A stretch of DNA of 64,000 nucleotides from Salinigranum rubrum. GTDB lineage: Archaea > Halobacteriota > Halobacteria > Halobacteriales > Haloferacaceae. The notes beneath the pieces are model-generated. The model did not search any database. It was not told the origin of the DNA and worked only from the letters and a program-made list of their open reading frames with translations. Location: the NCBI RefSeq assembly GCF_002906575.1, contig NZ_CP026309.1:124001-188000 (forward strand), given 5' to 3'. The position numbers and the translations under genes were made by a program. The first letter of the stretch is position 1. Each line of letters starts with the position of its first letter. Shown here piece after piece: positions 1 to 64,000 of the stretch.

Positions 1-105
1 CTCGCGCTGTCGCTCCAGCAGTTCGCGCGAGTTCGGCCCGGGGACCGCGTCCACGTCCGGTGCGTCGTCGTAGTGTAACTCGTCGATCGGTGGACTCGCG
101 ACCAT
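1..105 (-). CDS. Class III aminotransferase, N-terminal fragment (continues off the left edge)
   Basis: Only the first 35 codons are inside the window; the rest lies to the left. The ATG at 103-105 is followed by an open frame ending in PGPNSRELLERQRE, which resembles the N-terminal arm of class III PLP-dependent aminotransferases (4-aminobutyrate/acetylornithine type), where a PGPKSRELLER-like motif precedes the catalytic domain. The PLP lysine is not in view, so the amino donor cannot be stated. An AT-rich TATA-like box at 129-136 sits about 27 bp upstream, as expected for a leaderless haloarchaeal mRNA. It is read in the same direction as the IclR regulator behind it, which may control it. 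The family call is inference from a short segment. Confidence 0.6.
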   Translation of the reverse strand, partial: MVASPPIDELHYDDAPDVDAVPGPNSRELLERQRE

Positions 106-116
106 GGTTCGAACCA
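105..116. promoter_or_regulatory. 12-bp perfect palindrome overlapping the aminotransferase start codon
   Basis: TGGTTCGAACCA is a perfect inverted repeat that begins on the last base of the start codon, next to the TATA-like box at 129-136. Its position fits an operator that would block initiation, and the IclR-family regulator gene ends only 74 bp from the start codon. Regulator binding is inference. Confidence 0.4.
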
Positions 117-178
117 CGAAAAACATCCATAAAAAATTTGTCCACGTTTTCCATGGAGAGCGTACACAGATTCCGTAC

Positions 179-985
179 TCACTCTTCGGTCGCGTCCGAC
201 GCCGGTCGATACAGCTGTTCGACCTCGCGCTCGAACGTCTCGACGGCCCGCGAGAGGAGGTCGGCCTGCGTCGCTCGGACCTCGTCGTCGACGAGGTACT
301 CCGGTCCGCTGAGGTTCAGCGAGCCGTACACTTCCCCCCGCGGCGACATCACCGCCTTCCCTATCGCCCAGAACCCCTCGATGGCCTCGCCACGGTTCTC
401 GGCGTAGCCCCGCTCGCGTACCCGTGCCAGTTCCTCGAACAGTTCCTCCTCGGTAGTGATCGACCGCTCCGTCGCCGCCGGGAGCCCCCACCGGTCGATG
501 ATGGCGCGGACGCGTTCCTCGTCGTACTGGGCGACGATGGCCTTCCCGGAGGCGGTCGTGTGGACGTGGAACGGGCTGCCGTCGATGAGAAACCGCGGGA
601 TGTTCGAGAAGTCGAGGTTCCCGTACAGGGAGACGACGCGGCCGTGTTCCTCGACGGCGAAGTCGACCTCCATCGTCGACTCCTCGGCGAGTCCCGCGAT
701 GACCTCCTCGGCGATTCGGTGGTACTCCTTGCCCGTCCGAACGTAATCGCCGAGGTGGCAGAACTTCGCCCCGAGGTGGTACCGGTTGTCCTCGTTGACG
801 ACGTACCCGTACTCCGAGAGCGTGCGGAGGTGGCTGTGGACGGTGCTCTTGGCCAGCCCCGTCGCCTCGACCAACTGGGACAGGCTTGCCCCCCCGAGTT
901 CGAGAATCTCGTCGACGAGCTGGAGCGAGGCGGCCGTCGTCTGTAGCACCTGCGTTCCCTCCGTCCGTCCCCGGCGTTCTGTCAT
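179..985 (-). CDS. IclR-family transcriptional regulator
   Basis: 268 aa, normal for IclR. The N-terminal winged helix-turn-helix (about residues 20-75) contains the typical LSQLVEATGLAKSTVHSHLRTL stretch, in which the second helix and the AKSTVHSHL recognition helix are visible. The C-terminal effector domain (about 90-260) carries the usual ASGKAIVAQ motif, in which a small molecule controls DNA binding. In haloarchaea several IclR proteins regulate sugar and sugar-acid catabolism; the substrate here is not readable. The start ATG at 983-985 has a CCTATAGAC TATA-like element about 27 bp upstream (1008-1016). It lies between a partial aminotransferase gene and a long intergenic region leading to a broken dehydratase gene, which are its likely targets. 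Confidence 0.92.
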   Translation of the reverse strand: MTERRGRTEGTQVLQTTAASLQLVDEILELGGASLSQLVEATGLAKSTVHSHLRTLSEYGYVVNEDNRYHLGAKFCHLGDYVRTGKEYHRIAEEVIAGLAEESTMEVDFAVEEHGRVVSLYGNLDFSNIPRFLIDGSPFHVHTTASGKAIVAQYDEERVRAIIDRWGLPAATERSITTEEELFEELARVRERGYAENRGEAIEGFWAIGKAVMSPRGEVYGSLNLSGPEYLVDDEVRATQADLLSRAVETFEREVEQLYRPASDATEE

Positions 986-1915
986 ACTTCCTCTGGAACG
1001 GCAATCCCTATAGACGTTCGTGACCGAGTCGGCTCCCGGTGCTCGTTCGTTCGGACATGCGGGACGTTCTTATACTTCGACCGCGAAACTATGTGGTATG
1101 ATAGCACGAAACTCGGACGAAACTCGTCGCTGCTCCTCTTCATTCCCCTCGGATGCGCCCGTCATGGCACGCCCATCTCTTATAAACGTCCGTCTCTCGA
1201 GAACCGTTCGAAGGCACTGAACGTTTCAGGTGGAGCGTATCCCGAGCGTCCCGAGAAGTTTCGTTTCGAGTCGCTACTGCGTTCGTGAGAGACGAACATT
1301 TATAAATAGCCGTCGTACCGCCGACATATATTCCGTTACAATAGTATCGATGTAAATGACTACGTCGTGATGCGCGTATCGCGCCGACCGACGTCTTCGA
1401 CCCCGTCAACAGAACAGAGATAATTAAATCTTTCGACGAGTGAGAACAAAATTTGCGATATTTGGTATTAACCGGAGATAAGGTCTAATAGTTGTGTAAT
1501 ACTCTAGATATTCAAAAATACTACTATAGTTAGGCTACCCTCGAAATAATCGTGAACTAAAGAGAATGGCATCGGGGTTCTCACTGATTCCGCTCACGTC
1601 GGTTATCCTTACTACTGAACGCCCCGAGCAGACGTGCTCCAGTGAATTCAACTATTTCTATCGATGTAGTTCGTCGGTCGTTTCCGGAGCGTGCGGTCAC
1701 GCGGGGACGGCGAAGTTCTCCGACTCCCGTCGAGTGAGACGCCCCCCTCGGTCGTTCATCCACCCTCGGGCGCCGTCGCTCGATGACGTCGAGCGGTTCG
1801 AAGGGCAGCATGAGCACCGGCGGTTCAGTCGACGAGCGACGGGTCGGTGTCAAGGTGTGTCCCCGTCCCGTCATGATCTCCGCTCACGCCCGTCGGCGTG
1901 TGGTTCCGTCGTCAC
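986..1915. other. 930-bp intergenic region with an AT-rich core and several TATA-like boxes
   Basis: No convincing gene. The IclR promoter lies at 1008-1016. Other TATA-like sequences occur at 1070-1075, 1181-1187 and 1299-1308, the last containing the palindrome TTTATAAA. The stretch from about 1290 to 1570 is markedly AT-rich against a very GC-rich background. Short open frames here have basic, non-haloarchaeal composition and were not called. The region could hold decayed mobile DNA or an untranslated transcript. Confidence 0.6.
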
Positions 1916-3067
1916 TCACGGCCGCTTCAGCGCGCCGTCCGCGTCGAACAGACTGTGGCTGTCCTTCGGTTCGCCGGGGTGAGCGCGCGCGGCGTCCTCG
2001 TCGAAGGTGACGCCGAGACCGGGTTCGTCCGGGACGGCTATCGCCCCGTCTTCGACCTCGAACTCGTGCTGGATGACCTCGTCGCCCCACGGGACGTCCC
2101 GGCTCATGTGTTCGAGGATTTCGAGGTTCTCGAACCCCGCACAGAGGTGTAACGAGGCGGCGGTGCTCACGCCCGCGTTCGGGTTGTGCGGCGCGATGGT
2201 CATGTAGCGTGACTTCGCGATGGCCGCGGCGTGCTGGATGTCCTGGAGGCTCCCGTAGTTCGTCACGTCGGGCTGGATGATGTCACAGGCCTGCTTCCGG
2301 ACGATCTCTTCGGTCGTCTCGTTGTTGTAGATGCGCTCGCCCGTGGCGACGGGCACGTTCACGTGCTGGGTCACGTCCGCCATCACCTCTCTGTCCTCCA
2401 GTTCGACCGGCTCTTCGAGGAACATGATGTCGTACTCCTCCAGGGCGTTCGCCACCTCGATGGCCCCGCGTCGGGTGAACCGCCCGTGGCAGTCGAGGCC
2501 GATGCCGACGTCCCAGCCGACGGCGTCGCGGACCGCTTCGAGGAGGTCCGCGACCTCCTGTATCTGGTCGTCCGTCAGCGAGTACTCGTAGTGAGCGAAC
2601 GGATCACACTTGAGCGCCGGATACCCCTGCTCCTCGACGGCCTTCTTCGCGTGGTGCGCGTAGTTCTCCGGCGTCCGCTCGCCGATGTGCCACCCGTTCG
2701 CGTACACCGGTATCTCGTCGTGGACCTTCCCGCCGAGGAGCTTTCACACGGGTTCGTCGTAGTACTTCCCGGCGATGTCCCACAGCGCGATGTCGATGGC
2801 GGCCGCGACGGCGTTGATGAGCTTCCCGCCGCGCCACGCGAACGGGTAGCGCCTGAGTTTGCGCGAGATGGCCTTTCGGTTGAGCGGGTCCTCCCCGATG
2901 ACGTAGTGCTTGTGCGCCTCCGTCGTCGCTTCGAGCGCGGCGGTCAACCCCTCCCCGCTCAGCGCCTCGCCGATGCCGTGTATCCCCTCGTCCGTCTCCA
3001 CCTTGACGAAGAACCAGTTCCGCCAGTCGGCGTCGACGACGAACGGCTTGACAGCTGTGATGTTCAC
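1916..3067 (-). pseudogene. Enolase-superfamily (MR/MLE) sugar-acid dehydratase interrupted by an in-frame TGA
   Basis: Reading from ATG 3065-3067 gives 107 residues of a dehydratase N-terminal capping domain ending YYDEPV, then TGA at 2744-2746. The same frame then continues without shift (KLLGG...) for the whole TIM-barrel domain to TGA 1916-1918. Counting the stop position as a residue, the product would be 383 residues, the family's normal size. The barrel keeps GLDCHGRF (first metal Asp), FLEEP, ATGER and APHN motifs, so it resembles galactonate/gluconate-type dehydratases. The stop replaces a residue of the usual PVYxLLGG motif; a one-base change would restore Cys, Trp, Arg, Gly or Ser. 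A GTG at 2705-2707 could restart only a truncated barrel lacking the capping domain. Either a recent pseudogene or a sequence error. Confidence 0.85.
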
Positions 3068-3281
3068 ACGCGACTCACGAGAGGCGACGGCAAAGTTCCT
3101 CGGGAGGACACCGGGGTTGCCGACTTCAGCCTCGTGTGCGTGCGTTCACCTTCGTCCCCGGACGACCACGCTCCGCACTCTCTCGTCCGGGGACCACCCG
3201 AACGGTTATGTCCCCCTCGTGGTGTGTGAGTGGTATGTCCTGTACGACCTACCGTCCGCCGTCACGACAGAGGGGTCGCTG

Positions 3282-4802
3282 GTGACCCCGTCGCTCCCGC
3301 CGGTCTCACCCGACCGGGTCGCCGAAGCGGGCGAGTCGCTCGGGTTCGACCTCACGGACGCCGAGGCCGAGCGGTTCACCGACAGCGTGAACGCCGAACT
3401 CGATGGGTACGCCGCGCTCGACGAACTGGCGTCGCCGGACGCCGCCCGGGACGTCACGGTTCGCGACGTCACCCACCCCGGGGAGGGGGACGACCCGCAC
3501 AACGCCTACGTCACGCGGTTCGTTCTCGACGGGGCCGACGGCCCGCTCGCCGGACTGGACGTGGCGGTGAAGGACAACCTCGCCGTCGCGGGCGTCCCGA
3601 TGACGTGCGGGTCGCGCGTCTTCGAGGGAGTGATCCCCCGGCGGAACGCCGTCGTGGTCGACCGCTTGCTCGACGCGGGCGCTCGACTCGTCGGGAAGAC
3701 CAACATGGACGAACTCGCCTACGGGCCGACGAGCGAGACGAGCGGGTTCGGCCCGGTGACGAACCCCGCCGACGCCGACCGGGTCGCGGGCGGGTCGTCC
3801 AGCGGGAGCGCCGCGGCCGTCGCCGAGGGGTCCGCGGACCTCGCCCTCGGGAGTGACACCGGCGGGTCGGTCCGCATCCCCGCGTCGTTCTGCGGCGTCG
3901 TCGGCGTCAAGCCGACCTGGGGAACCGTCCCCCGCGACGGCTTCGTCGACCTCGCGCCGTCGCTCGACCACGTCGGCACGCTCGCGCGTGACGTCGAAAC
4001 CGCCGCGCTCGGCCTCGACGTCGTCGGGGGCTACGACCCGCGCGACCCCGCCTCCGCCATCGCCGACCGGACGGGCGTCGGCGCGTGTGCCGAGGCGCTC
4101 TCGTCCGCCCCATCACCCGGCGACCTCTCGTTCGGCGTCCCCGACGAACTGCTCGCTGATCACGTCTCCGACGCGGTCCGCGAGCGGTTCGAAGCGGCGG
4201 TGTCGTCGCTCGAAGCCGCCGGCGCGACGGTCGAAGCCGTCTCGCTCCCGACCGTCGCCGACGCCGTCTACGTCTGGAACGCCATCACCAACGTCGAGTT
4301 CGCCGCCGCGCTGCGCCGTCGCTCGCTCCCGCTGGACCGCCCCGGCCCCTACGACCTCGCGCGCCTCGACGCGACCGCCGCCCAGCAGTCGACTGCCGGC
4401 GTCGGCTTCGGCGACGTCGTCCGCGAACGGGCGCTGGTCGGTGCGGTTCTCCTCGACCGGTACGGCGGTCGGCACTACACCCGCGCGCGGAACGTCTGCG
4501 CGACGCTCCTCGCGGAGTTCGAGGCGGCGCTCGACGGACACGACGCCCTCGTCGCGCCGACGATGCCCGTCGTCGCCCCCGAACTCGGGGCCCAGAAGCC
4601 CCACAGCTACGGCGAGAGCGAGGGGCTGGACGTCCCGCTCGCGTACAACACGAGACCGGCGGACCTCGCGGGCGTCCCGGCGGTGACGGTCCCCGACGGG
4701 GGGGACGGCCTCCCGGTCGGCGTCCAGTTCGTCGCCGGTCGGTGTGAGGACCGCGCGCTCCTCCGGGTCGCGCGGGCGTTCGAGCGGGTCAGGGACGCGT
4801 AG
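3282..4802 (+). CDS. Amidase signature family hydrolase
   Basis: 506 aa if started at GTG 3282; an in-frame GTG at 3222 would add 20 residues. I prefer 3282 because the recognizable helical start (SPDRVAEAGESLGF) follows at once. The Ser-cisSer-Lys triad is visible: Lys in AVKDNLAVAGVPMTCGS, and the glycine/serine-rich GGSSSGSAAAVAEG followed by LGSDTGGSVRIPASFCG, which holds the cis-Ser and nucleophile Ser. These enzymes hydrolyse amides, ureas such as allophanate, or Gln-tRNA substrates. The N-terminal region resembles stand-alone amidases rather than GatA. It is divergent from the broken dehydratase gene, and the LarA-like gene follows 115 bp downstream on the same strand. The substrate is unknown. 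Confidence 0.85.
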   Translation: MTPSLPPVSPDRVAEAGESLGFDLTDAEAERFTDSVNAELDGYAALDELASPDAARDVTVRDVTHPGEGDDPHNAYVTRFVLDGADGPLAGLDVAVKDNLAVAGVPMTCGSRVFEGVIPRRNAVVVDRLLDAGARLVGKTNMDELAYGPTSETSGFGPVTNPADADRVAGGSSSGSAAAVAEGSADLALGSDTGGSVRIPASFCGVVGVKPTWGTVPRDGFVDLAPSLDHVGTLARDVETAALGLDVVGGYDPRDPASAIADRTGVGACAEALSSAPSPGDLSFGVPDELLADHVSDAVRERFEAAVSSLEAAGATVEAVSLPTVADAVYVWNAITNVEFAAALRRRSLPLDRPGPYDLARLDATAAQQSTAGVGFGDVVRERALVGAVLLDRYGGRHYTRARNVCATLLAEFEAALDGHDALVAPTMPVVAPELGAQKPHSYGESEGLDVPLAYNTRPADLAGVPAVTVPDGGDGLPVGVQFVAGRCEDRALLRVARAFERVRDA

Positions 4803-4917
4803 CGTCGTCGCGTCTCCGCACCTCCCGCGCCGTCGGTGACGGTTCGCGCGTCGCGCTCTGTCTCCTGCCGCGCCCCACACACTGATAACGTCTCGTGTCG
4901 GACTCCCACTATCCACG

Positions 4918-6249
4918 ATGCTCGAGTTACCGGACGCCGACCGACTCGCGGCCCTGTCCGACGCAACGCCCGCAGACCTGCCGGACGTCGCGCTCCTCGA
5001 ACACGTCCGGGACCACCCCCAGGTGGACGACGTGGCCGCGGCGACGCGGACGGCGCTGGACGAGATTCCGGCCCTCGCCGCGCTTTCCGAGGGCGCAACG
5101 GTCGGCCTCACGGCGGGGAGTCGCGGCATCCACGACATGCCGACGGTCCTCCGCACGACCGTCGAGTACCTCGACGCGCGGGGGCTGGAGCCGTTCGTCT
5201 TCCCGGCGATGGGCAGCCACGGCGGAGCGACGGCGGAGGGCCAGCGCGAGGCGCTCGCCGCGCTCGGCGTCACCGAGGAGACCATGGGCTGTGAGGTCCG
5301 GTCGTCGATGGCGGTCGAGCGCGTCGCCGACGACAGCGAGGGGCGACCGATATTCGCCGCCAGCGACGCGCTCGCGGCCGACGCCGTCCTCCTCCTCAAC
5401 CGGGTGAAGGCCCACACCGACTTCCGCGGCCGCTACGAGAGCGGTCTCGCGAAGATGGCCGTCATCGGTCTCGGGAAGCAGCGCGGCGCGGAGATCACAC
5501 ACAACGTCGGCCTCGTCGAGGGGCTGGACGAGGTGATTCCCGAGCGCGCCGCCGCGCTGTTCGAGGAGACACCTGTGGTCGGTGGTGTCGCCATCGTCGA
5601 GAACGCCGACGACCGGGCGGCACACGTCGAGGGCGTCCCGGTCGACGAGATACTCGACCGCGAACCCGACCTCCTGGCTCGCTCGAAGGAACTCCTGCCG
5701 ATGCTCCCGACCTCGAACCTCGACCTCCTGGTCATCGACGAAATCGGCAAGGAGATTTCCGGCACGGGGATGGACACCAACGTCGTCGGCCGGGTGTGCT
5801 ACCACAACCAGCCCGAACCCGAGGAGCCGTCGTACACGCGCATCTACGTCCGCGGCGTCACCGAGGCCTCACACGGCAACGGCATCGGCATCGGCCTCGC
5901 GGACTTCGTCCACGCGGACCTCGTCGCCGACCTCGACCTCACCGAGACGTACGTGAACGTCATCACGAGCGGGGAGGTCTCCCGGGCGCGCATCCCGCTC
6001 ATCGCCGAACGCGACGACGTGGCCCTCCGGGTGGCGACGTCGACGACGGGCGTGCGCGACCCGGCGGCCCTCCGGTTCGTCCGCGTGCCGAACACGCTCG
6101 ACCTCGGTCGGTTCGTCGCCTCCGCCCCGGTCGTCGAGGAACTGGCCGACCGCGACGACGTGCGCGTCCTCGAACGCCGCCCGTTCGAACTCGTCGACGG
6201 CGACCTCCCACCCGACCCCTACGCGACCGACGACGAGCGTAGTCGCTGA
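4918..6249 (+). CDS. LarA-like (DUF2088, lactate racemase N-terminal domain) protein
   Basis: 443 aa. The central segment FVFPAMGSHGGATAEGQREAL and the following LLNRVKAHTDFRGRYESGLAKM and IGLGKQRGAEITHNVG are typical of the LarA/DUF2088 superfamily, in which nickel-pincer racemases of 2-hydroxy acids and uncharacterized relatives occur. His and Lys residues in those motifs are candidates for the cofactor/active site, but I cannot show that the pincer-binding lysine is equivalent. The rest of the C-terminal half (PTSNLDLLVIDEIGKEISGTG onward) is long and well formed. Its place in a sugar-acid cluster suggests epimerization or racemization of a hydroxy acid (inference). The same-strand amidase ends 115 bp upstream; a convergent UspA gene follows. 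Confidence 0.8.
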   Translation: MLELPDADRLAALSDATPADLPDVALLEHVRDHPQVDDVAAATRTALDEIPALAALSEGATVGLTAGSRGIHDMPTVLRTTVEYLDARGLEPFVFPAMGSHGGATAEGQREALAALGVTEETMGCEVRSSMAVERVADDSEGRPIFAASDALAADAVLLLNRVKAHTDFRGRYESGLAKMAVIGLGKQRGAEITHNVGLVEGLDEVIPERAAALFEETPVVGGVAIVENADDRAAHVEGVPVDEILDREPDLLARSKELLPMLPTSNLDLLVIDEIGKEISGTGMDTNVVGRVCYHNQPEPEEPSYTRIYVRGVTEASHGNGIGIGLADFVHADLVADLDLTETYVNVITSGEVSRARIPLIAERDDVALRVATSTTGVRDPAALRFVRVPNTLDLGRFVASAPVVEELADRDDVRVLERRPFELVDGDLPPDPYATDDERSR

Positions 6250-6299
6250 CGATAGGTGGCACCGAGTCAGACGCTGTCCGACTGAGGTGACGAGACCCG

Positions 6300-6728
6300 C
6301 TACTCGTCCATCACCGCGACGACCGGGACGTCCGCTTCGAGGAGGATGGACTGGGTGACGCTCCCGAACAGCGCCTTCCCGACGGGCGTTCGCTTCCGCC
6401 CGCCGATGACGAGGTACGAAGCGTCCGACCGCGAGACCTCTCCCTGGAGTTCCTCGACCACGTTCCCGACGAGTCCGCGCGTCGTAACCCGTCCCGGTCG
6501 GTCGGTCGACGCTTTGACCACCGTTCGCGCCGTCGACTCGGCGTCGCGCTGTCCGTCCTCGACGGTGTACGGTTCGTCGCGCTGGACTTCGCCGCGTTTT
6601 TCGAACTCGTCCTGTTCGAGGACGTGAACCACCACGAGTTCGTCGTCGTACGCCTCCGCGAGGTCCTGACCGACGGTGACGACGCGGTCCGGTTCGTCGT
6701 CGCCGTCGACTGCTGCCAGTATCGTCAT
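6300..6728 (-). CDS. Universal stress protein (UspA) family
   Basis: 142 aa, a single Usp domain. It starts MTILAAVDGDDEPDRVV, the usual beta-1 strand, and ends with VIGGRKRTPVGKALFGSVTQSIL, which carries the G-2x-G-9x-G(S/T) ATP-binding pattern of nucleotide-binding Usp proteins. An upstream in-frame ATG at 6776 was rejected: a TATA-like box (revcomp GTTTATAC, 6753-6760) lies 28 bp before the ATG at 6726-6728, giving a leaderless start. Soluble cytoplasmic stress or regulatory protein; unlikely to be part of the catabolic pathway around it. Confidence 0.92.
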   Translation of the reverse strand: MTILAAVDGDDEPDRVVTVGQDLAEAYDDELVVVHVLEQDEFEKRGEVQRDEPYTVEDGQRDAESTARTVVKASTDRPGRVTTRGLVGNVVEELQGEVSRSDASYLVIGGRKRTPVGKALFGSVTQSILLEADVPVVAVMDE

Positions 6729-6752
6729 CGGGTCGCAGGTCACTACAGAGAC

Positions 6753-6760
6753 GTATAAAC
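6753..6760 (-). promoter_or_regulatory. TATA box of the universal stress protein gene
   Basis: GTATAAAC on the plus strand reads GTTTATAC on the coding strand, centred 28 bp before the ATG. It sets the start codon of a leaderless transcript. Confidence 0.6.
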
Positions 6761-6858
6761 CTTGTCGAGCGTTCACCTCCCGCGTGCCCTGGCCTCGATT
6801 CGCGCCCCGTTCTTCCCCCAGCCGAAGAGCTAACTCCCCCTCGCGTGAGTCACGCAGT

Positions 6859-7866
6859 ATGTCGGAGACAGAGACGACCGTCTACCACGACGCGGACGCG
6901 GACCTCTCCGTGCTGAGCGACCGGACAATCGCCGTCGTCGGCTACGGCAACCAGGGCCGCGCACAGGCACTGAACCTCAGAGACTCGGGCGTCTCGGACG
7001 TCGTCGTCGGGAATCGCGCCGACGACTCGCGTCAGCAAGCGCGCGAGGACGGCTTCGAGGCGTTCGACATCGCGGGCGCGGTCTCCAGGGCCGACGTCGT
7101 CTTCTTACTCATCCCCGACGAGGTCGCCCCGGCGGTGTACGAGGAGGCCATCGAACCGAACCTCTCCCCGGGCGACCTCGTGAACTTCGCCTCCGGCTTC
7201 AACGTCACCTACGGCTACATCGAACCCGCGGACGACGTGGACGTCGTCCTGCTCGCCCCGCGCATGATCGGGACGATGGTGCGCGACCTCTACACCCAGG
7301 GCCGCGGCGCGCCCGCGCTGTTCGCCGTCCACCAGGACGCGACCGGCGAGGCCCACGAGGTCGGTCTCGGCCTGGCGAAGGGCATCGGCGCGACGCGCTC
7401 GGGAGTCGTCGAGTCGACGTTCGAGGTCGAGACGACGACCGATCTGATGAGCGAGCAGGCGCTGTTCCCGCTCTTCGCCCACGCCATCATGGCGAAGTAC
7501 CGCGTCGAGGTCGAGGCGGGCGTGCCGCCGGAGGTCGCCCTCCTGGAGTCGTACCTCTCGCGGGAGATGGCGTACATCTTCGAGCAGGCGGCGACGAAGG
7601 GGATGATCGAACAGCTCCTGTTGCACTCGCGGACGAGTCAGTACGGCCAGTTGAAGGGGCTGGAGTCGTTCGACCCCGAACCGATGGTCGCGTACATGCG
7701 CGACCGACTCGACGCCATCCAGTCCGGCGCGTTCGCCGAGGAGTGGCGGGCCGAACAGCGCGAGGGGACGCCGCACCTCGACGAACTGTTCGAGACGTAC
7801 CGCCAGTCGGCGTTCGTCCAGCGCGAACAGGAGACGATGGAGACGCTCGGCCTCGGCGACCAGTAG
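6859..7866 (+). CDS. Ketol-acid reductoisomerase-like protein with an altered active site
   Basis: 335 aa, similar in length to class I ketol-acid reductoisomerase (KARI). The N-terminal Rossmann domain has IAVVGYGNQGRAQALNLRDSG, close to the canonical KARI NADPH motif, and the C-terminal knotted helical domain keeps TTDLMSEQALF (the Asp and Glu metal ligands) and an ESYLSRE helix. Two catalytic positions differ: the conserved SHGFN or AHGFN histidine is Ser here (FASGFNVTYG), and the lysine of the APK motif is Arg (LLAPRMIG). True KARI makes branched-chain amino-acid precursors, but these changes and the position between a LarA-like gene and a sugar-acid dehydratase suggest a different 2-keto or hydroxy acid substrate. 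The start ATG at 6859 gives the usual N-terminus; the long upstream extension has no family similarity. Confidence 0.75.
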   Translation: MSETETTVYHDADADLSVLSDRTIAVVGYGNQGRAQALNLRDSGVSDVVVGNRADDSRQQAREDGFEAFDIAGAVSRADVVFLLIPDEVAPAVYEEAIEPNLSPGDLVNFASGFNVTYGYIEPADDVDVVLLAPRMIGTMVRDLYTQGRGAPALFAVHQDATGEAHEVGLGLAKGIGATRSGVVESTFEVETTTDLMSEQALFPLFAHAIMAKYRVEVEAGVPPEVALLESYLSREMAYIFEQAATKGMIEQLLLHSRTSQYGQLKGLESFDPEPMVAYMRDRLDAIQSGAFAEEWRAEQREGTPHLDELFETYRQSAFVQREQETMETLGLGDQ

Positions 7867-7925
7867 CCCTCGAACCGCGCTGGACGACAGCAATAGCTAT
7901 ACGACGACGTCGTGAAGCCCGCGGT

Positions 7926-9098
7926 GTGTCACCGACCATCACGAAGATCGAGTCGACAGAGTTCGCGTTCCCGGTCGAGGACGCGGGGACGAGCCCCAAC
8001 TCGTTCAGCCTCGTCTACGATCCCGGCGAGACGCTCCACCGGAAACTGTTCGGCATCAAAATCCACACCGACGTGGGCGTCACCGGCGAGTACGTCGGCG
8101 GGAACTCCCCGGCGGCCGCCCAGATCAACCTGTTCGGTCGGTTCCTCGTCGGCCGCAACCCCCTCGACCGCGAGCGCATCTGGAGCGAGGTAAAACGCGC
8201 GCTCCGCAAGTACGACCGGATGGGGATGGGTCCCATCGACATCGCGCTGTGGGACTTCGCGGGCAAGTACTACGACGCGCCCATCCACGAACTGCTCGGC
8301 ACCTATCGAACCCGACTCCCCGCCTACGCCTCCTCGTACGACGGCGACATGAACGGCGGCCTCGACTCGCCGGAGGCGTTCGCCGACTTCGCCGAGGACT
8401 GCCTCGACCGGGGCTACCCGGCGTTCAAACTCCACGTCTGGGAGCAGGAGGCGTGGGGCGACGTCGACCGTGCGGTCGAGACGGTTCACGCCGTGGGCGA
8501 ACGCGTTGGCGACGAGATGGACCTCATGCTCGACCCCGCGTGTCAGTACGAGACGTTCGCCGAGGCGCTGAAAGTCGGGAAGGCCTGCGACGAGCAGGAG
8601 TTCTTCTGGTACGAGGACCCCTACCGCGACGGCGGCATCTCCCAGCACGGCCACGCGAAACTCCGCGAGCGCCTGGACACGCCCCTGCTCCTGACCGAGC
8701 ACGTCCGAGGGTTAGAGCCGCACACGGACTTCGTCGCCAACGGCGCGACCGACTTCGTCCGCGCGGACCCCGAGTACGACGCGGGCATCACGGGTGCGAT
8801 GAAAATCGCTCATGTGGCTGAGGGGTTCGGCCTCGACGTCGAGTACCACGCGCCCGGCCCGGCCCAGCGACACCTCATGGCCGCCACCCGGAACACGAAC
8901 TACTACGAGATGGCGCTCCTCCACCCCGACGTGAAGAACCCGGTGCCGCCGGTCTATCGGGGCGACTACGCCGACCAACTGGACTCCATCGACGACGACG
9001 GCACCGTCTCCGTTCCCGATGGGCCGGGACTCGGCGTCGACTACGACTGGGAGTACATCGAAGACCACCGGACGGGGAGCACCCACGTCTACGAGTGA
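7926..9098 (+). CDS. Enolase-superfamily sugar-acid dehydratase (MR/MLE), copy A
   Basis: 390 aa from GTG 7926, matching the start of its paralogue at 27375. The N-terminal capping domain runs to about residue 125 and the TIM barrel follows. Metal-site candidates are the Asp of MLDPACQ, Glu of WYEDP and Glu/His of LTEHVRG; AFKLHVW (K-x-H) replaces the classical K-x-K base motif, and EYHAPGPAQRH holds the C-terminal histidines. It presumably dehydrates an aldonic acid to a 2-keto-3-deoxy acid, but the exact substrate cannot be read. It follows the KARI-like gene by 59 bp on the same strand and ends 4 bp from the convergent MFS gene. Two blocks of DNA (126 and 77 bp) are identical to the gene at 27375. 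Confidence 0.85.
   Translation: MSPTITKIESTEFAFPVEDAGTSPNSFSLVYDPGETLHRKLFGIKIHTDVGVTGEYVGGNSPAAAQINLFGRFLVGRNPLDRERIWSEVKRALRKYDRMGMGPIDIALWDFAGKYYDAPIHELLGTYRTRLPAYASSYDGDMNGGLDSPEAFADFAEDCLDRGYPAFKLHVWEQEAWGDVDRAVETVHAVGERVGDEMDLMLDPACQYETFAEALKVGKACDEQEFFWYEDPYRDGGISQHGHAKLRERLDTPLLLTEHVRGLEPHTDFVANGATDFVRADPEYDAGITGAMKIAHVAEGFGLDVEYHAPGPAQRHLMAATRNTNYYEMALLHPDVKNPVPPVYRGDYADQLDSIDDDGTVSVPDGPGLGVDYDWEYIEDHRTGSTHVYE
8208..8333 (+). repeat. 126-bp block identical to 27657-27782
   Basis: Exact duplicate inside the two MR/MLE paralogues, covering the DRMGMGPIDIALWDFAGKYY region and following helix. Identity includes every third codon position, while flanking sequence diverges, so recent gene conversion is the simplest reading. 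A second identical block of 77 bp is at 8709-8785 and 28161-28237. Confidence 0.9.
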
Positions 9099-9102
9099 CC
9101 CC

Positions 9103-10356
9103 CTAGTCGACGTCCATCACCGCCGCGCCGACAGGGAGGCTCTCGGTGAGCGTGACCGCGACGAGCGCCGCCGCAGAGAACGCCAGGATGCTCGCGCCGA
9201 GAAAGGCGCTCTCGAACCCGACTACGCTCGCGGCGCCCCCCACCGCGACCGGTCCGACGATGCCGCCGAGGCCGCGGGCGGTCGACCGGAAGCCGATGAG
9301 TTCCGATTCTCTCTCGGCGGGCGAGACGTCGCCGATGAACGAGACGGCACCGACGCGCAGCAGCGAGAACGCCAACGCGAGCGTGAGCATCCCGCAGACG
9401 GCGACCGCCACCTGGCCGACGTGGCTCTCGACGGTGCCCGCGCCGGCGAGGAGCGCGGCGAACGCGCCGCTGCCGGCCATTCCGGCGCTGATGAGCGGTT
9501 TTCGGCCCAGTCTGTCGGCGAGCCCTCCCGAGAGGTACATGAACACCGTCTGCCCGCCGGGGTTGATTGCGAGCAACGCGCCCATCGTCGCCTCCGTGAC
9601 GCCGAGGGTCGAGACGAAGTACACCGGCAGCAGGCTCCCGGTGCCGATGACGGCGAGGTTCCGGAACAACACGGCGACGTAGAGCCAGCGGAGGCCGTGC
9701 GTCCGGAAGTGCGCGCGACCCGCTCGCGTGGGGAAGAGCCGACGGCGAACCTCGCCTGCGACTTCGGCGGCCGACCGCGATTCGGGGGTCGGCGTCGGGT
9801 CGTCGATAGCGAGGACCGCGACGAAGACGACGGCCGTGACCGCCGTCACGACGAGGTAGAGGCTCCACGGAACGAGCAGTCCGAGGAGGAAGCCCGCCGA
9901 CAGTCGACCGACGGTGGAACCGGCCCCCTGGGCGCTGCTGAACAGTCCGATCGACCGCCCGCGCTGTGACGCCCCGCCGAGCGTGTTGACGATGGTCAGA
10001 AGGATCGGCAGGTACGCCGCCGCGAACAGCGAGTAGACGGTTCGAACCACGAGCGGCTCGACGACCCCACGAACGACGAGCAGCGGAAGCGTCGCCAGCG
10101 TCGCGAGTCCGGCGGCGACCAGCAACACCCGCCGGCGCTTCCCGGTGACGTCCGCCAGCGCCCCCCAGACGGGCGCGCAGACGGTCCACCCGAAGTAGAA
10201 GGCGGTGGCGACGAGGCCGACACTGAGCGGGGACCCGCCCGCCCGGCCGATGTAGACCGCCATCGCGGTGGCCATCAACATGGGGCTTCCCTTGCTCGCG
10301 GCGGCCGCGGCGACGAGCGCGAGTCGCTGCCCGCGACTGGTCGACGGTGCCGTCAC
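9103..10356 (-). CDS. Major facilitator superfamily transporter
   Basis: 417 aa with about twelve hydrophobic segments. The cytoplasmic loop after segment 2 carries GALADVTGKRRRVLLV, the MFS motif A (GxxxDxxGRR type), and a second copy GGLADRLGRKPLI follows the middle loop. It begins at GTG 10354-10356, which overlaps the stop of the aldolase gene by 4 bp (GTGA), and it ends in TAG 4 bp from the convergent dehydratase gene. As the last gene of the dehydratase/aldolase/transporter operon it is the likely importer of the sugar acid those enzymes use (inference), though drug-efflux MFS proteins have similar architecture. Confidence 0.88.
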   Translation of the reverse strand: MTAPSTSRGQRLALVAAAAASKGSPMLMATAMAVYIGRAGGSPLSVGLVATAFYFGWTVCAPVWGALADVTGKRRRVLLVAAGLATLATLPLLVVRGVVEPLVVRTVYSLFAAAYLPILLTIVNTLGGASQRGRSIGLFSSAQGAGSTVGRLSAGFLLGLLVPWSLYLVVTAVTAVVFVAVLAIDDPTPTPESRSAAEVAGEVRRRLFPTRAGRAHFRTHGLRWLYVAVLFRNLAVIGTGSLLPVYFVSTLGVTEATMGALLAINPGGQTVFMYLSGGLADRLGRKPLISAGMAGSGAFAALLAGAGTVESHVGQVAVAVCGMLTLALAFSLLRVGAVSFIGDVSPAERESELIGFRSTARGLGGIVGPVAVGGAASVVGFESAFLGASILAFSAAALVAVTLTESLPVGAAVMDVD

Positions 10357-11138
10357 CGACTATCCGTCCCGCCGGCACGTTCTCGGGCACCGTCGAGCGC
10401 GTCGGTGACGCCGTCGGCCACGTAGAGCGAGTCGACGCCGGCGACGAGGTAGTCGACGCCCCAGTCGAGCCGTGCGGCCCGCGAGTCGGCGTCGGTCGCG
10501 AGCGTTCCGACCGCGACGGACGCGTCGTGGGCGGCTTCGACCGCGCGGTCGACCGCAGCGAGGAACCCTTCGTCCTCCCACTCGCCGAACCGCCCCATCG
10601 ACATCGAGAGGTCGACCGGCCCGACGAACACGCCGTCGATGCCGTCGACGGCGGCGATGTCGGCGGCGTTGTCGACGGCGCGTTCCGACTCCAACTGGAC
10701 GTGTCTGACGAGCGTCTCCTCGACCGTCTCGACGTGGTCGGCGAGCGAGCGGCCGTACCCCGTCGCCCGTCCGAGGCCGAGGCCGCGACTGCCCTCGGGA
10801 GGATAGCGCGAGGCGTCGACGATGGCCGCCGCCTGCTCGGCCGTCTCGACCATCGGGACCAAGACGCCGTCGGGGTCGCGGTCGAGCGTCCGCTTCAGCG
10901 TCGTCGGGTCGTCGTCGGGGACGCGGACGACAGACTCCGTCTCGCCGGGCGCGGCGTCGACCGCGCGGAGCATCGCCTCCATCGTCTCGTAGGACATCGA
11001 CGAGTGCTCGGCGTCGAGCACTAGAAAGTCGGGGTCGGCGCTCGCCGATAGCTCCGCGAGTTCGGGGGAGGGAACGACGTTCCACGTCCCCACGAGCGGG
11101 TCGTCCGCCTCGACGGCGCGTTTGAATCGGCCGGTCAT
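10353..11138 (-). CDS. HpcH/HpaI-family aldolase
   Basis: 261 aa. The family motifs are present: FLVLDAEHSSMSYETMEAML near residue 35, VPMVETAEQAAAIV and PPEGSRGLG in the middle, the metal-binding QLESERAVDNA, and GIDGVFVGPVDLSMSMG. These class II aldolases cleave 2-keto-3-deoxy acids or 4-hydroxy-2-keto acids to pyruvate and an aldehyde using a divalent metal. The ATG at 11136-11138 overlaps the stop of the upstream dehydratase (ATGA), and its own stop overlaps the MFS start, so the three genes are translationally coupled. The likely job is cleavage of the 2-keto-3-deoxy acid made by the dehydratase. Confidence 0.92.
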   Translation of the reverse strand: MTGRFKRAVEADDPLVGTWNVVPSPELAELSASADPDFLVLDAEHSSMSYETMEAMLRAVDAAPGETESVVRVPDDDPTTLKRTLDRDPDGVLVPMVETAEQAAAIVDASRYPPEGSRGLGLGRATGYGRSLADHVETVEETLVRHVQLESERAVDNAADIAAVDGIDGVFVGPVDLSMSMGRFGEWEDEGFLAAVDRAVEAAHDASVAVGTLATDADSRAARLDWGVDYLVAGVDSLYVADGVTDALDGARERAGGTDSR

Positions 11139-12355
11139 GCGAACATCGACCCCCGGTCGAACAGGTGCTCGGCGGCGACCGCTTCGTCCAGCCCGATGCC
11201 GAGACCGGGCGCTTCGGGCACCTCGATGTACCCGTCCTCGATGAGCGGGTCGTCCCGGTCGTGGAGGTCGTCCCACCACGGCACCTCGAGCGCGTGGAAC
11301 TCCAGCACGTCGAAGTTCGGCACGCAGGCACCGAGGTGGACGCACGCCATCGTCCCGATGGGTCCGCAGACGTTGTGCGGCGAGAACGTGATGTAGTTCT
11401 CCTCCGCGCGGTTCGCGATGGCCTTCGACTCGGCGAGGCCGCCGCACGTCGTGGGGTCCGGCGTCACCACGTCGACGCCGAACTCGTAGAGGAGGTCTTT
11501 GAACTCGTGGACGCGGAACCGGTTCTCGCCGGTCGCCAGCGGCGTCGACGTCGACCGGGCCACCTCCCGCTGGGCGGCGGCGTTCTCCGGCGGCACCACG
11601 TCTTCGAGCCACAGCAGGTCGTACGGTTCGAGTTTCTGACAGAGGCGTTTGGCGCTGTCGAGCGAGTAGTCCCAGTGACAGTCGAACGCGAGGTCGATGT
11701 CGTCGCCGATTGCCTCGCGGACGGCCTCGACGGCCTCGACCTTGCGACTCAGCGCCGCGTTGCTCACGCGCCCGTTGTACGGGTCCGGGTTGTTGTCGAA
11801 CGGCTGGTCGAGGTCGAACTTCAGCGCCGTGTACCCCATGTCGACGACGCGCTCGGCCTCGGCGGCGTACGCTTCCGGGTCGTAGGTGTCGTCGTCGTGC
11901 GCGCTGGGGTAGCCGTCTTCGAGCGCGAACGCGTCGCCGGCGTGGCAGTCACAGTAGATGCGCACCCGGTCGCGGTACTTCCCGCCGAGGAGCTGGTAAA
12001 TCGGCAGTCCGAGGAGCTTGCCCGTCACGTCCCAGAGGGCGATTTCGATGCCCGAGGCGGCCGTCACCACCTTCCCCGTCGTCCCGCCGTGCCCGGACGT
12101 CTCCTGGACCATCCGGCGGAACAGCCGTTCCACGTCGAGGGGGTTCTCGCCGACGAGGAAGCGCTTCATGTACTCCATAATCTCGGTGACGCCGCCCCCG
12201 CGGTACGACTCGCCGATGCCGGTCACGCCCGCGTCCGTGTGGACGCGGACGAGGTTCCACTCGAAGTTCCCCTCGACGACGCACGTCTCGATGTCGGTGA
12301 TGGCGACGTCGCGCTCCGGCAGCCGGTTCGTCGCGTGGTTGGAGAAGTCCCTCAT
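11135..12355 (-). CDS. Enolase-superfamily sugar-acid dehydratase (haloarchaeal gluconate/xylonate-type)
   Basis: 406 aa. The protein begins MRDFSNHATNRLPERDV and has capping-domain motif GGTTGKVVTAASGIEIALWD. Barrel motifs are ALKFDLD (K-x-D), LAFDCHWDYS (first metal Asp), LWLEDVVPPE, ATGENRF, TPDPTTCGG and FSPHNVCGP (His). This set is close to haloarchaeal gluconate and xylonate dehydratases of the oxidative pentose/hexose pathways; the specific substrate is not determinable by eye. The frame stays open up to 12577, but the upstream 74 codons are Arg/Pro-rich and unlike the family. It is the first gene of a tightly overlapping operon with the HpaI aldolase and MFS transporter. Confidence 0.88.
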   Translation of the reverse strand: MRDFSNHATNRLPERDVAITDIETCVVEGNFEWNLVRVHTDAGVTGIGESYRGGGVTEIMEYMKRFLVGENPLDVERLFRRMVQETSGHGGTTGKVVTAASGIEIALWDVTGKLLGLPIYQLLGGKYRDRVRIYCDCHAGDAFALEDGYPSAHDDDTYDPEAYAAEAERVVDMGYTALKFDLDQPFDNNPDPYNGRVSNAALSRKVEAVEAVREAIGDDIDLAFDCHWDYSLDSAKRLCQKLEPYDLLWLEDVVPPENAAAQREVARSTSTPLATGENRFRVHEFKDLLYEFGVDVVTPDPTTCGGLAESKAIANRAEENYITFSPHNVCGPIGTMACVHLGACVPNFDVLEFHALEVPWWDDLHDRDDPLIEDGYIEVPEAPGLGIGLDEAVAAEHLFDRGSMFA

Positions 12356-12666
12356 CGGAGACTCCGGTCGACCGCGCGGGGGCCGTCGCGTCCGTGTCTC
12401 GTCCGCCTCGTTCCCTCGTCGATTCGGGTTCTCGACCGGCGGTCGGTCGCGCGTACCAGAGGTGTCTCGACCGGCCGCGCTCGTCGTCGGAGCGATTCGC
12501 CTGCCGAACGCGACGCTCCCGTCGCGTTCGGACGTCGCTCTCTCGCCGTGGGCTTCATGCGCCCACCGAGACGGCACTGGCTCTTAGCTATTGCCCCGGT
12601 CGTCGACTCTCGGCTGTCGAATCCTCACCGTTCGGCCCCCCTCCCGACGGCCGTCTGTCGACCCGG
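12356..12666. other. Intergenic region upstream of the dehydratase operon
   Basis: 311 bp between the dehydratase start and the end of the frameshifted membrane-protein gene, both on the minus strand. The promoter of the dehydratase/aldolase/MFS operon should be here, but I see no clear TATA box within 40 bp of ATG 12355; the best AT-rich spot is TTAGCTATTG near 12586-12595. It may therefore have a long leader or an upstream start. Confidence 0.4.
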
Positions 12667-13730
12667 TCAGGAGCACGGCACGCCCGCCGCCGCGGCGCGC
12701 TCGCGGAGCGTCGCCCGGTCGCGTTCGAGCGGTGCGGGGTCCCCCTCGACTCGGTCCTTCTCGATGCGGGTCGTCACCGCCGCGGCGACCCGACACTCCG
12801 CGGCGTGGAGGTCGGCCTCCAGCGCGTCGACTCGGGCGCGCTGGTCGGCCGAGAGGTCGCGCTCGCGGACCGAGTCGAGCGAGTCGGAGACGGTCGCGGA
12901 CAGTTCGACGGCCTGGTCGGTGTGCGTTTCGAGGCGAGCGACGTCGTCTCGGTCCCACCCCACTTCGACGGCCTCCTCGTCGAGGGCGCCGACGAGGAAC
13001 GCGCTCTTGTCGAGCGTCGCGTCCGTCCGGGTGTAGCCCGGCACCGCGTCCGCGCGGGTGTCGTACCCGACGAGGACGGCGCGCTCGGGGTCGCTGTACA
13101 CGTCGTTGGGGTACGCGGCGGCCCCGAGGCCACCCGCCCCGAACAGGAACACGACGACGAGAAACAGCCCCATGAACGCGCGGGGTGCGCCCTGAACGGG
13201 GGCGGTGTCGACGAACGGGTGCCGTCGCGTCCGCTCCATCGCCGTCGCGGCCACGCGCTCGACGAGCGACGCGAGGGCGTGTGTCTTCTCGGACGCGCCC
13301 GTCACGACCATCCGTCCGTCGGTCGTGACGCGGACGAACGAGTTGTGAAAGCCCGTGTGGCGGACGGTGAGCCCCTCTCCCTCGCGGAAACGGTCGGGGT
13401 AGCAGTCGTCGAACGCGTCCGACTCGCTGATGGCGCTCTCGACGGACGCGAGGACGTCCGTCCGGTCGTCGACCGGGTCGTCGGAGACGAATATCGACTT
13501 CCGCTCGAAGCTCAGCCCCTCGCCGTTGCGCCGCTGTTCGGCGAGGGACCGCACCCAGAACTTGCCGCGCGCCGCCACGAACGGCACCGCCGGGACGAGC
13601 ACCGCGGCCGCGAGCGCTCGGGCGTACCCCGCCGCCGACCCGGCGCGAAGCCGTATCTGAAGGCGGTCCACGCGGCGAGGACGACGAGCGTGGCGACGCT
13701 CCAGCGGACGAACGTACGGAGCTTGTTCAT
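12667..13730 (-). pseudogene. Membrane protein of unknown function, split by a one-base frameshift
   Basis: The ATG at 13728-13730 overlaps the stop of the preceding gene (ATGA) and begins a normal membrane N-terminus, MNKLRTFVRWSVATLVVLAAW. The frame then turns Arg-rich and stops. The good frame resumes one base off (YARALAAAVLVPAVPFVAARG, a second hydrophobic segment) and runs to 12667. Adding one G to the GGCGGCGGGG run near 13635-13645 joins them into about 354 aa: two N-terminal membrane segments, a soluble region with KSIFVSDDP and TGFHNSFVRVTTDGRMVV, a third membrane segment (LFLVVVFLFGAGGLGAAAY), and a helical C-terminal tail. I do not recognise the family. Sequencing error and true mutation are both possible. 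Confidence 0.75.
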
Positions 13731-14017
13731 CTCTCTCGTCCGAGGAACGTCCGCTTGAGATGTCCGATGAGCCCCACCTTGCGACGCTCGCTCTCCGCTT
13801 CGAACGCCGGCCCGAGTTTCCGTTCGAGGTCCTCGCGGCTCTCGAAGCGGTCGGCGTCGACCGTCGCCAGGAGCTCCGTCACCATGATGGAGTTCCCCTT
13901 CTCGTCCAGTTGGATGTTCGCGAGCGCGTGTTCACGCTCAATCCGGCGAACCGAGACGGGGTACGACCACCCCGATTCGGCGACGAGTTCGTGAACCGCG
14001 TCCGGCCCGTGGGTCAT
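13727..14017 (-). CDS. Small DUF5789-like haloarchaeal protein
   Basis: 96 aa. YPVSVRRIEREHALANIQLDEKGNSIMVTELL followed by ATVDADRFESREDLERKLG resembles small haloarchaeal DUF5789-type proteins, which have a YP(V/L)S start, a predicted beta-hairpin and an FES-x-DDLE helix; function unknown. The start MTHGPD at 14015-14017 is preferred over in-frame ATGs at 14044 and 14074 because a TATA-like box (revcomp GGTTTATG, 14042-14049) lies 28 bp upstream. Its stop overlaps the ATG of the membrane-protein gene, so the two are co-transcribed and probably act together. Confidence 0.6.
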   Translation of the reverse strand: MTHGPDAVHELVAESGWSYPVSVRRIEREHALANIQLDEKGNSIMVTELLATVDADRFESREDLERKLGPAFEAESERRKVGLIGHLKRTFLGRER

Positions 14018-14117
14018 GTCCTCCCGTCGCTCGTCCGAGAACATAAACCTTACACGGGTGCTCCCGCCACCCACGGCGGCCGTCCCGCACGCCGCCTCGG
14101 TGGGTACGACGGCCGTT

Positions 14118-15089
14118 TCACCGGACCCGATTTCGAAGGTCGTCGAGTTCGTCCGCGTCGACGGCCGCCCAGTTCGCCGCGAGAACGTCGGCGAGGCGCT
14201 GGTAGTACCGGGGGGTGTGCCCGGACGCGTGCGGCGTGATGAACGCGTTTTCGAGGTCCCACAGCGGATGATTCGGGGGGAGCGGCTCGGGGTCGGTGAC
14301 GTCCAGCGCCGCGCCGCCGATGGCGTTCTTCTGGAGCGCGGCGACGAGCGCGTCCGTCTCGACGAGCGGCCCCCGACCGACGTTCACGAGCACCGCGTGT
14401 GGCTCCATCGTCGTCAGCGCCGCCGCGTCGATGATTCCTCGGGTCGTCTCCGTCAGCGGGCACGCGAGGACGACGTAGTCGCTCCGAGCGAGGGCGTCGT
14501 CGACGCCCCGGTGGTCGTCGAAGCCCACCACCTCGTCGGTCGGTCCGCCCTTCTCCGGGGAGTACCGGACGCCCACGGTGTCGACCGAGAACGGTTCCAG
14601 TCGGTCGACGACCGCCTGGCCGATGGCACCGAGTCCGAAGACGGTGACCGTACTCCCGTACAGTTCGGTCGCCTGTCCGCGCCGCCACTCGTGGCGCTCC
14701 TGTTGCCGCCAGAACCGACGGAACTCCCGCGCGAACTGGAGCACGACGCCGACGACGTGCTCGGCGATGTTCGGCCCGTGGACGCCCGACGCGTTCGTCA
14801 CCGCCACCCCCGCGTCTTCGAGGGCGCCGAGCGGCAGGTGGTCGTACCCCGCCGACGCGCAGGCGAACACCCTCATCCGTGTCGCGTCGGCGATGAGCGA
14901 CTCGTCGATGCGGTGTCCGGTGACGACCCGCGCCGACGGTACCAGTTCACGCTCTTCGTCCGCCGTTCTCGCGCGCGCGACGTTCACGTCCGCCGGGAGT
15001 CGCTCCCGGAGCGCCTCGGCGTACTCTGTCGTCGAGACGCCGTGGACGCCTTCTCGGAGCACGACGACGTCCGGCCCGTCGTCCGTCAC
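14118..15089 (-). CDS. D-isomer-specific 2-hydroxyacid dehydrogenase
   Basis: 323 aa, the standard length. The NAD(P)-binding domain holds TVTVFGLGAIGQAVVDRL (GxGxxG). The substrate/catalytic elements are VVLACPLTETTRGIIDA, VLVNVGRGPLVETDAL (Arg of NxGRG), the DVTDPEPLPPNHPLW Glu and ITPHASGHTP (catalytic His). These enzymes reduce 2-keto acids to D-2-hydroxy acids or the reverse; related haloarchaeal enzymes act on branched or sugar-derived 2-keto acids. It is one of three such genes in the window. Neighbours are same-strand membrane proteins with no clear pathway link. Confidence 0.92.
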   Translation of the reverse strand: MTDDGPDVVVLREGVHGVSTTEYAEALRERLPADVNVARARTADEERELVPSARVVTGHRIDESLIADATRMRVFACASAGYDHLPLGALEDAGVAVTNASGVHGPNIAEHVVGVVLQFAREFRRFWRQQERHEWRRGQATELYGSTVTVFGLGAIGQAVVDRLEPFSVDTVGVRYSPEKGGPTDEVVGFDDHRGVDDALARSDYVVLACPLTETTRGIIDAAALTTMEPHAVLVNVGRGPLVETDALVAALQKNAIGGAALDVTDPEPLPPNHPLWDLENAFITPHASGHTPRYYQRLADVLAANWAAVDADELDDLRNRVR

Positions 15090-15171
15090 TGTCGAGTACC
15101 TCCCTTTCGAAGCATGCCTCCGGAGACGGCGACTCCGGGCTAAGCGGTGTGTCAGCCGGCAACGCCTTCCG

Positions 15172-16275
15172 CTACCGCGACGTGTCGAGGAGCGACTGCA
15201 CGCACCGGTCGCCGAGACGGATCCCCGACGGCCGGTGGACGTACGACAGCAGCAGTTCGACGCGACCAGCCTGCGTTTCGGGGTCGAGTCGCGTCCCGTT
15301 CCGGTCGAACGCGCGAACCGTCGCCGTGTAGGCGCCCCACCGGATGGCCGCGTCGCTGTCCGCCGCGAGCGCCGGGCCGACGTCCGACGCTGCTCGCCTC
15401 GACTCCCACCGGTCGAGCGCCAGCGCGAACGTGGCCCCGTCGGGCGACTGGTACCGCACCGTGTGTCGAACCAGCGGCTCGGCGGGGAGCCCCAGCGCCC
15501 GCCGCTCCTCGAACGTCGTCGCGTTCGTCGCCGACAGGACCCGCCAGCCGTCCAGCCCGCTCGAACTCGCGCCGGGGACGACGCCGGGCCGGAGACGAAC
15601 CGGGTGGGCGTCGGTCGGCGGCGTCGGGCAGTCGAGCGCCCCGTAGTCGACTGCGGGCGGTCGCGGCGTCGTGGTCGCAGTGGCCGTCCCCGTCGCGGTC
15701 GGTTCGTCCGTCGGCGCCGGTCCGAACAGTGGGGGTGAGGTGGCGCCGCCCCCGAGCGCCCCCGGCGCGAGCGCGGACCCCGCGACGACGCCGATGAGAG
15801 CGAGAACGAGACCGAGGACGGCGAGCGCGGTCAGGGGCAGCCGTCGGGGGCTGGCTTCGTCGCCGTCGGGTTCCGGTTCACGACCCGAACAGAACGCCGA
15901 CGCGCCCTCTCCGAGGTGACGGTCGAGGAGGCTCGACGCGCGCTCTCGGTCGACCGCGTAGCGGACGATACGGAGGAGTTCGTCGGCGTCGACGACGCTT
16001 TCCTCACCCTCACCGTCGACGCGCCGCGAGGTGACGACCCGCGTTTCCGCGTCCCGCGGAGGCGACGACGTGGTGTCGCTCCCGTCTGCCGTGTCGTGCG
16101 TTACGACGAACCGCTGGGTGGTGACGCCGTCGCGCACCGTGAGGACGACCCCGTCCCTGTCGACGCGCCGGCCGCGCGCCCGCCAGAGGGCGGCGACGAA
16201 CCGGGCGAACTCGTCCGAGGAGAGCCCCCGGAGCGCCGCGGCGAACCGCGCTGGGTCGTCCCGCGGGCGACGCAT
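15172..16275 (-). CDS. Single-pass membrane protein with restriction-endonuclease-like N-terminal domain
   Basis: 367 aa. Residues 1-130 (FAAALRGLSSDEFARFVAALW then RGRRVDRDGVVLTV) resemble haloarchaeal Mrr/restriction-endonuclease-fold domains that start with an S-x-x-EF-x-x-FVAxLW helix; a catalytic D...(E/Q)xK set is not clear. One membrane segment follows (LPLTALAVLGLVLALIGVVAG, about 144-165), then a Thr/Pro-rich linker and a C-terminal domain of about 160 residues with two cysteines (ALDCPTPP and GDRCVQ) that may pair outside the cell. It starts 15 bp after the end of the upstream dehydrogenase gene. Function unknown; the nuclease-fold assignment is tentative. Confidence 0.6.
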   Translation of the reverse strand: MRRPRDDPARFAAALRGLSSDEFARFVAALWRARGRRVDRDGVVLTVRDGVTTQRFVVTHDTADGSDTTSSPPRDAETRVVTSRRVDGEGEESVVDADELLRIVRYAVDRERASSLLDRHLGEGASAFCSGREPEPDGDEASPRRLPLTALAVLGLVLALIGVVAGSALAPGALGGGATSPPLFGPAPTDEPTATGTATATTTPRPPAVDYGALDCPTPPTDAHPVRLRPGVVPGASSSGLDGWRVLSATNATTFEERRALGLPAEPLVRHTVRYQSPDGATFALALDRWESRRAASDVGPALAADSDAAIRWGAYTATVRAFDRNGTRLDPETQAGRVELLLSYVHRPSGIRLGDRCVQSLLDTSR

Positions 16276-16290
16276 CGCTCGGTCACCCGC

Positions 16291-17346
16291 TCACAGCCGA
16301 CTGCGCAGGTCGTCGACGACCGCCGTCGTTCCCGACTCGCCGCCGAGGTCGGGCGTCCGCGGCGCGTCGCCGTCGGCCAGTTGCTCGGCGACGGCGTCCC
16401 ACAGGTCGGCCGCGGCCGCCTCCTCGCCGAGGTGGTCGTACAGCATCGAAACCGAGAGCACCGTCGCGAGGGGGTTCGCGACGCCCTGTCCCGTGATGTC
16501 CGGCGCGCTCCCGTGGACGGGTTCGAACATCGACGGCGAGTGTCCCTCGACGTTGATGTTCGCCGACGGGGCCAGCCCCATGCTCCCGCTGACGATAGCG
16601 CCGATGTCGGTGAGGATGTCGCCGAAGAGGTTCGAGGCGACGATGACGTCGAACTCGTCGGGACGGCGCACGAGGTCCATCGAGGCGGCGTCGACCAGCA
16701 GGCGGTCGACCTCCACCTCGGGATACTCTTCGGCCACCTCCTCGACGACCTGGTCCCAGAACACCATCCCGTACGCCTGCGCGTTCGACTTGGTGACGTT
16801 CGTCAGGTGGCCGTCGCGTTCCGTGGCCTCCTCGAACGCGGCGCGAACGATGGCCTCGGTCCCCGCGCGGGTGTAGATAGCGGTCTGGACGGCGACTTCG
16901 TGGCCGTAGCCGCGGTGTTCGTGGCCGCCGATGTCGGCGTACTCGCCCTCGGTGTTCTCGCGGTAGACCACGAAGTCGATGTCGCCGCCCTCGTAGCCGC
17001 GGAGCGGGCTCTCGACCCCTTCGAACAGCACGGACGGCCGCTTGCACACCTGCTGGTCGAACGCCTTCCTGATGGGGAGCATCATCCCCCGGAGCGTCAG
17101 GTGGTCGGGGATGTCGGGGTGGCCGACCGCGCCGAGGAGGATGGCGTCGTACGGCTCTAAGGTCTCGATGGCGTCGTCGGGCATCATCGACCCCTCTTCG
17201 AGGTAGCGTTCGCTCCCCCAGCCGTATCTCGTCGTCTCGACGGAGAACCCGTGTCTGTCGGCGGCCGCTTCGAGGAGTGGGAGCGTCGCGTCGACGACCT
17301 CCACACCGATACCGTCGCCCGGAAGGAGTGCGATTTCGTAGGTCAC
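16291..17346 (-). CDS. Tartrate/D-malate/isopropylmalate dehydrogenase family protein (TtuC/DmlA type)
   Basis: 351 aa. LLPGDGIGVEVV opens the beta-decarboxylating dehydrogenase fold. The distinctive LRGMMLPIRKAFDQQVCKRPS and VVYRENTEGEYADIGG motifs, NVTKSNAQAYGMVFWDQV (catalytic Lys) and DILTDIGAIVSGSMGLAPSANIN (metal Asp residues) match tartrate dehydrogenase/decarboxylase and D-malate dehydrogenase more than leucine-pathway LeuB. It oxidises a 2-hydroxy acid with NAD and may decarboxylate the product. Here it would link hydroxy-diacids such as tartrate or malate to pyruvate or oxaloacetate. It lies 81 bp downstream of the ABC importer ATPase on the same strand and may be its last operon gene. 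Confidence 0.88.
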   Translation of the reverse strand: MTYEIALLPGDGIGVEVVDATLPLLEAAADRHGFSVETTRYGWGSERYLEEGSMMPDDAIETLEPYDAILLGAVGHPDIPDHLTLRGMMLPIRKAFDQQVCKRPSVLFEGVESPLRGYEGGDIDFVVYRENTEGEYADIGGHEHRGYGHEVAVQTAIYTRAGTEAIVRAAFEEATERDGHLTNVTKSNAQAYGMVFWDQVVEEVAEEYPEVEVDRLLVDAASMDLVRRPDEFDVIVASNLFGDILTDIGAIVSGSMGLAPSANINVEGHSPSMFEPVHGSAPDITGQGVANPLATVLSVSMLYDHLGEEAAAADLWDAVAEQLADGDAPRTPDLGGESGTTAVVDDLRSRL

Positions 17347-17427
17347 ACCGGTCCATCACCGAGCGCCAGCAAAAGCGTTCCCCCCGCCCCCGTCAGCGAG
17401 ATGGCACGTGTCCGCGGCCGTCTCCCG

Positions 17428-18576
17428 TCACGCCTCCTGCTGGATGGTCCGCGGTGAACTGTCGGCGCGCGTGTAGCCGTGGAGGACCGCCTCTTCGGTG
17501 TCGCGGTCGAAGAGGTGGATGTCCGACTCCTCGAACGTCAGCCGGACGGTCTCACCCTCGGTCGGTTCGACATCGACGGGAGTGCGCACGCGGCACTCCT
17601 GTCCGGCCACGTCGAGGTAGAGGAAGTTGTCCGACCCGATGACCTCGACCACGTCGACGGTCGCCTCGAACGACTCGGACGCCGACGCCTCGTTGTCCAC
17701 GACGAGGTTCTCCGGGCGAAGGCTCAGGATGTACTCGCCCGGCTCGGCCTGTTCGACGATCCGGTTGCTCACCTCGCAGTCGATGCCGGTGCCGACGAGT
17801 CGGCCGCCGCTCTCGGTGGCTTCGAGTTCGACGTCGAAGAAGTTCATCGACGGCGACCCGATGAAGTCCGCGACGAACGTGTTCGCGGGGCGGTAGTAGA
17901 CGTCCTTCGGCGTGCCGACCTGCTGGAGCTGTCCGTTGTCGAGGATGACGATGCGGTCCGCCATCGTCATCGCCTCCTCCTGGTCGTGGGTCACGTAGAT
18001 GGTCGTGATGCCGAGTTCGCTGTGGATGCGCGCCAGCTCCGTCCGCATGTGCTTTCGCAACTGGGCGTCCAGGTTCGACAGCGGCTCGTCGAAGAGGAAC
18101 ACCGAGGGCTCGCGGACGATTGCGCGGCCGGTGGCGACGCGCTGTTGCTGCCCGCCCGAGAGGCTCCCCGGCTTCTTGTCGAGCAGGTCCTCGATGCCCA
18201 TCATCTCGGCCGCTTCGACGACCCGTCGGTCTATCTCCTCGTCCTGCAGGTCGGTCGAGAGGTGCAGGCCGTACCCCATGTTCTGTCGCACGGTCTTGTG
18301 CGGGTACAACGCGTACGACTGGAACACCATCGCGATGTCGCGGTCGCGCGGCGACATGTCGTTCACCGGCGTCCCGTCGAGTCGTATCTCGCCGTCGGTG
18401 ATGCTTTCCAGCCCGGCGAGCATCCGCAGCGTCGTCGACTTCCCACAGCCGGAGGGGCCGACGAACACGACGAACTCGCCGTCGGGAATGTCCAGCGACA
18501 GTTCCTCGACGGCCACGATTGGGCCGGACGTGTCCTGGAACACCTTGGTTACCGTATCGAATTCTACACGTGCCAT
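17428..18576 (-). CDS. Sugar ABC transporter ATP-binding protein (MsmX/UgpC type)
   Basis: 382 aa, the CUT1 type with a C-terminal regulatory domain. Walker A is GPSGCGKSTTLRM, the Q-loop follows in MVFQSYALYPHKTV, the signature is LSGGQQQRVATGRA, Walker B is VFLFDEPLSNLDAQLR and the H-loop is VTHDQEEA. After about residue 235 comes the TOBE/OB domain (EYILSLRPENLVV). It energises the two permeases upstream. An AT-rich stretch (18609-18619) in the 93-bp gap suggests it may also have its own promoter. The gene is intact although both permeases are frameshifted. Confidence 0.95.
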   Translation of the reverse strand: MARVEFDTVTKVFQDTSGPIVAVEELSLDIPDGEFVVFVGPSGCGKSTTLRMLAGLESITDGEIRLDGTPVNDMSPRDRDIAMVFQSYALYPHKTVRQNMGYGLHLSTDLQDEEIDRRVVEAAEMMGIEDLLDKKPGSLSGGQQQRVATGRAIVREPSVFLFDEPLSNLDAQLRKHMRTELARIHSELGITTIYVTHDQEEAMTMADRIVILDNGQLQQVGTPKDVYYRPANTFVADFIGSPSMNFFDVELEATESGGRLVGTGIDCEVSNRIVEQAEPGEYILSLRPENLVVDNEASASESFEATVDVVEVIGSDNFLYLDVAGQECRVRTPVDVEPTEGETVRLTFEESDIHLFDRDTEEAVLHGYTRADSSPRTIQQEA

Positions 18577-18669
18577 GTTAGTAGTTCGCTCGCATCATTT
18601 GAATCTCTAATATTTAATAGTTCCTCGTCGGGTCGGTGTCACACATCAGAAGCGGTGGTCGTCGGAGGT

Positions 18670-19502
18670 TCAGGCACCTCCGAGCCCTTCGCCGACGTAG
18701 CGCTGCGACAGGCCGTAGAAGACGACCGGCGGTGCCACGAGGAGGACGACGGCGGCCATGAGGATGTTCCACTCGCGGAGGACGTCGCTCCCGAGGATGA
18801 AGTGAATCGCCACCGTCGCGGTCCGAACGTCCTCGTCGCTCGTGAGGACGAACACCCACAGGAAGTTGTTCCACGCGGTGAGGAACGAGAACAGCGCCGC
18901 CGCGCCCACGGCGGGTGCCGACAGCGGGAGCACGATGCGTAAGAACGCGCCGATCTCCGTGTGGCCGTCGATGAGCGCCGCCTCCTCGATGTTCTCGGGG
19001 ATGCCCTGTCTGAAGAAGCCCTGCAGGAGCCAGATAGTCTGGGGCAGGACGAAGATGGACAGCGCGACGATGATCCCCGTGAGCGTGTTGATGAGCCCGA
19101 GGACGAAGAACACCTCGTACACCGGGATGGTGATGACGATCCACGGGAACATGATGGTGAAGACGGCGGTGTAGAAGAGGAACTTCCGCCCCGGGAAGTC
19201 CAAGCGTGCGAAGGCGTACGCGCCGGGGATGGAGAACAGAAGCGAGATGAGCGTCGCCGCGATGGAGACGACGACGCTGTTCCGGAAGAACGTCACGAAG
19301 TCGAACTGTTCCCAGATGTTCACGTACGGGTCGAGCGTGAGTTTCTCCAGCGCCGGAATGATCCCCGTCGCGGGTCGATGGCCGCGAAGTTCGTCAGGAC
19401 CGACGTCCGAGCCACCCAGAAGTACGGGGTCAGCGCGAAGAGAGCGAAGGCGGCGAGCCCCACGTACAGCAGCAGCCGACTGCGGCGTGTTTCGTTGATC
19501 AT
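18670..19502 (-). pseudogene. Carbohydrate ABC permease 2 (MalG/UgpE type), frameshifted
   Basis: ATG 19500-19502 overlaps the stop of permease 1 (TAATG). The first 48 codons, with membrane segment LLLYVGLAAFALFALTPYFW, read well. The frame then breaks, and a frame one base off continues from IIPALEKLTLDPYVNIWEQ to the end at 18670. Adding one G to the GGGG run near 19370-19373 gives a normal 277-aa protein with six membrane segments and the EAA loop ENIEEAALIDGHTEIGAFLRIVLPL that docks on the ATPase. Such proteins form the inner half of a CUT1 sugar importer. Either a sequencing deletion or an inactivating mutation. Confidence 0.9.
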
Positions 19503-20442
19503 TAGACGTACAGCTCCTCCTCGTCCTGGATCACGGTCACGTAGAAGATGGCCGCGGCCATCGAGATGACGATCATCGCCATCCCCAGCGTGTACGCCCG
19601 CGAGAACTGCAGGTTGACGTACGCCGTCTCGTAGGTGAGGATGCTCATCAGCATCGTCCGCGTCCCGGGTCCGCCGCCGGTCAACTCGAACGGCTGGGCG
19701 AACTCCGCGACGTTCCACGCCGTCCGGAGCGCGAGGATGATGATGGTGGGGGTGACGAGGTGCGGGAGCGTGACGTCACGGAACCGCCGGAGTCGCCCCG
19801 CACCGGCGAGCGCCGCCGCCTCGTACTGCTCGCGGGGATTCCCACGATGGCGGCGGCGTAGATGATGCCGGCGTAACCGTAGTCGTGCCACGACTGTGCG
19901 ACGATGAGCGAGACGTACGGCCAGAGCCCCTCCGAGAGGAAGCCCGGCGCCTCGACCCCGAGGAAGTCCGAGACGACCAGCGGGAGCATCCCGAAGTCGC
20001 TGTTGAGGAACCACATCCAGATGACACCGCCCGCCAGCGGCGCGGAGAAGTACGGCGACATGATGATGGCGCTCGTCCAGTCGCGCCAGTTACCTCGGAT
20101 TTCGCTCAGGAGCAGCGCCGCGAACAGGCCGATGATCAACTGGAGGAGCGTCGTCCCGAAGACGAACACGAGCGTCCAGCCGAACGCGAACTGGAACAGG
20201 TCGTTCGTCAGGAGCCACGCGTAGTTCTCGAGGCCGATGAAGCTCCCCCCTTCCCCGAGGCGCGTGTTGGTGAAGGTGAGGTACACACCCCTGACGATGG
20301 GGAAGTAAAACAGGAGGCTGAACATCACGAACGTCGGGATGATGAACAGGTAGCCGATCCAGTTCTCCCGCACCCTGTCTACGAGTGTCGTCTCCTCCAG
20401 ACCATACTTCTGTCTGATGTGTTGTGCGGTCTCTTGTGACAC
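19502..20442 (-). pseudogene. Carbohydrate ABC permease 1 (MalF/UgpA type), frameshifted
   Basis: Starting at GTG 20440-20442, the frame encodes an N-terminal tail, then membrane segments (WIGYLFIIPTFVMFSLLFYFP and others) as far as GIIYAAAIVGIP, where it runs into non-family sequence. The frame one base off continues with REQYEAAALAGAGRLRRFRDV, the EAA loop, and the last two membrane segments. Adding one C to the CCCC run (about 19840-19846) restores IVGIPREQYEAAALAGAG and a 313-aa permease. It follows the binding-protein gene and overlaps permease 2. It is the second of two adjacent permeases broken in the same way. Confidence 0.9.
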
Positions 20443-20609
20443 GGTAAGCGAGTGTTCATGGTAATCATTGAAAACGCTTTGGGAGTCGCCTCCCGAGAAC
20501 GGACGTAGTACGTCGCTCGCCGTGAGAGTCGTCTTCTCGGTCCTTCGGCTGAGCGGTGAAGCGGACCGGACGAACGCACCCGGCCTCGAACGACCGGCGA
20601 CGGCTCGTC

Positions 20610-22211
20610 TTACCGGCCGAGCCGTTCTTCGATGCGCTGGCGGATGAGGCCGGGCGTCTCCTCGACGGAGTGCTGCCCGGCGATGGCCTCGCTGATGGTC
20701 TCGTTGATGTCGGTCCACCGGATCGGGTCGGTGTCCCTGACGTCCCACGCCGCGCCGGTCGTCGCGTACTGCGTGCCGTAGGTGTTGACGTTCTCGTACG
20801 CCTGCTCGGTGCTCTGTGCCATCTCGTACTCGTCGAGGATCGGCTGGAGCTTCGTCTGCAGGCCGGGGAGCGACTCGTAGTACTCGCCCCACGCGGGCAG
20901 CACGAACTCGTCGTCGTCGAGCAGGAACATGTTGAGGTCCCACGCCGCGTTCTGCTTCGCGTCGCTGGCGTTGAAGATGGTCTGCTGCTGTTCGAGCGCC
21001 CACATGTGGCCGCCGTGTTCGCCCTCGACGCCTTCGAGGTCGCTGATGCCGAAGTTGCTCCCGAACTCGGGGTCGACCCTCGGGTGCGGCAGGAGCATGA
21101 AGTCACCGCTGCCGTCCTGCCACCCGAAGTTGACGTCCTCCTTGACGGCGGTCCAGCGACTCGCGGTCGGGACGGCGTAGTTGAACGACGCCACCCGGTC
21201 GGTGAGCATGAGCGACGGAATCTCCTCGTCGCCGCGCTGGGAGGACTCCGAACTGCTGAACTCCTGAGCCATCTTGACGCAGGTCTTGATCATCCCGTCG
21301 GTCTTGCCGCGGTCCTCGTGGCCCTCGTTGGCCACGACGATGGTGTTCTCTCCACCCGGGCCGCGCATCCACGGGTCGGTGCCGCCGGTGTACGCCGTTC
21401 GGGCGTACCCCCAGTACGATTCGAGGTCGCCCGGGACGCCGGTCTCCTCGTAGGCGATGGCGTCGGTCTGCTCGTCGATCTTGCGAACGGCGTCGAGGAA
21501 CCCGCTCCACGTCGACAGTTCCTCCATCGGGTCGCTGACGCCGACCTGACTGAACAGCTTCGGGTTGATGCCGAGGTTGCTGTTCGTGTGGCGCATCCCG
21601 CCCGCGGACCAGTACTCGCCGCGGTACTGTGCCGACTCGATGTTCGCCGTCGTGTAGTCGTCCGGCAGGTTCGACGTGCTCTCGATGAACGGTGCGTGGT
21701 CCGGCACTTTTCCATCGAGGTAGAACTGGAGTCCACCGCCGCCGGATTCGGCGAACGTCGGCGGGTTCCCCGACGAGACGGTCGACGCGAGCTTCGAGCG
21801 GATGTCACCGTACGACGCCGTCTGCAGCTTGACGGTCACGTTGCCGTTCTTCTCCTCGAACGTCCGCATCGACTCCTGGAAGTGCGACTTGATACCGGAG
21901 TTCTCGGCCGCCTGCGCGTTCAGGTAGTCGATGGTGACGCTCTCGGAGCCTCCGGAGTCCGAACTCCCCGAGTCGGAGTCAGAATCGCCGGAACCGGACT
22001 CGGTCGACCCGGAGCCGGATTCGGTCGACCCGGAGCCCGAGTCGTCGCCGCCCGAGTCGTCGCCGCCCGTACAGCCCGCGAGCGCCCCGAGCGCGCCGAC
22101 GCTCGCTGTGACCGCTGCGGACTGCATGAAGTGCCGTCTCGATGGTGTCGTGTCGTCCACGTCGTCGGATCGCTCTGCGCTCTCCTGACTATCCGTGTCG
22201 CCTTGTGACAT
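20610..22211 (-). CDS. Extracellular solute-binding lipoprotein of the CUT1 sugar importer
   Basis: 533 aa. The N-terminus has a twin-arginine signal (SRRHFMQSAAVTASVGALG) ending in a lipobox LAGC, so it is exported by Tat and lipid-anchored outside the membrane. A Gly/Ser/Asp-rich linker of about 45 residues follows, then a family 1 solute-binding domain (VTIDYLNAQAAENSGIKSHF, ESGGGGLQFYLDG). The long acidic linker is common in haloarchaeal lipoproteins. The ligand is probably a sugar or oligosaccharide, given the permease type. A TATA-like box (revcomp TTTAAG, 22238-22243) is 30 bp upstream of the ATG. It is the first gene of the importer operon (binding protein, permease 1, permease 2, ATPase). 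Confidence 0.93.
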   Translation of the reverse strand: MSQGDTDSQESAERSDDVDDTTPSRRHFMQSAAVTASVGALGALAGCTGGDDSGGDDSGSGSTESGSGSTESGSGDSDSDSGSSDSGGSESVTIDYLNAQAAENSGIKSHFQESMRTFEEKNGNVTVKLQTASYGDIRSKLASTVSSGNPPTFAESGGGGLQFYLDGKVPDHAPFIESTSNLPDDYTTANIESAQYRGEYWSAGGMRHTNSNLGINPKLFSQVGVSDPMEELSTWSGFLDAVRKIDEQTDAIAYEETGVPGDLESYWGYARTAYTGGTDPWMRGPGGENTIVVANEGHEDRGKTDGMIKTCVKMAQEFSSSESSQRGDEEIPSLMLTDRVASFNYAVPTASRWTAVKEDVNFGWQDGSGDFMLLPHPRVDPEFGSNFGISDLEGVEGEHGGHMWALEQQQTIFNASDAKQNAAWDLNMFLLDDDEFVLPAWGEYYESLPGLQTKLQPILDEYEMAQSTEQAYENVNTYGTQYATTGAAWDVRDTDPIRWTDINETISEAIAGQHSVEETPGLIRQRIEERLGR

Positions 22212-22237
22212 CGTAGTTCTTCATTATACACAATGTA

Positions 22238-22243
22238 CTTAAA
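22238..22243 (-). promoter_or_regulatory. TATA box of the CUT1 importer operon
   Basis: Plus-strand CTTAAA reads TTTAAG on the coding strand, with AT-rich flanks, 30 bp before the binding-protein ATG. Confidence 0.55.
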
Positions 22244-22430
22244 TTTTTCTAGCAAAAAGCGTCGACGCGGCGGGAACGGGCGCTTCATCGGGTCACGTCG
22301 TCCGACTCCGAGCGCACGCCGCCGCGCGGCTCGGCCGCCGGGACGTTCTCTCCCGCGGTGGGCGGCCGATCCGTGTCCACCGGCGACGGGACGAGTCCGC
22401 CGTCACGACTCCAGCGCCGTCTCTGGGTGC

Positions 22431-23210
22431 TCAGTCGTCTTTGCAGCCCCAGCCGAACGCCGTCCAGCCGCCGTCCGCGGTGAGCACTTCGCCGGTGACG
22501 AAGTTGTCGCCCGAGGCGAGGAACTGCACGCAGTTCGCCATCTCCTCGACCGTCCCGAACCGGTCGAGCGGCGTCCGGTCTCTGACGTCCTGCTGGTCGA
22601 ACCCGGCGTCCTCCTGTGCCTGCTCGACCATCTCGGTCATGATGTACCCCGGCGCGAGCGCGTTCACGTGGATGTCGTGTTCGGCCCACTCGACCGCGAG
22701 ACACCGCGTGAGGTTGTTGACGCCGCCCTTCGTCGTGTTGTACGGCGTCCGGTCCTGTTGACCCATGCTCCCCATCATGCTGGAGATGTTGACGATGCTG
22801 CCGCCGTCGCCCTGCGCTATCATCTGTTTGCCCGCTGCCTGCGCGCAGTAGAAGACCCCGGTCAGGTTGACGTCGAGGACCGTCTGCCAGTCCTCGGCGC
22901 TCATCTCCTCCGCGGGGCCGCGGATGTTGATGCCCGCGTTGTTCACTAACACGTCGAGCCGCCCGAACTCCTCGACGGTCTCGTCGACCAGGTTCTCGAC
23001 CGACTCCTTGTCGCTGACGTCGACCTCCACCGGGTGGACCGAGTGTCCCTCCGCTTCGAGGTCCGCGGCGACCCGTTCGCAGTCCTCTATCGTCCGCGAA
23101 CAGACGACGACGTTGTCACCGCTCTCGGCGAACCGCGTCGCGATGTGTTTTCCGATCCCTCGGCTCGACCCGGTGACGACGACTGTCCGGGCTGCTCGTT
23201 CGCTAGCCAT
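22431..23210 (-). CDS. SDR-family oxidoreductase (gluconate 5-dehydrogenase/glucose 1-dehydrogenase-like)
   Basis: 259 aa, a classical short-chain dehydrogenase: TGSSRGIGKHIA cofactor motif, VLVNNAGINIRGP, the catalytic Ser in NISSMMGSMG and the Tyr/Lys pair in YNTTKGGV, ending with FVTGEVLTADGGW. It oxidises or reduces a hydroxyl of a sugar, polyol or sugar acid with NAD(P). It lies just upstream of the sugar ABC operon on the same strand, about 220 bp away with a separate promoter between them, which suggests action on the imported substrate. The C-terminal tail TAFGWGCKDD is unusual but does not affect the core. SDR substrate calls by sight are unreliable. Confidence 0.9.
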   Translation of the reverse strand: MASERAARTVVVTGSSRGIGKHIATRFAESGDNVVVCSRTIEDCERVAADLEAEGHSVHPVEVDVSDKESVENLVDETVEEFGRLDVLVNNAGINIRGPAEEMSAEDWQTVLDVNLTGVFYCAQAAGKQMIAQGDGGSIVNISSMMGSMGQQDRTPYNTTKGGVNNLTRCLAVEWAEHDIHVNALAPGYIMTEMVEQAQEDAGFDQQDVRDRTPLDRFGTVEEMANCVQFLASGDNFVTGEVLTADGGWTAFGWGCKDD

Positions 23211-23330
23211 GGTGTGCGAAGCCAGTCCACACGCGGTCTGTTAACCGTTTCGCTCCTCCCTGCCGTGAGGCGTCCACCGACGCCGCGCGGAAGGCCGTAC
23301 ACTTATGTCGGGCCACGGTTGACTCCCGGT

Positions 23331-24884
23331 ATGCACTCCGACGCACGGGAAGCGCTCCTCGCCGACGTCACCCGCGTCTGTGACCTCGTCGGGACGATGC
23401 TCGGCCCGTTCGGGACGAACAAGCTCGTCGTCGAACCCGGTGGCCGCGTGACGACGACGTCGTCCACCAGCCTCTTTCTGGACCGGTTGAACCTCGACGA
23501 CCCGGCGACGACGCTCCTCCGCCGGGCGGCGTCGGATTTCCGCGAGACCCACGGGGACGGCGCGACGAGCCTCGTCCTCCTCACGGGGGCGCTCCTCCGC
23601 GCCGCGGACGACCTCGCGGCGCAGGGCCTGCACCCGACGGCCATCGCCCGCGGCTACCGCGAGGCGCTCGACGTCGCCCGGGCGGAACTCGACGCGCAGG
23701 CCCGCCCGCTCTCGCTCGTCGGCAGCGAGGCCGTCGCCGAGAGCGCGCTCACGGGGACGCGAAACCCGGCGACCCGGGCGCGCGTGAGCGAGGCCGTGAC
23801 GAACGCGGTGGCCGACGTGTCGGCGGCCGGCGGCGGCCGCGAGAGCGTCCACGTCCTCGGTCGCATCGGCGGCACCGGCGACACGGAACTGTTCCGCGGC
23901 GTCGTCGTCGAGACGCCGCCCGCCTCGGAGGCGATGCCGCGCCACCTCCCCGACGCGGGCGTCGCCCTCCTCTCGTCGACGGTGGACGTCCCGAAACTCG
24001 GGAGCGCGACCGAGTCGGGGAAGACCACCCGCTCGCTCGACGTGGATACGTTCGAGGAGCGGGCGGCCATCGGCGAGTACGAACGCGAGGAGTTCCGCCG
24101 TCTCCTCGGGTCGGCGCTCGACGCGGGCTGTCGGTTCGTCGCGACCGAGGGCGGGGTGAACGAACGCGTCGAAGCCCTCCTCGCCGAGGCCGGCGTCACG
24201 GCGATTCAGCGCGTCGACGACGACGTGATGCGCCGACTCGTCCGGTGTACCGGTAGCCAGGTCGTCCCCTCGCTCGCCGAGGTCACGCCGGAGACGATGG
24301 GGACGGCCGACGTGCGCGTCGAGCGACTCGCCGGCCGCGAGTTCGTCCACGTCGACGCCGACCACTCGCCGGTGTACTCGCTCGTCTGTCGCGCGCCCGA
24401 CCCGCGCGCGGTCTCCGCGTTCGAGGAGAGCGTCGAGGGCGCGGTCGCTGCCGTCTTCGCGGCGCTCGCCGACGAGCGCGTCGTCCCCGGCGGGGGCGCG
24501 GTCGAGATGGCAATCGAGCGCGCTGTCCGCGACGCCGCGACCCAGCACGACGGCGTCGAACAGTTGGCCATCGAGGCGTTCGGCGAGGCGCTCGCCGCGC
24601 TCCCCCGCGCGCTCGCGGTCAGCGCCGGTCTCGACGGCTGGGCCGGCGTCATCCGCCTCCGCGTGGCCCACACCGAGGGCCGGTCCGCGTTCGGCGTCGA
24701 CAGCCTCCGCGGCGAGACGCGGGACGTCCTCGACGGCGAACCCATCGTCGACCCGCTCGGGCTGAAGCGCGCCGTCCTCGACGCCGCGACCGACCTCTCG
24801 ACGCAGTTGCTCCGCATCGACGCACGGCTGTCGGCGTCGGATCTGAGCGACGACGACGGCGTCGCCGACGGCCCGCCGGTCTGA
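23331..24884 (+). CDS. Divergent thermosome/TCP-1-like chaperonin homologue 1
   Basis: 517 aa, near the usual 520-560 of group II chaperonins. Recognizable elements: VGTMLGPFGTNKLVV (equivalent to the LGPRGMDKMLV nucleotide loop), GDGATSLVLLTGALL (for GDGTTTAVVLAGELL), GLHPTAIARGYREAL, VVPGGGAVEMAIER and EQLAIEAFGEAL with AGLDGWAGVIRLR. The NDGVTIL motif is replaced by TTSSTSLFL and the GDGTTT threonines are partly lost, so ATP binding or hydrolysis may be changed. It is clearly not a housekeeping thermosome subunit. A TATA-like ACTTATG (23301-23307) is 27 bp before ATG 23331. The convergent gene 28 bp beyond its end is another divergent thermosome homologue. Confidence 0.85.
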   Translation: MHSDAREALLADVTRVCDLVGTMLGPFGTNKLVVEPGGRVTTTSSTSLFLDRLNLDDPATTLLRRAASDFRETHGDGATSLVLLTGALLRAADDLAAQGLHPTAIARGYREALDVARAELDAQARPLSLVGSEAVAESALTGTRNPATRARVSEAVTNAVADVSAAGGGRESVHVLGRIGGTGDTELFRGVVVETPPASEAMPRHLPDAGVALLSSTVDVPKLGSATESGKTTRSLDVDTFEERAAIGEYEREEFRRLLGSALDAGCRFVATEGGVNERVEALLAEAGVTAIQRVDDDVMRRLVRCTGSQVVPSLAEVTPETMGTADVRVERLAGREFVHVDADHSPVYSLVCRAPDPRAVSAFEESVEGAVAAVFAALADERVVPGGGAVEMAIERAVRDAATQHDGVEQLAIEAFGEALAALPRALAVSAGLDGWAGVIRLRVAHTEGRSAFGVDSLRGETRDVLDGEPIVDPLGLKRAVLDAATDLSTQLLRIDARLSASDLSDDDGVADGPPV

Positions 24885-24911
24885 ACCTGACCTCTCCTCT
24901 CGACCGTCGGC

Positions 24912-26591
24912 TCAGGCGTGTTCGGTCTGCGGGTCGAGCCGTCCGAGGTCGACCCCCGGCGTGACGACGGCGTCGATACTGAGGAGTTGCTCCGCCGTCG
25001 CCACCGCGCTGTCGACCGCCTGCGAGAACACGCGACGGGGCTCGACGACGCCGTGGTCCCACGCGTCCACCGGCTTCCCGGTGTCGACATCGAACCCGAT
25101 GGGGGCGGGCGACGCTGCCGACGCGTGTGCGTTCCTGAGCGTCGCCTGCACGCGCAGCGGGTCGTAGCCGGCGTTCGCCGCGAGCGTGACCGCGAGCGAC
25201 TCACAGACGTCGGCGAACGCCTCGATAGCCAACTGTTCTCTCCCCTCGACCGACCGGGCGAACGAGCGGAGGTCGTGTGCGACCGCGAGCGGCGCCGCAC
25301 CGGCACCGGGGAGGAGTTGCCGGTCGAGCGCCGCGACGGCGGTCGTCTCGACGGCGTTCTCCACGAGCGTCGCGTTGATGCGTCGGCTCTGTTCGGTCGG
25401 TGTCCCGACCACCAGGGTGAACACGGAGCCGTCGCACTCGTCGAAGTAGGTCCACTTCTCGTCGCCGACGCGGCGCTCGTACACCTGCCCCGCCCGTCCG
25501 AGTTTCGACCGGTCGAGGTCCGCCACGTGTCCGACGACGGAGGCACCCGTCGCCCGCGCCACGCGGTGGATATCCGACTTCGGGTACTGCACCCTGTCGA
25601 CGACCGAAACGCCCCGTGCCCGGATGGCCCGCGCGACCGAGTCGTCCAGTTCCTCTCTGACGACGAGGACCTCGACCCCGAGGTCGGCGATGCCCGCCGC
25701 GACCGACTCGACCGCGGCGTCTCGCGCGCTCGCGTACGCCGACAGTCCGCCGGCGGTTTCGAGGGTGACGCCGCCCGACCCGTCGCTCCCGAAACTCGTC
25801 GCGGTCTCCTCGACGTCGATCTCGCGCTCGACCACGGCGACGGTCGCGCCCGTTCGGACGCCCTCGACGGAGGGGGACCAGTCGAACGAGAGCCGACTCC
25901 GCTCGCTCGTCTCGTGCGCGCCGGGACGGCGCTTGACGACCTGCCCCCGATACAGTTCGCAGCCGTCGCCGACCGTGGTCCGGACGGTCACGTCGTCCGT
26001 GTCGAACCACTCACCGTCGCTCTCGGCGGCGAGTCCCGCGACGGCGGCGGAGACGGCGTCGGCGTACTCGTGACGCCGGGTCGCGTCGAGGTCGGTCGTC
26101 AGCGTCGACGAGGCGACCTGCGAGAGGAGCGTCCGGTCCGTCGGGTCGACGGGACGGGCGAGGCCGTCGAGGACCTCCCCCGCCCGGTTGGCGGCCATCG
26201 CGTAGCCGACGTGTATCGACCCCGGGTGGAGGCCCTCTTCGATCAGGTCCACCCCCGACTCGACGAGTCGCGCGCCGAGAAGCGCCGCGGCCGTCGTCCC
26301 GTCGTGGAGTCCGCGTCGGACCGAGTCGAGGCCGTCCACGAACAGCGCCGCGACCGGGTGGACGAAGCCGTCGCCCCGTTCGATAGCGTCGAGAATCTCC
26401 CCCGCGTCCTTCGTCACGACGGTTTCGGGCTCCCCCTTTCCGTCGAACGTCAGGACGACCGAGTCGGACCCACGTGGGCCGTACGTCGAGGCCACGAGCG
26501 ACTCGACCGCCCGCGTCGACTCGACGACGTAGCTCCGCGCCGCCTCGTCGCGGGCCAGCCAATCCGTCGTCCGCGACTCGTCGTCTGTCAT
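24912..26591 (-). CDS. Divergent thermosome/TCP-1-like chaperonin homologue 2
   Basis: 559 aa. It keeps STYGPRGSDSVVL (nucleotide loop GPRG), LHDGTTAAALLGARL (DGTT of the hydrolysis motif, with His replacing the first Gly of GDGT), LLPGAGAAPLAVA, REQLAIEAFADV and NAGYDPLRVQATLRNAH; NDGVTIL has become TKDAGEIL. The apical region is poorly conserved and holds an insertion around VYERRVGDEKWTYFDECDG. It is therefore a paralogue distinct both from normal thermosome subunits and from its convergent neighbour. A strong TATA-like box (revcomp ATTTATATG, 26614-26622) is 27 bp upstream. It could form hetero-oligomers with homologue 1 (inference). Confidence 0.85.
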   Translation of the reverse strand: MTDDESRTTDWLARDEAARSYVVESTRAVESLVASTYGPRGSDSVVLTFDGKGEPETVVTKDAGEILDAIERGDGFVHPVAALFVDGLDSVRRGLHDGTTAAALLGARLVESGVDLIEEGLHPGSIHVGYAMAANRAGEVLDGLARPVDPTDRTLLSQVASSTLTTDLDATRRHEYADAVSAAVAGLAAESDGEWFDTDDVTVRTTVGDGCELYRGQVVKRRPGAHETSERSRLSFDWSPSVEGVRTGATVAVVEREIDVEETATSFGSDGSGGVTLETAGGLSAYASARDAAVESVAAGIADLGVEVLVVREELDDSVARAIRARGVSVVDRVQYPKSDIHRVARATGASVVGHVADLDRSKLGRAGQVYERRVGDEKWTYFDECDGSVFTLVVGTPTEQSRRINATLVENAVETTAVAALDRQLLPGAGAAPLAVAHDLRSFARSVEGREQLAIEAFADVCESLAVTLAANAGYDPLRVQATLRNAHASAASPAPIGFDVDTGKPVDAWDHGVVEPRRVFSQAVDSAVATAEQLLSIDAVVTPGVDLGRLDPQTEHA

Positions 26592-26999
26592 GGTGTGCCG
26601 CAGTAGAGCCCGTCATATAAATCTATGTGGCTCCCGTTCGCCACCCCCCTGCGCGTGGCAGCGCCGCGACGACGTCTCACGCTCTCTTCGAACGTGCTCC
26701 GGCCGAACCGGCCGTGGGTCGTCGACCGACACACGGTCGAACACGCGGCCAGTCACCGCGTTTCGGGGCATACGACCTCCCGGAGTTCGACCGTCACTGT
26801 TCGACATTGGTGAACGAGATGCGGAGCACCGTTATCGACCGCTCTCTCACCCGTCCATACGGAATTTGAGGATGTCTGTGTGTCAGACCGAGGGCCTCGA
26901 CGTCCGACCTGATTCGGTAATACACGGAGAAAACGCGTCTCAGACGTGTGTTCGAGACGACCGGTCCGCGAGCGAGCGGTGTCCGATATGAGTGTAAAA

Positions 27000-27015
27000 T
27001 CACTCCGTGGAGTGA
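27000..27015. repeat. Inverted repeat with 7-bp arms
   Basis: TCACTCC-GT-GGAGTGA: perfect 7-bp arms with a 2-bp centre. Possible operator or small hairpin about 360 bp upstream of the dehydratase operon. Confidence 0.5.
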
Positions 27016-27183
27016 CCTCTCGGAAGTCGAATCCGGGTGTTCGATACAGAGCGGGTGAGTGCGGTGATTTTTCGGAACGCTCCTCTCCGAAATCTCCGGC
27101 CGGCGTTCCGGCGGGGGAACCACTCGGAATCGCGGGACGACACGACGACTAGCGGTTCGTCGCGTCTTCGGTGTTCGAGAAAA

Positions 27184-27203
27184 TTACAGACATATATCTG
27201 TAA
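27184..27203. promoter_or_regulatory. Inverted repeat with TATA-like centre
   Basis: TTACAGA-CATATA-TCTGTAA: perfect 7-bp arms flanking an AT-rich centre, 170 bp before the start of the dehydratase operon at 27375. The form is typical of a dimeric regulator site, here on top of a possible promoter. A similar ATATCTGTA string occurs in the UxaA-operon promoter at 37571-37579. Confidence 0.45.
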
Positions 27204-27345
27204 CTTCTACCGGCGGTTACGGCGAACCGCGGGGGTCGAAGACGTGCGGGGGTCGCTCCGGCGGAGGCGTGCGATATGGTCGCACAAGGGTTTGATGACG
27301 GTCGACGCGACGGTCCGTCGGCGGTCCCGATCCCCATCGCCACCA

Positions 27346-27352
27346 TTTATTA
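27346..27352 (+). promoter_or_regulatory. TATA box of the dehydratase/Gfo-Idh-MocA operon
   Basis: TTTATTA centred 26 bp before ATG 27375, consistent with a leaderless mRNA. Confidence 0.6.
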
Positions 27353-27374
27353 CCGAGCCAACTGAGGTCGACGC

Positions 27375-28550
27375 ATGGCACCGACTATCACTCGGATCGA
27401 GAGCACCGAGTTTCAGTACGAACTCGAAGACGTCGGCACCGACGGCTTCGGGTTCAACCTCGCGTACGAACCCGGGACGACGACGGTACGAAAACTGTTC
27501 GCCGTGCGGATACACACCGACGAGGGGGTCACCGGCGAGTACATCGGCGGGAACTCCCCCGGAGCGGCACAGATCAACACGTTCGCGGACTACCTCGTCG
27601 GGCGCAACCCGCTGCACCGAGAGAAACACTGGAGCGAGGTGAAACGGGCGCTCAGGAAGTACGACCGGATGGGGATGGGTCCCATCGACATCGCGCTGTG
27701 GGACTTCGCGGGCAAGTACTACGACGCGCCCATCCACGAACTGCTCGGCACCTATCGAACCCGACTCCCCGCCTACGCCTCCACGTATCACGCCGACGAC
27801 GCGGGCGGCCTCGACTCGCCGGAGGCGTACGCCGACTTCGCCGAGACGTGCCGCGACGCGGGTTACCCCGGCTTCAAGATTCACGGGTGGGGCGGAAGCG
27901 ACGAGGCGCGGCAGGTCGAGCGCGAGGTGGAGACGGTCCACGCGGTCGGCGAGCGCGTCGGAAGCGAGATGGACCTCATGGTCGACCCCGCGTGCGAACT
28001 GGAGACGTTCGCCGACGCCCTGAAGGTGGGGAAAGCGTGCGACGAGCAGGACTTCTTCTGGTACGAGGACCCCTACCGCGACGGCGGCGTCTCCCAGCAC
28101 GGCCACGCGAAACTCCGGGAACTCATCGACACGCCCCTGCTGCAGACCGAGCACGTCCGGGGGTTAGAGCCGCACACGGACTTCGTCGCCAACGGCGCGA
28201 CCGACTTCGTCCGCGCGGACCCCGAGTACGACGCGGGTATCACGGGCGCGATGAAGGTCGCTCACATGGCTGAGGGGTTCGGCCTCGACGTGGAGTTCCA
28301 CGCGCCCGGCCCGGCCCAGCGACACTGTATCGCGGCGACGCGCAACGCGAACTACTACGAGATGGCGCTCGTTCATCCCATCGCGCAGAACACGCCGCCG
28401 CCGGTGTACAAGGGCGACTACTCGGACATGTTCGACGCCATCGACGACGACGGCACCGTCCCCGTCCCCGACGACCCCGGACTCGGCGTCGACTACGACT
28501 GGGACTTCGTCGAGGCGAACAAGACGGGGAGCGTCCACGTCTACGAGTGA
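27375..28550 (+). CDS. Enolase-superfamily sugar-acid dehydratase (MR/MLE), copy B
   Basis: 391 aa, paralogue of the gene at 7926 with the same motif set: GFKIHGW (K-x-H), MVDPACE, WYEDPYRDGG, QTEHVRG, FVRADPEYDAGITG and FHAPGPAQRH, ending SVHVYE. Differences cluster in the N-terminal capping domain, which usually sets substrate choice, while parts of the barrel are identical at DNA level to the other copy. The gene is the first of an operon: its TGA shares bases with the ATG of the following oxidoreductase (TGATG). It probably dehydrates an aldonic acid produced by that oxidoreductase or a related dehydrogenase. Confidence 0.87.
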   Translation: MAPTITRIESTEFQYELEDVGTDGFGFNLAYEPGTTTVRKLFAVRIHTDEGVTGEYIGGNSPGAAQINTFADYLVGRNPLHREKHWSEVKRALRKYDRMGMGPIDIALWDFAGKYYDAPIHELLGTYRTRLPAYASTYHADDAGGLDSPEAYADFAETCRDAGYPGFKIHGWGGSDEARQVEREVETVHAVGERVGSEMDLMVDPACELETFADALKVGKACDEQDFFWYEDPYRDGGVSQHGHAKLRELIDTPLLQTEHVRGLEPHTDFVANGATDFVRADPEYDAGITGAMKVAHMAEGFGLDVEFHAPGPAQRHCIAATRNANYYEMALVHPIAQNTPPPVYKGDYSDMFDAIDDDGTVPVPDDPGLGVDYDWDFVEANKTGSVHVYE

Positions 28551-29647
28551 TGACGTACCGCGCAGGCATCATCGGCGCCGGCGGCATCGCGGGGATGGGT
28601 ATCCTCGGGATGCACGACACCGACCAGATCGGAAAGAAGAAGTTTCAGGCGAGCCACGCGGGCGGGTACGACGCCACCGAGGACATCGAACTCGTCGCCG
28701 TGGCCGACGTGAGCGAGGAGCGCCTCGAACGGTTCGGCACGGCGTGGGACATCCCCGAATCGGGGCGGTACGTGGGCCACGAGGCGATGCTCGCGGCCGA
28801 GGACCTCGACGTCGTCTCCGTCTGTACGCCCTCGTACCTCCACCACGACCACGCTGTCGACGCGGCGCGTTCTGCGGCCAGCCCCGACGCCATCTGGTGT
28901 GAGAAACCCATCGCCTCCTCGGTCGCCGACGCCGAGGAGATGGTCTCGGTCTGTGATGAGACGGGGGTCGAACTGGTGGTGAACCACTCGTTCCGGTTCA
29001 CCGACAAACTCCACCACCTCCGGGAACTCCTGGTCGAGGAGGACCTGCTCGGCGAGGTGCGCTCGGTGGGCACGCAGTTCCGGATGGAACTCATGCGGAA
29101 CTCGACGCACCTCCTCGACACGCTCGTCTACCTCCTCGACGCCCGGGCCGACCAGGTATCGGGGTACATCACCGGCGAGAACGAGGCGGTCGACTCGCTC
29201 GACGCCGCAGCACAGGTGGACGACTCGGGCGGCGGCGGGCACGTCGTCATGGACGACGGGACGTTCGTCACGGTCGACTGTACGCTCCCCCGGGAGATAT
29301 CGTCGATGAACCTCCAGTTCATCGGCACCGAGGGGAAGCTCTACATGAACAACGACGACGGCGAGTGGCGGTACTGGCGGCTCCGGGACGGCGAACACGT
29401 CGAGAGCGACCTCCCCGGCATCGAGGGCGCGTGGACGTGGGACGACGACTACCGCGAGGCGTTCCCGAACGCGGCCGCCCACGTCGTCGACGTGCTCTCG
29501 GGAGACGCCGAGAACCGCTCGACCGGCGAGGAGGCGACGCGCTCGCTCGAAATCATCGTCGCCTTCTACCTCTCGCACTTCACGGGGAGTCGCGTCTCGA
29601 TTCCGCTCGACCGCCCGCTGCGCGACGTCGAGATAACCTCCTGGTGA
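28550..29647 (+). CDS. Gfo/Idh/MocA-family NAD(P)-dependent oxidoreductase
   Basis: 365 aa. The Rossmann motif is AGIIGAGGIAGMGILG, followed by VVSVCTPSYLHHDHAV and the catalytic-lysine signature IWCEKPIASSVADAEEM (EKP). The C-terminal substrate domain contains FRFTDKLHHLRELL and NSTHLLDTLVYLL, with the His of HLLD probably in the active site. Such enzymes oxidise a sugar or polyol hydroxyl. The start is ATG 28550 (MTYRAG), overlapping the stop of the dehydratase; a GTG one codon earlier is possible. It is flanked by two dehydratases on the same strand, so it probably makes the lactone or acid that one of them consumes. Confidence 0.92.
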   Translation: MTYRAGIIGAGGIAGMGILGMHDTDQIGKKKFQASHAGGYDATEDIELVAVADVSEERLERFGTAWDIPESGRYVGHEAMLAAEDLDVVSVCTPSYLHHDHAVDAARSAASPDAIWCEKPIASSVADAEEMVSVCDETGVELVVNHSFRFTDKLHHLRELLVEEDLLGEVRSVGTQFRMELMRNSTHLLDTLVYLLDARADQVSGYITGENEAVDSLDAAAQVDDSGGGGHVVMDDGTFVTVDCTLPREISSMNLQFIGTEGKLYMNNDDGEWRYWRLRDGEHVESDLPGIEGAWTWDDDYREAFPNAAAHVVDVLSGDAENRSTGEEATRSLEIIVAFYLSHFTGSRVSIPLDRPLRDVEITSW

Positions 29648-29654
29648 CGAGACG

Positions 29655-30794
29655 ATGTCCGACGTCACCGTCGAGCGCGTCGAGACGGTCCCGCTGGAAG
29701 CGCCGCTCGACGAACCGTTCGGCTACGCACAGGAGTGGGTCGAGACGCGGGCGGCGCTGCTCGTCCGAGTCGAGGCCAGCGACGGCACCGTCGGCTGGGG
29801 CGAGTGCTGGGGTCCCATCGCGGGGACGCGCGAGACCGTCGACCGACTGCTCGCCCCGGAACTGGTGGGTACGGACCCCACACCGGTCGAACGTCGCTCG
29901 GAGGACCTCTACGACCTCGGGCGGCGGGCGTACCAGTCGGTCGTCCCGCTGCCGGCGCTCTCGGGCGTCGACCTGGCGCTGTGGGACCTCGCGGGGAAAC
30001 TCGCCGACGTTCCGGTGTCGCGTCTGCTCGGCGGGGCCCGTCGGGAGTCGGTCCGCGCCTACGCGACGGGCCACTACTTCAGACACGACGCGGCCCTCGA
30101 AACCCAGTACGAGTCACTCGCCGCCGAAGCGCGGAAGAACGCCGCCGCGCTCGGGGCCGTCAAGGCCAAAGTCGGTCTACAACTCCTCGGGTACGGCCCC
30201 GACGAGGACGTCGAACTCGTCCGCCGCATCCGCGAGGCGGTCGGCGACGACACGACGCTCATGGTCGACGCGAACTACGCGTACGACGCGGGGACGGCCC
30301 GCCGGGTCGGCCGCGAACTCGAACCGCTCGACGTCTCCTGGTTCGAAGAGCCCGTCCCGCCGGAGGACCTCGACGGCTACGCTGCGCTCCGTGACGCGCT
30401 CGACGTTCGCGTCGCCGGCGGCGAGTGTCACGCGCCGTACGAGTTTCGTCGGCTGTTCGAGCGCGGCGGGCTCGACGTCGCCCAACCGGACGTCTGCAAC
30501 GTCGGTGGACTCACGGCCGCCCGTCGGGTGGCGGCGCTCGCCCGCGAGTACGGCGTCCCGGTCGTCCCCCACGCCTGGGGCACGCCCGTCGCGCTCGCGG
30601 CGACGCTCCACCTCGTCAGCACCCTTCCCGACGAACCGTGGCTCGAGTTCGACCGCTCGGCCAACCCGCTCCGCGAGGAGCTCTCGCCGTCACCACCGAG
30701 GCCCGATGGCGACGGGCGCGTTCCCGTCCCCGACGGGCCGGGGCTCGGTGTCGACCTCGACTCGGCGGCGATAGAGCGGTATCGCATCGACTAG
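29655..30794 (+). CDS. Enolase-superfamily dehydratase/racemase with complete MR-type active site
   Basis: 379 aa. The classical mandelate-racemase set is complete: K-x-K base in AVKAKVGLQ, metal ligands Asp (MVDANYAYD), Glu (WFEEPVPPED) and Glu (AGGECHAPYEF), and His of VPHAWGTPVAL paired with the Asp of QPDVCNVGG. The capping domain starts with PLDEPFGYAQEWVETRAALLVRV. Members with this set dehydrate sugar acids or epimerize alpha-hydroxy acids. It starts 7 bp after the Gfo/Idh/MocA gene and is the third gene of the operon. It is only distantly related to copy B, so the two probably use different substrates or act in sequence. Confidence 0.9.
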   Translation: MSDVTVERVETVPLEAPLDEPFGYAQEWVETRAALLVRVEASDGTVGWGECWGPIAGTRETVDRLLAPELVGTDPTPVERRSEDLYDLGRRAYQSVVPLPALSGVDLALWDLAGKLADVPVSRLLGGARRESVRAYATGHYFRHDAALETQYESLAAEARKNAAALGAVKAKVGLQLLGYGPDEDVELVRRIREAVGDDTTLMVDANYAYDAGTARRVGRELEPLDVSWFEEPVPPEDLDGYAALRDALDVRVAGGECHAPYEFRRLFERGGLDVAQPDVCNVGGLTAARRVAALAREYGVPVVPHAWGTPVALAATLHLVSTLPDEPWLEFDRSANPLREELSPSPPRPDGDGRVPVPDGPGLGVDLDSAAIERYRID

Positions 30795-30939
30795 CAGCGC
30801 CTCGGTGTACCGCTCACAGGTCGCTCGGGTGGTCGCCACCTCGCTCGTCACTCGGGTCGCGTCGACCGTGCTCGTCCCGCTGGTGAGACCGCTCGGAGAC
30901 GTCGTGTGAAGAGCCGTCCGGAGCAGGTTCGACCGCGTC

Positions 30940-31746
30940 TCAGGCGTCTGCGGGCTGTTCGGTCCGGTCCGCGTCCGGCATCCCACTGACCATCCGTCGC
31001 ACGATATCCTCGCGTTCGACGTTCTCCGCGTCGACGACGCCCGCGCTTCGACCCTGGTGGAGCACCTGAATGCGGTCGGCGGCCCGCCGGACGTAGTCGA
31101 GGTTGTGCGAGATGAGGATGATCGAGATACCCTGCCGCTGCATTCGGGCGATGAGTTCGAGGACCCGTTCGGCGCCTTCGACGGAGAGCGCGCTCGTCGG
31201 CTCGTCCATGATGACGATTTTGGGGTCGGAGAGCAGCGTTCGCGAGATACTGACCAGTTGTCGTTCCCCCCCGGAGAGGTTGGCCACCTTCTCGTCGACG
31301 TCGACGCCGATCTCCAACTCCTCCAGCAGTTCGCGGGCGCGCTCTCGCATCGCGCGCTTGTCGAGGACGCCGAGGAGCGTGTCCGGCCCGGACACCGTCT
31401 CACGGCCGAGGAAGATGTTCTGGGTGACGGTGAGGTTACCGGCGACGGCGAGGTCCTGGAACGTCGTCTCGATACCGAGTCGCTTCGCGGTCCGTGGACT
31501 GTCGATAGTGACCGGTTCACCGTCGATGCGAATCGTCCCCTCGTCCGGCTCGTGTGCGCCGGCGAGGCACTTGATGAGCGTAGACTTCCCAGCGCCGTTG
31601 TCGCCCGCCAGCGCCAGCACCTCGTTCCGGCGGAGTTCGAGCGACACGTCTTCGAGGGCGACCACCTCGCCGAACGTCTTGGTGATCGCGTCCATCTCGA
31701 CGACGAGGTCTTCGTCGGGAGCACTGGCGTGCGCCATGTGACTCAT
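30940..31746 (-). CDS. Sugar ABC transporter ATP-binding protein, CUT2 type with a single ATPase domain
   Basis: 268 aa from ATG 31746; ATG 31737 (MAHASAP) is nearly as good. Walker A is AGDNGAGKSTLIKCLAG, the Q-loop is ETTFQDLAVAGNLTV, the signature is LSGGERQLVSISR, Walker B is IVIMDEPTSALSVEG, and SHNLDYVRR holds the H-loop. The sequence is of the ribose/xylose (RbsA/XylG) type, but these are usually two fused ATPase domains of about 500 aa; here there is one, as in FrcA-like importers. It is divergent from its permease and binding-protein genes, across a 123-bp promoter region. Confidence 0.93.
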   Translation of the reverse strand: MSHMAHASAPDEDLVVEMDAITKTFGEVVALEDVSLELRRNEVLALAGDNGAGKSTLIKCLAGAHEPDEGTIRIDGEPVTIDSPRTAKRLGIETTFQDLAVAGNLTVTQNIFLGRETVSGPDTLLGVLDKRAMRERARELLEELEIGVDVDEKVANLSGGERQLVSISRTLLSDPKIVIMDEPTSALSVEGAERVLELIARMQRQGISIILISHNLDYVRRAADRIQVLHQGRSAGVVDAENVEREDIVRRMVSGMPDADRTEQPADA

Positions 31747-31838
31747 GTCGATAACTGGCGTGAAAAACGTTCGCACGGGAGGGTCCTCGCCGCCACCATG
31801 AGGCCGACTGGCACGTGACTCGAACGCATCCCCCAAGG

Positions 31839-31844
31839 TATAAA
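31839..31844 (+). promoter_or_regulatory. TATA box of the CUT2 permease gene
   Basis: TATAAA about 28 bp before ATG 31870. It fixes the permease start and gives a leaderless transcript. Confidence 0.65.
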
Positions 31845-31869
31845 CCGGTGCTCGTAGAAGGTGGCTGTC

Positions 31870-32849
31870 ATGTTGAACTCGGTCGTCGCTTCGACACGGA
31901 CACGACTCTCCGTCGGGAGCCTGAGTCGCTACGGACCGCTCATCGGGCTGGTCGGGCTGTACGTCGCCTTCACGCTGACGAACGACCGGTTCCTCACCGT
32001 CGGCAACCAAGTGAACGTCCTCCAGCAGGTGTCCATCATCGGTATTATGGCGATCGGCGTCACGTTTCCCATCCTCTGCGCCGAGATCGACCTGAGTATC
32101 GCACAGGTGATGGAGGTCGCGGGGCTGACCATCGCGACGCTCGCGGTCGGCGCGCGACTCTTCGAGGGGTCAGCGGTGCCGGCCCCGCTCGCCGTCCTCC
32201 TCGGACTGAGTCTCGCCGGCCTCTTCGGCGCAACCTCGGGCTACGTGACGGCACGGTTCGGTGTCCCCTCGTTCATGACGACGCTTGCGGTGCTGTTCCT
32301 CGCCGACGGTTTGGGCCTCATCGTCTCCGGCAACCGCCCCATCATCGGGCTGCCGGAGTCGCTGACGGCCGTCGGGGGTCGCGGATTCTGGGGTTCCCGA
32401 GTATCGTCATCGTCTTCTTCTCGCTGCTCGTCGTCTCACAGTTGATCCTCTCGTACACGAAGTTCGGACTGTACGTGTACGCCATCGGCGGCGACCGGCA
32501 GGCAGCGGAGCGGATGGGCATCGACGTGGCGAAGGTCAGACTCGGCACACTGGTCATCTCGGGCGTCTTCGCCGGTGTGGCTGGGCTGGTGACGCTCGGC
32601 CGCCTCGGGAGCGCCGTTCCGACGATGGGTGCCGGGCTCCTGTTGCCTCCCATCGCGGCGGTCATTCTCGGCGGGGCCGACCTGTTCGGCGGGTCGGGGA
32701 ACATGATCGGAACGCTCGTGGGCGTCCTCATCCTCGGCGTGTTGCAGAACGGGCTCAACCTCCTCGGTGTCGACCCGGCGGGACAACTCGTCGCGCAGGG
32801 CGTCGTTCTGATGCTGGCCGTCCTCGCGAACGTCGCCGGCCGGGACTGA
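31870..32849 (+). pseudogene. CUT2-type sugar ABC permease (RbsC-like), frameshifted
   Basis: From ATG 31870 the frame encodes membrane segments and the family motif LCAEIDLSIAQVMEVAGLTIAT, then FMTTLAVLFLADGLGLIVSGN, up to GRGFWG near 32393, where it turns into Ser/Arg sequence. The frame one base off continues with FPSIVIVFFSLLVVSQLILSY, YVYAIGGDRQAAERMGI and the C-terminal segments GGADLFGGSGNMIGTLVGV. Adding one G to the GGGG of TGGGGTTCCC (about 32391-32394) gives a full 326-aa permease with the usual 8-10 membrane segments. It is the fourth gene here broken by a missing base in a run of four G or C. Confidence 0.9.
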
Positions 32850-32911
32850 CCGGACGCTCGTCCAATCTCACCGACAGTTCTTTTAATTGGGACCCGAAAG
32901 CGTGGTATCAC

Positions 32912-34012
32912 ATGTCACGAGACGTTCACAGACGACAGTTCGTACGGAGCAGTCTCGTCGCTGGTACAGCGCTCGTCGCCGGCTGTGCCGGCGGAGGGGG
33001 CGACGAGGGCGACGGCGCGGCGACCGAGGGCGGAGACGGTGGCGGGACATCGACCGAAGGTGACGGCGCGATGACCGAGAGCGGCGACGGCACGGAGACC
33101 GCCAGTGGGGATGGGACGGAGACGTCCGGAGGCGGCTCGACCCCTCGGGTGGCCCTTTCGGTACCGTCGCTCGAGTTCACGTTCTTCGCGCGGATGGAGA
33201 ACGCGTTCGAGCAGGCCAAGAGCGAGGGTTTGATCGCGTCCGATTCCTCGTTCTACGACTCGGGGAACTCCCAATCGGCGCAAGTCTCCGACGTCGAGAC
33301 GGCCATCTCGAACGACGTGGACTTCCTCATGATCTCGGCGATCACCGCGGAGGGCGTCATCAACGCCATCCAGCAGGCCAACGACGCGGGCATTCCGGTC
33401 GTCGCCATCGACCGAAACGTCGCGCAGGGGGAGACGGTCACCTACGTCGCCTCGGACAACGTCCAACTCGGCCGCCGGTCGACCGAACTCTGTCTCTCGT
33501 TCATGCAGGACAACGCGGACGCGGACACCTACGACGTCGTTCAACTGGAGGGGACTCCCGGTGCGAGCGTCACGAACGAACGGGGGGAAGGCTTCCAGAA
33601 CGCCGTCAGCGAAAACGACAGCCTGAACCGACTCGCGAGTCAGACCGGCGAGTTCTCGACACAGAACGCCCTGAGCGTGATGGAGGACTTCATCACCCAG
33701 TACGGTGACGAGATCGACGGCGTGTTCTGCCAGAACGACCTGATGGCGCTCGGTGCCCACCAGGCGCTCCAGAACGCCGATATGTCGGTGCCCGTGACCG
33801 GTATCGACGGCACGCAGGCGTGGGTGGAACTGTTCTCCGACAACCAGTACTACGGCACCATCGCCCAACTCCCCGAGGAGATGGTCACGACCGCAATCGA
33901 CCGCGGGAAGGCTCACCTCGCCGGCGAGGACGTCCAGGACACCATCGTCATCGAGGGGCTCGAGGTGACACAGGACAACGCCAGCGACTACCTCAGTCAG
34001 TACTTCGGCTGA
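32912..34012 (+). CDS. Sugar-binding lipoprotein of the CUT2 importer (RbsB-like)
   Basis: 366 aa. A Tat-type signal (HRRQFVRSSLVAGTALVAGC) ends at the lipobox Cys, and a Gly/Glu/Asp/Thr-rich linker of about 55 residues follows. The type I periplasmic-binding domain (VALSVPSLEFTFFARMENAFEQ; SAITAEGVINAIQQANDAGIPVVAIDRNV; VFCQNDLMALGAHQAL) matches ribose/galactose-binding proteins, with the DRN and QND ligand-binding loops present. TTTTAAT at 32881-32887 is 28 bp before ATG 32912, giving it its own promoter downstream of the permease. Confidence 0.94.
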   Translation: MSRDVHRRQFVRSSLVAGTALVAGCAGGGGDEGDGAATEGGDGGGTSTEGDGAMTESGDGTETASGDGTETSGGGSTPRVALSVPSLEFTFFARMENAFEQAKSEGLIASDSSFYDSGNSQSAQVSDVETAISNDVDFLMISAITAEGVINAIQQANDAGIPVVAIDRNVAQGETVTYVASDNVQLGRRSTELCLSFMQDNADADTYDVVQLEGTPGASVTNERGEGFQNAVSENDSLNRLASQTGEFSTQNALSVMEDFITQYGDEIDGVFCQNDLMALGAHQALQNADMSVPVTGIDGTQAWVELFSDNQYYGTIAQLPEEMVTTAIDRGKAHLAGEDVQDTIVIEGLEVTQDNASDYLSQYFG

Positions 34013-34201
34013 TCTCGCCGTCGGAGCAGCCGGTCTTCGGACAGCCACGCGACCGAGCGCGTCGACGTGTCGGTCGCGTTCGACCGTTCGGCGTCTCCGA
34101 GATCCACACCGCACCGCTCCTCGTTCCGGTGAACGTGCTGTTCAGCGAGCCGCACACGACGACGGACCCGGTTCGAGAGCGAGTCGTCGCCGGGGCGCGC
34201 C

Positions 34202-34984
34202 TCAGAACACCTGCCACCCGCCGTCGACGTGGAGGAGTTCGCCGGTCACGTACCCGGCGGCGTCGCTCGCGAGATAGAGATACGCCCCCGCGAGGTCCGC
34301 CGGTTCGCCCGCTCGTCCGAGCGGGACGGGCTTGATGTGCTCGTCGTTCTCGGCCGCTCGACGCTGTCGCTCGGCGAGCCCTTCGACGAACTCCGTCGCA
34401 ATCTGCCCGGGCGCGACGGCGTTGACGCGGATGCCGTGCTCGGCCAACTCCAGCGCTGCCCCGCGGGTTATCATCCGTACCGCTCCCTTCGAGGAGTCGT
34501 ACTGCACCTGGTCGAGTTGCGCTTGGTTCGAACTGATCGAGGCAGTGTTGAGTACGACGCCCGGGTCGTCCCGTTCGAGCATGTCGTTCGCCGCCACCTG
34601 TGTTCCGAAGTAGACGCCACGGGCGTTGACCGCGTGCACCTGGTCGAACTCCTCGGGATCGAGTTCGAGGATCGACCCCTCGATGTACACGCCGGCGTTG
34701 TTCACCATCACGTCGACGCCACCGAACTCGTGAGCGGCCTCCACGAGCGCGTTCAGCTCCGCGCGGTCGGTCACGTCACAGTCGACGAACGCGGCCGTGC
34801 CGCCCGCCTCCTCGATTCGTTCGTGTGTGGGGACGTCCCCGTCTTTCGGTTCCTCGTCCATGTCGGCGACGAGCACCGTCGCGCCGGCGTCGCCGAACTG
34901 CGTGGCGACCTCCCGGCCGATGCCCGACGCGCCGCCGGTCACGATGACAGTCTCGCCTTCGAAGTCTGGGTTCAGTCCACCCAT
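34202..34984 (-). CDS. SDR-family oxidoreductase
   Basis: 260 aa from MGGLNPDFEGE. The motifs are VIVTGGASGIGREVA, DVMVNNAGVYIEGS, the catalytic Ser in NTASISSNQAQ, Tyr-x3-Lys in YDSSKGAVRM and the C-terminal YVTGELLHVDGGW. It follows the PdxA-like gene by 38 bp on the same strand, so kinase, PdxA-like dehydrogenase and SDR form one operon. In acid-sugar pathways that use DUF1537 kinases, a first dehydrogenase often oxidises the four-carbon acid; this SDR could do that (inference). Confidence 0.9.
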   Translation of the reverse strand: MGGLNPDFEGETVIVTGGASGIGREVATQFGDAGATVLVADMDEEPKDGDVPTHERIEEAGGTAAFVDCDVTDRAELNALVEAAHEFGGVDVMVNNAGVYIEGSILELDPEEFDQVHAVNARGVYFGTQVAANDMLERDDPGVVLNTASISSNQAQLDQVQYDSSKGAVRMITRGAALELAEHGIRVNAVAPGQIATEFVEGLAERQRRAAENDEHIKPVPLGRAGEPADLAGAYLYLASDAAGYVTGELLHVDGGWQVF

Positions 34985-35022
34985 GGCGGTCGTGTTCGGC
35001 AGGCCGACAGTTAGTCGTTTGG

Positions 35023-36063
35023 TCAGTCGGTGGTCGAGACACCGTCTGCGGCGGCCTGTCGGTCGCGAGCGACGCTCGCCGCGACTCTCACCGCGTCGAC
35101 CATGCTCGTCTCGCTGGCGACACCCTCGCCGGCGATGTCGAACGCCGTCCCGTGGTCGACGCTCGTTCGAACGATGGGCAGGCCGATGGTCATGTTGACG
35201 CCGCTGACGCCCCCGCTCGCGTCGAACCCGAGCATCTTCAGCGGGATGTGTCCCTGGTCGTGGTACATGGAGACGACGCAGTCGAACTCGCCGCGCGCGG
35301 CGGAGCCGTACACCGTGTCGGGCGACATCGGACCGACCGCGTCGATGCCCTCCGCGCGGGCGCGCTCGACCGCCGGGGCGATCTCGGCGTCGTCCTCCTC
35401 GCCCAGCAGGCCGCCGTCGCCGGCGTGGGGGTTCAACCCCGCGACGGCGATCCGGGGCTCGTCGACGCCGAGTTCGACGAGCGCCTCGTCGGTCACGGAA
35501 ATGGTGTCGAGCACCCGGTCGGTCGTCACGAGGTCGCACGCCTCCCGCAGGGGGACGTGGGTGCTCACGTGGGTCACGCGGAGGTCCTCCTCGATGAGCA
35601 TCATCGAGTAGTTCTCGACCCCCGTGCGCTCGGCGAGCAGGCCGGTGTGGCCGGCGTGGTCGCTCCCGGCGAGCCGCGTCGCCTGCTTGTTGATGGGCGC
35701 GGTGGCGATGGCGTCGACGTCGCCCGCGACGGCGAGGTCGATGGCCCGCTCGACGTATTCGAGGCTGGCCGCGCCGTACTCGGCGCGCAGGTCGCCGTAC
35801 GCGAGGTCCGCGACGTTGTCGCAGTCGACCACCGCGAGCGTGTCCGGGTCGTCGTCGACCCCGTCGAGGTCGCCGTCCGCGACGACCCTCACATCGAGCG
35901 AGACGCCGCAGGTCTCGACCGCGCGGCGAACCACGTCGGCGTCGCCGACGACGACGATCCGAGCGAACGCGACGGCGTCGCGGTACGCCTTCACCGCCAC
36001 TTCCGCGCCGATACCCGCCGGATCGCCCATGGTGACGGCGACGAGCGGCTTACCTGAGGTCAT
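35023..36063 (-). CDS. PdxA-like 4-phosphate dehydrogenase (PdxA2 type, acid-sugar pathway)
   Basis: 346 aa. VTMGDPAGIGAEVAVKA is the PdxA opening motif. TAPINKQATRLAGSDHAGHTGLLAE and VSTHVPLREACDLV hold metal-binding His residues, and SMYHDQGHIPLKMLGF carries the last metal His with the Asp. Housekeeping PdxA oxidises 4-phosphohydroxythreonine for vitamin B6 synthesis, but PdxA2 paralogues beside DUF1537 kinases oxidise D-threonate or D-erythronate 4-phosphate to dihydroxyacetone phosphate and CO2. The ATG at 36063 lies inside the kinase gene (14-bp overlap), which supports the second role; an in-frame ATG at 36075 is possible. Haloarchaea generally do not use the PdxA route for B6. Confidence 0.9.
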   Translation of the reverse strand: MTSGKPLVAVTMGDPAGIGAEVAVKAYRDAVAFARIVVVGDADVVRRAVETCGVSLDVRVVADGDLDGVDDDPDTLAVVDCDNVADLAYGDLRAEYGAASLEYVERAIDLAVAGDVDAIATAPINKQATRLAGSDHAGHTGLLAERTGVENYSMMLIEEDLRVTHVSTHVPLREACDLVTTDRVLDTISVTDEALVELGVDEPRIAVAGLNPHAGDGGLLGEEDDAEIAPAVERARAEGIDAVGPMSPDTVYGSAARGEFDCVVSMYHDQGHIPLKMLGFDASGGVSGVNMTIGLPIVRTSVDHGTAFDIAGEGVASETSMVDAVRVAASVARDRQAAADGVSTTD

Positions 36064-37327
36064 CACGTCCCCCAAGACGGACGGCGCACTTACGTATTGC
36101 CCCCGGGCCGCCGAACGCGCCGGCCTTGGTGACGACCGGGACGCCGTCGGCGACGCCGCCGGCGACGCGCCCCAGCGGGATACCCTCCTCGACGGCCTCC
36201 CCGGAGAGTGCCACGCCCGTCGCGCCGAGGCGGGAGAGGACGTCCGACGCGACGGCCCCGCCGGTGACGAACAGCGATTCGGGCGGATCGTCGGTCCACA
36301 GTCGCTCGACGGCCCCGCCGAGCGCCCTCCCGACCCGCGAGCGAACCGTCGCCCCGTCGAGGCCGCGGTCGCGCCCCGCCCGAATCGCGCGGTCGGCCGC
36401 GTCGGCGTCCGGTGCCGAGGTGAGGACCGCGAGTCCCGGCGACGCGAGTCTGTCGGCGCAGGCGGTCGCCGCGGCCGAACTCGCCGCGTCGGGGTCGGAG
36501 ACGGCCGTCGCGAGGTCGAGCGGGACGAGCGCGCCCTCGGGGAGTGCGCGCAGTTGCTCGCGCGTCGTCGGACTCGTGCTCCCGACGACGCAGAGGACGC
36601 TCCGGTCGCGCTCGTCCACTGGTTCGGGTCCGCCGTCGGTCGGGGCGGGCGTCTCGACGTACCGCGCGAGGCCGGCGCTCCCGACGTACAGCACGTCGCA
36701 CGCGGTCCGTGCCGCCCCCTCGGCGAGGGCGGCGAGGTGTCGCTCGTGCGTGGCGTCCGCGACGACGACCGTCGGCCCCTCCTCGTCTCCCGCTGTTCGC
36801 GTGAGCGAGGACTCGACGGCGTCGCTCCCGGCGGCGACGCACTCTGTGCCGAGTCGACTCACCCGGTACGCGGAGTCGGCGAACCGCGTGGGGAGGTGTG
36901 CCGTCTCGACCGGCTTGTCCGGGTCGGCACCGGCGTCGGTGTCCGTCACGAGCCTGCCGTCGACGAGGTGGTAGCCCTCGGCGGTCGTCCGACCGTTCCG
37001 CGGCGACGCGGGGGCGACCAGCGCGAGGGCCGCACCGGTCGCGTCGAGCGCGGCGTCGACTTCGCTCACGAGGTTCCCCCTGAGCGTCGAGTCGACCTTC
37101 TTGTAGACGAACGCGTGCTCGCCCCCGGCGATGGCGTCCCGGACGGCGGTCGCTGCCACCTCCGGCGGTTCGTACCTGGAATCGGTGTCGACGACGAGGA
37201 CGTCCGTGTCCGCCTCGTGTTCGCCCCCCGTCGAGACGAGCGTGCGACAGCCGCGCGCGGCGAACTCGTGGCCCGTGTCCGACGCCCCGGTCAGGTCGTC
37301 CGCAACGACGAGTCCCGTCAGAGTCAT
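36050..37327 (-). CDS. Four-carbon acid sugar kinase family protein (DUF1537, DtnK/OtnK)
   Basis: 425 aa, the family's usual size. The N-terminal domain opens with VVADDLTGASDTGHEFA (the ADDLTGA substrate motif) and has VYKKVDSTLRGNL. The C-terminal nucleotide domain contains FVTGGAVASDVLSRLG and ends TKAGAFGGPGAI, the GAFG motif typical of the family. DUF1537 kinases phosphorylate D-threonate, D-erythronate or 2-keto-tetronates. With the overlapping PdxA-like gene, the expected route is acid sugar to 4-phosphate to dihydroxyacetone phosphate plus CO2. It is divergent from the UxaA operon across 268 bp that include an inverted repeat. Confidence 0.92.
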   Translation of the reverse strand: MTLTGLVVADDLTGASDTGHEFAARGCRTLVSTGGEHEADTDVLVVDTDSRYEPPEVAATAVRDAIAGGEHAFVYKKVDSTLRGNLVSEVDAALDATGAALALVAPASPRNGRTTAEGYHLVDGRLVTDTDAGADPDKPVETAHLPTRFADSAYRVSRLGTECVAAGSDAVESSLTRTAGDEEGPTVVVADATHERHLAALAEGAARTACDVLYVGSAGLARYVETPAPTDGGPEPVDERDRSVLCVVGSTSPTTREQLRALPEGALVPLDLATAVSDPDAASSAAATACADRLASPGLAVLTSAPDADAADRAIRAGRDRGLDGATVRSRVGRALGGAVERLWTDDPPESLFVTGGAVASDVLSRLGATGVALSGEAVEEGIPLGRVAGGVADGVPVVTKAGAFGGPGAIRKCAVRLGGRDDLR

Positions 37328-37343
37328 GCGGACACGGTTCGGC

Positions 37344-37366
37344 GAGGGGTGGCAAAAACCCCTCGT
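37344..37366. promoter_or_regulatory. Inverted repeat with 8-bp arms upstream of the DUF1537 kinase
   Basis: CGAGGGGT-GGCAAAA-ACCCCTCG: perfect 8-bp arms and a 7-bp spacer, starting 17 bp before the kinase ATG. The position suits an operator or a leader hairpin. No other copy was noticed in the window. Confidence 0.45.
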
Positions 37367-37565
37367 GTCGTCCTAACGAGGCACGCGAGAACCGGGACGC
37401 ACGCGAGACACACAGAGCACACATCGCACGAGCGTGTCGGGAACGACGCGCGTCTGATCGAGGGGGCTGGATTCGCGCTCTTCGGGGTCGTGGGCGACCG
37501 TACGCGACCGTGCCACCGGTCGCGGGCACGCTCCGATTCACCGGTCGGAGCGTGGGGGGGAAAGG

Positions 37566-37574
37566 TTAACATAT
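37566..37574 (+). promoter_or_regulatory. Promoter of the UxaA-family operon
   Basis: TTAACATAT is centred 26 bp before ATG 37596, in an otherwise GC-rich divergent region. Consistent with a leaderless start. Confidence 0.5.
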
Positions 37575-37595
37575 CTGTACGAGTGGAGTGTACGC

Positions 37596-38789
37596 ATGGG
37601 ACACACGTTCAGGGGATACCGACGATCAGACGGTCGTGTCGGTGTCCGGAACCACGTCGCGGTGATTCCGACGTCGGTCGCCGCGTCGGCGGTGGCGTCG
37701 GCGGTCGCCCGCGAGGCTGGCGCGTGGGCGCGCGCGACCCCACACCAGCTCGGGACGAGCCAGCCGGAGCCGGCACAGCGACAGACCGAGCGCGTGCTCG
37801 CCGGCATCGGCCGCAACCCGAACGTCGGCGCGGCGCTGCTCGTCGAACTCGGGACCGAGGACATCGAAATCGAGGACCTGGCGGACCGCATCGCCGGAAG
37901 CGGGACACCGACCGAGACGCTCTGCATCCGCGAGGCCGGCGGGACGGAGAGCGCGCTCGCGGAGGGAGCGGACCGCCTCTCGCGGCTCAACGACGAGGCC
38001 GAGCGGGCCCGACGCGAGGAGGCGGACGTCTCCGAACTCGTCTTCGGCGTCGAGTGCGGCGGCAGCGACGCGACGAGCGGCATCGCGGCGAACCCCGCGG
38101 TCGGCTCCGCCTGCGACCGCCTCGTCGAGGCCGGCGGCACCGCCTGCTTCAGCGAGACGCCGGAGTTCATCGGCGCCGAGCACATCCTCGCCGAGCGCTG
38201 CGTCGACGACGAGACGCGCGCTCGGCTCCTCGAACGCGTCGACGCGCGGGAGGGGATGGCCGAACTGATGGGGGTCGACCTCCGCGGCGCGCAGCCGACG
38301 CCGGGTAACCAGGAGGGCGGACTGACGACCATCGAGGAGAAGAGCCTCGGCGCCATCTCGAAGGGCGGCACGTCGCCCGTCCGCGGCATCGTCGACTACG
38401 CGGAGGACCTGCCGGTCGGCGGCGGCCTCGTCCTCATGGACACCCCCGGGTACGACGTCGAGAGCGTCGTCGGCAAAGTCGCCGGCGGCGCGCAGGTCGT
38501 CGCGTTCACCACCGGTCGCGGGAGCACGACCGGCAACCCCATCGCGCCGGTGATCAAGGTGACGGGGAACCCGAAGACCTGGTCGCGGATGTCGAACAAC
38601 ATGGACGTCAACGCCGGGACGGTGTTCGACGGCGAGTCCATCGACGCCGTCGGCGGGCGGGTGTTCGAGACGCTCGTCGACGTGGCCGACGGCCGACGGA
38701 CCGAGGCCGAACGCCGTCGGCTGGAGGAGTTCGCTATCAACGAGATTCAGCCGGAGGAACTCAGCGAGCGCGAGGGGGCCAGCGCATGA
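37596..38789 (+). CDS. UxaA-family dehydratase large subunit (altronate/galactarate dehydratase or sulfolactate-lyase type)
   Basis: 397 aa, corresponding to the C-terminal domain of UxaA/GarD. The start TFRGYRRSDGRVGVRNHVAVIPTS is typical. Catalytic-domain motifs are VECGGSDATSGIAANPAVG, NQEGGLTTIEEKSLGAISKGG and FTTGRGSTTGNPIAPVIKVTGN. These iron-dependent enzymes dehydrate altronate or galactarate; split large/small versions also include sulfolactate sulfo-lyase (SuyB/SuyA). The small SAF subunit is the next gene (ATGA overlap), so this is a two-part enzyme plus a third, related gene. The substrate cannot be decided from the sequence; hexarate, tetronate or sulfolactate are all possible. 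Confidence 0.88.
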   Translation: MGHTFRGYRRSDGRVGVRNHVAVIPTSVAASAVASAVAREAGAWARATPHQLGTSQPEPAQRQTERVLAGIGRNPNVGAALLVELGTEDIEIEDLADRIAGSGTPTETLCIREAGGTESALAEGADRLSRLNDEAERARREEADVSELVFGVECGGSDATSGIAANPAVGSACDRLVEAGGTACFSETPEFIGAEHILAERCVDDETRARLLERVDAREGMAELMGVDLRGAQPTPGNQEGGLTTIEEKSLGAISKGGTSPVRGIVDYAEDLPVGGGLVLMDTPGYDVESVVGKVAGGAQVVAFTTGRGSTTGNPIAPVIKVTGNPKTWSRMSNNMDVNAGTVFDGESIDAVGGRVFETLVDVADGRRTEAERRRLEEFAINEIQPEELSEREGASA

Positions 38790-39100
38790 AGGGTCGCGTC
38801 CTCGACGACAGGGTGTTGCTCATGAGCGACGACGACACCGTCGGGACGGCCGTCGACGACCTCACCGCCGACACCGAACTCGACTACGACGGCGAACGGG
38901 TCGTTCTCAGTGAGGACGTCCCGTTCGGGCACAAGGTCGCCCTGGCGGCACACGAACCGGGAGACGCCGTCCGGAAGTACGGGGAGGTCATCGGCACGGC
39001 GACGGCGCGTATCGACACGGGCGAGTGGGTCCACACGCACAACTGCGAGAGCACGCGCGGCCGGGGTGACCGGGCCGCGAAACGGGGTGAGACGGCGTGA
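38786..39100 (+). CDS. UxaA-family small subunit (SAF domain)
   Basis: 104 aa, a stand-alone SAF domain equivalent to the UxaA N-terminus: VLLMSDDDTVGTAVDDL, EDVPFGHKVALAAHEPGDAVRKYGEVIGTA and GEWVHTHNCES. The HKVA stretch and THN are the conserved parts of altronate dehydratase small subunits and of SuyA. It overlaps the large subunit upstream by ATGA and the second large-subunit-like gene downstream by GTGA. The three genes are therefore translationally coupled and probably form one complex. Confidence 0.9.
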   Translation: MKGRVLDDRVLLMSDDDTVGTAVDDLTADTELDYDGERVVLSEDVPFGHKVALAAHEPGDAVRKYGEVIGTATARIDTGEWVHTHNCESTRGRGDRAAKRGETA

Positions 39101-40209
39101 GCGCGCCGACCGTCACGCGGCGCACCTTCCAGGGCGTCTCCCGGGACGACGGCGGCGTCGGGGTTCGCGACCACGTCCTCGTCTTACCGTCGGTCATCTG
39201 CTCGCACTTCGTCGCCGAGCGCATCGCCGAGCGCGTCGACGGTGCGGTCGCGACGCCGCACGACCACGGCTGCGCACAGCTCGGCGCGGACAACGAACAG
39301 ACCCGGCGGACGTTCCTCTCGCTCGCGCAGAACCCGAACGTCGCCGGAGTGGTCGTCGTCGGCCTCGGCTGCGAGGAGGTCCAGAGCGCCGACGTCGCCA
39401 CCGCCCTCACCGACCTCGGCGTCACGGTGCGCGAGCTGTCGATACAGGGCGTCGGCGGGACCGACGAGTGCGTCGAGGCGGGCGTCGAGGCGGCGCGCGA
39501 ACTCGTGGCGTCACGACGCACTGAGCGCACGCCCGCCGACCTGAGCGAGGTGACGCTCGGCGTCGTCTCCAGCGACCTCGACGCCTCGACCGTCGAACGG
39601 GCGGATCCGCTCGTCAGCGAGGCGGCCCGTGCCGTGGTCGCCGCCGGCGGTCGCGTCGTCGTCGCCGGCTGTGAGCGACTCACCGCCCACCCCGAGGCGG
39701 CGCGCGACGCCACGGCCGACGCCGCACGCCCGGCGCTCGAAGACCTCCTCGACAGACACGAGGGACACCCGGACCGCGCGACGCGGGTCGGCCGGTTCGC
39801 GCGGAACCACTCGTTCGAGGTGGCGACCGGGGCGTGGGGCGACCGCACCGTCTCGGAGGTGTTGTGCTACGGCGAGCGCAGCACGCTCGCGGAGGGGCTG
39901 GCGGTCGTCGACGCCCCGTCGCGATTCGCCGAGGCGACGACCGCGCTCGCCGCCGCCGGCGCGAACGTCGTCGTCCACGTCACCGGCGACGGCATCATCG
40001 CCGGCCACCCGCTCGTCCCCGTCGTCAAGGTGACCGGCGACCCCGGGACCGCCGCCGCGCTCCCGAACGACATCGACGTCGACGCGACGGCGTCGGAGGT
40101 GAACGACCTGCTCGAAACGCTCCTCGACGTCGCGGACGGCGAACCCACCCGAGCGGAGGCCCACGGGCTGACGGAGTTCGCCATCACGCGCATCGGCCCG
40201 TCGATGTAG
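39097..40209 (+). CDS. Second UxaA-family large-subunit-like protein, degenerate active site
   Basis: 370 aa from GTG 39097. The N-terminal third matches the large subunit (RRTFQGVSRDDGGVGVRDHVLVLPS, HDHGCAQLGADNEQTRRTFLSLAQNPNVAGVVVVGLGCEE), and the C-terminal end does too (GDGIIAGHPLVPVVKVTGDP). The central catalytic block is changed: the ECGGSDATSGIAANPAVG equivalent reads SSDLDASTVERADPLV, and GGLTTIEEKSLG is absent. It does, however, keep the HDHGC segment that large subunit 1 lacks (PHQLGTSQPE there). The two large subunits may therefore each supply part of one active site. I have not seen such an arrangement described; function is inference. Confidence 0.8.
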   Translation: MSAPTVTRRTFQGVSRDDGGVGVRDHVLVLPSVICSHFVAERIAERVDGAVATPHDHGCAQLGADNEQTRRTFLSLAQNPNVAGVVVVGLGCEEVQSADVATALTDLGVTVRELSIQGVGGTDECVEAGVEAARELVASRRTERTPADLSEVTLGVVSSDLDASTVERADPLVSEAARAVVAAGGRVVVAGCERLTAHPEAARDATADAARPALEDLLDRHEGHPDRATRVGRFARNHSFEVATGAWGDRTVSEVLCYGERSTLAEGLAVVDAPSRFAEATTALAAAGANVVVHVTGDGIIAGHPLVPVVKVTGDPGTAAALPNDIDVDATASEVNDLLETLLDVADGEPTRAEAHGLTEFAITRIGPSM

Positions 40210-40351
40210 CCGTCTCGTCGGCCTCGTCGAGGGGAGTTGGGAGTCGGCGGAACGGCACCTCGAGGACACACGCGTCGAGGGAGCGGAGAGAGCCGAAGAA
40301 CGGCAGGAACGGGGAGACCGGTCGGGCGTTCCCTGGGAGTCGAGTCGGTCG

Positions 40352-41116
40352 TTACGAGTACGTGAGGTTGAGTTCCGTGACGTTCGCGGCGCTCATCACG
40401 CGCTCTGGAATCTCCGACTCGAACCGCTCGCCCTTCATTCGGCTGGTCGGCCCCGCGACGCTGATGGCCCCGATGGCGTGTCCGTCGGCGTCGGTGATGG
40501 GCGCGGCGATGCAGCGGAGCCCCGAGAGCCGTTCGCCGTTGTCGTGGGCGTAGCCGCGCTCTCTGATACGCGCGAGTTCCTCGTCGAGTTCCTCCCGGGA
40601 CGTGATGGTCTCGGCCGTCCGGGCGGGCAGGCCCCACCGGTCGACTATCTCGTCGACGCGCTCGGCGGGGAGGTGCGCCATAACTGCCTTCCCGAGCGAG
40701 GTGCAGTGGAGGCCGACCCGCATCCCGGCGTGGGTGTCGAGGCTCACCGCCTGTGCCCCCTTCGCGCGGTAGAGATAGACGCCCTGCCCGTTCTCCTCGA
40801 CGAGGAGGTTCGCCAGTTCGCCCGTGTCCTCGGCGAGCGAGTCCACCTCGGGCCGGGCGACCTCGTAGATGCGCATCCGGTCGCGCGTGTGCTCGCCGAA
40901 GTCGAGAAAGCGAAGCGAGAGACAGTAGCGGTCGCCCTCTTTGATGACGTACTCGTGTTCGCGCAGCGTTCGGAGGTGACTGTACACCGTGCTCTTCGGC
41001 AGGCCGAGCGTGTTCGAGAGCTCCGTCACCCCGGCACCCCCCCGCTCTTTCAGCGTCTCGAGTATCTGTAACGACGTCCCCAGCGCCCCGATCGTGTTCC
41101 CCGCGTTCGTTGCCAT
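40352..41116 (-). CDS. IclR-family transcriptional regulator
   Basis: 254 aa. The N-terminal winged helix holds GGAGVTELSNTLGLPKSTVYSHL (recognition helix PKSTVYSHLRTL), and the C-terminal ligand domain has VGLHCTSLGKAVMAHLP. The start ATG 41114-41116 (MATNAGN) is chosen over an in-frame start at 41146 because the AT-rich promoter element at 41138-41148 lies 27 bp upstream. Flanked by the convergent UxaA operon and, upstream on the same strand, a 2-hydroxyacid dehydrogenase. Its promoter shares an 11-bp motif with the promoter of the fumarylacetoacetase-fold gene at 42438, a plausible target. Confidence 0.93.
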   Translation of the reverse strand: MATNAGNTIGALGTSLQILETLKERGGAGVTELSNTLGLPKSTVYSHLRTLREHEYVIKEGDRYCLSLRFLDFGEHTRDRMRIYEVARPEVDSLAEDTGELANLLVEENGQGVYLYRAKGAQAVSLDTHAGMRVGLHCTSLGKAVMAHLPAERVDEIVDRWGLPARTAETITSREELDEELARIRERGYAHDNGERLSGLRCIAAPITDADGHAIGAISVAGPTSRMKGERFESEIPERVMSAANVTELNLTYS

Positions 41117-41142
41117 GCCACACCACTGTTGAAAACGATAAT

Positions 41143-41155
41143 ACAAAACGTTTGT
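41143..41155 (-). promoter_or_regulatory. AAACGTTT-centred imperfect palindrome over the IclR promoter
   Basis: The plus strand reads ACAAAACGTTTGT. It overlaps the TATA region 27-39 bp upstream of the regulator's ATG. On the coding strand it contains AAACGTTTTGT, which recurs exactly at 42404-42414. Candidate autoregulatory operator. Confidence 0.45.
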
Positions 41156-41200
41156 TCATTATAGGCGCACGCGGGGAACGACGCTCTCCCTCGCCGTGCG

Positions 41201-42157
41201 CTACCCGTCGACCGCGGTGTTCACCAGGTGTTCGGGGTCGTCGCCGCGGAGGACGCCGAGGACGTCCCGGGTCACCGTCCGTCGGAGTTCCTCGTACGAC
41301 TCCTCGGAGTACCACGCGACGTGTGGGGTACAGACCACCTCGTCGCGGTCGAACAGCGCGGTGTACTCCGGCGGTTCCTCGGGCATCACGTCGATACCCG
41401 CCCCGGCGAGTTCCTCATCTCGAAGCGCGTCGTGGAGCGCCCGGACGTCGACGGTCGCGCCCCGGGAGGTGTTCACGATGATCGCATCGTCGTTCATTCG
41501 CTCGAACGCCCGCGCGTCGAACAGGTGGCGCGTCTCGTCCGTGAGTGGGACGTGGACGGAGACGAAGTCCGAGCGGTCGAGCAACGCGTCGAAGTCGACC
41601 TTCGTGACGCCGTGGTCGGCCATCTCGTCGGCGTCGACGTAGGGGTCGTAGGCGATCACGTCGAGGTCGAACGCGCTGGCGCGTCGACCGAGTTCGCGCG
41701 GTATCTTCCCGAACCCCGCGAGGCCCAGCGTCCCCCCGCCGAAGCGGTGGATGGGCTTCGCGACGGTCCAGTCCCAGCGTCCGTCGCGAATCTCACGGTC
41801 GTAGCGCGCGACCTTCCGGACGCAGGCGAGAAGCAGCGCGAACGCGTGCGTCGACACCTCGTCGAGACAGTACGCCGGGACGTTGAGCACGCGGACGCCG
41901 TGCTCCGTGGCCGCGTCGAGGTCGACGCTGTCGACGCCGATGCCGTACCGGCCGACCGCCGTGAGGTCCAGCGCCTCGAACACCGACCTGTCGACCTGTG
42001 CGTACTGCACGAGGAGCGCGTCGGCCCCCTCGGCCGCCTCGACGACTTCCGCCGGCGTCCGCGCCTGCGCGGCCGCGAGTTCGACGCCCGCCTCGGCGGC
42101 CAGTTCCCGTTCGAGCGCCAGGTCCGGGAAGTCGTAGTCGGTGACGACGACTTTCAT
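41201..42157 (-). CDS. D-isomer-specific 2-hydroxyacid dehydrogenase (C-terminal-binding-protein type)
   Basis: 318 aa. GGTLGLAGFGKIPRELGRR is the NAD motif (GxGKI rather than GxGxIG). VGRYGIGVDSVDLDAA, IIVNTSRGATVDVRAL (catalytic Arg), GIDVMPEEPP and VVCTPHVAWYSEESYEEL (catalytic His in PHVAWYS) match the CtBP-like phosphoglycerate-dehydrogenase subgroup often found in sugar-acid clusters. It presumably interconverts a 2-keto acid and a 2-hydroxy acid. ATG 42155-42157 gives MKVVVTDYDFP; upstream in-frame extension is not family-like. It is divergent from the gene at 42438. Confidence 0.92.
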   Translation of the reverse strand: MKVVVTDYDFPDLALERELAAEAGVELAAAQARTPAEVVEAAEGADALLVQYAQVDRSVFEALDLTAVGRYGIGVDSVDLDAATEHGVRVLNVPAYCLDEVSTHAFALLLACVRKVARYDREIRDGRWDWTVAKPIHRFGGGTLGLAGFGKIPRELGRRASAFDLDVIAYDPYVDADEMADHGVTKVDFDALLDRSDFVSVHVPLTDETRHLFDARAFERMNDDAIIVNTSRGATVDVRALHDALRDEELAGAGIDVMPEEPPEYTALFDRDEVVCTPHVAWYSEESYEELRRTVTRDVLGVLRGDDPEHLVNTAVDG

Positions 42158-42403
42158 CGTCGGGGTCTCCGGAGGCCGGATGTCGGTTCGAGCGCCTCGC
42201 TGGCGAGGAGCGTCCCGGCCACCCGGTGACGCTGCACTCGTTCCCGACTCACAATACCCCTTCGTACGCTCGCTGTGTGCTGGTTTGCGTCCATCGGCGA
42301 CCCGTTCTGTGGTACGTGGTATCAGTCCGATATTCAACCTTTCGTTGCGCGCGAGCCTCTCTTGCTCGCGGCGGCCCTCGGCCCGGAACGTTGACACGAG
42401 GCG

Positions 42404-42414
42404 AAACGTTTTGT
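42404..42414 (+). promoter_or_regulatory. AAACGTTTTGT motif in the promoter of the FAH-family gene
   Basis: Same 11 bp as in the IclR gene promoter (41143-41153 on the minus strand), located 24-34 bp before ATG 42438, where TATA/BRE elements sit. Either a shared regulator site or a coincidentally similar core promoter. Confidence 0.4.
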
Positions 42415-42437
42415 CGGTCGCGTCGGATGCGTGCGGT

Positions 42438-43172
42438 ATGCATCACGCGCGTTTTCGTGACCCCGCGGGCAGCGTCCGGACCGGCCAGTGGAACGACGGC
42501 AGCGTCGAGTTCGGCGGCGAGACGTTCGACGCCGACGCCGTCGACCTCCTCGCGCCGTGTGAGCCGAGCAAAATCGTCTGTGTCGGACTGAACTACGAGA
42601 AACACGCCGAGGAGTCGGGGATGGAGATTCCCGACCGACCCCTCCTGTTCCTGAAGGGACCGAACGCCGTCGCCGCGCCGGGCAGTACGGTGACGCTTCC
42701 GGCGGGCAAAGAACGGGTCGACTACGAGGCCGAACTGGGCGTCGTCGTCGGGGACCAGTGTCGGAACGTCTCTCGGGACCACGCCATGGACGTCGTCTCG
42801 GGCTTCACCTGCGTCAACGACGTCTCGAACCGCGACGACCAGGAGGTCGAACAGAACTGGATCCGCGGGAAGGCGTTCGACAACAGCGCGCCGCTCGGTC
42901 CCGTCGTCTCCACGCCCGACGAAGTCCCGGACGACGCACGGATCAGCCTCCGCGTCAACGGCGAGGTGAAACAGGACTCCTCGCGGGCCGACTTCATCTT
43001 CAGCGTCCCCGAACTGATCGAGGAGATCACGACGTACATGACGCTCGAACCGGGCGACGTCATCCTGACCGGAACCCCAGAGGGGGTCGGCCCGCTCTCG
43101 GACGGGGACCACGTCGCCGTCGACATCGAGGGGATTCCGACGCTCGAACACGGGGTCCGGACCGTCGACTGA
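42438..43172 (+). CDS. Fumarylacetoacetate hydrolase (FAH) family protein
   Basis: 244 aa, a single FAH domain. KIVCVGLNYEKHAEESGMEIPDRPLLFLKG, DYEAELGVVVGD (metal Glu residues), FTCVNDVSNRDDQ and the C-terminal LEPGDVILTGTPEGVGPLSDGD are typical of the 2-hydroxyhepta-2,4-diene-dioate isomerase / oxaloacetate decarboxylase / 5-oxopent-3-ene-tricarboxylate group. In sugar-acid clusters, relatives act as 2,4-diketo-3-deoxy-acid hydrolases. Start ATG 42438 gives MHHARFRDPAGSVRTG. Between the divergent dehydrogenase and the KdaD-type dehydratase; all three may serve one pathway. Confidence 0.9.
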   Translation: MHHARFRDPAGSVRTGQWNDGSVEFGGETFDADAVDLLAPCEPSKIVCVGLNYEKHAEESGMEIPDRPLLFLKGPNAVAAPGSTVTLPAGKERVDYEAELGVVVGDQCRNVSRDHAMDVVSGFTCVNDVSNRDDQEVEQNWIRGKAFDNSAPLGPVVSTPDEVPDDARISLRVNGEVKQDSSRADFIFSVPELIEEITTYMTLEPGDVILTGTPEGVGPLSDGDHVAVDIEGIPTLEHGVRTVD

Positions 43173-43239
43173 GCCCCCGGACGGACCGACGACTGCGTCG
43201 CTCGCCACGGGACCCCGAGCGCAGCACCCGTGCCAACCA

Positions 43240-43247
43240 TTATATAC
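43240..43247 (+). promoter_or_regulatory. TATA box of the 2-keto-3-deoxypentonate dehydratase gene
   Basis: TTATATAC about 29 bp upstream of ATG 43273; leaderless start. Confidence 0.65.
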
Positions 43248-43272
43248 GAGTGTTCGAAAGGGACGCCACACT

Positions 43273-44148
43273 ATGCGATACTACCTGCTCTCGGGAACGG
43301 AGCGCTCGGCCTCCTCGCTCGTCGCGCGCGACGGGGACGACGTGTACGACCTCTCCAGCGCGAACGAGAGCGTCCGGACGTTCACCGACCTCGCCCGGAC
43401 GGCCCACATCACCGACCGGGGCGTCGACGACGTCGCGTCGGGACTGCTCGCCGACGCCGACCGTCTCTCGCCCGAAACGTTCGAAGGACGAGTGGCGTTG
43501 CCGGTCACCCCGGACGAGGTGTGGGCCGCCGGCGTCACCTACGAGATCAGCGAGCAGGCGCGGGAGGCCGAGAGCGGGATGCCCGACGTCTACCTCGACG
43601 TGTACGAGGGCGAACGGCCGGAGATATTCTTCAAAGCAACCCCTTCCCGAACGGTCGGTCCCGGCGAAGCCGTCGGCGTCCGGGGCGACTCGGAGTGGGA
43701 CGTGCCCGAACCGGAACTCGGCGTCGTCCTCTACCGCGGGGACCCCGTCGGCTACACCATCGGTAACGACGTCAGCAGTCGCTCAATCGAGGGGAAGAAC
43801 CCGCTGTACCTCCCGCAGGCGAAGGTGTACGACCGCTGCTGTGCGCTCGGTCCCTGCGTCGCCTCCCCCGAGACCGTCGGCGACCCACACGCGCTCGAAC
43901 TGTCGATGCAAATCACGCGCGACGGCGACGTCCTCTACGACGAGTCGACGAACACCGCCGAAATGGTGAAAACCGTCGACGAACTCACCTCGTATCTGAC
44001 GCGACACAACGCGGTTCCGGAGCTTTCGGTCCTCCTGACCGGCACCGCGCTCGTCCCCGGCGAGGAGTTCACGCTCGAAGCCGGCGACGAAGTCCACATC
44101 GAACTCGACGAGGTCGGGTCGCTCGAAAACGGCGTCGTCGAGGTCTGA
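43273..44148 (+). CDS. 2-dehydro-3-deoxy-D-pentonate dehydratase (KdaD/XacE type, FAH fold)
   Basis: 291 aa. The central part matches Sulfolobus 2-keto-3-deoxy-D-arabinonate dehydratase closely in recall: DEVWAAGVTYEISEQAREAE, RPEIFFKATPSRTVG, DSEWDVPEPELGVVL (metal Glu residues), GYTIGNDVSSRSIEGKNPLY, LPQAKVYDRCCALGPCV and LLTGTALVPG. The reaction converts 2-keto-3-deoxypentonate to 2-oxoglutarate semialdehyde, the second dehydration of the oxidative pentose pathway. Pentonate dehydratases of the MR/MLE family elsewhere in the window could supply its substrate. No 2-oxoglutarate-semialdehyde dehydrogenase was found in the window. Confidence 0.87.
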   Translation: MRYYLLSGTERSASSLVARDGDDVYDLSSANESVRTFTDLARTAHITDRGVDDVASGLLADADRLSPETFEGRVALPVTPDEVWAAGVTYEISEQAREAESGMPDVYLDVYEGERPEIFFKATPSRTVGPGEAVGVRGDSEWDVPEPELGVVLYRGDPVGYTIGNDVSSRSIEGKNPLYLPQAKVYDRCCALGPCVASPETVGDPHALELSMQITRDGDVLYDESTNTAEMVKTVDELTSYLTRHNAVPELSVLLTGTALVPGEEFTLEAGDEVHIELDEVGSLENGVVEV

Positions 44149-44235
44149 TAACGGTACGAGGCGCTTTTCTCCGTCGCTTCTCGTCGAACCGCCCCCGAAC
44201 CGGAAGGGAGTCGCGCGAGCGGTCACGTTCGTGAG

Positions 44236-45282
44236 ATGATCGGTTTCGACACGTATTTCGGTGTGACGGGGGACAGAGAGACGATGCCATACGCGAGCGG
44301 TTCAGAGCTGTCGACTGCGTACGCCCGCGCGCGAGAACAGGGGTACGGTTTCGTCGCCAGCAACGTCACGGAGACGAACATCATGACGGGGCTGGTCGAG
44401 GGGGCCGAGCGGGCCCGGTCGGACCTCGTGCTCCAGGTGAAGCGGGACTCGGCGGCGTTCGCCGGGCGGGGTGACCCACGAGTCGGACTGGAGATTCTCG
44501 GACTGACCGCCCGGAAACTCGGCGAGGCGGCCGACGTGGGCGTCTTCCTGAACGTCGACCACGTCCCCGCCGAGGACCGAGAGTTCCTCGGCGCCTGTGT
44601 CGAGTCCGGGATTCCCTCCTCGATTATGGTCGACGCCTCGCACGAACCGTTCGAGGAGAACGTCGAGCGGACGCGTCGGGCGGTCGAACTGGTCGACGCC
44701 CACGACGCCGACATGCTCGTCGAGGCCGAACTGGGCATGATAAAAGGGATGGAGGGCGGCGTCGAGACGACGGAGGCGTACTACACAGACCCCGAAGAGG
44801 CCGTCGAGTTCGTCGACCGCACGGGCTGTGACCTCCTCGCCGTCTCCATCGGGACCGAACACGGCGTCTCGAAGGGCCGTGACCTCGAACTCCGGCCGGA
44901 CATCGCCCGCTCGGTGGGCGACGCGCTCGCCGACCACGGCCTCGACACCCCGCTGGTCGTCCACGGTTCGTCGGGCCTGTCGGACGACCAGGTGCGTGAC
45001 CTCCTCAGCACCGGCGTCTGCAAACTGAACAAGAACACGCGCTACCAGTACGAGTTCGCCCGGACCGCCTGCGATTTCTACAGAGAGAACGAGTCCGCCA
45101 TCGTCCCCCCGGCGGGTGTCGACGACGACCGCCAGGGGTTCTTCGCCGACACCGACTGGTCGCCGGACAAGGCGACGTTCACCCCCCACCGGGTCTGCGG
45201 AGACATCCGCGAACGCATCGCCGACGTGATGGTCGACGTCGCCGAACTCTCCGGCTCCGCCGGGGAGAGCCAGTTCCGTTGA
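44236..45282 (+). CDS. Class II fructose-bisphosphate/tagatose-bisphosphate-type aldolase
   Basis: 348 aa. ASNVTETNIMTGLVEGAE, VFLNVDHVPAE (zinc His), SSIMVDASHEPFEENVERT (the DgS-hEpfEeN motif), VEAELGMIKGMEGG (Glu), DLLAVSIGTEHG (zinc His), LVVHGSSGLSDDQV (zinc His and the GSSG phosphate loop) and CKLNKNTRYQ identify the zinc-dependent class II aldolase fold. It would cleave a ketose or keto-acid phosphate to dihydroxyacetone phosphate plus an aldehyde. ATG 44236 is used; ATG 44284 (MPYASGSE) is the more usual beginning for the family. It is the first gene of an operon with a kinase and a 2-hydroxyacid dehydrogenase. Confidence 0.88.
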   Translation: MIGFDTYFGVTGDRETMPYASGSELSTAYARAREQGYGFVASNVTETNIMTGLVEGAERARSDLVLQVKRDSAAFAGRGDPRVGLEILGLTARKLGEAADVGVFLNVDHVPAEDREFLGACVESGIPSSIMVDASHEPFEENVERTRRAVELVDAHDADMLVEAELGMIKGMEGGVETTEAYYTDPEEAVEFVDRTGCDLLAVSIGTEHGVSKGRDLELRPDIARSVGDALADHGLDTPLVVHGSSGLSDDQVRDLLSTGVCKLNKNTRYQYEFARTACDFYRENESAIVPPAGVDDDRQGFFADTDWSPDKATFTPHRVCGDIRERIADVMVDVAELSGSAGESQFR

Positions 45283-45287
45283 ATCCG

Positions 45288-46829
45288 ATGGAGCCGACTC
45301 ATCCTCTCCTCGTCGGTATCGACGCCGGCCTGACGAACATCAAGGCGGCCGTCTTCGACGCCGACGGCCGCGAACTCGCCGTCGCCGCTCGCTCGTCGCC
45401 CAACGTCGACGCCGGCCCGGACCGCGTCGAACGCGACGGCGACGAGTTCTGGGACGTCACCTGCGACGTCGTCGAGGAGGTCACCCGTTCGCCGGAGGTC
45501 GATGCTGACCGCATCGCCGGCGTGGGCGTCGCCGGCCACGGTCACGGACTGTACGCCCTCGACGCCGACGGTGACCTCGTCCGACCGGGCATCACCTCGC
45601 TCGACAGCCGTGCCGCCGACGTCGTCGACGCGTGGGACGACGCCGGGCGCTGTTCCGACGTCCAGTCCATCACCGGCTACGAGCCGTTCGTCGCGGACCC
45701 CCTGAGCCTCCTCGGGTGGCTGAAGCGCGAAGAGCCCGCGGCGTACGACGCCATCGACCGCATCCTCTTCTGCAAGGACTACCTCAAGTACCGCCTCACC
45801 GACGAGGTGTCGACCGACGAGACGGAGGCGAGCGTCTTCTTCGACCTCGCACGCGACGAGTACTCGACTGAGGTGTTCGAACTCCTGGGCCTCGACGACT
45901 GCGTCGACGCCCTTCCCCCGGTAGTGCCCAGTTGGGAGGCGTGCGGGGAGGTGACGCCGGCGGCGGCCGAGCGGACCGGACTCGACGCCGGAACGCCCGT
46001 CGCGTCGGGACTCCACGACGTCGGCGCGGTGGCGCTCGGCGCGGGAGCGCACCGCCCCGGGCAGGGGACTCTCATCGTCGGCACGTGGGGGCAGAGCATC
46101 TACCTCACCGACGATCTCGAACGGAGTTTCGAGACGGACGGGCTCACCCGGCGGTTCCTCCGGGACGGGTGGCTCCGGTACCGCGGGACGCGCTCGGCGG
46201 CGGCGGCGGCCGACTGGTTCCTCGACGAGTGCTGCGGCGACTGGACAGCCGAAAGCGACGTCGACCGGTACGCGCGAGCGAACGAACGGGTCGACGAGGT
46301 ACCCGTGGGTTCGAACGGGCTGGTGTTCCTCCCGTATCTCCGCGGGTCGACCGACCACCCGAACGCCCGGGGGAGCTTCGTCGGACTCACCGAAGACCAC
46401 ACCCGGGCGGAGATGCTCCGGGCTATCTACGAAGGGGTCGCGCTCTCGTTGAGCAACCGCCTCTTGGAACTGGCGGGCGACGACGGCCTCACGGACGTTC
46501 GACTCGGCGGCGGCGGCGCGAAGAGCGCCGTCTGGAGCCAACTGTTCGCGGACGTGCTCGGCGAGCGCGTCGTCGTCCCCGCGGGCGAGGAGATGGGGGC
46601 GCGGGGCGTCGCCATCTGCGCCGGGCTCGCGGTCGGCCTCTACGACGACCACGCGACGGCCGTCGAGCGTACCGTCGACCCCGACCGACGCTACCGGCCG
46701 GACGAGGCTCGGACGGCGTCGTACCGGACGATTCGTGACCTGTTCGAGACGGCGGTCGACCAGCACGTCGCGGTGTGGGAAAAGTTGAAACGGGTCGGAG
46801 AGAAACCGGGGGCCGATGCAAGTGGATAA
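45288..46829 (+). CDS. FGGY-family carbohydrate kinase
   Basis: 513 aa. LVGIDAGLTNIKAAVFDADG is the N-terminal phosphate loop of FGGY kinases. VGVAGHGHGLYALD, the catalytic-Asp region ASGLHDVGAVALGAG and the C-terminal GGGGAKSAVWSQLFADVLG and EEMGARGVAICAG complete the fold. The GHGHGL motif in place of QQH suggests a non-standard substrate; similar kinases act on erythrulose, xylulose or 3-keto acids. ATG 45288 is 5 bp after the aldolase stop, and its 3' end overlaps the next gene by 14 bp. Expected role: phosphorylate the substrate that the aldolase then splits. Confidence 0.9.
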   Translation: MEPTHPLLVGIDAGLTNIKAAVFDADGRELAVAARSSPNVDAGPDRVERDGDEFWDVTCDVVEEVTRSPEVDADRIAGVGVAGHGHGLYALDADGDLVRPGITSLDSRAADVVDAWDDAGRCSDVQSITGYEPFVADPLSLLGWLKREEPAAYDAIDRILFCKDYLKYRLTDEVSTDETEASVFFDLARDEYSTEVFELLGLDDCVDALPPVVPSWEACGEVTPAAAERTGLDAGTPVASGLHDVGAVALGAGAHRPGQGTLIVGTWGQSIYLTDDLERSFETDGLTRRFLRDGWLRYRGTRSAAAAADWFLDECCGDWTAESDVDRYARANERVDEVPVGSNGLVFLPYLRGSTDHPNARGSFVGLTEDHTRAEMLRAIYEGVALSLSNRLLELAGDDGLTDVRLGGGGAKSAVWSQLFADVLGERVVVPAGEEMGARGVAICAGLAVGLYDDHATAVERTVDPDRRYRPDEARTASYRTIRDLFETAVDQHVAVWEKLKRVGEKPGADASG

Positions 46830-47859
46830 GGTGTTGCTCTGTGGCGACCCCCAGCAGCCGAGCGAGTACATGCACGAGAGCGCGGCGTTCCTCGAAGACC
46901 GCGGCGTCGAACTCGCGCGGATGGACTGGCGGGGCGACCTCTCCGCGGAACGCTTTCGGGAGGTGACGATGGAGATGGAGTCGCGCGGCCCCGCCTCGTA
47001 CGACACCTCGTCCATCGAAGCGGAGCTAGAACGGACCGGTGCGGACGTCCTGATCGTCCACAAGGCTCCGGTGTCCGCGTCGGTCATCGAGTCCGCGCCG
47101 CTGTCGGTCGTCGGCTGTGCCCGCGGCGGCACGGAGAACGTCGATGTCGCGACCGCCGAGGAACGTGGAGTGACGGTGCTCCACGCCCCCGGGCGGAACA
47201 AGAACGCCGTCTCGGACTACGCGGTGAGCCTCCTGCTCTCGAAAGTCAGAGCCATCCCCCACCACAACGCGAACCTCCACGACGGCGAGTGGGCGCAGGT
47301 GTTCGACCCCGCCCGCCTCCCGCGGGACATCGAGGAGATGACGGTCGGCATCGTCGGCTTCGGCAACATCGGGCAGGAGGTGGCTCGCCGTCTCAGCGGG
47401 TTCCGCGCGGACCTCCTCGCGTACGACCCCTACCAGGACCCGGAGACGTTCGAGGAACGAGGCGTCGAACCGACCGACCTCGACGACCTGCTCTCCCGGG
47501 CTGATGCCGTGACGCTCCACGCCCGACTCACCGACGAGACGGCCCACCTGCTCGACGCGGAGTCGTTCGCGACGATGCGAGAGTCCGCCATCCTCGTCAA
47601 CTCCGCGCGCGGCGGCCTCGTCGACGAGGACGCGCTCGTCGACGCGCTCCAGCGGGGGGAAATCGCCGGTGCCGCGCTCGACGTGTTCGAGACCGAACCC
47701 ATCGGGAGCGATCACCCCCTCGTCGGGATGGACCAGGTGATCCTCTCGCCGCACACCGCCGGATCGACCCGCGACGCGGTGACCAACGGGCCGCGTATCG
47801 TCGCCGAGGACCTGGCCGCCCTCGTCGACGGGTCCGAACCGAGCCACCGCATCGTCTGA
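46816..47859 (+). CDS. D-isomer-specific 2-hydroxyacid dehydrogenase (phosphoglycerate dehydrogenase-like)
   Basis: 347 aa. The N-terminal lid is longer than usual (about 110 residues, including FREVTMEMESRGPASYDTSS). EMTVGIVGFGNIGQEVARRL is the NAD motif. LVNSARGGLVDEDALVDAL (catalytic Arg), AALDVFETEPIGSDHPL and VILSPHTAGSTRDA (Glu and His) complete the set. The CARGGTENVDVATAEERGV stretch resembles dehydrogenases that act on larger sugar acids. It starts inside the kinase gene, so the two are coupled. It probably performs the first oxidation, before phosphorylation and aldol cleavage. Confidence 0.92.
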   Translation: MQVDKVLLCGDPQQPSEYMHESAAFLEDRGVELARMDWRGDLSAERFREVTMEMESRGPASYDTSSIEAELERTGADVLIVHKAPVSASVIESAPLSVVGCARGGTENVDVATAEERGVTVLHAPGRNKNAVSDYAVSLLLSKVRAIPHHNANLHDGEWAQVFDPARLPRDIEEMTVGIVGFGNIGQEVARRLSGFRADLLAYDPYQDPETFEERGVEPTDLDDLLSRADAVTLHARLTDETAHLLDAESFATMRESAILVNSARGGLVDEDALVDALQRGEIAGAALDVFETEPIGSDHPLVGMDQVILSPHTAGSTRDAVTNGPRIVAEDLAALVDGSEPSHRIV

Positions 47860-48051
47860 TCGGCGTCCGGGACACCGACGTCTTCCTCCTCACCGACTCC
47901 GGTCGGGCGTGACCGGTCTGGCTTGCGGTCACCCTGCGCTCGGCGTTGTGGGGGAAACGTACAAACCACGGCTGTGCGAACAGGGCGACCGAGATATGCG
48001 AACTGAACGACCGCTGTTCGACACGAACAGCACCGCCCGGGAGTAACCACC

Positions 48052-49203
48052 GTGCCACGCATCACCGACTACGAACTGTACGAGGTGCCGCCGCGGTGGC
48101 TGTTCCTCCGCGTCGAGACGAGCGACGGGCGCGTCGGCTGGGGCGAACCGGTCGTCGAGGGCCGCGCGCACACGGTTCGCGGGGCGGTCGAGGAACTCAT
48201 GGAGACGTACCTCCTCGGCGAGGACCCCCACCCCGTCTCGGACCACTGGCAGGCGATGTATCGCGGCGGCTTCTACCGCGGCGGACCCGTCCTGATGAGC
48301 GCCATCGCGGGCATCGACCAGGCGCTGTGGGACCTGCGGGGCAAGGCGTTCGACGCGCCCGTGTACGAACTCCTCGGCGGACCCGTTCGGGAGAAGATAC
48401 GGGTCTACCAGTGGGTCGGCGGGGACCGACCGGCCGACGTCGGCGACGCCGCGGCCGAGAAAGTCGACCAGGGCTTCTCGGCGCTGAAGATGAACGCGAC
48501 GCCGGAGTTCCGGCGCGTCGAGAACCCCGCCACGGTGCAGAACGCCGTCGACCGCATCCGCGAGGTCCGCGAGCGGGTCGGTCCGGAAGTCGACATCGGC
48601 GTCGACTTCCACGGGCGGGTCGCGAAGTCGATGGCGAAACGACTCGCAGAGAAACTCGACCCGTACGACCCGATGTTCGTCGAGGAACCGGTGCTGCCCG
48701 AACACGACGAGGCCCTGACCGAAATCGCCGCGCACACCTCGACGCCGATTGCGACCGGCGAGCGAATGTTCTCGCGGTGGGAGTTCAAGCGCCTCTTCGA
48801 GCAGGGCGTCGTCGACGTGATTCAGCCGGACCTCTCGCACGCGGGGGGTATCACGGAGGTGAAGAAGATCGCCGACATGGCCGAGGCGTACGACGTGGCG
48901 CTCGCGCCGCACTGCCCGCTCGGACCCATCGCGCTGGCTTCCTGCCTGCAGGTCGACGGCGTCTGTCAGAACGCGCTCATCCAAGAGCAGAGCCTCGGCA
49001 TCCACTACAACGAGGGGAGCGACGTACTCGACTACCTCGCGGACCCCGCGGTGTTCGAGTACGAGGACGGGTACGTCGACCTTCCGGACGGGGCCGGTCT
49101 CGGCGTCGATATCGACGAATCCGTCGTCGAGGCGCGGGCGGGCGAGGTCGACTGGCACAACCCCGTCTGGCGACACGACGACGGCAGCGTCACCGAGTGG
49201 TAG
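48052..49203 (+). CDS. dgoD: D-galactonate dehydratase
   Basis: 383 aa, essentially the length of E. coli DgoD (382) with similarity from end to end: YEVPPRWLFLRVETSDGRVGW, GGFYRGGPVLMSAIAGIDQA, the YQWVGGDRPADV stretch and the ending NPVWRHDDGSVTEW. Catalytic positions are present: ALKMN (K-x-N), GVDFHGRV (Asp and His), FVEEPV (Glu), ATGERMF (Glu), QPDLSHAGG and LAPHCPLGP (His). It converts D-galactonate to 2-keto-3-deoxy-D-galactonate. Start GTG 48052. Its 3' end overlaps the convergent aldolase gene by 14 bp. This is the most secure specificity call among the six MR/MLE genes. Confidence 0.95.
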   Translation: MPRITDYELYEVPPRWLFLRVETSDGRVGWGEPVVEGRAHTVRGAVEELMETYLLGEDPHPVSDHWQAMYRGGFYRGGPVLMSAIAGIDQALWDLRGKAFDAPVYELLGGPVREKIRVYQWVGGDRPADVGDAAAEKVDQGFSALKMNATPEFRRVENPATVQNAVDRIREVRERVGPEVDIGVDFHGRVAKSMAKRLAEKLDPYDPMFVEEPVLPEHDEALTEIAAHTSTPIATGERMFSRWEFKRLFEQGVVDVIQPDLSHAGGITEVKKIADMAEAYDVALAPHCPLGPIALASCLQVDGVCQNALIQEQSLGIHYNEGSDVLDYLADPAVFEYEDGYVDLPDGAGLGVDIDESVVEARAGEVDWHNPVWRHDDGSVTEW

Positions 49204-49837
49204 TGTACTCCTCGGCGAGTTCGAGAAGCGCCGTCGCACGCTCGAATATCTCCTCGAAGTCGCCGGCTTCCACTGCCTGCGTCGGCGTCAGTCCGCTCCC
49301 GATTCCGAGCGCGACGGCCCCGGCTTCGAAGAACTCGCGGGCGTTGTCCTCGTTTACTCCACCAGTCGGGACGAGCGGTATCTGCGGGAGCGGACCGCCG
49401 ACGGCGGAGACGAACTCGGGGCCGAGCGACGTCGCCGGGAAGACCTTACACATCGTGGCTCCCGCTTCGAACGCCTCGGCGGCTTCCGTCGGCGTCGCGA
49501 TACCGACCACGGTGGGGACGCCGCGCGCGTTCCCGGCTTCGACGACGCCGGCGTCGAACGTCGGGGTCACGAGGAACTCCGCTCCTGCCCGAATCGCCGC
49601 TATCGCCGTCTCCCTATCCAGCACCGTCCCGGCACCGATAGACAGTTCGGCGTCGGCGTACGTCGACGAGAGACCGTCGAGGATGGGGACGAACTCGGGC
49701 GTGTTCGCGGTCACCTCGACCGCTCGGACGCCCGCCCTGTCGAGCGTCTCCGTGACGGCGCGCGTTTCGGACGCCGAGAACCCGCGGAGAACCGAGACGA
49801 TTCCCGTCTCGCGGATCAGTCGCTCTGCCGTGGCCAT
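49190..49837 (-). CDS. eda: 2-keto-3-deoxy-6-phosphogluconate/galactonate aldolase (Eda/DgoA family)
   Basis: 215 aa. VSVLRGFSASETRAVTETL, GVRAVEVTANTP (Glu/Arg region), ELSIGAGTVLD, AEFLVTPTFDAGVV, CKVFPATSLGPEFV (Schiff-base Lys in CKVFPA) and PLVPTGGVNEDNAREFF (TGG-V) are the class I KDPG aldolase motifs. It splits KDPG or KDPGal into pyruvate and glyceraldehyde 3-phosphate. Convergent with and overlapping dgoD, which makes the precursor of KDPGal. The 2-keto-3-deoxygalactonate kinase that would link them is not in the window. Confidence 0.93.
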   Translation of the reverse strand: MATAERLIRETGIVSVLRGFSASETRAVTETLDRAGVRAVEVTANTPEFVPILDGLSSTYADAELSIGAGTVLDRETAIAAIRAGAEFLVTPTFDAGVVEAGNARGVPTVVGIATPTEAAEAFEAGATMCKVFPATSLGPEFVSAVGGPLPQIPLVPTGGVNEDNAREFFEAGAVALGIGSGLTPTQAVEAGDFEEIFERATALLELAEEYTTTR

Positions 49838-50465
49838 CTAACACGAGAGAGGTCGACGAGCGGATGTAAAAAGGTGTCCGTCGGTGTGCTGCAGTGGTGA
49901 CGGCGCCTCAGCCAGGACGCTCCGCGTTCGACCGTCCCGGAGGAGTCGAGGCGAGTGCGTGTCGTCCACCCGCGACCCGCGCCCGCTATCGACCGCATTA
50001 GATACAATTACAATTGTAAATTACGATCCGTATCTATCGGTTCGATCTGAAACGACGGCCGGTCGACGGTCGGAGCGTACGTCGCTGGTGGACGGAACCC
50101 TCCGGTCTCCCGAGCGGGGACGTAGCCCGTTTGATGCGAGTACCGATTCGGAGTTCGAAAATCGAACTGATGCGATAAATTCGCTCCATCCTTCTTTCAT
50201 TCTCTTTTAGACACGGCCTCTACACCTCGACGTACCACGTCTCGAGTCGGCGGCACCGGTTCTCTATGCCGACACCCGTACTCTACCGCTGAGTCTGTCC
50301 GCGCTGGCGGCACGTTTCGCAGAGAGCACTGACACGCTTGACTCCGTACCGTATATTTATTTAATTAGACCACTCGAAGACGGCGTCTCAACTCCGACCC
50401 CGTCTCTCGAAACGAGTCGGTCGGCGGACTCGTCCGCCACCGCTCTCCCCACGACGGGCCGCCGC
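49838..50465. other. 628-bp intergenic region, partly AT-rich
   Basis: No credible gene. It holds the promoter side of the aldolase gene, the palindrome at 50008-50019, a pyrimidine/T-rich stretch around 50180-50210 that could end transcription, and an AT-rich TATATTTATTTAATTAG block at 50350-50367. The last could be the promoter of a short untranslated RNA. Confidence 0.5.
50008..50019. promoter_or_regulatory. 12-bp palindrome TTACAATTGTAA
   Basis: Perfect inverted repeat in an AT-rich island about 170 bp upstream of the aldolase start. The form is typical of a small dimeric regulator's site. Target inferred only from position. Confidence 0.4.
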
Positions 50466-50678
50466 TCAGCCGTTCGCTTCGCCGCTCCGCGCCGTTCCGT
50501 CTCGTCCGCGATGCCAGACGAGCGCCGCTGCGAGCGCCCCCACGACTGCCCCGGCGACAAGACCGACCATGAGCGACGGCCAGACGTACGGCCCGAGTGC
50601 CTCGGTCACGAGGACGGTTCCGAGGATGAAGACGACGACGCCGGCGAGAAGGCTGACGAGGACGCTGCGAACTCTCAT
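50466..50678 (-). CDS. Small two-helix membrane protein, unknown function
   Basis: 70 aa. Two hydrophobic segments (VLVSLLAGVVVFILGTVLV and LMVGLVAGAVVGALAAALVW) are joined by a short loop with EALGPYVWPS, and a charged tail RGRDGTARSGEANG follows. The ATG 50676-50678 begins MRVRSVLVSLLAG; the much longer upstream open frame is antisense to the sugar dehydrogenase and was rejected. Many haloarchaea carry such small membrane proteins of unknown role. Divergent from the PQQ-type dehydrogenase. Confidence 0.7.
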   Translation of the reverse strand: MRVRSVLVSLLAGVVVFILGTVLVTEALGPYVWPSLMVGLVAGAVVGALAAALVWHRGRDGTARSGEANG

Positions 50679-50909
50679 GAACGTTCTTCGTCCGCTCCAG
50701 CCGTGAGTCTGGGGGTCGTTCTCCGACGACGGGAATCGCCGCCGACCCCGACCCGATGCTGTTCGGCCACGGTCCCCCCGCTCCGTGACGGCACGACGTT
50801 CGTCGATTTCGTCGCGACCCTCCCGCACGACTGACCGTCGCCCGCCTCGTCGGTCGTCCTCCGCGCCACGCAGTTGATATCCGTCCGACCCCGAGACCCG
50901 GCTACCGAG

Positions 50910-52145
50910 ATGAACCGCCGACAGTACCTCTCGTTGGTCGGCCTGGCGGCCAGCGGTGCCGCCACCGGCTGTATGGGGACCCCCACCGCGGACCGAACCC
51001 AGACCACTACTGAACCGACGACGGACTCGGTCACAGGGACTGACGCACCCCCCACCGGAGCGACCGACGCCTCGTCGTACGCGGTCGAGACGGTCGCTTC
51101 CGGGTTCGAACACCCCTGGGCGCTTGCATTCCTCCCCGACGACACCAGACTCTTGGTCACCGAGCGGGCTGGACGGCTGGCTCTCGTCGACCGCGACTCG
51201 GGTGCTGTCGAGGTGGTTTCGGGGACGCCCGAGGTGTTCGCGCGCGGGCAGGGCGGGATGCTCGACGTGACACTGCACCCCCGGTACCCCGACGAGCCCT
51301 GGGTGTACCTGACCTACTCCGCCGCCCGGTCGGACGGAGCCTCCACGACACACGTCGGTCGCGGGCGCTTGGACGCCGAAAACGCCCGTCTCCGCGGGTT
51401 CGAACTCCTCCACGCCGCGGAGCCGTTCGTCGAGTCGGCCGGCCACTACGGATCGCGGATGGCGTTCGACGCCGACGAGCGACTGTACGTGACGGTCGGC
51501 GACCGCCAGTTCAAGGACTTCGGCCCCGACCACACCGCACAGGACCTGACGACAGAACACGGCTCCGTTCTTCGATTCGAGGCCGACGGTTCGATTCCCG
51601 ATGACAACCCGTTCGTCGACGATTCGGCGGCGCGGGACGCCATCTACAGCTACGGCCACCGAAACCCGCAGGGGCTGACCGTCCACCCCGAGACCGGTGC
51701 GCTCTGGGAGAGCGAGTACGGCGAGCAGGACGGCGACGAACTCAACGTGCTCCGTCGTGGGGGTAACTACGGGTGGCCCGTCGCCGACGAGGGCTGCACT
51801 TACGGGAGCGGACGGCCCATCGGCGTCTCCCACAGCGACCGCGACGACGTCGTCGCCCCGGCGTACACCTGGCCGTGCGGGAGCGGCGGCTTCCCGCCCG
51901 GCGGGATGACGTTCTGCTCGGGAACCGCGTTCCCCGCCTGGGAGGGGCAGCTGTTCGTCGGCGGCCTCGCCTCGCGGGCGCTCGGGCGCTTCACTGTCGA
52001 TGGCCGCGAGGCGAGCCCCGCCGAGCGGCTGCTGACCGACCGCGGCTGGCGGATTCGGACAGTCGCGGAAGCGCCCGACACCGGACACCTGTATCTCGCT
52101 GTCGACGCCGGTGACGCGCCCGTCGCTCGGCTTCGACCCGCGTGA
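50910..52145 (+). CDS. PQQ-dependent soluble aldose sugar dehydrogenase, lipoprotein
   Basis: 411 aa. A Tat-like signal (MNRRQYLSLVGLAASGAATGC) ends in a Cys for lipid anchoring, and a Thr-rich linker of about 30 residues follows. The beta-propeller domain (GH/sorbosone dehydrogenase family) starts GFEHPWALAFLPDD and contains RGQGGMLDVTLHP, SAGHYGSRMAFD, YSYGHRNPQGL and WESEYGEQDGDELNV; the GHRNPQG and EYG-QDGDE motifs hold the PQQ- and calcium-binding His, Arg and Asp residues. It would oxidise aldoses to lactones outside the cell, feeding the sugar-acid pathways in this window (inference). Confidence 0.9.
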   Translation: MNRRQYLSLVGLAASGAATGCMGTPTADRTQTTTEPTTDSVTGTDAPPTGATDASSYAVETVASGFEHPWALAFLPDDTRLLVTERAGRLALVDRDSGAVEVVSGTPEVFARGQGGMLDVTLHPRYPDEPWVYLTYSAARSDGASTTHVGRGRLDAENARLRGFELLHAAEPFVESAGHYGSRMAFDADERLYVTVGDRQFKDFGPDHTAQDLTTEHGSVLRFEADGSIPDDNPFVDDSAARDAIYSYGHRNPQGLTVHPETGALWESEYGEQDGDELNVLRRGGNYGWPVADEGCTYGSGRPIGVSHSDRDDVVAPAYTWPCGSGGFPPGGMTFCSGTAFPAWEGQLFVGGLASRALGRFTVDGREASPAERLLTDRGWRIRTVAEAPDTGHLYLAVDAGDAPVARLRPA

Positions 52146-52343
52146 GCGACGAATCGGGGCTTCCCACGGACCGTAACCCGCTTCGCGTCGGGGAGACCTG
52201 ACCCACCCGGTTGGGGACGCCCCACACCAGCCCCGAACTGCCCCGACGATGCTCTCGCGCCTCGATATCGGACGGCAGTCGTGAACGGTGTCCCCCGGGA
52301 TTATGCCCCACACGCTGATACCCGTGGCACGCCCAGCGGACGT

Positions 52344-54248
52344 ATGAGCGAGCGGGAGCCGGCCGGCGAATCCCGGTCCGGCAACGTCGTCTGGCGGCTG
52401 TACACCGACTACGCGGCGGGCGGACGCCGGTACGCCGTCCTCGGAACGGGAGCGACGCTGGTCGGGCGAGCCCTGGGGCTCGTCCCCGCGTTCGTCATCG
52501 GGCTGGCCGTCGACGCCATCTTCCTCGCCGAACGGCCCTACGCGCTCCCGCTTCTCCCTGCCGATGTGATACCGGCCAGCGACACGGGCCAGCTCTCCTT
52601 CTCCATCGCGGTCCTCCTCGTCGCGACCGGCGGCGGCGCGGTCGCCTCCTGGATCGAAGACTGGAGCTGGAGCGTCTTCGCCCAGCGCGTCCAGCGGTCG
52701 CTCCGGGTCGACGCCTACGACGCGCTACAGCGTCAGGAACTCGCGTACTTCACCCGCCGCCGGACGGGCGACCTGATGTCGGTGCTGAACAACGACGTCA
52801 ACGCCCTGGAGACGTTCCTCGAAGACGGGTTGAGCGCGACCATCTGGATCCTCGCGACCGTCGGCGGCATCGGTCTCATCCTCGTCGGGCTCGACCCCAC
52901 GCTGACGGCGATCACGCTGTTGCCCATCCCGTTTTTGGCGCTTTTCACCATCGCGTTCACCCGAATCGTCGAGCCACGGTATCTCGGCGTCCGCGAGGAG
53001 ATCGGCGACCTCAACGCCCGACTGGAGAACAGCGTCAGCGGAATCGAGGTAGTCAAGACACAGGGCGCGGAAGCGTTCGAGACCGACCGCGTCCGCGCCG
53101 CATCCGACGAGTATCTCCGGGCGAGTCTGGCGGCGATTCGCGTGCGGATCACCTACTTCCCCGGACTGAACGTCATCTCGGGTGTCGGATTCGCGATCAC
53201 GTTCCTCGTCGGCGGACTGTGGGTGCTCGGCGGGGCCCCGTTCGGCCTCGAAGGGACGCTCACGCCCGGGGCGTTCGTGACGTTCGTCATCTACGCCCAG
53301 CAGTTCGTCTGGCCGATCATCAGACTGGGCGACGTCGTCGACGACTACGAACGGGCGAAGACCGCCGGGCTGCGCGTCGACGAACTGCTCGGCCGACAGC
53401 CCGCGGTCGACGACCGGCCGGGTGCCGAGCCGCTGACCGTCAGCGACGGGGCCGTAACCTTCGACGACGTGACGTTCGCGTACGGCGACGAGGCCGTCCT
53501 CGCGGCCATCGATGTCGACATCGACGGTGGCACGACGGTCGGCGTGGTCGGCCCCACGGGCGCGGGGAAGTCGACGCTCTTGAAACTGCTTCCCCGGCTG
53601 TACGACGTCGACGAGGGGGCGGTCCGCATCGACGGTCAGGACGTTCGGGACGTGACGCTCGCGAGTCTGCGACGGTCTATCGGTTACGTGAGCCAGGAAC
53701 CGTTCCTCTTCTACGGGACCGTGCGAGAGAACATCCGCTACGGCACGTTCGAGGCCACGGACGCCGAAGTCGAAGAGGCGGCCGAGCGCGCACAGGCGAT
53801 GGAGTTCATCCGGAACCTCCCGAACGGGTTCGACACGCTCGTCGGCGAGCGCGGCGTGAAACTGTCCGGTGGCCAGCGCCAGCGACTCTCGGTCGCGCGG
53901 ACGATGCTGAAAGACCCCGAGATTCTCATCCTCGACGAGGCGACGAGCGCCGTCGACACGGAGACGGAGGCGCTCATCCAGGCCAGCCTGCGGGAGTTCG
54001 CCGCCGACCGGACGACGTTCGTCATCGCCCACCGACTCTCGACGATTCGCAACGCCGCGCGGATTCTGGTGGTCGACGACGGACGAGTCGTCGAGGACGG
54101 GACGCACGACGAGTTGCTCCGAGCGAACGGGCTGTACGCCAACCTCTGGCGCGTCCAGGTGGGCGATATCCAATCACTCCCCCGTGAGTTCCTCGAACGG
54201 GCGCTGGAACGAAAGTCGGCGTTCGTCCGCGACAGCGACGACCGGTAG
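52344..54248 (+). CDS. ABC transporter with fused permease and ATPase domains (MsbA/lipid-exporter type)
   Basis: 634 aa. An N-terminal six-helix domain (segments at GTGATLVGRALGLVPAFVIG, FSIAVLLVATGGGAVASWI and others) is followed by a full ATPase: Walker A GPTGAGKSTLLKL, Q-loop GYVSQEPFLFYGTV, signature LSGGQRQRLSVAR, Walker B ILILDEATSAVDTET and H-loop IAHRLSTI. Homodimeric exporters of this kind move lipids, peptides or drugs. ATG 52344 (MSEREPAGES) is preferred over an open frame from 52281. The C-terminal 40 residues after the ATPase (SLPREFLERALERKS) are an extra, family-specific tail. Confidence 0.93.
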   Translation: MSEREPAGESRSGNVVWRLYTDYAAGGRRYAVLGTGATLVGRALGLVPAFVIGLAVDAIFLAERPYALPLLPADVIPASDTGQLSFSIAVLLVATGGGAVASWIEDWSWSVFAQRVQRSLRVDAYDALQRQELAYFTRRRTGDLMSVLNNDVNALETFLEDGLSATIWILATVGGIGLILVGLDPTLTAITLLPIPFLALFTIAFTRIVEPRYLGVREEIGDLNARLENSVSGIEVVKTQGAEAFETDRVRAASDEYLRASLAAIRVRITYFPGLNVISGVGFAITFLVGGLWVLGGAPFGLEGTLTPGAFVTFVIYAQQFVWPIIRLGDVVDDYERAKTAGLRVDELLGRQPAVDDRPGAEPLTVSDGAVTFDDVTFAYGDEAVLAAIDVDIDGGTTVGVVGPTGAGKSTLLKLLPRLYDVDEGAVRIDGQDVRDVTLASLRRSIGYVSQEPFLFYGTVRENIRYGTFEATDAEVEEAAERAQAMEFIRNLPNGFDTLVGERGVKLSGGQRQRLSVARTMLKDPEILILDEATSAVDTETEALIQASLREFAADRTTFVIAHRLSTIRNAARILVVDDGRVVEDGTHDELLRANGLYANLWRVQVGDIQSLPREFLERALERKSAFVRDSDDR

Positions 54249-54289
54249 GGTAAGCACCTTCTCTGTGGCGCACGCCCTGACTCGGTCGG

Positions 54290-54502
54290 CTACGTCCGAA
54301 GCGCCTTGAGTTCGGCTCGTGCTTCCGTGAGCACCATCGGCTCGTGGTATATCGGCGAATCGGGTTCCATGTCCGCCCCGTCTCGAAGCGACCCAACGTC
54401 GAGCGGCGCGAACTCGACCTGCTCGGTCAGTTCGGCAACCGTCTCCTTGGCGGCCTCGTCGTCGCCCGCGAGGAAGAGGACCAGTCGCTCCTCCAGCGGC
54501 GC
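54290..54502 (-). pseudogene. C-terminal remnant of an NADPH-dependent F420 reductase-like gene
   Basis: About 70 codons read as LEERLVLFLAGDDEAAKETV, then ELTEQVEFAPLDVGSL and EPDSPIYHEPMVLTEARAEL. This matches the C-terminal part of NAD(P)-binding F420-reductase/NpdG-type proteins (GDDxxAKxxVxxL...GFxPxDxGxL). The Rossmann half is missing; upstream sequence is unrelated and unlike any coding region. Located at the junction between the GC-rich core region and the compositionally different block to the right, so truncation by insertion of that block is likely. Confidence 0.65.
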
Positions 54503-54797
54503 GTCGGGCCGGGCCTCGTTCCGGTTCCTGGCTCCGTTCCTGTCCCCAACCTGGGGAGGTTTATTACCTCGACCGTCGTCTCCGGTCGCTTCACCTCTCG
54601 CCCTCTGCTGTCGGTTCGCTCCCTGTCGTCCGTGCCTGCCATTCGAATCAGATCCGTCTCGCGCTCGCCCGTTCGCTTGCTCACAACGGTGTCTCCCGAC
54701 GCACGTCCTCCGTCGGCTCGTCGCTCCGGTCACTCGTTTGGAAACTACGATACCCGTCGCATCGGCCGTTCCGATGCTGTGGTACCACAGCACTTCG
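54503..54797. other. Non-coding junction region with palindromes
   Basis: 295 bp with no haloarchaeal-like gene. It contains the short hairpin GAGGT-TTATT-ACCTC (54556-54570), CCCCA/TGGGG arms just before it (from 54545), and the 18-bp palindrome at 54775-54792. Probably the scar of an insertion event. Confidence 0.5.
54775..54792. repeat. Perfect 18-bp palindrome just downstream of the deacetylase-like gene
   Basis: TGCTGTGGTACCACAGCA equals its own reverse complement and lies 5 bp beyond the stop of the minus-strand deacetylase-like gene. It could be a transcription terminator hairpin or a recombination end of the acquired block. No T-tract follows, which weakens the terminator reading. 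Confidence 0.6.
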
Positions 54798-55958
54798 CTA
54801 GTTAAACACGGGCGATTTACGGTGGTGATCGACGGCGTCGTCGAGCCATTCATCGACCAGTTCGGTTGGCTCGTCGAGGAACTCGAACGGGTCGCCAGTG
54901 CCGTACCCATCGAGCTCGACCGTCTGACCGAGCACACCTTCGAAGACGCCGAGTGTGGCGAACGAGAGATGCGACGGCTGGTATCCACCCTCTTGGATGA
55001 GTGCCAGCGCACCGTCAGCCGTCTCGTTGGCGAGTCGCTGAATTCGAGCGCCCATCTCTCGGAATCCCTCGCGGGTCACGATGTTTCGACCGTTCATGTC
55101 TGACGGTCCGGCGTCTTGGCCGGCGCTGACGAGGATGAGATCGGGGTCGTATCCAGCAATCGCTGGTTCGACGATCCGTTCGAAGAACGCTTCGTACCCC
55201 CGGTTTCCGGTGCCTGGTGGAAGCGGGACGTTGAGTGTGTACCCCCGACCATCCCCCTCACCAAACTCGTCAATGGAACCCTCTTGTGAGTGGTACTCGG
55301 GGTGCCAGGAGCCGTGGTCGTTGTGGGCGCTCACGAAGAGCACATCGTCGCGGTCGTAGAACGCCTCCTGTGTCCCATTGCCATGATGGACGTCCCAGTC
55401 GACGATTGCAACCCGGTCGGCCGAGACGTCGGCCGGTCCATCGGAAGCGAGCGCCGCCTCCGCAGCGAGTGCAACGTTGTTGAGGTAACAGAACCCATCA
55501 GCGTACCCTGGTTGGGCGTGGTGGCCGCTGGGCCGACACAGGGCGTACGGGAGCGCACTACCGTCGTTGCGTCCCACCTCGTCGAGCGCGTGCCCAGCAG
55601 CGGCGATTGCAGCCCCAGCCGAGACGCGGGCGGCGTCGTACGTGTGCTCGTTCAATCCGGTCGTCGTATCGTCGATACGACCGCCGCCGTCGGCACAGAA
55701 CTCGATGAGCCAGTCGAGATACTCGGGGTCGTGAACACGTTCGAGCGCCGCTCGACTCGCCGACTCCGGTGACACCGTCTCCGAACGGTCACCGAAAGCA
55801 TGGTCTAACATCGCTCGGATGTTCTCGACGCGCTCGCGGCGATCAGGGTGGACCTCGGGAACAGCGACGATGGGGGTATCGGGGAATTTGAAGGCTCCTT
55901 TCGGTGGTTCGTGGTCGAGCATTCGGTCGTCCCAGTAGACGGTGATATCGGTTGTCAT
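54798..55958 (-). CDS. Histone-deacetylase-superfamily amidohydrolase (acetylpolyamine amidohydrolase-like)
   Basis: 386 aa. ALCRPSGHHAQPGYADGFCY (catalytic His pair), RVAIVDWDVHHGNGTQEAFY (zinc Asp and His), FVSAHNDHGSWHPE, LPPGTGNRGYEAFF, ILVSAGQDAGPSDMNG (second zinc Asp) and IQEGGYQ (catalytic Tyr region) are the complete HDAC-fold set. In prokaryotes such enzymes remove acetyl groups from polyamines or other amines; class II HDAC-like acetylpolyamine amidohydrolases are the closest by motif. Last gene of the Liv/amidase block; it probably acts on the imported N-acyl compound. Codon use is visibly less GC-biased than in genes left of 54 kb. Confidence 0.9.
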   Translation of the reverse strand: MTTDITVYWDDRMLDHEPPKGAFKFPDTPIVAVPEVHPDRRERVENIRAMLDHAFGDRSETVSPESASRAALERVHDPEYLDWLIEFCADGGGRIDDTTTGLNEHTYDAARVSAGAAIAAAGHALDEVGRNDGSALPYALCRPSGHHAQPGYADGFCYLNNVALAAEAALASDGPADVSADRVAIVDWDVHHGNGTQEAFYDRDDVLFVSAHNDHGSWHPEYHSQEGSIDEFGEGDGRGYTLNVPLPPGTGNRGYEAFFERIVEPAIAGYDPDLILVSAGQDAGPSDMNGRNIVTREGFREMGARIQRLANETADGALALIQEGGYQPSHLSFATLGVFEGVLGQTVELDGYGTGDPFEFLDEPTELVDEWLDDAVDHHRKSPVFN

Positions 55959-56039
55959 AGTGTGTCAGTGGTTGTGATGTTCTCACGCGGTCGGTTCAGT
56001 CTGTCCTTCCAGTGAGTACTACCGGGGACTGAGCGTTCA

Positions 56040-57329
56040 TCACTCCTCGACCCCACAGTACTCGACAGCAATCGAGGCGATAGCAGTTGCAGTTTCCAGC
56101 AGCGCGGGCACCGTCGTGTGTTCGTCCGCACCGTGAAGGTTCGCCCCCGCTGGGCCAATGGAGACCGCATCAACATCGTAATAGAGCTCATAGAAGCGCT
56201 CGTCGAGTCCGGCGTTTCCGCCGACAAACGATCCGGACCGGCCAGTGACGTCTTCACTGACGCGTTTTGCGAGGTTCGGGAACTCGTGGTCGGTGTTAAC
56301 CTCGTGCGGTTCAGCCTGCCAACCGTACCACTCGACCGTCGGGGGATGATCGGAGAGCCACTCGTCGTTTGCGGCTGCTTCGGCGACCGCTTCCTCGATC
56401 TGCGACCGGACCTCGGCACGGCTCTCCCCAGGTGGCCAGCCGATCCGCCCCGTGAGTACCGCTCGTGACGGGAGCGTGGACGGCCAGTCCCCAGCCTCGA
56501 TCGTCCCGATGTTGAGATTTGTGACGTTCCCTTTCAGACCGGGATTCGCCCGATACGCCGGCTCATAGTCGATCCGTGCTTTCCGTTCGGCGTCGAGTTC
56601 CTCTAACGCGCGGTAGACGGTGGCGGCGTTACCGATTGCGTTGACTCCCTCGTGTCCCCACGCCGCGTGGACGCTCTTGCCAGGGACCTCAACGCGGAAG
56701 TACATCACGCCCGCGCTCGCAACCCCGACGTTCGGGAGGTCGTAGGGTTCGGCAATAACCGCCGCGTCGGGAACATATCCTCGCTCGAGAACTGACAACG
56801 CCCCACCGACGCCCCCGTCTTCCTCCTCGACCGTCGACTGAAACAGGAGGTCGCCGCCGAGCTCGATTCCAAGCGAATCGAGTGCCTCCATCGCGATCAG
56901 GCACGCTGTGAGCCCCCCTTTCATGTCCGCGCTCCCCCGGCCGTAGAGGGTGTCTCCTTCGCGTGTCAGTGCCCACGGATCGCGGGTCCACTCGTCTTCG
57001 GTGACGTCGACTACGTCGATGTGGCCGCCGATCGCGAGCGTCGGACCGTCCCCGCCTTCGACCCGAGCAACCACGTTCGGTCGGTCCTCGTAGCCGTACG
57101 CCTCGTACGATGAGGTCTCGAAGTACCCCTCGTGGCCCGCGAGTTCGTCTGCCGACGGTTCCCAAACGTCCGGATCGAGATTCATCTTCTCGAGCCGACC
57201 GATGATTACCTCTTGGCCCGGCGCCTCAGTACCGGTCACCGTTTTCGCGGCCACGAGGTCGCCGAGTAGGTCGACGAGATCTGATTCCTTCGATTCAATC
57301 GTTTCTGCGAGTGTGTCTTGAGCTACCAT
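56040..57329 (-). CDS. M20-family metallopeptidase/deacylase (ArgE/DapE type)
   Basis: 429 aa. LAIGGHIDVVDV (first metal His and Asp), YGRGSADMKGGLTACL (bridging Asp), FQSTVEEEDGGVGGAL (catalytic Glu and metal Glu), AVIAEPYDLP (metal ligand) and LHGADEHTTVPAL (last His) complete the di-zinc site. The lid domain carries GKSVHAAWGHEGVNAIG. Enzymes of this group hydrolyse N-acetylornithine, N-succinyl-diaminopimelate, N-formyl pyrimidines or N-acyl amino acids. It lies between LivM and the HDAC-like gene on the same strand, with an AT-rich promoter-like stretch at 57338-57363. Confidence 0.92.
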   Translation of the reverse strand: MVAQDTLAETIESKESDLVDLLGDLVAAKTVTGTEAPGQEVIIGRLEKMNLDPDVWEPSADELAGHEGYFETSSYEAYGYEDRPNVVARVEGGDGPTLAIGGHIDVVDVTEDEWTRDPWALTREGDTLYGRGSADMKGGLTACLIAMEALDSLGIELGGDLLFQSTVEEEDGGVGGALSVLERGYVPDAAVIAEPYDLPNVGVASAGVMYFRVEVPGKSVHAAWGHEGVNAIGNAATVYRALEELDAERKARIDYEPAYRANPGLKGNVTNLNIGTIEAGDWPSTLPSRAVLTGRIGWPPGESRAEVRSQIEEAVAEAAANDEWLSDHPPTVEWYGWQAEPHEVNTDHEFPNLAKRVSEDVTGRSGSFVGGNAGLDERFYELYYDVDAVSIGPAGANLHGADEHTTVPALLETATAIASIAVEYCGVEE

Positions 57330-57402
57330 GATGTCTGAAATTTTTTATTATCTCCTATTTGATACCAACTACCGCGGTTGCACTCCTGATCGGAGTCGGT
57401 GG

Positions 57403-58425
57403 TCAATCGATTGGCCACCCACTCCAGTTATCTCGATCGAGCAGTTCGCGGAGTCGCTCGCGCGGGTCGAGTGAGCTTCCTGCGATCCCGTTCGGGAAGT
57501 AGATAGTCACGACGATCAGCATGATACTCCAGATGACCAGTCGAACTTCCCCGAGGTCTCGAAGCCCTTCAGAGAGCCCAAAGACGATCACGGCACCGAA
57601 CACCCCCCCGCTGATCGTTCGGAAGCCTCCGATGATGCCCATCGCCATGAACTCGATCATTCTGTTGACTTCGATCATCGGTGGAGAGATGATCAGAACG
57701 GTGTGTGCCTGTAGCCCACCGGCGACACCGGCGATCGAGGAGCCGATAATGAAGCCAGCGAGCTTGTACCTCGGGACGTTGTTGCCGAGCATCCGTGCGG
57801 CATCGGGAGCCTCGCGAATCGCCCTCGCCACGAGGCCGAATCGGTTGACTAACAGCCCGTACTGGACGAGGAGGAGCGCACCAACCAGCACGAACACGAA
57901 GTAGTACAGGGCGATTCGGTTCCCGCCGAACAGCGCTGGGAAGCTAGTGTAGCCGGTCGGGCCACCCGTGACGTCGCGGAAGACGATCACCAGTCGGAAG
58001 ACGATCTCCGCGAACGCCAGCGTGACCATCCCGACATACGCCCCTGACAGGCGCAACACCGGGAGCGCGATCGGGATGCTGAGTATCCCGGCGACGACGC
58101 CGCCAAGCAGTACCCCAACCAGGGGGTGTAATCCCGCCTCACCGGCCAACAGGACCGCCGCGTACGCACCGATCCCATAGAGGGCGGCATGCGCGAAGCT
58201 GAACATTCCGAAGTAACCAGCGATGAAGATCCAACTCGTAACCACGAGAACGAGGATGATCAACTGCATCACCAGGTCGAGCGTGTAGCCTCCGACGAGT
58301 ACCGGTGCCAGCAGCGCTAGCACGCCCGCGATCATGAAGATCACACCGTTCCGTGAACGGACGTCCTGTTTCAGACGACCGGTCGTCCGGTTGATCCCGT
58401 TCTGGAGCGTGTCGAGTACAGTCAT
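57403..58425 (-). CDS. livM: Branched-chain amino-acid-type ABC permease
   Basis: 340 aa with nine to ten membrane segments. FIAGYFGMFSFAHAALYGIGAYAAVLL is the LivM start; LPVLRLSGAYVGMVTLAFAEIVFRLV and the EAA-like loop REAPDAARMLGNNVPRYKL, which contacts the ATPase, follow, as does GGFRTISGGVFGAVIVFGL. It is the inner half of the importer with LivH. ATG 58423-58425 overlaps the LivH stop (ATGA). Confidence 0.93.
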   Translation of the reverse strand: MTVLDTLQNGINRTTGRLKQDVRSRNGVIFMIAGVLALLAPVLVGGYTLDLVMQLIILVLVVTSWIFIAGYFGMFSFAHAALYGIGAYAAVLLAGEAGLHPLVGVLLGGVVAGILSIPIALPVLRLSGAYVGMVTLAFAEIVFRLVIVFRDVTGGPTGYTSFPALFGGNRIALYYFVFVLVGALLLVQYGLLVNRFGLVARAIREAPDAARMLGNNVPRYKLAGFIIGSSIAGVAGGLQAHTVLIISPPMIEVNRMIEFMAMGIIGGFRTISGGVFGAVIVFGLSEGLRDLGEVRLVIWSIMLIVVTIYFPNGIAGSSLDPRERLRELLDRDNWSGWPID

Positions 58426-59294
58426 TCGAGGTACCCCCCGATTCCGTCCGGATAAACGACGAGTACGATTATCATGATTCCGAAGAGGATGACCATCGCC
58501 ATCTCGCTGGAGACCCAAATCATACTGATACTCCGTACAATCGCGAGCCCAATCGCCGACAGCAGCGTGCCTCGAACGCTCCCGAGCCCGCCGACCATCA
58601 CGACGACGAACGACAGGAGGAACGGGTACCATCCGACCGAGGGATAGACGGCGAAAATCGGGGCCAATAGAACGCCAGCAAGCCCCGCGAGCGCAGCACT
58701 GATCCCAAAGGTCATCGCATAGATCCGGTTCGGACGAACGCCCATCAGCAAGGCAGTGTCATTGTCCTGGGAAACCGCACGGATAGCGAGCCCAAGCTTG
58801 GTTCTGGAAATGACGTAAAAAAGGATCCCCAAGGCAACGAGTGAGACACCGAAAATAAACACTCGCTGTGCGCTCAGAACGATTCCGCCGACGTTCCAGA
58901 CCACGTCGGTAAACTGCGGGAACGACTCACGCTGTGAGCCGATCCAGACGATGAAGCCGTTCTCGAGCAAGAACGCGAGTCCGAGCGTGACCACCATCGA
59001 CGGGATCCCGAACTCCTCACGGTCGCGGAGCGGTCTGACAAGTCCGACTTCAGTCAGATAGCCCAGTACGAATACGACGAGGACCGCAGCCACGACTGCG
59101 ACAATCGCGCTTCCGGTCGCGCCGAGAGTGAAGAAGCCGACGAACCCTCCGACCATGAACATCGCCCCATGGCTGAAGTTCAACACTCGTGCAACGCCCC
59201 AGATCAACGTGAGACCGATCGCCATCATCGCGAGTTGCCCGCCGAAGAGCAACCCGTTGATTACCTGCTGGGCGACGAGATCGACGCTAACCAT
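58422..59294 (-). CDS. livH: Branched-chain amino-acid-type ABC permease
   Basis: 290 aa with eight membrane segments. GLLFGGQLAMMAIGLTLIWG and VARVLNFSHGAMFMVGGFVG form the conserved LivH N-terminus; RAVSQDNDTALLMGVRPNRIY is the EAA-like ATPase contact. ATG 59292-59294 is chosen because GAGGTGA, a strong Shine-Dalgarno match, lies 5 bp upstream. A GTG three codons earlier overlaps that site. Such an SD is expected for an internal operon gene, in contrast to the leaderless first genes elsewhere in the window. Confidence 0.93.
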   Translation of the reverse strand: MVSVDLVAQQVINGLLFGGQLAMMAIGLTLIWGVARVLNFSHGAMFMVGGFVGFFTLGATGSAIVAVVAAVLVVFVLGYLTEVGLVRPLRDREEFGIPSMVVTLGLAFLLENGFIVWIGSQRESFPQFTDVVWNVGGIVLSAQRVFIFGVSLVALGILFYVISRTKLGLAIRAVSQDNDTALLMGVRPNRIYAMTFGISAALAGLAGVLLAPIFAVYPSVGWYPFLLSFVVVMVGGLGSVRGTLLSAIGLAIVRSISMIWVSSEMAMVILFGIMIIVLVVYPDGIGGYLE

Positions 59295-59354
59295 CGCATT
59301 CACCTCTCGATTGAGGCGGACGACAGCACGCGGATTCTAGTGTCCGTCTCCCAC

Positions 59355-60074
59355 TCATTGGTGTCGCTCTCCGATGTACATATCCATGATGTCTTGCTCG
59401 TTTCGGAGCGCTTCCGTCTCACCCTCGTACTCCAGTCGTCCCTGGTCGAGAACGTAGACGTACTCGGCAATCTCGAGTACTCGTTGCACGTTCTGTTCGA
59501 TGATGAGCATGTCACGGCCGCGTTCCTTCAGAATCTCAACCTGCTCGAAGACGTCGTCGACGAGGTCGGGTGCGAGCCCCGCACTCGGTTCGTCCAACAG
59601 CAGGATGTCTGGGTCGGACATCAACGCCCGCCCGAAGGCAACCATCATCTGTTGACCCCCGCTGAGGTCCTGGGCTTGTTGCGCCCGCTTCTCTTCGAGG
59701 ACGGGAAACATGTCGAAGACCTCCTCGTACTGCTTCTCGAGGAACTCCTCATCATCGATGAGGTAGCCACCCATCCGGAGGTTCTCCTTCACACTCATCT
59801 CCGGGAAGACACTCCCTCCTTGCGGGAGCATGACGACCCCACGTTCAAGCACCTCACGTGGGTGGTCGTTCGTCACGTCCTCACCGCGAATCGTGACCGT
59901 CCCATTCCAAATATCAACCATGCCGAAGATGGATTTCAGCATGGTTGATTTTCCCGACCCGTTCGGACCGATGATACAGTTTACTTGGTCCTCGTCGATC
60001 GTGACCGAGAGATCGTAGAGAACTTGATTCTCTCCATATCCTGCGTCGACGGCGTCGAGTTCGATGAGGCTCAT
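59355..60074 (-). CDS. livF: Branched-chain amino-acid-type ABC ATPase
   Basis: 239 aa. Walker A GPNGSGKSTMLKSIFG, Q-loop MLPQGGSVFPEMSV, signature LSGGQQMMVAFGRA, Walker B ILLLDEPSAGLAPDLVD and H-loop IIEQNVQRVLEIA. It lacks the C-terminal extension of sugar ATPases, as normal for LivF. ATG 60072-60074 (MSLIELDAVDAGYGENQVLY) lies one base after the LivG stop. Confidence 0.95.
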   Translation of the reverse strand: MSLIELDAVDAGYGENQVLYDLSVTIDEDQVNCIIGPNGSGKSTMLKSIFGMVDIWNGTVTIRGEDVTNDHPREVLERGVVMLPQGGSVFPEMSVKENLRMGGYLIDDEEFLEKQYEEVFDMFPVLEEKRAQQAQDLSGGQQMMVAFGRALMSDPDILLLDEPSAGLAPDLVDDVFEQVEILKERGRDMLIIEQNVQRVLEIAEYVYVLDQGRLEYEGETEALRNEQDIMDMYIGERHQ

Positions 60075-60075
60075 C

Positions 60076-60786
60076 TCAGGTACCCCCGAGGTAAGCCTCA
60101 CGAACCTGCTGGTCGCCACGGATCTCCTCAAAGGTCCCCGAAGCGATGTTCCGACCAGCGTTCAGCACGACGACGCGTTCACACAGTTCACTGATTACAG
60201 ACATATCGTGTTCGATGACGAGGAACGCGGTCCCCTGCTTGTTGATTCGCTGGATGTCGTCGATGATGTCGTCCATCAGTGCTGGATTGACCCCTGCCGC
60301 GGGTTCGTCGAGCAGGACGAGGTCGGGTTCGAGCATCAACACCCGTGCGAGTTCTAGCAGTTTCTTCTGACCGCCACTGAGTTCGTCGGCGCGGTTCTCA
60401 CGCACCTCCTCGAGATGCAGTTCCCGGAGGAGGCGGTCGATCCGAGCCTCCTGTTCAGTTGGGCCACAGGAGACGTTCGGAACGAGTAGGTTCTCGTAGA
60501 CAGTGAGCCGTCCGAACGGTTTCGTGATCTGAAAGGTTCGACCGATCCCTCGCCGGGAGATCGAGTCCGGCGAGTTGCCAGTGATGTCAGTGCCGTTGAG
60601 CGATATTTTGCCTGAATTCGGCGTTAAGAACCCGGTGATGAGGTTGAGCGTGGTCGTCTTTCCGGCCCCATTTGGACCGATCAGGCCGACGAGTTCACCA
60701 GGTTCGATTTCGAGGTCGAGGCCGTCGACAGCGACGATACCACCAAACTGTTTCTTTACATCGTCGATTGAGAGTACTGACGTCAT
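60076..60786 (-). CDS. livG: Branched-chain amino-acid-type ABC ATPase
   Basis: 236 aa. KKQFGGIVAVDGLDLEIEPGELVGLIGPNGAGKTTTLNLITG (start and Walker A), GIGRTFQITKPFGRLTVYEN (Q-loop), LSGGQKKLLELARVL (signature), LVLLDEPAAGVNPALMDD (Walker B) and VIEHDMSVISELCERVVVL (H-loop) identify the LivG-type subunit. It overlaps the amidase stop by 4 bp, so the hydrolase and transporter genes are coupled. Confidence 0.95.
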   Translation of the reverse strand: MTSVLSIDDVKKQFGGIVAVDGLDLEIEPGELVGLIGPNGAGKTTTLNLITGFLTPNSGKISLNGTDITGNSPDSISRRGIGRTFQITKPFGRLTVYENLLVPNVSCGPTEQEARIDRLLRELHLEEVRENRADELSGGQKKLLELARVLMLEPDLVLLDEPAAGVNPALMDDIIDDIQRINKQGTAFLVIEHDMSVISELCERVVVLNAGRNIASGTFEEIRGDQQVREAYLGGT

Positions 60787-62261
60787 CTGTCACCTCCGAT
60801 CGCTTCCGGGGGATACGTCTCTTCCCACGGTATCGCCTCTTCGATTGCCGCGCTCGTGGAAACCACGTCTCGATCTCCGAGCCGGTCGCCGATGACCTGC
60901 ATCCCGATCGGGAGCCCAGTGTCGTCGAACCCAACAGGAATCGAAGCCGCGGGATGGCCGCTGAGATTCAGCGGCCACGTGAGCGTCCAGCCGTGCATCC
61001 GATGAACGGGCTCGCCGTCGACGGTCGGGCTATCGACATCGAGACTAAACGCGGTTCGGCCGAGAGTTGGCGTCACGAGGACGTCGACGTCTTCGAGCCC
61101 GGTGACAATCGCATCGTAGACCGCGGTTCTACGGCGGCGGGCCGCCGCAAGGGTTGACGTATCGAGATCGAGCCCAGCCCGAATTCGTGAGCGGACTTCT
61201 GGCGTGATCGGTTCATCCGTCGTCAGCAGGTCGACGTCAGCATCGCGCTTGAGATTTTCATACAATCCGACGTATCTGGACTGGAGGACCCACTCGATCG
61301 CGTCGTGGCGCTCCTCCCAACTTCCCTCGAAGGGGATGTCGACCTCTTCGACCGTCGCACCGGCCGCGGAGAGGTCGTCAAGGGCCGATTCGACCGTCGC
61401 CGAAACCGCGTCCGAAATCACGAAGTCACCGAAGTCCGGCGAGTAGCCAATCCGAAGCTCATCGAGTTCGACGCGAGCGTCAGCGGCCTCCCGATACGAC
61501 CCAGTCGGTTCGGGGAGCGCCGTCGGATCGGCGGTGTCGGGGCCTGCGATCACCTCGAGCATTAGCGCCGCGTCCGCCACGGTACGAGCGATTGGCCCGT
61601 GGAACGTGTACGGAAGCGTCTCTTGGAACGCGTCCGAACGGACCGGGCCTGCCGACACGCGGCCGAAGTCCGGCAGGATGCCGAACACGCCGCAGGCGCT
61701 CGAGGGGATCCGGATCGAACCGGCCGCATCGGAGCCGAGTGCGATCGGTGCCAACCCGGCGGCAACCGCCGCCGCACTTCCACCCGAAGAACCGCCGGTC
61801 GTCCGACTCGGGTCCCAGGGGTTCCCGGAGGCGCCGAAAACCGGGTTGTCCGTTTTCGTCTTGCGTCCAAACTCCGGGGTGTTCGTCTTCCCGAGGATGA
61901 TCGCTCCGGCCTCTCGGAGCCGCGAGACGACGACGTCGTCCTGATCCGGAACGTAGTTGGCAAAGGGCGGAGAGCCGAACGTGGTTCGCACGCCGGCGAC
62001 GCGGTTCAGGTCCTTGATCGCGACCGGGACGCCGTGAAGGGGGCCGAGGTCGTCTCCGCGCTCGACGGCGCGTTCGGCTTCCTGAGCAGCGTCCCTGGCA
62101 GACTCTGCACAGACTGTGACGTACGCGTTGATCTCGGGGTTCACCCGCTCGATACGCTCGAGGAACGCGTCGACGACTGCGACCGGCGAGCGCTCCCCGT
62201 TGCGGATCTCTGCGGCTAGTGTCGTCGCAGAGGTGTAACAGAGGTCGGTCAGGTCCTTCAT
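60783..62261 (-). CDS. Amidase signature family hydrolase
   Basis: 492 aa from ATG 62259-62261 (MKDLTDLCYTSATTL). GVPVAIKDLNRVAGVRTTFGS holds the catalytic Lys, GGSSGGSAAAVAAGLAPIALGS the cis-Ser and AAGSIRIPSSACGVFGILPDFG the nucleophile Ser. The C-terminal ASIPVGFDDTGLPIGMQVIG is typical of amidases acting on small or aryl amides rather than GatA. It sits between the acetyltransferase (stop 5 bp upstream) and LivG (4-bp overlap) in the operon. An ATG at 62279 would overlap the acetyltransferase stop. Confidence 0.9.
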   Translation of the reverse strand: MKDLTDLCYTSATTLAAEIRNGERSPVAVVDAFLERIERVNPEINAYVTVCAESARDAAQEAERAVERGDDLGPLHGVPVAIKDLNRVAGVRTTFGSPPFANYVPDQDDVVVSRLREAGAIILGKTNTPEFGRKTKTDNPVFGASGNPWDPSRTTGGSSGGSAAAVAAGLAPIALGSDAAGSIRIPSSACGVFGILPDFGRVSAGPVRSDAFQETLPYTFHGPIARTVADAALMLEVIAGPDTADPTALPEPTGSYREAADARVELDELRIGYSPDFGDFVISDAVSATVESALDDLSAAGATVEEVDIPFEGSWEERHDAIEWVLQSRYVGLYENLKRDADVDLLTTDEPITPEVRSRIRAGLDLDTSTLAAARRRRTAVYDAIVTGLEDVDVLVTPTLGRTAFSLDVDSPTVDGEPVHRMHGWTLTWPLNLSGHPAASIPVGFDDTGLPIGMQVIGDRLGDRDVVSTSAAIEEAIPWEETYPPEAIGGDR

Positions 62262-62265
62262 GTCA

Positions 62266-62688
62266 TCACTCGAGATCATATTTGAACGAGTAGCAGTATT
62301 TCTCGTAGCCGAGGTCGAGATAGAATCGGTGGGCGTCTTCACGCCAGAGCCCAGATTCGAGCTCGACGGCCGCGCAACCGTTGTCTGCGGCCCATTCGTG
62401 GACGTACTCGAGGAGTTCCGTGCCGTACCCTTCCGAGCGATTGTCCGCATCGACGACGAGGTCGTACACGTACGCGTGTCGGCCCAGGTAGAAGTTCGTC
62501 GAGATTGTTACCCCAGCGACTGCCACCGGTTCGTCGTCGGCGTAGCCCGCGAACAGTCTGTAGCCCTCTCCGGCCATCGAATCGTACAGTTCCTCGAAGG
62601 AGTCGTGGTCGAGATGATCGCGGAGTTGCTGGAGGACGGGAAATACGGCTGCGCGCTCCTCAGCCGACGTGACCGGCGCTATGCGCAT
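62266..62688 (-). CDS. GNAT-family N-acetyltransferase
   Basis: 140 aa from ATG 62688 (MRIAPVTSAEE). The acetyl-CoA site is DLVVDADNRSEGYGTELLEYV (Q/R-x-x-G-x-G/A equivalent RSEGYGTE), followed by CAAVELESGLWREDAHRFYLDLGYEKYCYSF, the usual C-terminal GNAT ending. The substrate is unknown. Its place between the binding protein and amidase implies acetylation or detoxification of an amine released by the hydrolases. The upstream extension to 62829 is not family-like. Confidence 0.88.
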   Translation of the reverse strand: MRIAPVTSAEERAAVFPVLQQLRDHLDHDSFEELYDSMAGEGYRLFAGYADDEPVAVAGVTISTNFYLGRHAYVYDLVVDADNRSEGYGTELLEYVHEWAADNGCAAVELESGLWREDAHRFYLDLGYEKYCYSFKYDLE

Positions 62689-62780
62689 CGATCCCCGTCC
62701 ACTCTGGTCATCTCCGACCAGTGTTCGCTGAATTGGCTCGAACCGCGGCCACCGATCCGATCGTGTACTTGCATACGTGA

Positions 62781-64000
62781 TCAGTAGACCGAAGTATCGA
62801 GTTCCGTCGTCGCAATTTCCGAGGGCCACACGAGATTGAGCTCTTGATCGAGAACCTGGTAGCCGAGCGCGGACTGGCTATCCGTACTCCCCCAGGCAGC
62901 CTGGTGGTTGTCCTGATAGCTGATGTACCCGCTTCCTCCCGGGATTGGATCGTGTTCGAGAACCGTCGACTCCCACTCCTCGACGCTTGCAGAACGGAAG
63001 GCCTCGAGACTCTCGAAGGCGGAGGCGTACTCCGCGATTACCTTGATGTTCTGATACGATAGCGCCGCACTCCCGGTCATATCCATATCCGTTCTCTCGT
63101 TCCACGCCTCCAGCGCACCCTGTTCTTCGAGGAGCGAATCGACGCGGCCCGCGTTCAACATTGTGACCGCACCATTCGCGGCCTCACCTGCGGTCTCGCG
63201 TGCGTCTGAAATCGTCAGGCCGTAGTTGTGGAAGAAGTGAGTCTCCTCGAACCCGGCTTCGGAGAACTGTCGGGTGAGGTTGCCAGCACCCGAAGATGAG
63301 GTCTGCACGGCCCAGACGACGTCGGGGTCGTTGGACTGGATTCGTGAGAGCAGCGACGTAAAGTCGGTCGCGTCGAGACTGACTTCGTCCTGGGAGATGA
63401 TCTCCCACCCGATCTCATCGAGTTCAGTCTCCATCAGGTCCATAATCGACAACCCGTAGGACGTGTCCTCCCCGATGAGTGCAATCGTCCTGTCCTCGTA
63501 GGGGAAGTATCCGGTTTCGTTCTGTTGGAACTGTTCGAGCAGCTGCCGCCACCCGACCGCGTACGCCTCTGATGGCGGCGTGGTCTTGAAGACGTTCCAC
63601 AGCTCCTGCTCGTTGATTTTGGTGACGATTGCGTTTGAGACAGCCTCGTCGATGATCTGCGGCGTGTCTTGTCGGCCGGTGACCTCGACCGTCGCAAGCG
63701 CAACGTCGCTGTGGAATCCGCCGCCGATTACGTCCACGTTCTCCTGCTGGATCAGCCGATTGACTTCGTTGCGACCCGCCGAAGGCTGCGACTCCGAGTC
63801 GCCGAAGACGAGTTCGACGTCTTGACCGTGGACGCCGTCAGCCTCGTTGATCATATCCCGAGACATCTCGGCTGCCATCTGTTTCTGCTCGCCGATGTTC
63901 GAGGCGGGACCAGAGAACGGTCCGTAGAAGCCGATAGTCAGGCCGCTGTCGCCACCGCCACCGCCGCCGCCCATACAACCTGCTACAGAAGCCATCGCGA
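62781..64000 (-). CDS. Branched-chain amino-acid-type ABC substrate-binding lipoprotein (5' end outside the window)
   Basis: The visible part, about 406 residues, starts inside the signal sequence; MASVAGC holds the lipidated Cys, and a Gly-rich stretch follows. The domain LTIGFYGPFSGPASNIGEQKQM, DVIGGGFHSDVALATVEVTG, RTIALIGEDTSYGLSIMDLM and VVWAVQTSSSGAGNLTRQF is the type I periplasmic-binding fold of amide/urea/branched-chain amino-acid importers. The ligand may be an amide or acylated amine, given the hydrolases downstream (inference). It is the first gene of the operon seen; its start and promoter lie beyond 64000. Confidence 0.9.
   Translation of the reverse strand, partial: AMASVAGCMGGGGGGGDSGLTIGFYGPFSGPASNIGEQKQMAAEMSRDMINEADGVHGQDVELVFGDSESQPSAGRNEVNRLIQQENVDVIGGGFHSDVALATVEVTGRQDTPQIIDEAVSNAIVTKINEQELWNVFKTTPPSEAYAVGWRQLLEQFQQNETGYFPYEDRTIALIGEDTSYGLSIMDLMETELDEIGWEIISQDEVSLDATDFTSLLSRIQSNDPDVVWAVQTSSSGAGNLTRQFSEAGFEETHFFHNYGLTISDARETAGEAANGAVTMLNAGRVDSLLEEQGALEAWNERTDMDMTGSAALSYQNIKVIAEYASAFESLEAFRSASVEEWESTVLEHDPIPGGSGYISYQDNHQAAWGSTDSQSALGYQVLDQELNLVWPSEIATTELDTSVY

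Follow-up and report, generated by a model that had tools for sequence, protein, structure and literature searches.

A ketol-acid reductoisomerase paralogue of Salinigranum rubrum belongs to a distinct branch of the family and may act in sugar-acid catabolism

The window analysed here is a stretch of 64,000 nucleotides from Salinigranum rubrum (contig NZ_CP026309.1, positions 124,001 to 188,000), in which all positions below are counted from the first base. It carries a gene for a protein with the class I ketol-acid reductoisomerase (KARI) fold, here called KARI2, as is the branch to which it belongs. The features at and around this gene are as follows.

1916..3067, - strand: ENO1, a third gene of the MR/MLE enolase superfamily, broken by an in-frame stop codon
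3209..4802, + strand: amidase, start approximate
4918..6249, + strand: LarA-type nickel-pincer isomerase, NPN_iso_grp_22 (496 bits, cut-off 400)
6300..6776, - strand: universal stress protein in the gap that separates LarA from KARI2, from a profile search
6859..7866, + strand: KARI2, class I KARI-fold oxidoreductase, ATG start, 335 aa, with Ser112 and Arg135 at the catalytic His and Lys positions
7192..7194, + strand: codon for Ser112, within the motif FASGFN, where canonical KARI has His; computed from the residue number
7261..7263, + strand: codon for Arg135, an invariant residue of KARI2 within the motif APRM, where canonical KARI has Lys; computed from the residue number
7938..9098, + strand: MR/MLE enolase-superfamily protein (ENO2), the first gene downstream of KARI2, 5' end approximate
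9103..10356, - strand: MFS transporter, from a profile search
10360..11154, - strand: putative HpcH/HpaI-type aldolase
11135..12400, - strand: MR/MLE enolase-superfamily dehydratase-like protein (ENO3), from a profile search

The neighbours had been described in an earlier note, made from the sequence alone, as a LarA-like gene, an amidase and a sugar-acid dehydratase, and this is borne out by the LarA group 22 protein, the amidase and the MR/MLE enolase-superfamily protein. Homologues of ENO2 with 72-74% identity are also found near KARI2 in three other genomes (G092, G095, and G104). The aldolase is named from the appearance of its sequence and from an annotated aldolase/citrate lyase gene in one Haladaptatus KARI2 cluster, there being no matches to this CDS in Pfam or NCBIfam. 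Where ENO1 has its in-frame stop, the S. salinum orthologue has none, and the pair has a dN/dS of 0.08, indicating that the gene is otherwise under strong constraint, so that the stop codon is either a sequencing error or a lesion of recent origin. A tartrate-dehydrogenase-like protein is encoded further along the window (16291-17346, - strand), with 455 bits to TIGR02089, for which the cut-off is 470. There are no Rfam matches in positions 1-30000 of the window, and no polyketide-type genes, which a gonydiol cluster around a BurG-type synthase would have, among the window neighbours that were scanned.

The 335 aa ORF matches both KARI domains in Pfam above cut-off (KARI_N 209 bits, KARI_C 91 bits) and TIGR00465 in NCBIfam at 269 bits (cut-off 226), with the narrower KARI models falling below their cut-offs. 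The AlphaFold2 model has a mean pLDDT of 95, and its top structural match in the PDB is Sso-KARI from Saccharolobus (Sulfolobus) solfataricus (6jd2 chain J, TM 0.91), canonical KARIs matching it at a TM of about 0.9. Six residues, the Mg ligands D195, E199, E230, and E236 and also E191 and S257, show no variation across the 23 KARI2 rows and the 16 canonical rows of the alignment, the roles of the ligands at the two-Mg site of KARI having been described (PMC5940873). The fold and metal Asp/Glu are thus retained, as had been proposed; the accompanying "NADPH motif" is better described as a cofactor loop with Asn52 (22 of 23 rows) and Asp55 (23 of 23), residues that suggest resemblance to an NAD-type loop.

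When aligned with haloarchaeal and other class I KARIs, the histidine of the (S/A)HG motif is replaced by Ser112 and the lysine of the APK motif by Arg135, as first reported for this gene. Arg135 is present in every one of the 23 KARI2 rows and Ser112 in 18. Other positions are fixed differently in the two groups, with His256 in KARI2 for Val/Ile, Ser260 for Ala, Gln252 for Met, Gln261 for Glu, and Asn31 for Ser, as well as the Asn52 and Asp55 already mentioned, and there is a two-residue insertion in KARI2 between E230 and E236. Several of the KARI2-specific positions are in or beside known active-site or cofactor-loop motifs, and His256, Ser260, and Gln252 suggest a pocket that is more polar than that of KARI. 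The dN/dS between the window gene and its Salinigranum orthologue is 0.28, which, with the conservation of Arg135 and Ser112 across a fully supported clade, indicates that the replacements are due neither to chance nor to decay.

This clade of 23 sequences, Sso-KARI included, is split from the 16 canonical KARIs with a branch support of 100/100, and its members come from haloarchaea, Chloroflexota, a Sulfitobacter plasmid, and S. solfataricus. KARI2 relatives are present in 13 of 170 genomes of the family, 16 of 322 genomes of the order, and 2 of 151 Chloroflexota genomes, with further copies on Sulfitobacter and haloarchaeal plasmids. The possibility that the window gene is a singleton or frameshift artefact is rejected, given the 13 copies in the family and the others in different families and phyla that have the same motif. 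KARI2 is a subfamily of the class I KARI-fold family, not a lone oddity. A 17th match in the order (G294) has the motif and the operon of a canonical KARI, and was rejected, as were a Chloroflexota match from the first scan that is a fragment of a canonical KARI (L004) and two canonical plasmid matches from Streptomyces (H16) and Natribaculum (H10). A back-translated DNA motif search of the whole phylum was too noisy. A KARI homologue on a Rhizobium lusitanum plasmid (H21; L090 9001-10541), with polyketide synthase genes nearby, is in two pieces owing to an apparent frameshift.

In one haloarchaeal subclade, B (L016, L073-L076, and L091), the motif is SHGYN, with the histidine present, and Arg135 is also found. 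As this subclade is nested among lineages that have serine, in a tree where the deep branches are long, the histidine may have been regained.

The host has a canonical ilvC elsewhere in its genome (L051), in the arrangement ilvB-ilvN-ilvC-leuC. The same arrangement is seen around canonical ilvC at all 11 loci checked, the host included, and at none of the 23 KARI2 loci is the gene in an ilv operon. The comparison by phylogeny with a canonical ilvC of the same genome, suggested in the earlier note, separates the two, and the window gene is a paralogue beside the host's own canonical ilvC.

Of the known proteins, Sso-KARI, deposited as "putative KARI 2" (6jcv, 6jd2 and others, 17 entries), is itself a KARI2 member. 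It has the same Ser and Arg replacements (FASGYN, APRM), the two-residue insertion between the metal Glu residues, His256, TSQYG, Asn in the cofactor loop, and the extended C-terminus, although its identity to the window protein is 43-45%. With the KARI2 profile, in which Sso-KARI is included, it scores 462 bits, and the second-best PDB chain 347. It is deposited as a ketol-acid reductoisomerase, with Mg at pH 8.5. In a 2019 paper Sso-KARI was reportedly active on acetolactate, bispecific for NADH and NADPH, and dodecameric, and is said to have lost activity at high pH, its bispecificity being credited to an unusual Asn. Loss of the His and Lys, which had been taken as a sign of a new activity, does not by itself prove a new reaction or the loss of KARI activity, since both replacements also occur in Sso-KARI, reportedly an active KARI.

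Canonical class I KARIs (the host IlvC, MtKARI 7q03, and Sac-KARI 5yeq) share with KARI2 the fold, two-Mg ligands, Ser257, and overall length, but have Lys135, His112, Val/Ile256, Ala260, and Met252. The cyclopropanol synthase BurG (7pcc and others) has a KARI fold outside amino acid synthesis, in organisms that also have a canonical ilvC; its Asn48 and Asp51 exclude the NADP phosphate, it reduces hydroxypyruvate with NADH, and a Mg-bridging hydroxide has been proposed as its base (PMC9359912). The KARI2 residues Asn52 and Asp55, matched to those of BurG through their identical spacing only, make use of NAD(H) plausible. BurG differs in belonging to a natural-product pathway, and scores 262 bits against the KARI2 profile, under many canonical KARIs.

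Among the 22 haloarchaeal KARI2 loci, 12 adjoin sugar-acid markers, against none of 11 canonical and none of 11 random loci (one-sided Fisher p = 3e-5 for 12/22 versus 0/22, kinship among genomes ignored), the markers scored (MR/MLE enzymes, LarA group 22, DUF1537 kinase, PdxA, aldolases, and FGGY kinase) having been taken from KARI2 neighbours, which biases the comparison toward KARI2. The random loci were at round coordinates picked by hand in the same genomes, and genes in other genomes were called by ORF scanning. These counts agree with the suggestion in the earlier note that the neighbours point away from branched-chain amino acid synthesis. LarA group 22 is found near KARI2 at six loci, in the window, S. 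salinum, G021, G565, G480, and G545 (L003, L040, L078, L083, and L084 besides the window), and it occurs in 12 of the 16 genomes that have KARI2, against 123 of 306 (p = 0.008, phylogeny ignored). In four genomes (G092, G095, G480, and G545) there are a DtnK-like kinase of the DUF1537 family and PdxA nearby, while a GntP permease and a DHDPS-family gene are further KARI2 context. Another MR/MLE gene, for which the closest solved relative is 3,6-anhydro-L-galactonate cycloisomerase, adjoins KARI2 in subclade B. In Sulfitobacter the order is GntR, KARI2, and ALDH, with a TRAP transporter and glycerate kinase, and on a Chloroflexota contig KARI2 is flanked by Gfo/Idh/MocA and FMN hydroxyacid dehydrogenase genes.

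The 10 marker-free haloarchaeal loci are 7 in a synteny block, 2 on Haladaptatus plasmids, and 1 beside rhamnosidases. The synteny block (L041-L042 and L044-L048) is conserved in 7 genomes of two genera, appears to be unrelated, and has no sugar-acid genes. In G549, KARI2 lies between two alpha-L-rhamnosidases (L081 6325-9411 and 16154-19408), which are outside the scored marker set; an ABC transporter ATPase and an amidohydrolase are also nearby. The KARI2 clusters of Halomarina and Haladaptatus (L091 10812-16566 and L092 10476-15503) contain paralogues of eno, of TCP-1 chaperonin, and of an aminoglycoside-phosphotransferase-like kinase, with cupins and MR/MLE genes adjoining. Across the KARI2 clusters there is no partner gene common to all, nor is there a single defining pathway among the neighbours; the themes are common while the gene set varies.

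The paralogue status of KARI2, the canonical ilvC elsewhere, and the recurrent sugar-acid neighbours make a 2-keto or 2-hydroxy-acid reductase/isomerase the best reading, as had been proposed, although as a member of an inter-domain clade and not as a novelty of one genome. On balance, with somewhat more in favour than against, KARI2 would be an oxidoreductase that depends on Mg, uses NAD(H), and works at C2 of 2-hydroxy or 2-keto acids derived from sugars, in sugar-acid catabolism and not in branched-chain amino acid synthesis, and possibly an oxido-isomerase. The thread common to the contexts is C2 hydroxy-acid chemistry, and LarA enzymes isomerise C2, some taking dihydroxy acids including 2,3-dihydroxyisovalerate (PMC11770544), which favours such an oxidoreductase. 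With D195, E199, E230, and E236 as their ligands, the two Mg ions would bind a polyhydroxylated 2-hydroxy or 2-keto acid through its carboxylate and its C2 oxygen, and NAD(H) would take or give a hydride at C2. Were the base a Mg-bound hydroxide, as in the proposals for KARI and BurG, the His and Lys would both be dispensable for hydride transfer. Arg135, His256, Ser260, and Gln252, in place of Lys, Val/Ile, Ala, and Met, might form a polar pocket for a substrate bearing hydroxyl rather than methyl groups, and KARI2 could then work in series with partners that act on or form C2: the LarA group 22 epimerase, MR/MLE dehydratases, and DtnK/PdxA-type tetronate enzymes.

Against this reading stand the deposition of Sso-KARI, with the same Ser and Arg, as a KARI, and reportedly an active one, the marker-free loci, the want of a universal partner gene, and the histidine of subclade B. 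KARI2 might instead be a second, ordinary or backup KARI that still makes dihydroxyisovalerate from acetolactate and is not strict about NADH or NADPH; the Ser and Arg would then be tolerated substitutions, and its place among sugar-acid genes would be incidental. Passage of the TIGR00465 cut-off, the retention of all metal ligands, and the low activity of KARI homologues across varied keto acids (PMC4353338) are in keeping with this, as is Sso-KARI; yet a canonical ilvC is already in its usual operon, KARI2 is never in one, the invariant His256 and Ser260, among other changes, are left to explain, and sugar-acid contexts recur, so that this is rather unlikely, if a serious contender. At the other extreme, a decaying or non-catalytic paralogue would account for the replacement of two catalytic residues, but is extremely improbable given the dN/dS, for which a pseudogene was also rejected, the metal ligands invariant across archaea and bacteria, and the Mg complex of the solved clade-mate.

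Two narrower forms of sugar-acid chemistry also have to be weighed. A purely reductive role, in which 2-keto acids such as hydroxypyruvate or 2-keto tetronate would be reduced to hydroxy acids for a glycerate or tetronate kinase to take over, has a precedent in the reduction of hydroxypyruvate by BurG (PMC9359912), and glycerate kinase and ALDH are near the Sulfitobacter copy and DtnK/PdxA near others. The contexts vary by lineage, however, and nothing favours this role over the broader statement of a C2 oxidoreductase, so that it has only a slight chance of being correct. In the other form, a branched sugar acid would undergo the reverse of the KARI reaction, with C2 oxidation and carbon shift, as in the conversion of D-apionate to 3-oxo-isoapionate. 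This conversion is the hydroxylated mirror of dihydroxyisovalerate to acetolactate, the skeletons being identical, and the NAD-type loop would favour oxidation. A DUF1537-family kinase is near KARI2 at four loci, the family in bacteria also including 3-oxo-isoapionate kinase, and alpha-L-rhamnosidases or Gfo/Idh/MocA are near some copies. This kinase is, however, closer to the D-threonate kinase model than to the other, though below cut-off, and its pairing with PdxA fits linear tetronates rather than apionate; other enzymes of the apionate pathway were not seen beside KARI2, and a literature search gave no support, making this reading quite improbable. If true, it would make KARI2 the KARI-fold counterpart of the bacterial D-apionate oxidoisomerase, which is probably of another family than KARI and possibly analogous in chemistry. 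In a more general form, KARI2 would be a hitherto unrecognised NAD-linked sugar-acid oxido-isomerase family of archaea and bacteria, in which the KARI carbon shift or its reverse survives on hydroxylated substrates, for instance branched or C4 sugar acids, with His256 as a relocated catalytic His and Arg135 replacing the His/Lys pair; this is a speculative and unlikely proposal.

In public records KARI2 members are labelled ilvC and are assigned by GO terms to the synthesis of valine and isoleucine. As KARI2 is a sister of the canonical enzyme, distinct from it and remodelled at the active site, and often lies amid sugar-acid genes, this automatic assignment to branched-chain amino acid synthesis is probably incorrect for the branch, and Sso-KARI is possibly mis-annotated. 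If the sugar-acid reading is true, the annotation of the whole branch, including the solved and much-studied Sso-KARI, would need to be revisited, and KARI2 would be a second case, after BurG, in which the KARI fold has left amino acid synthesis, this time for a place in ordinary carbon metabolism.
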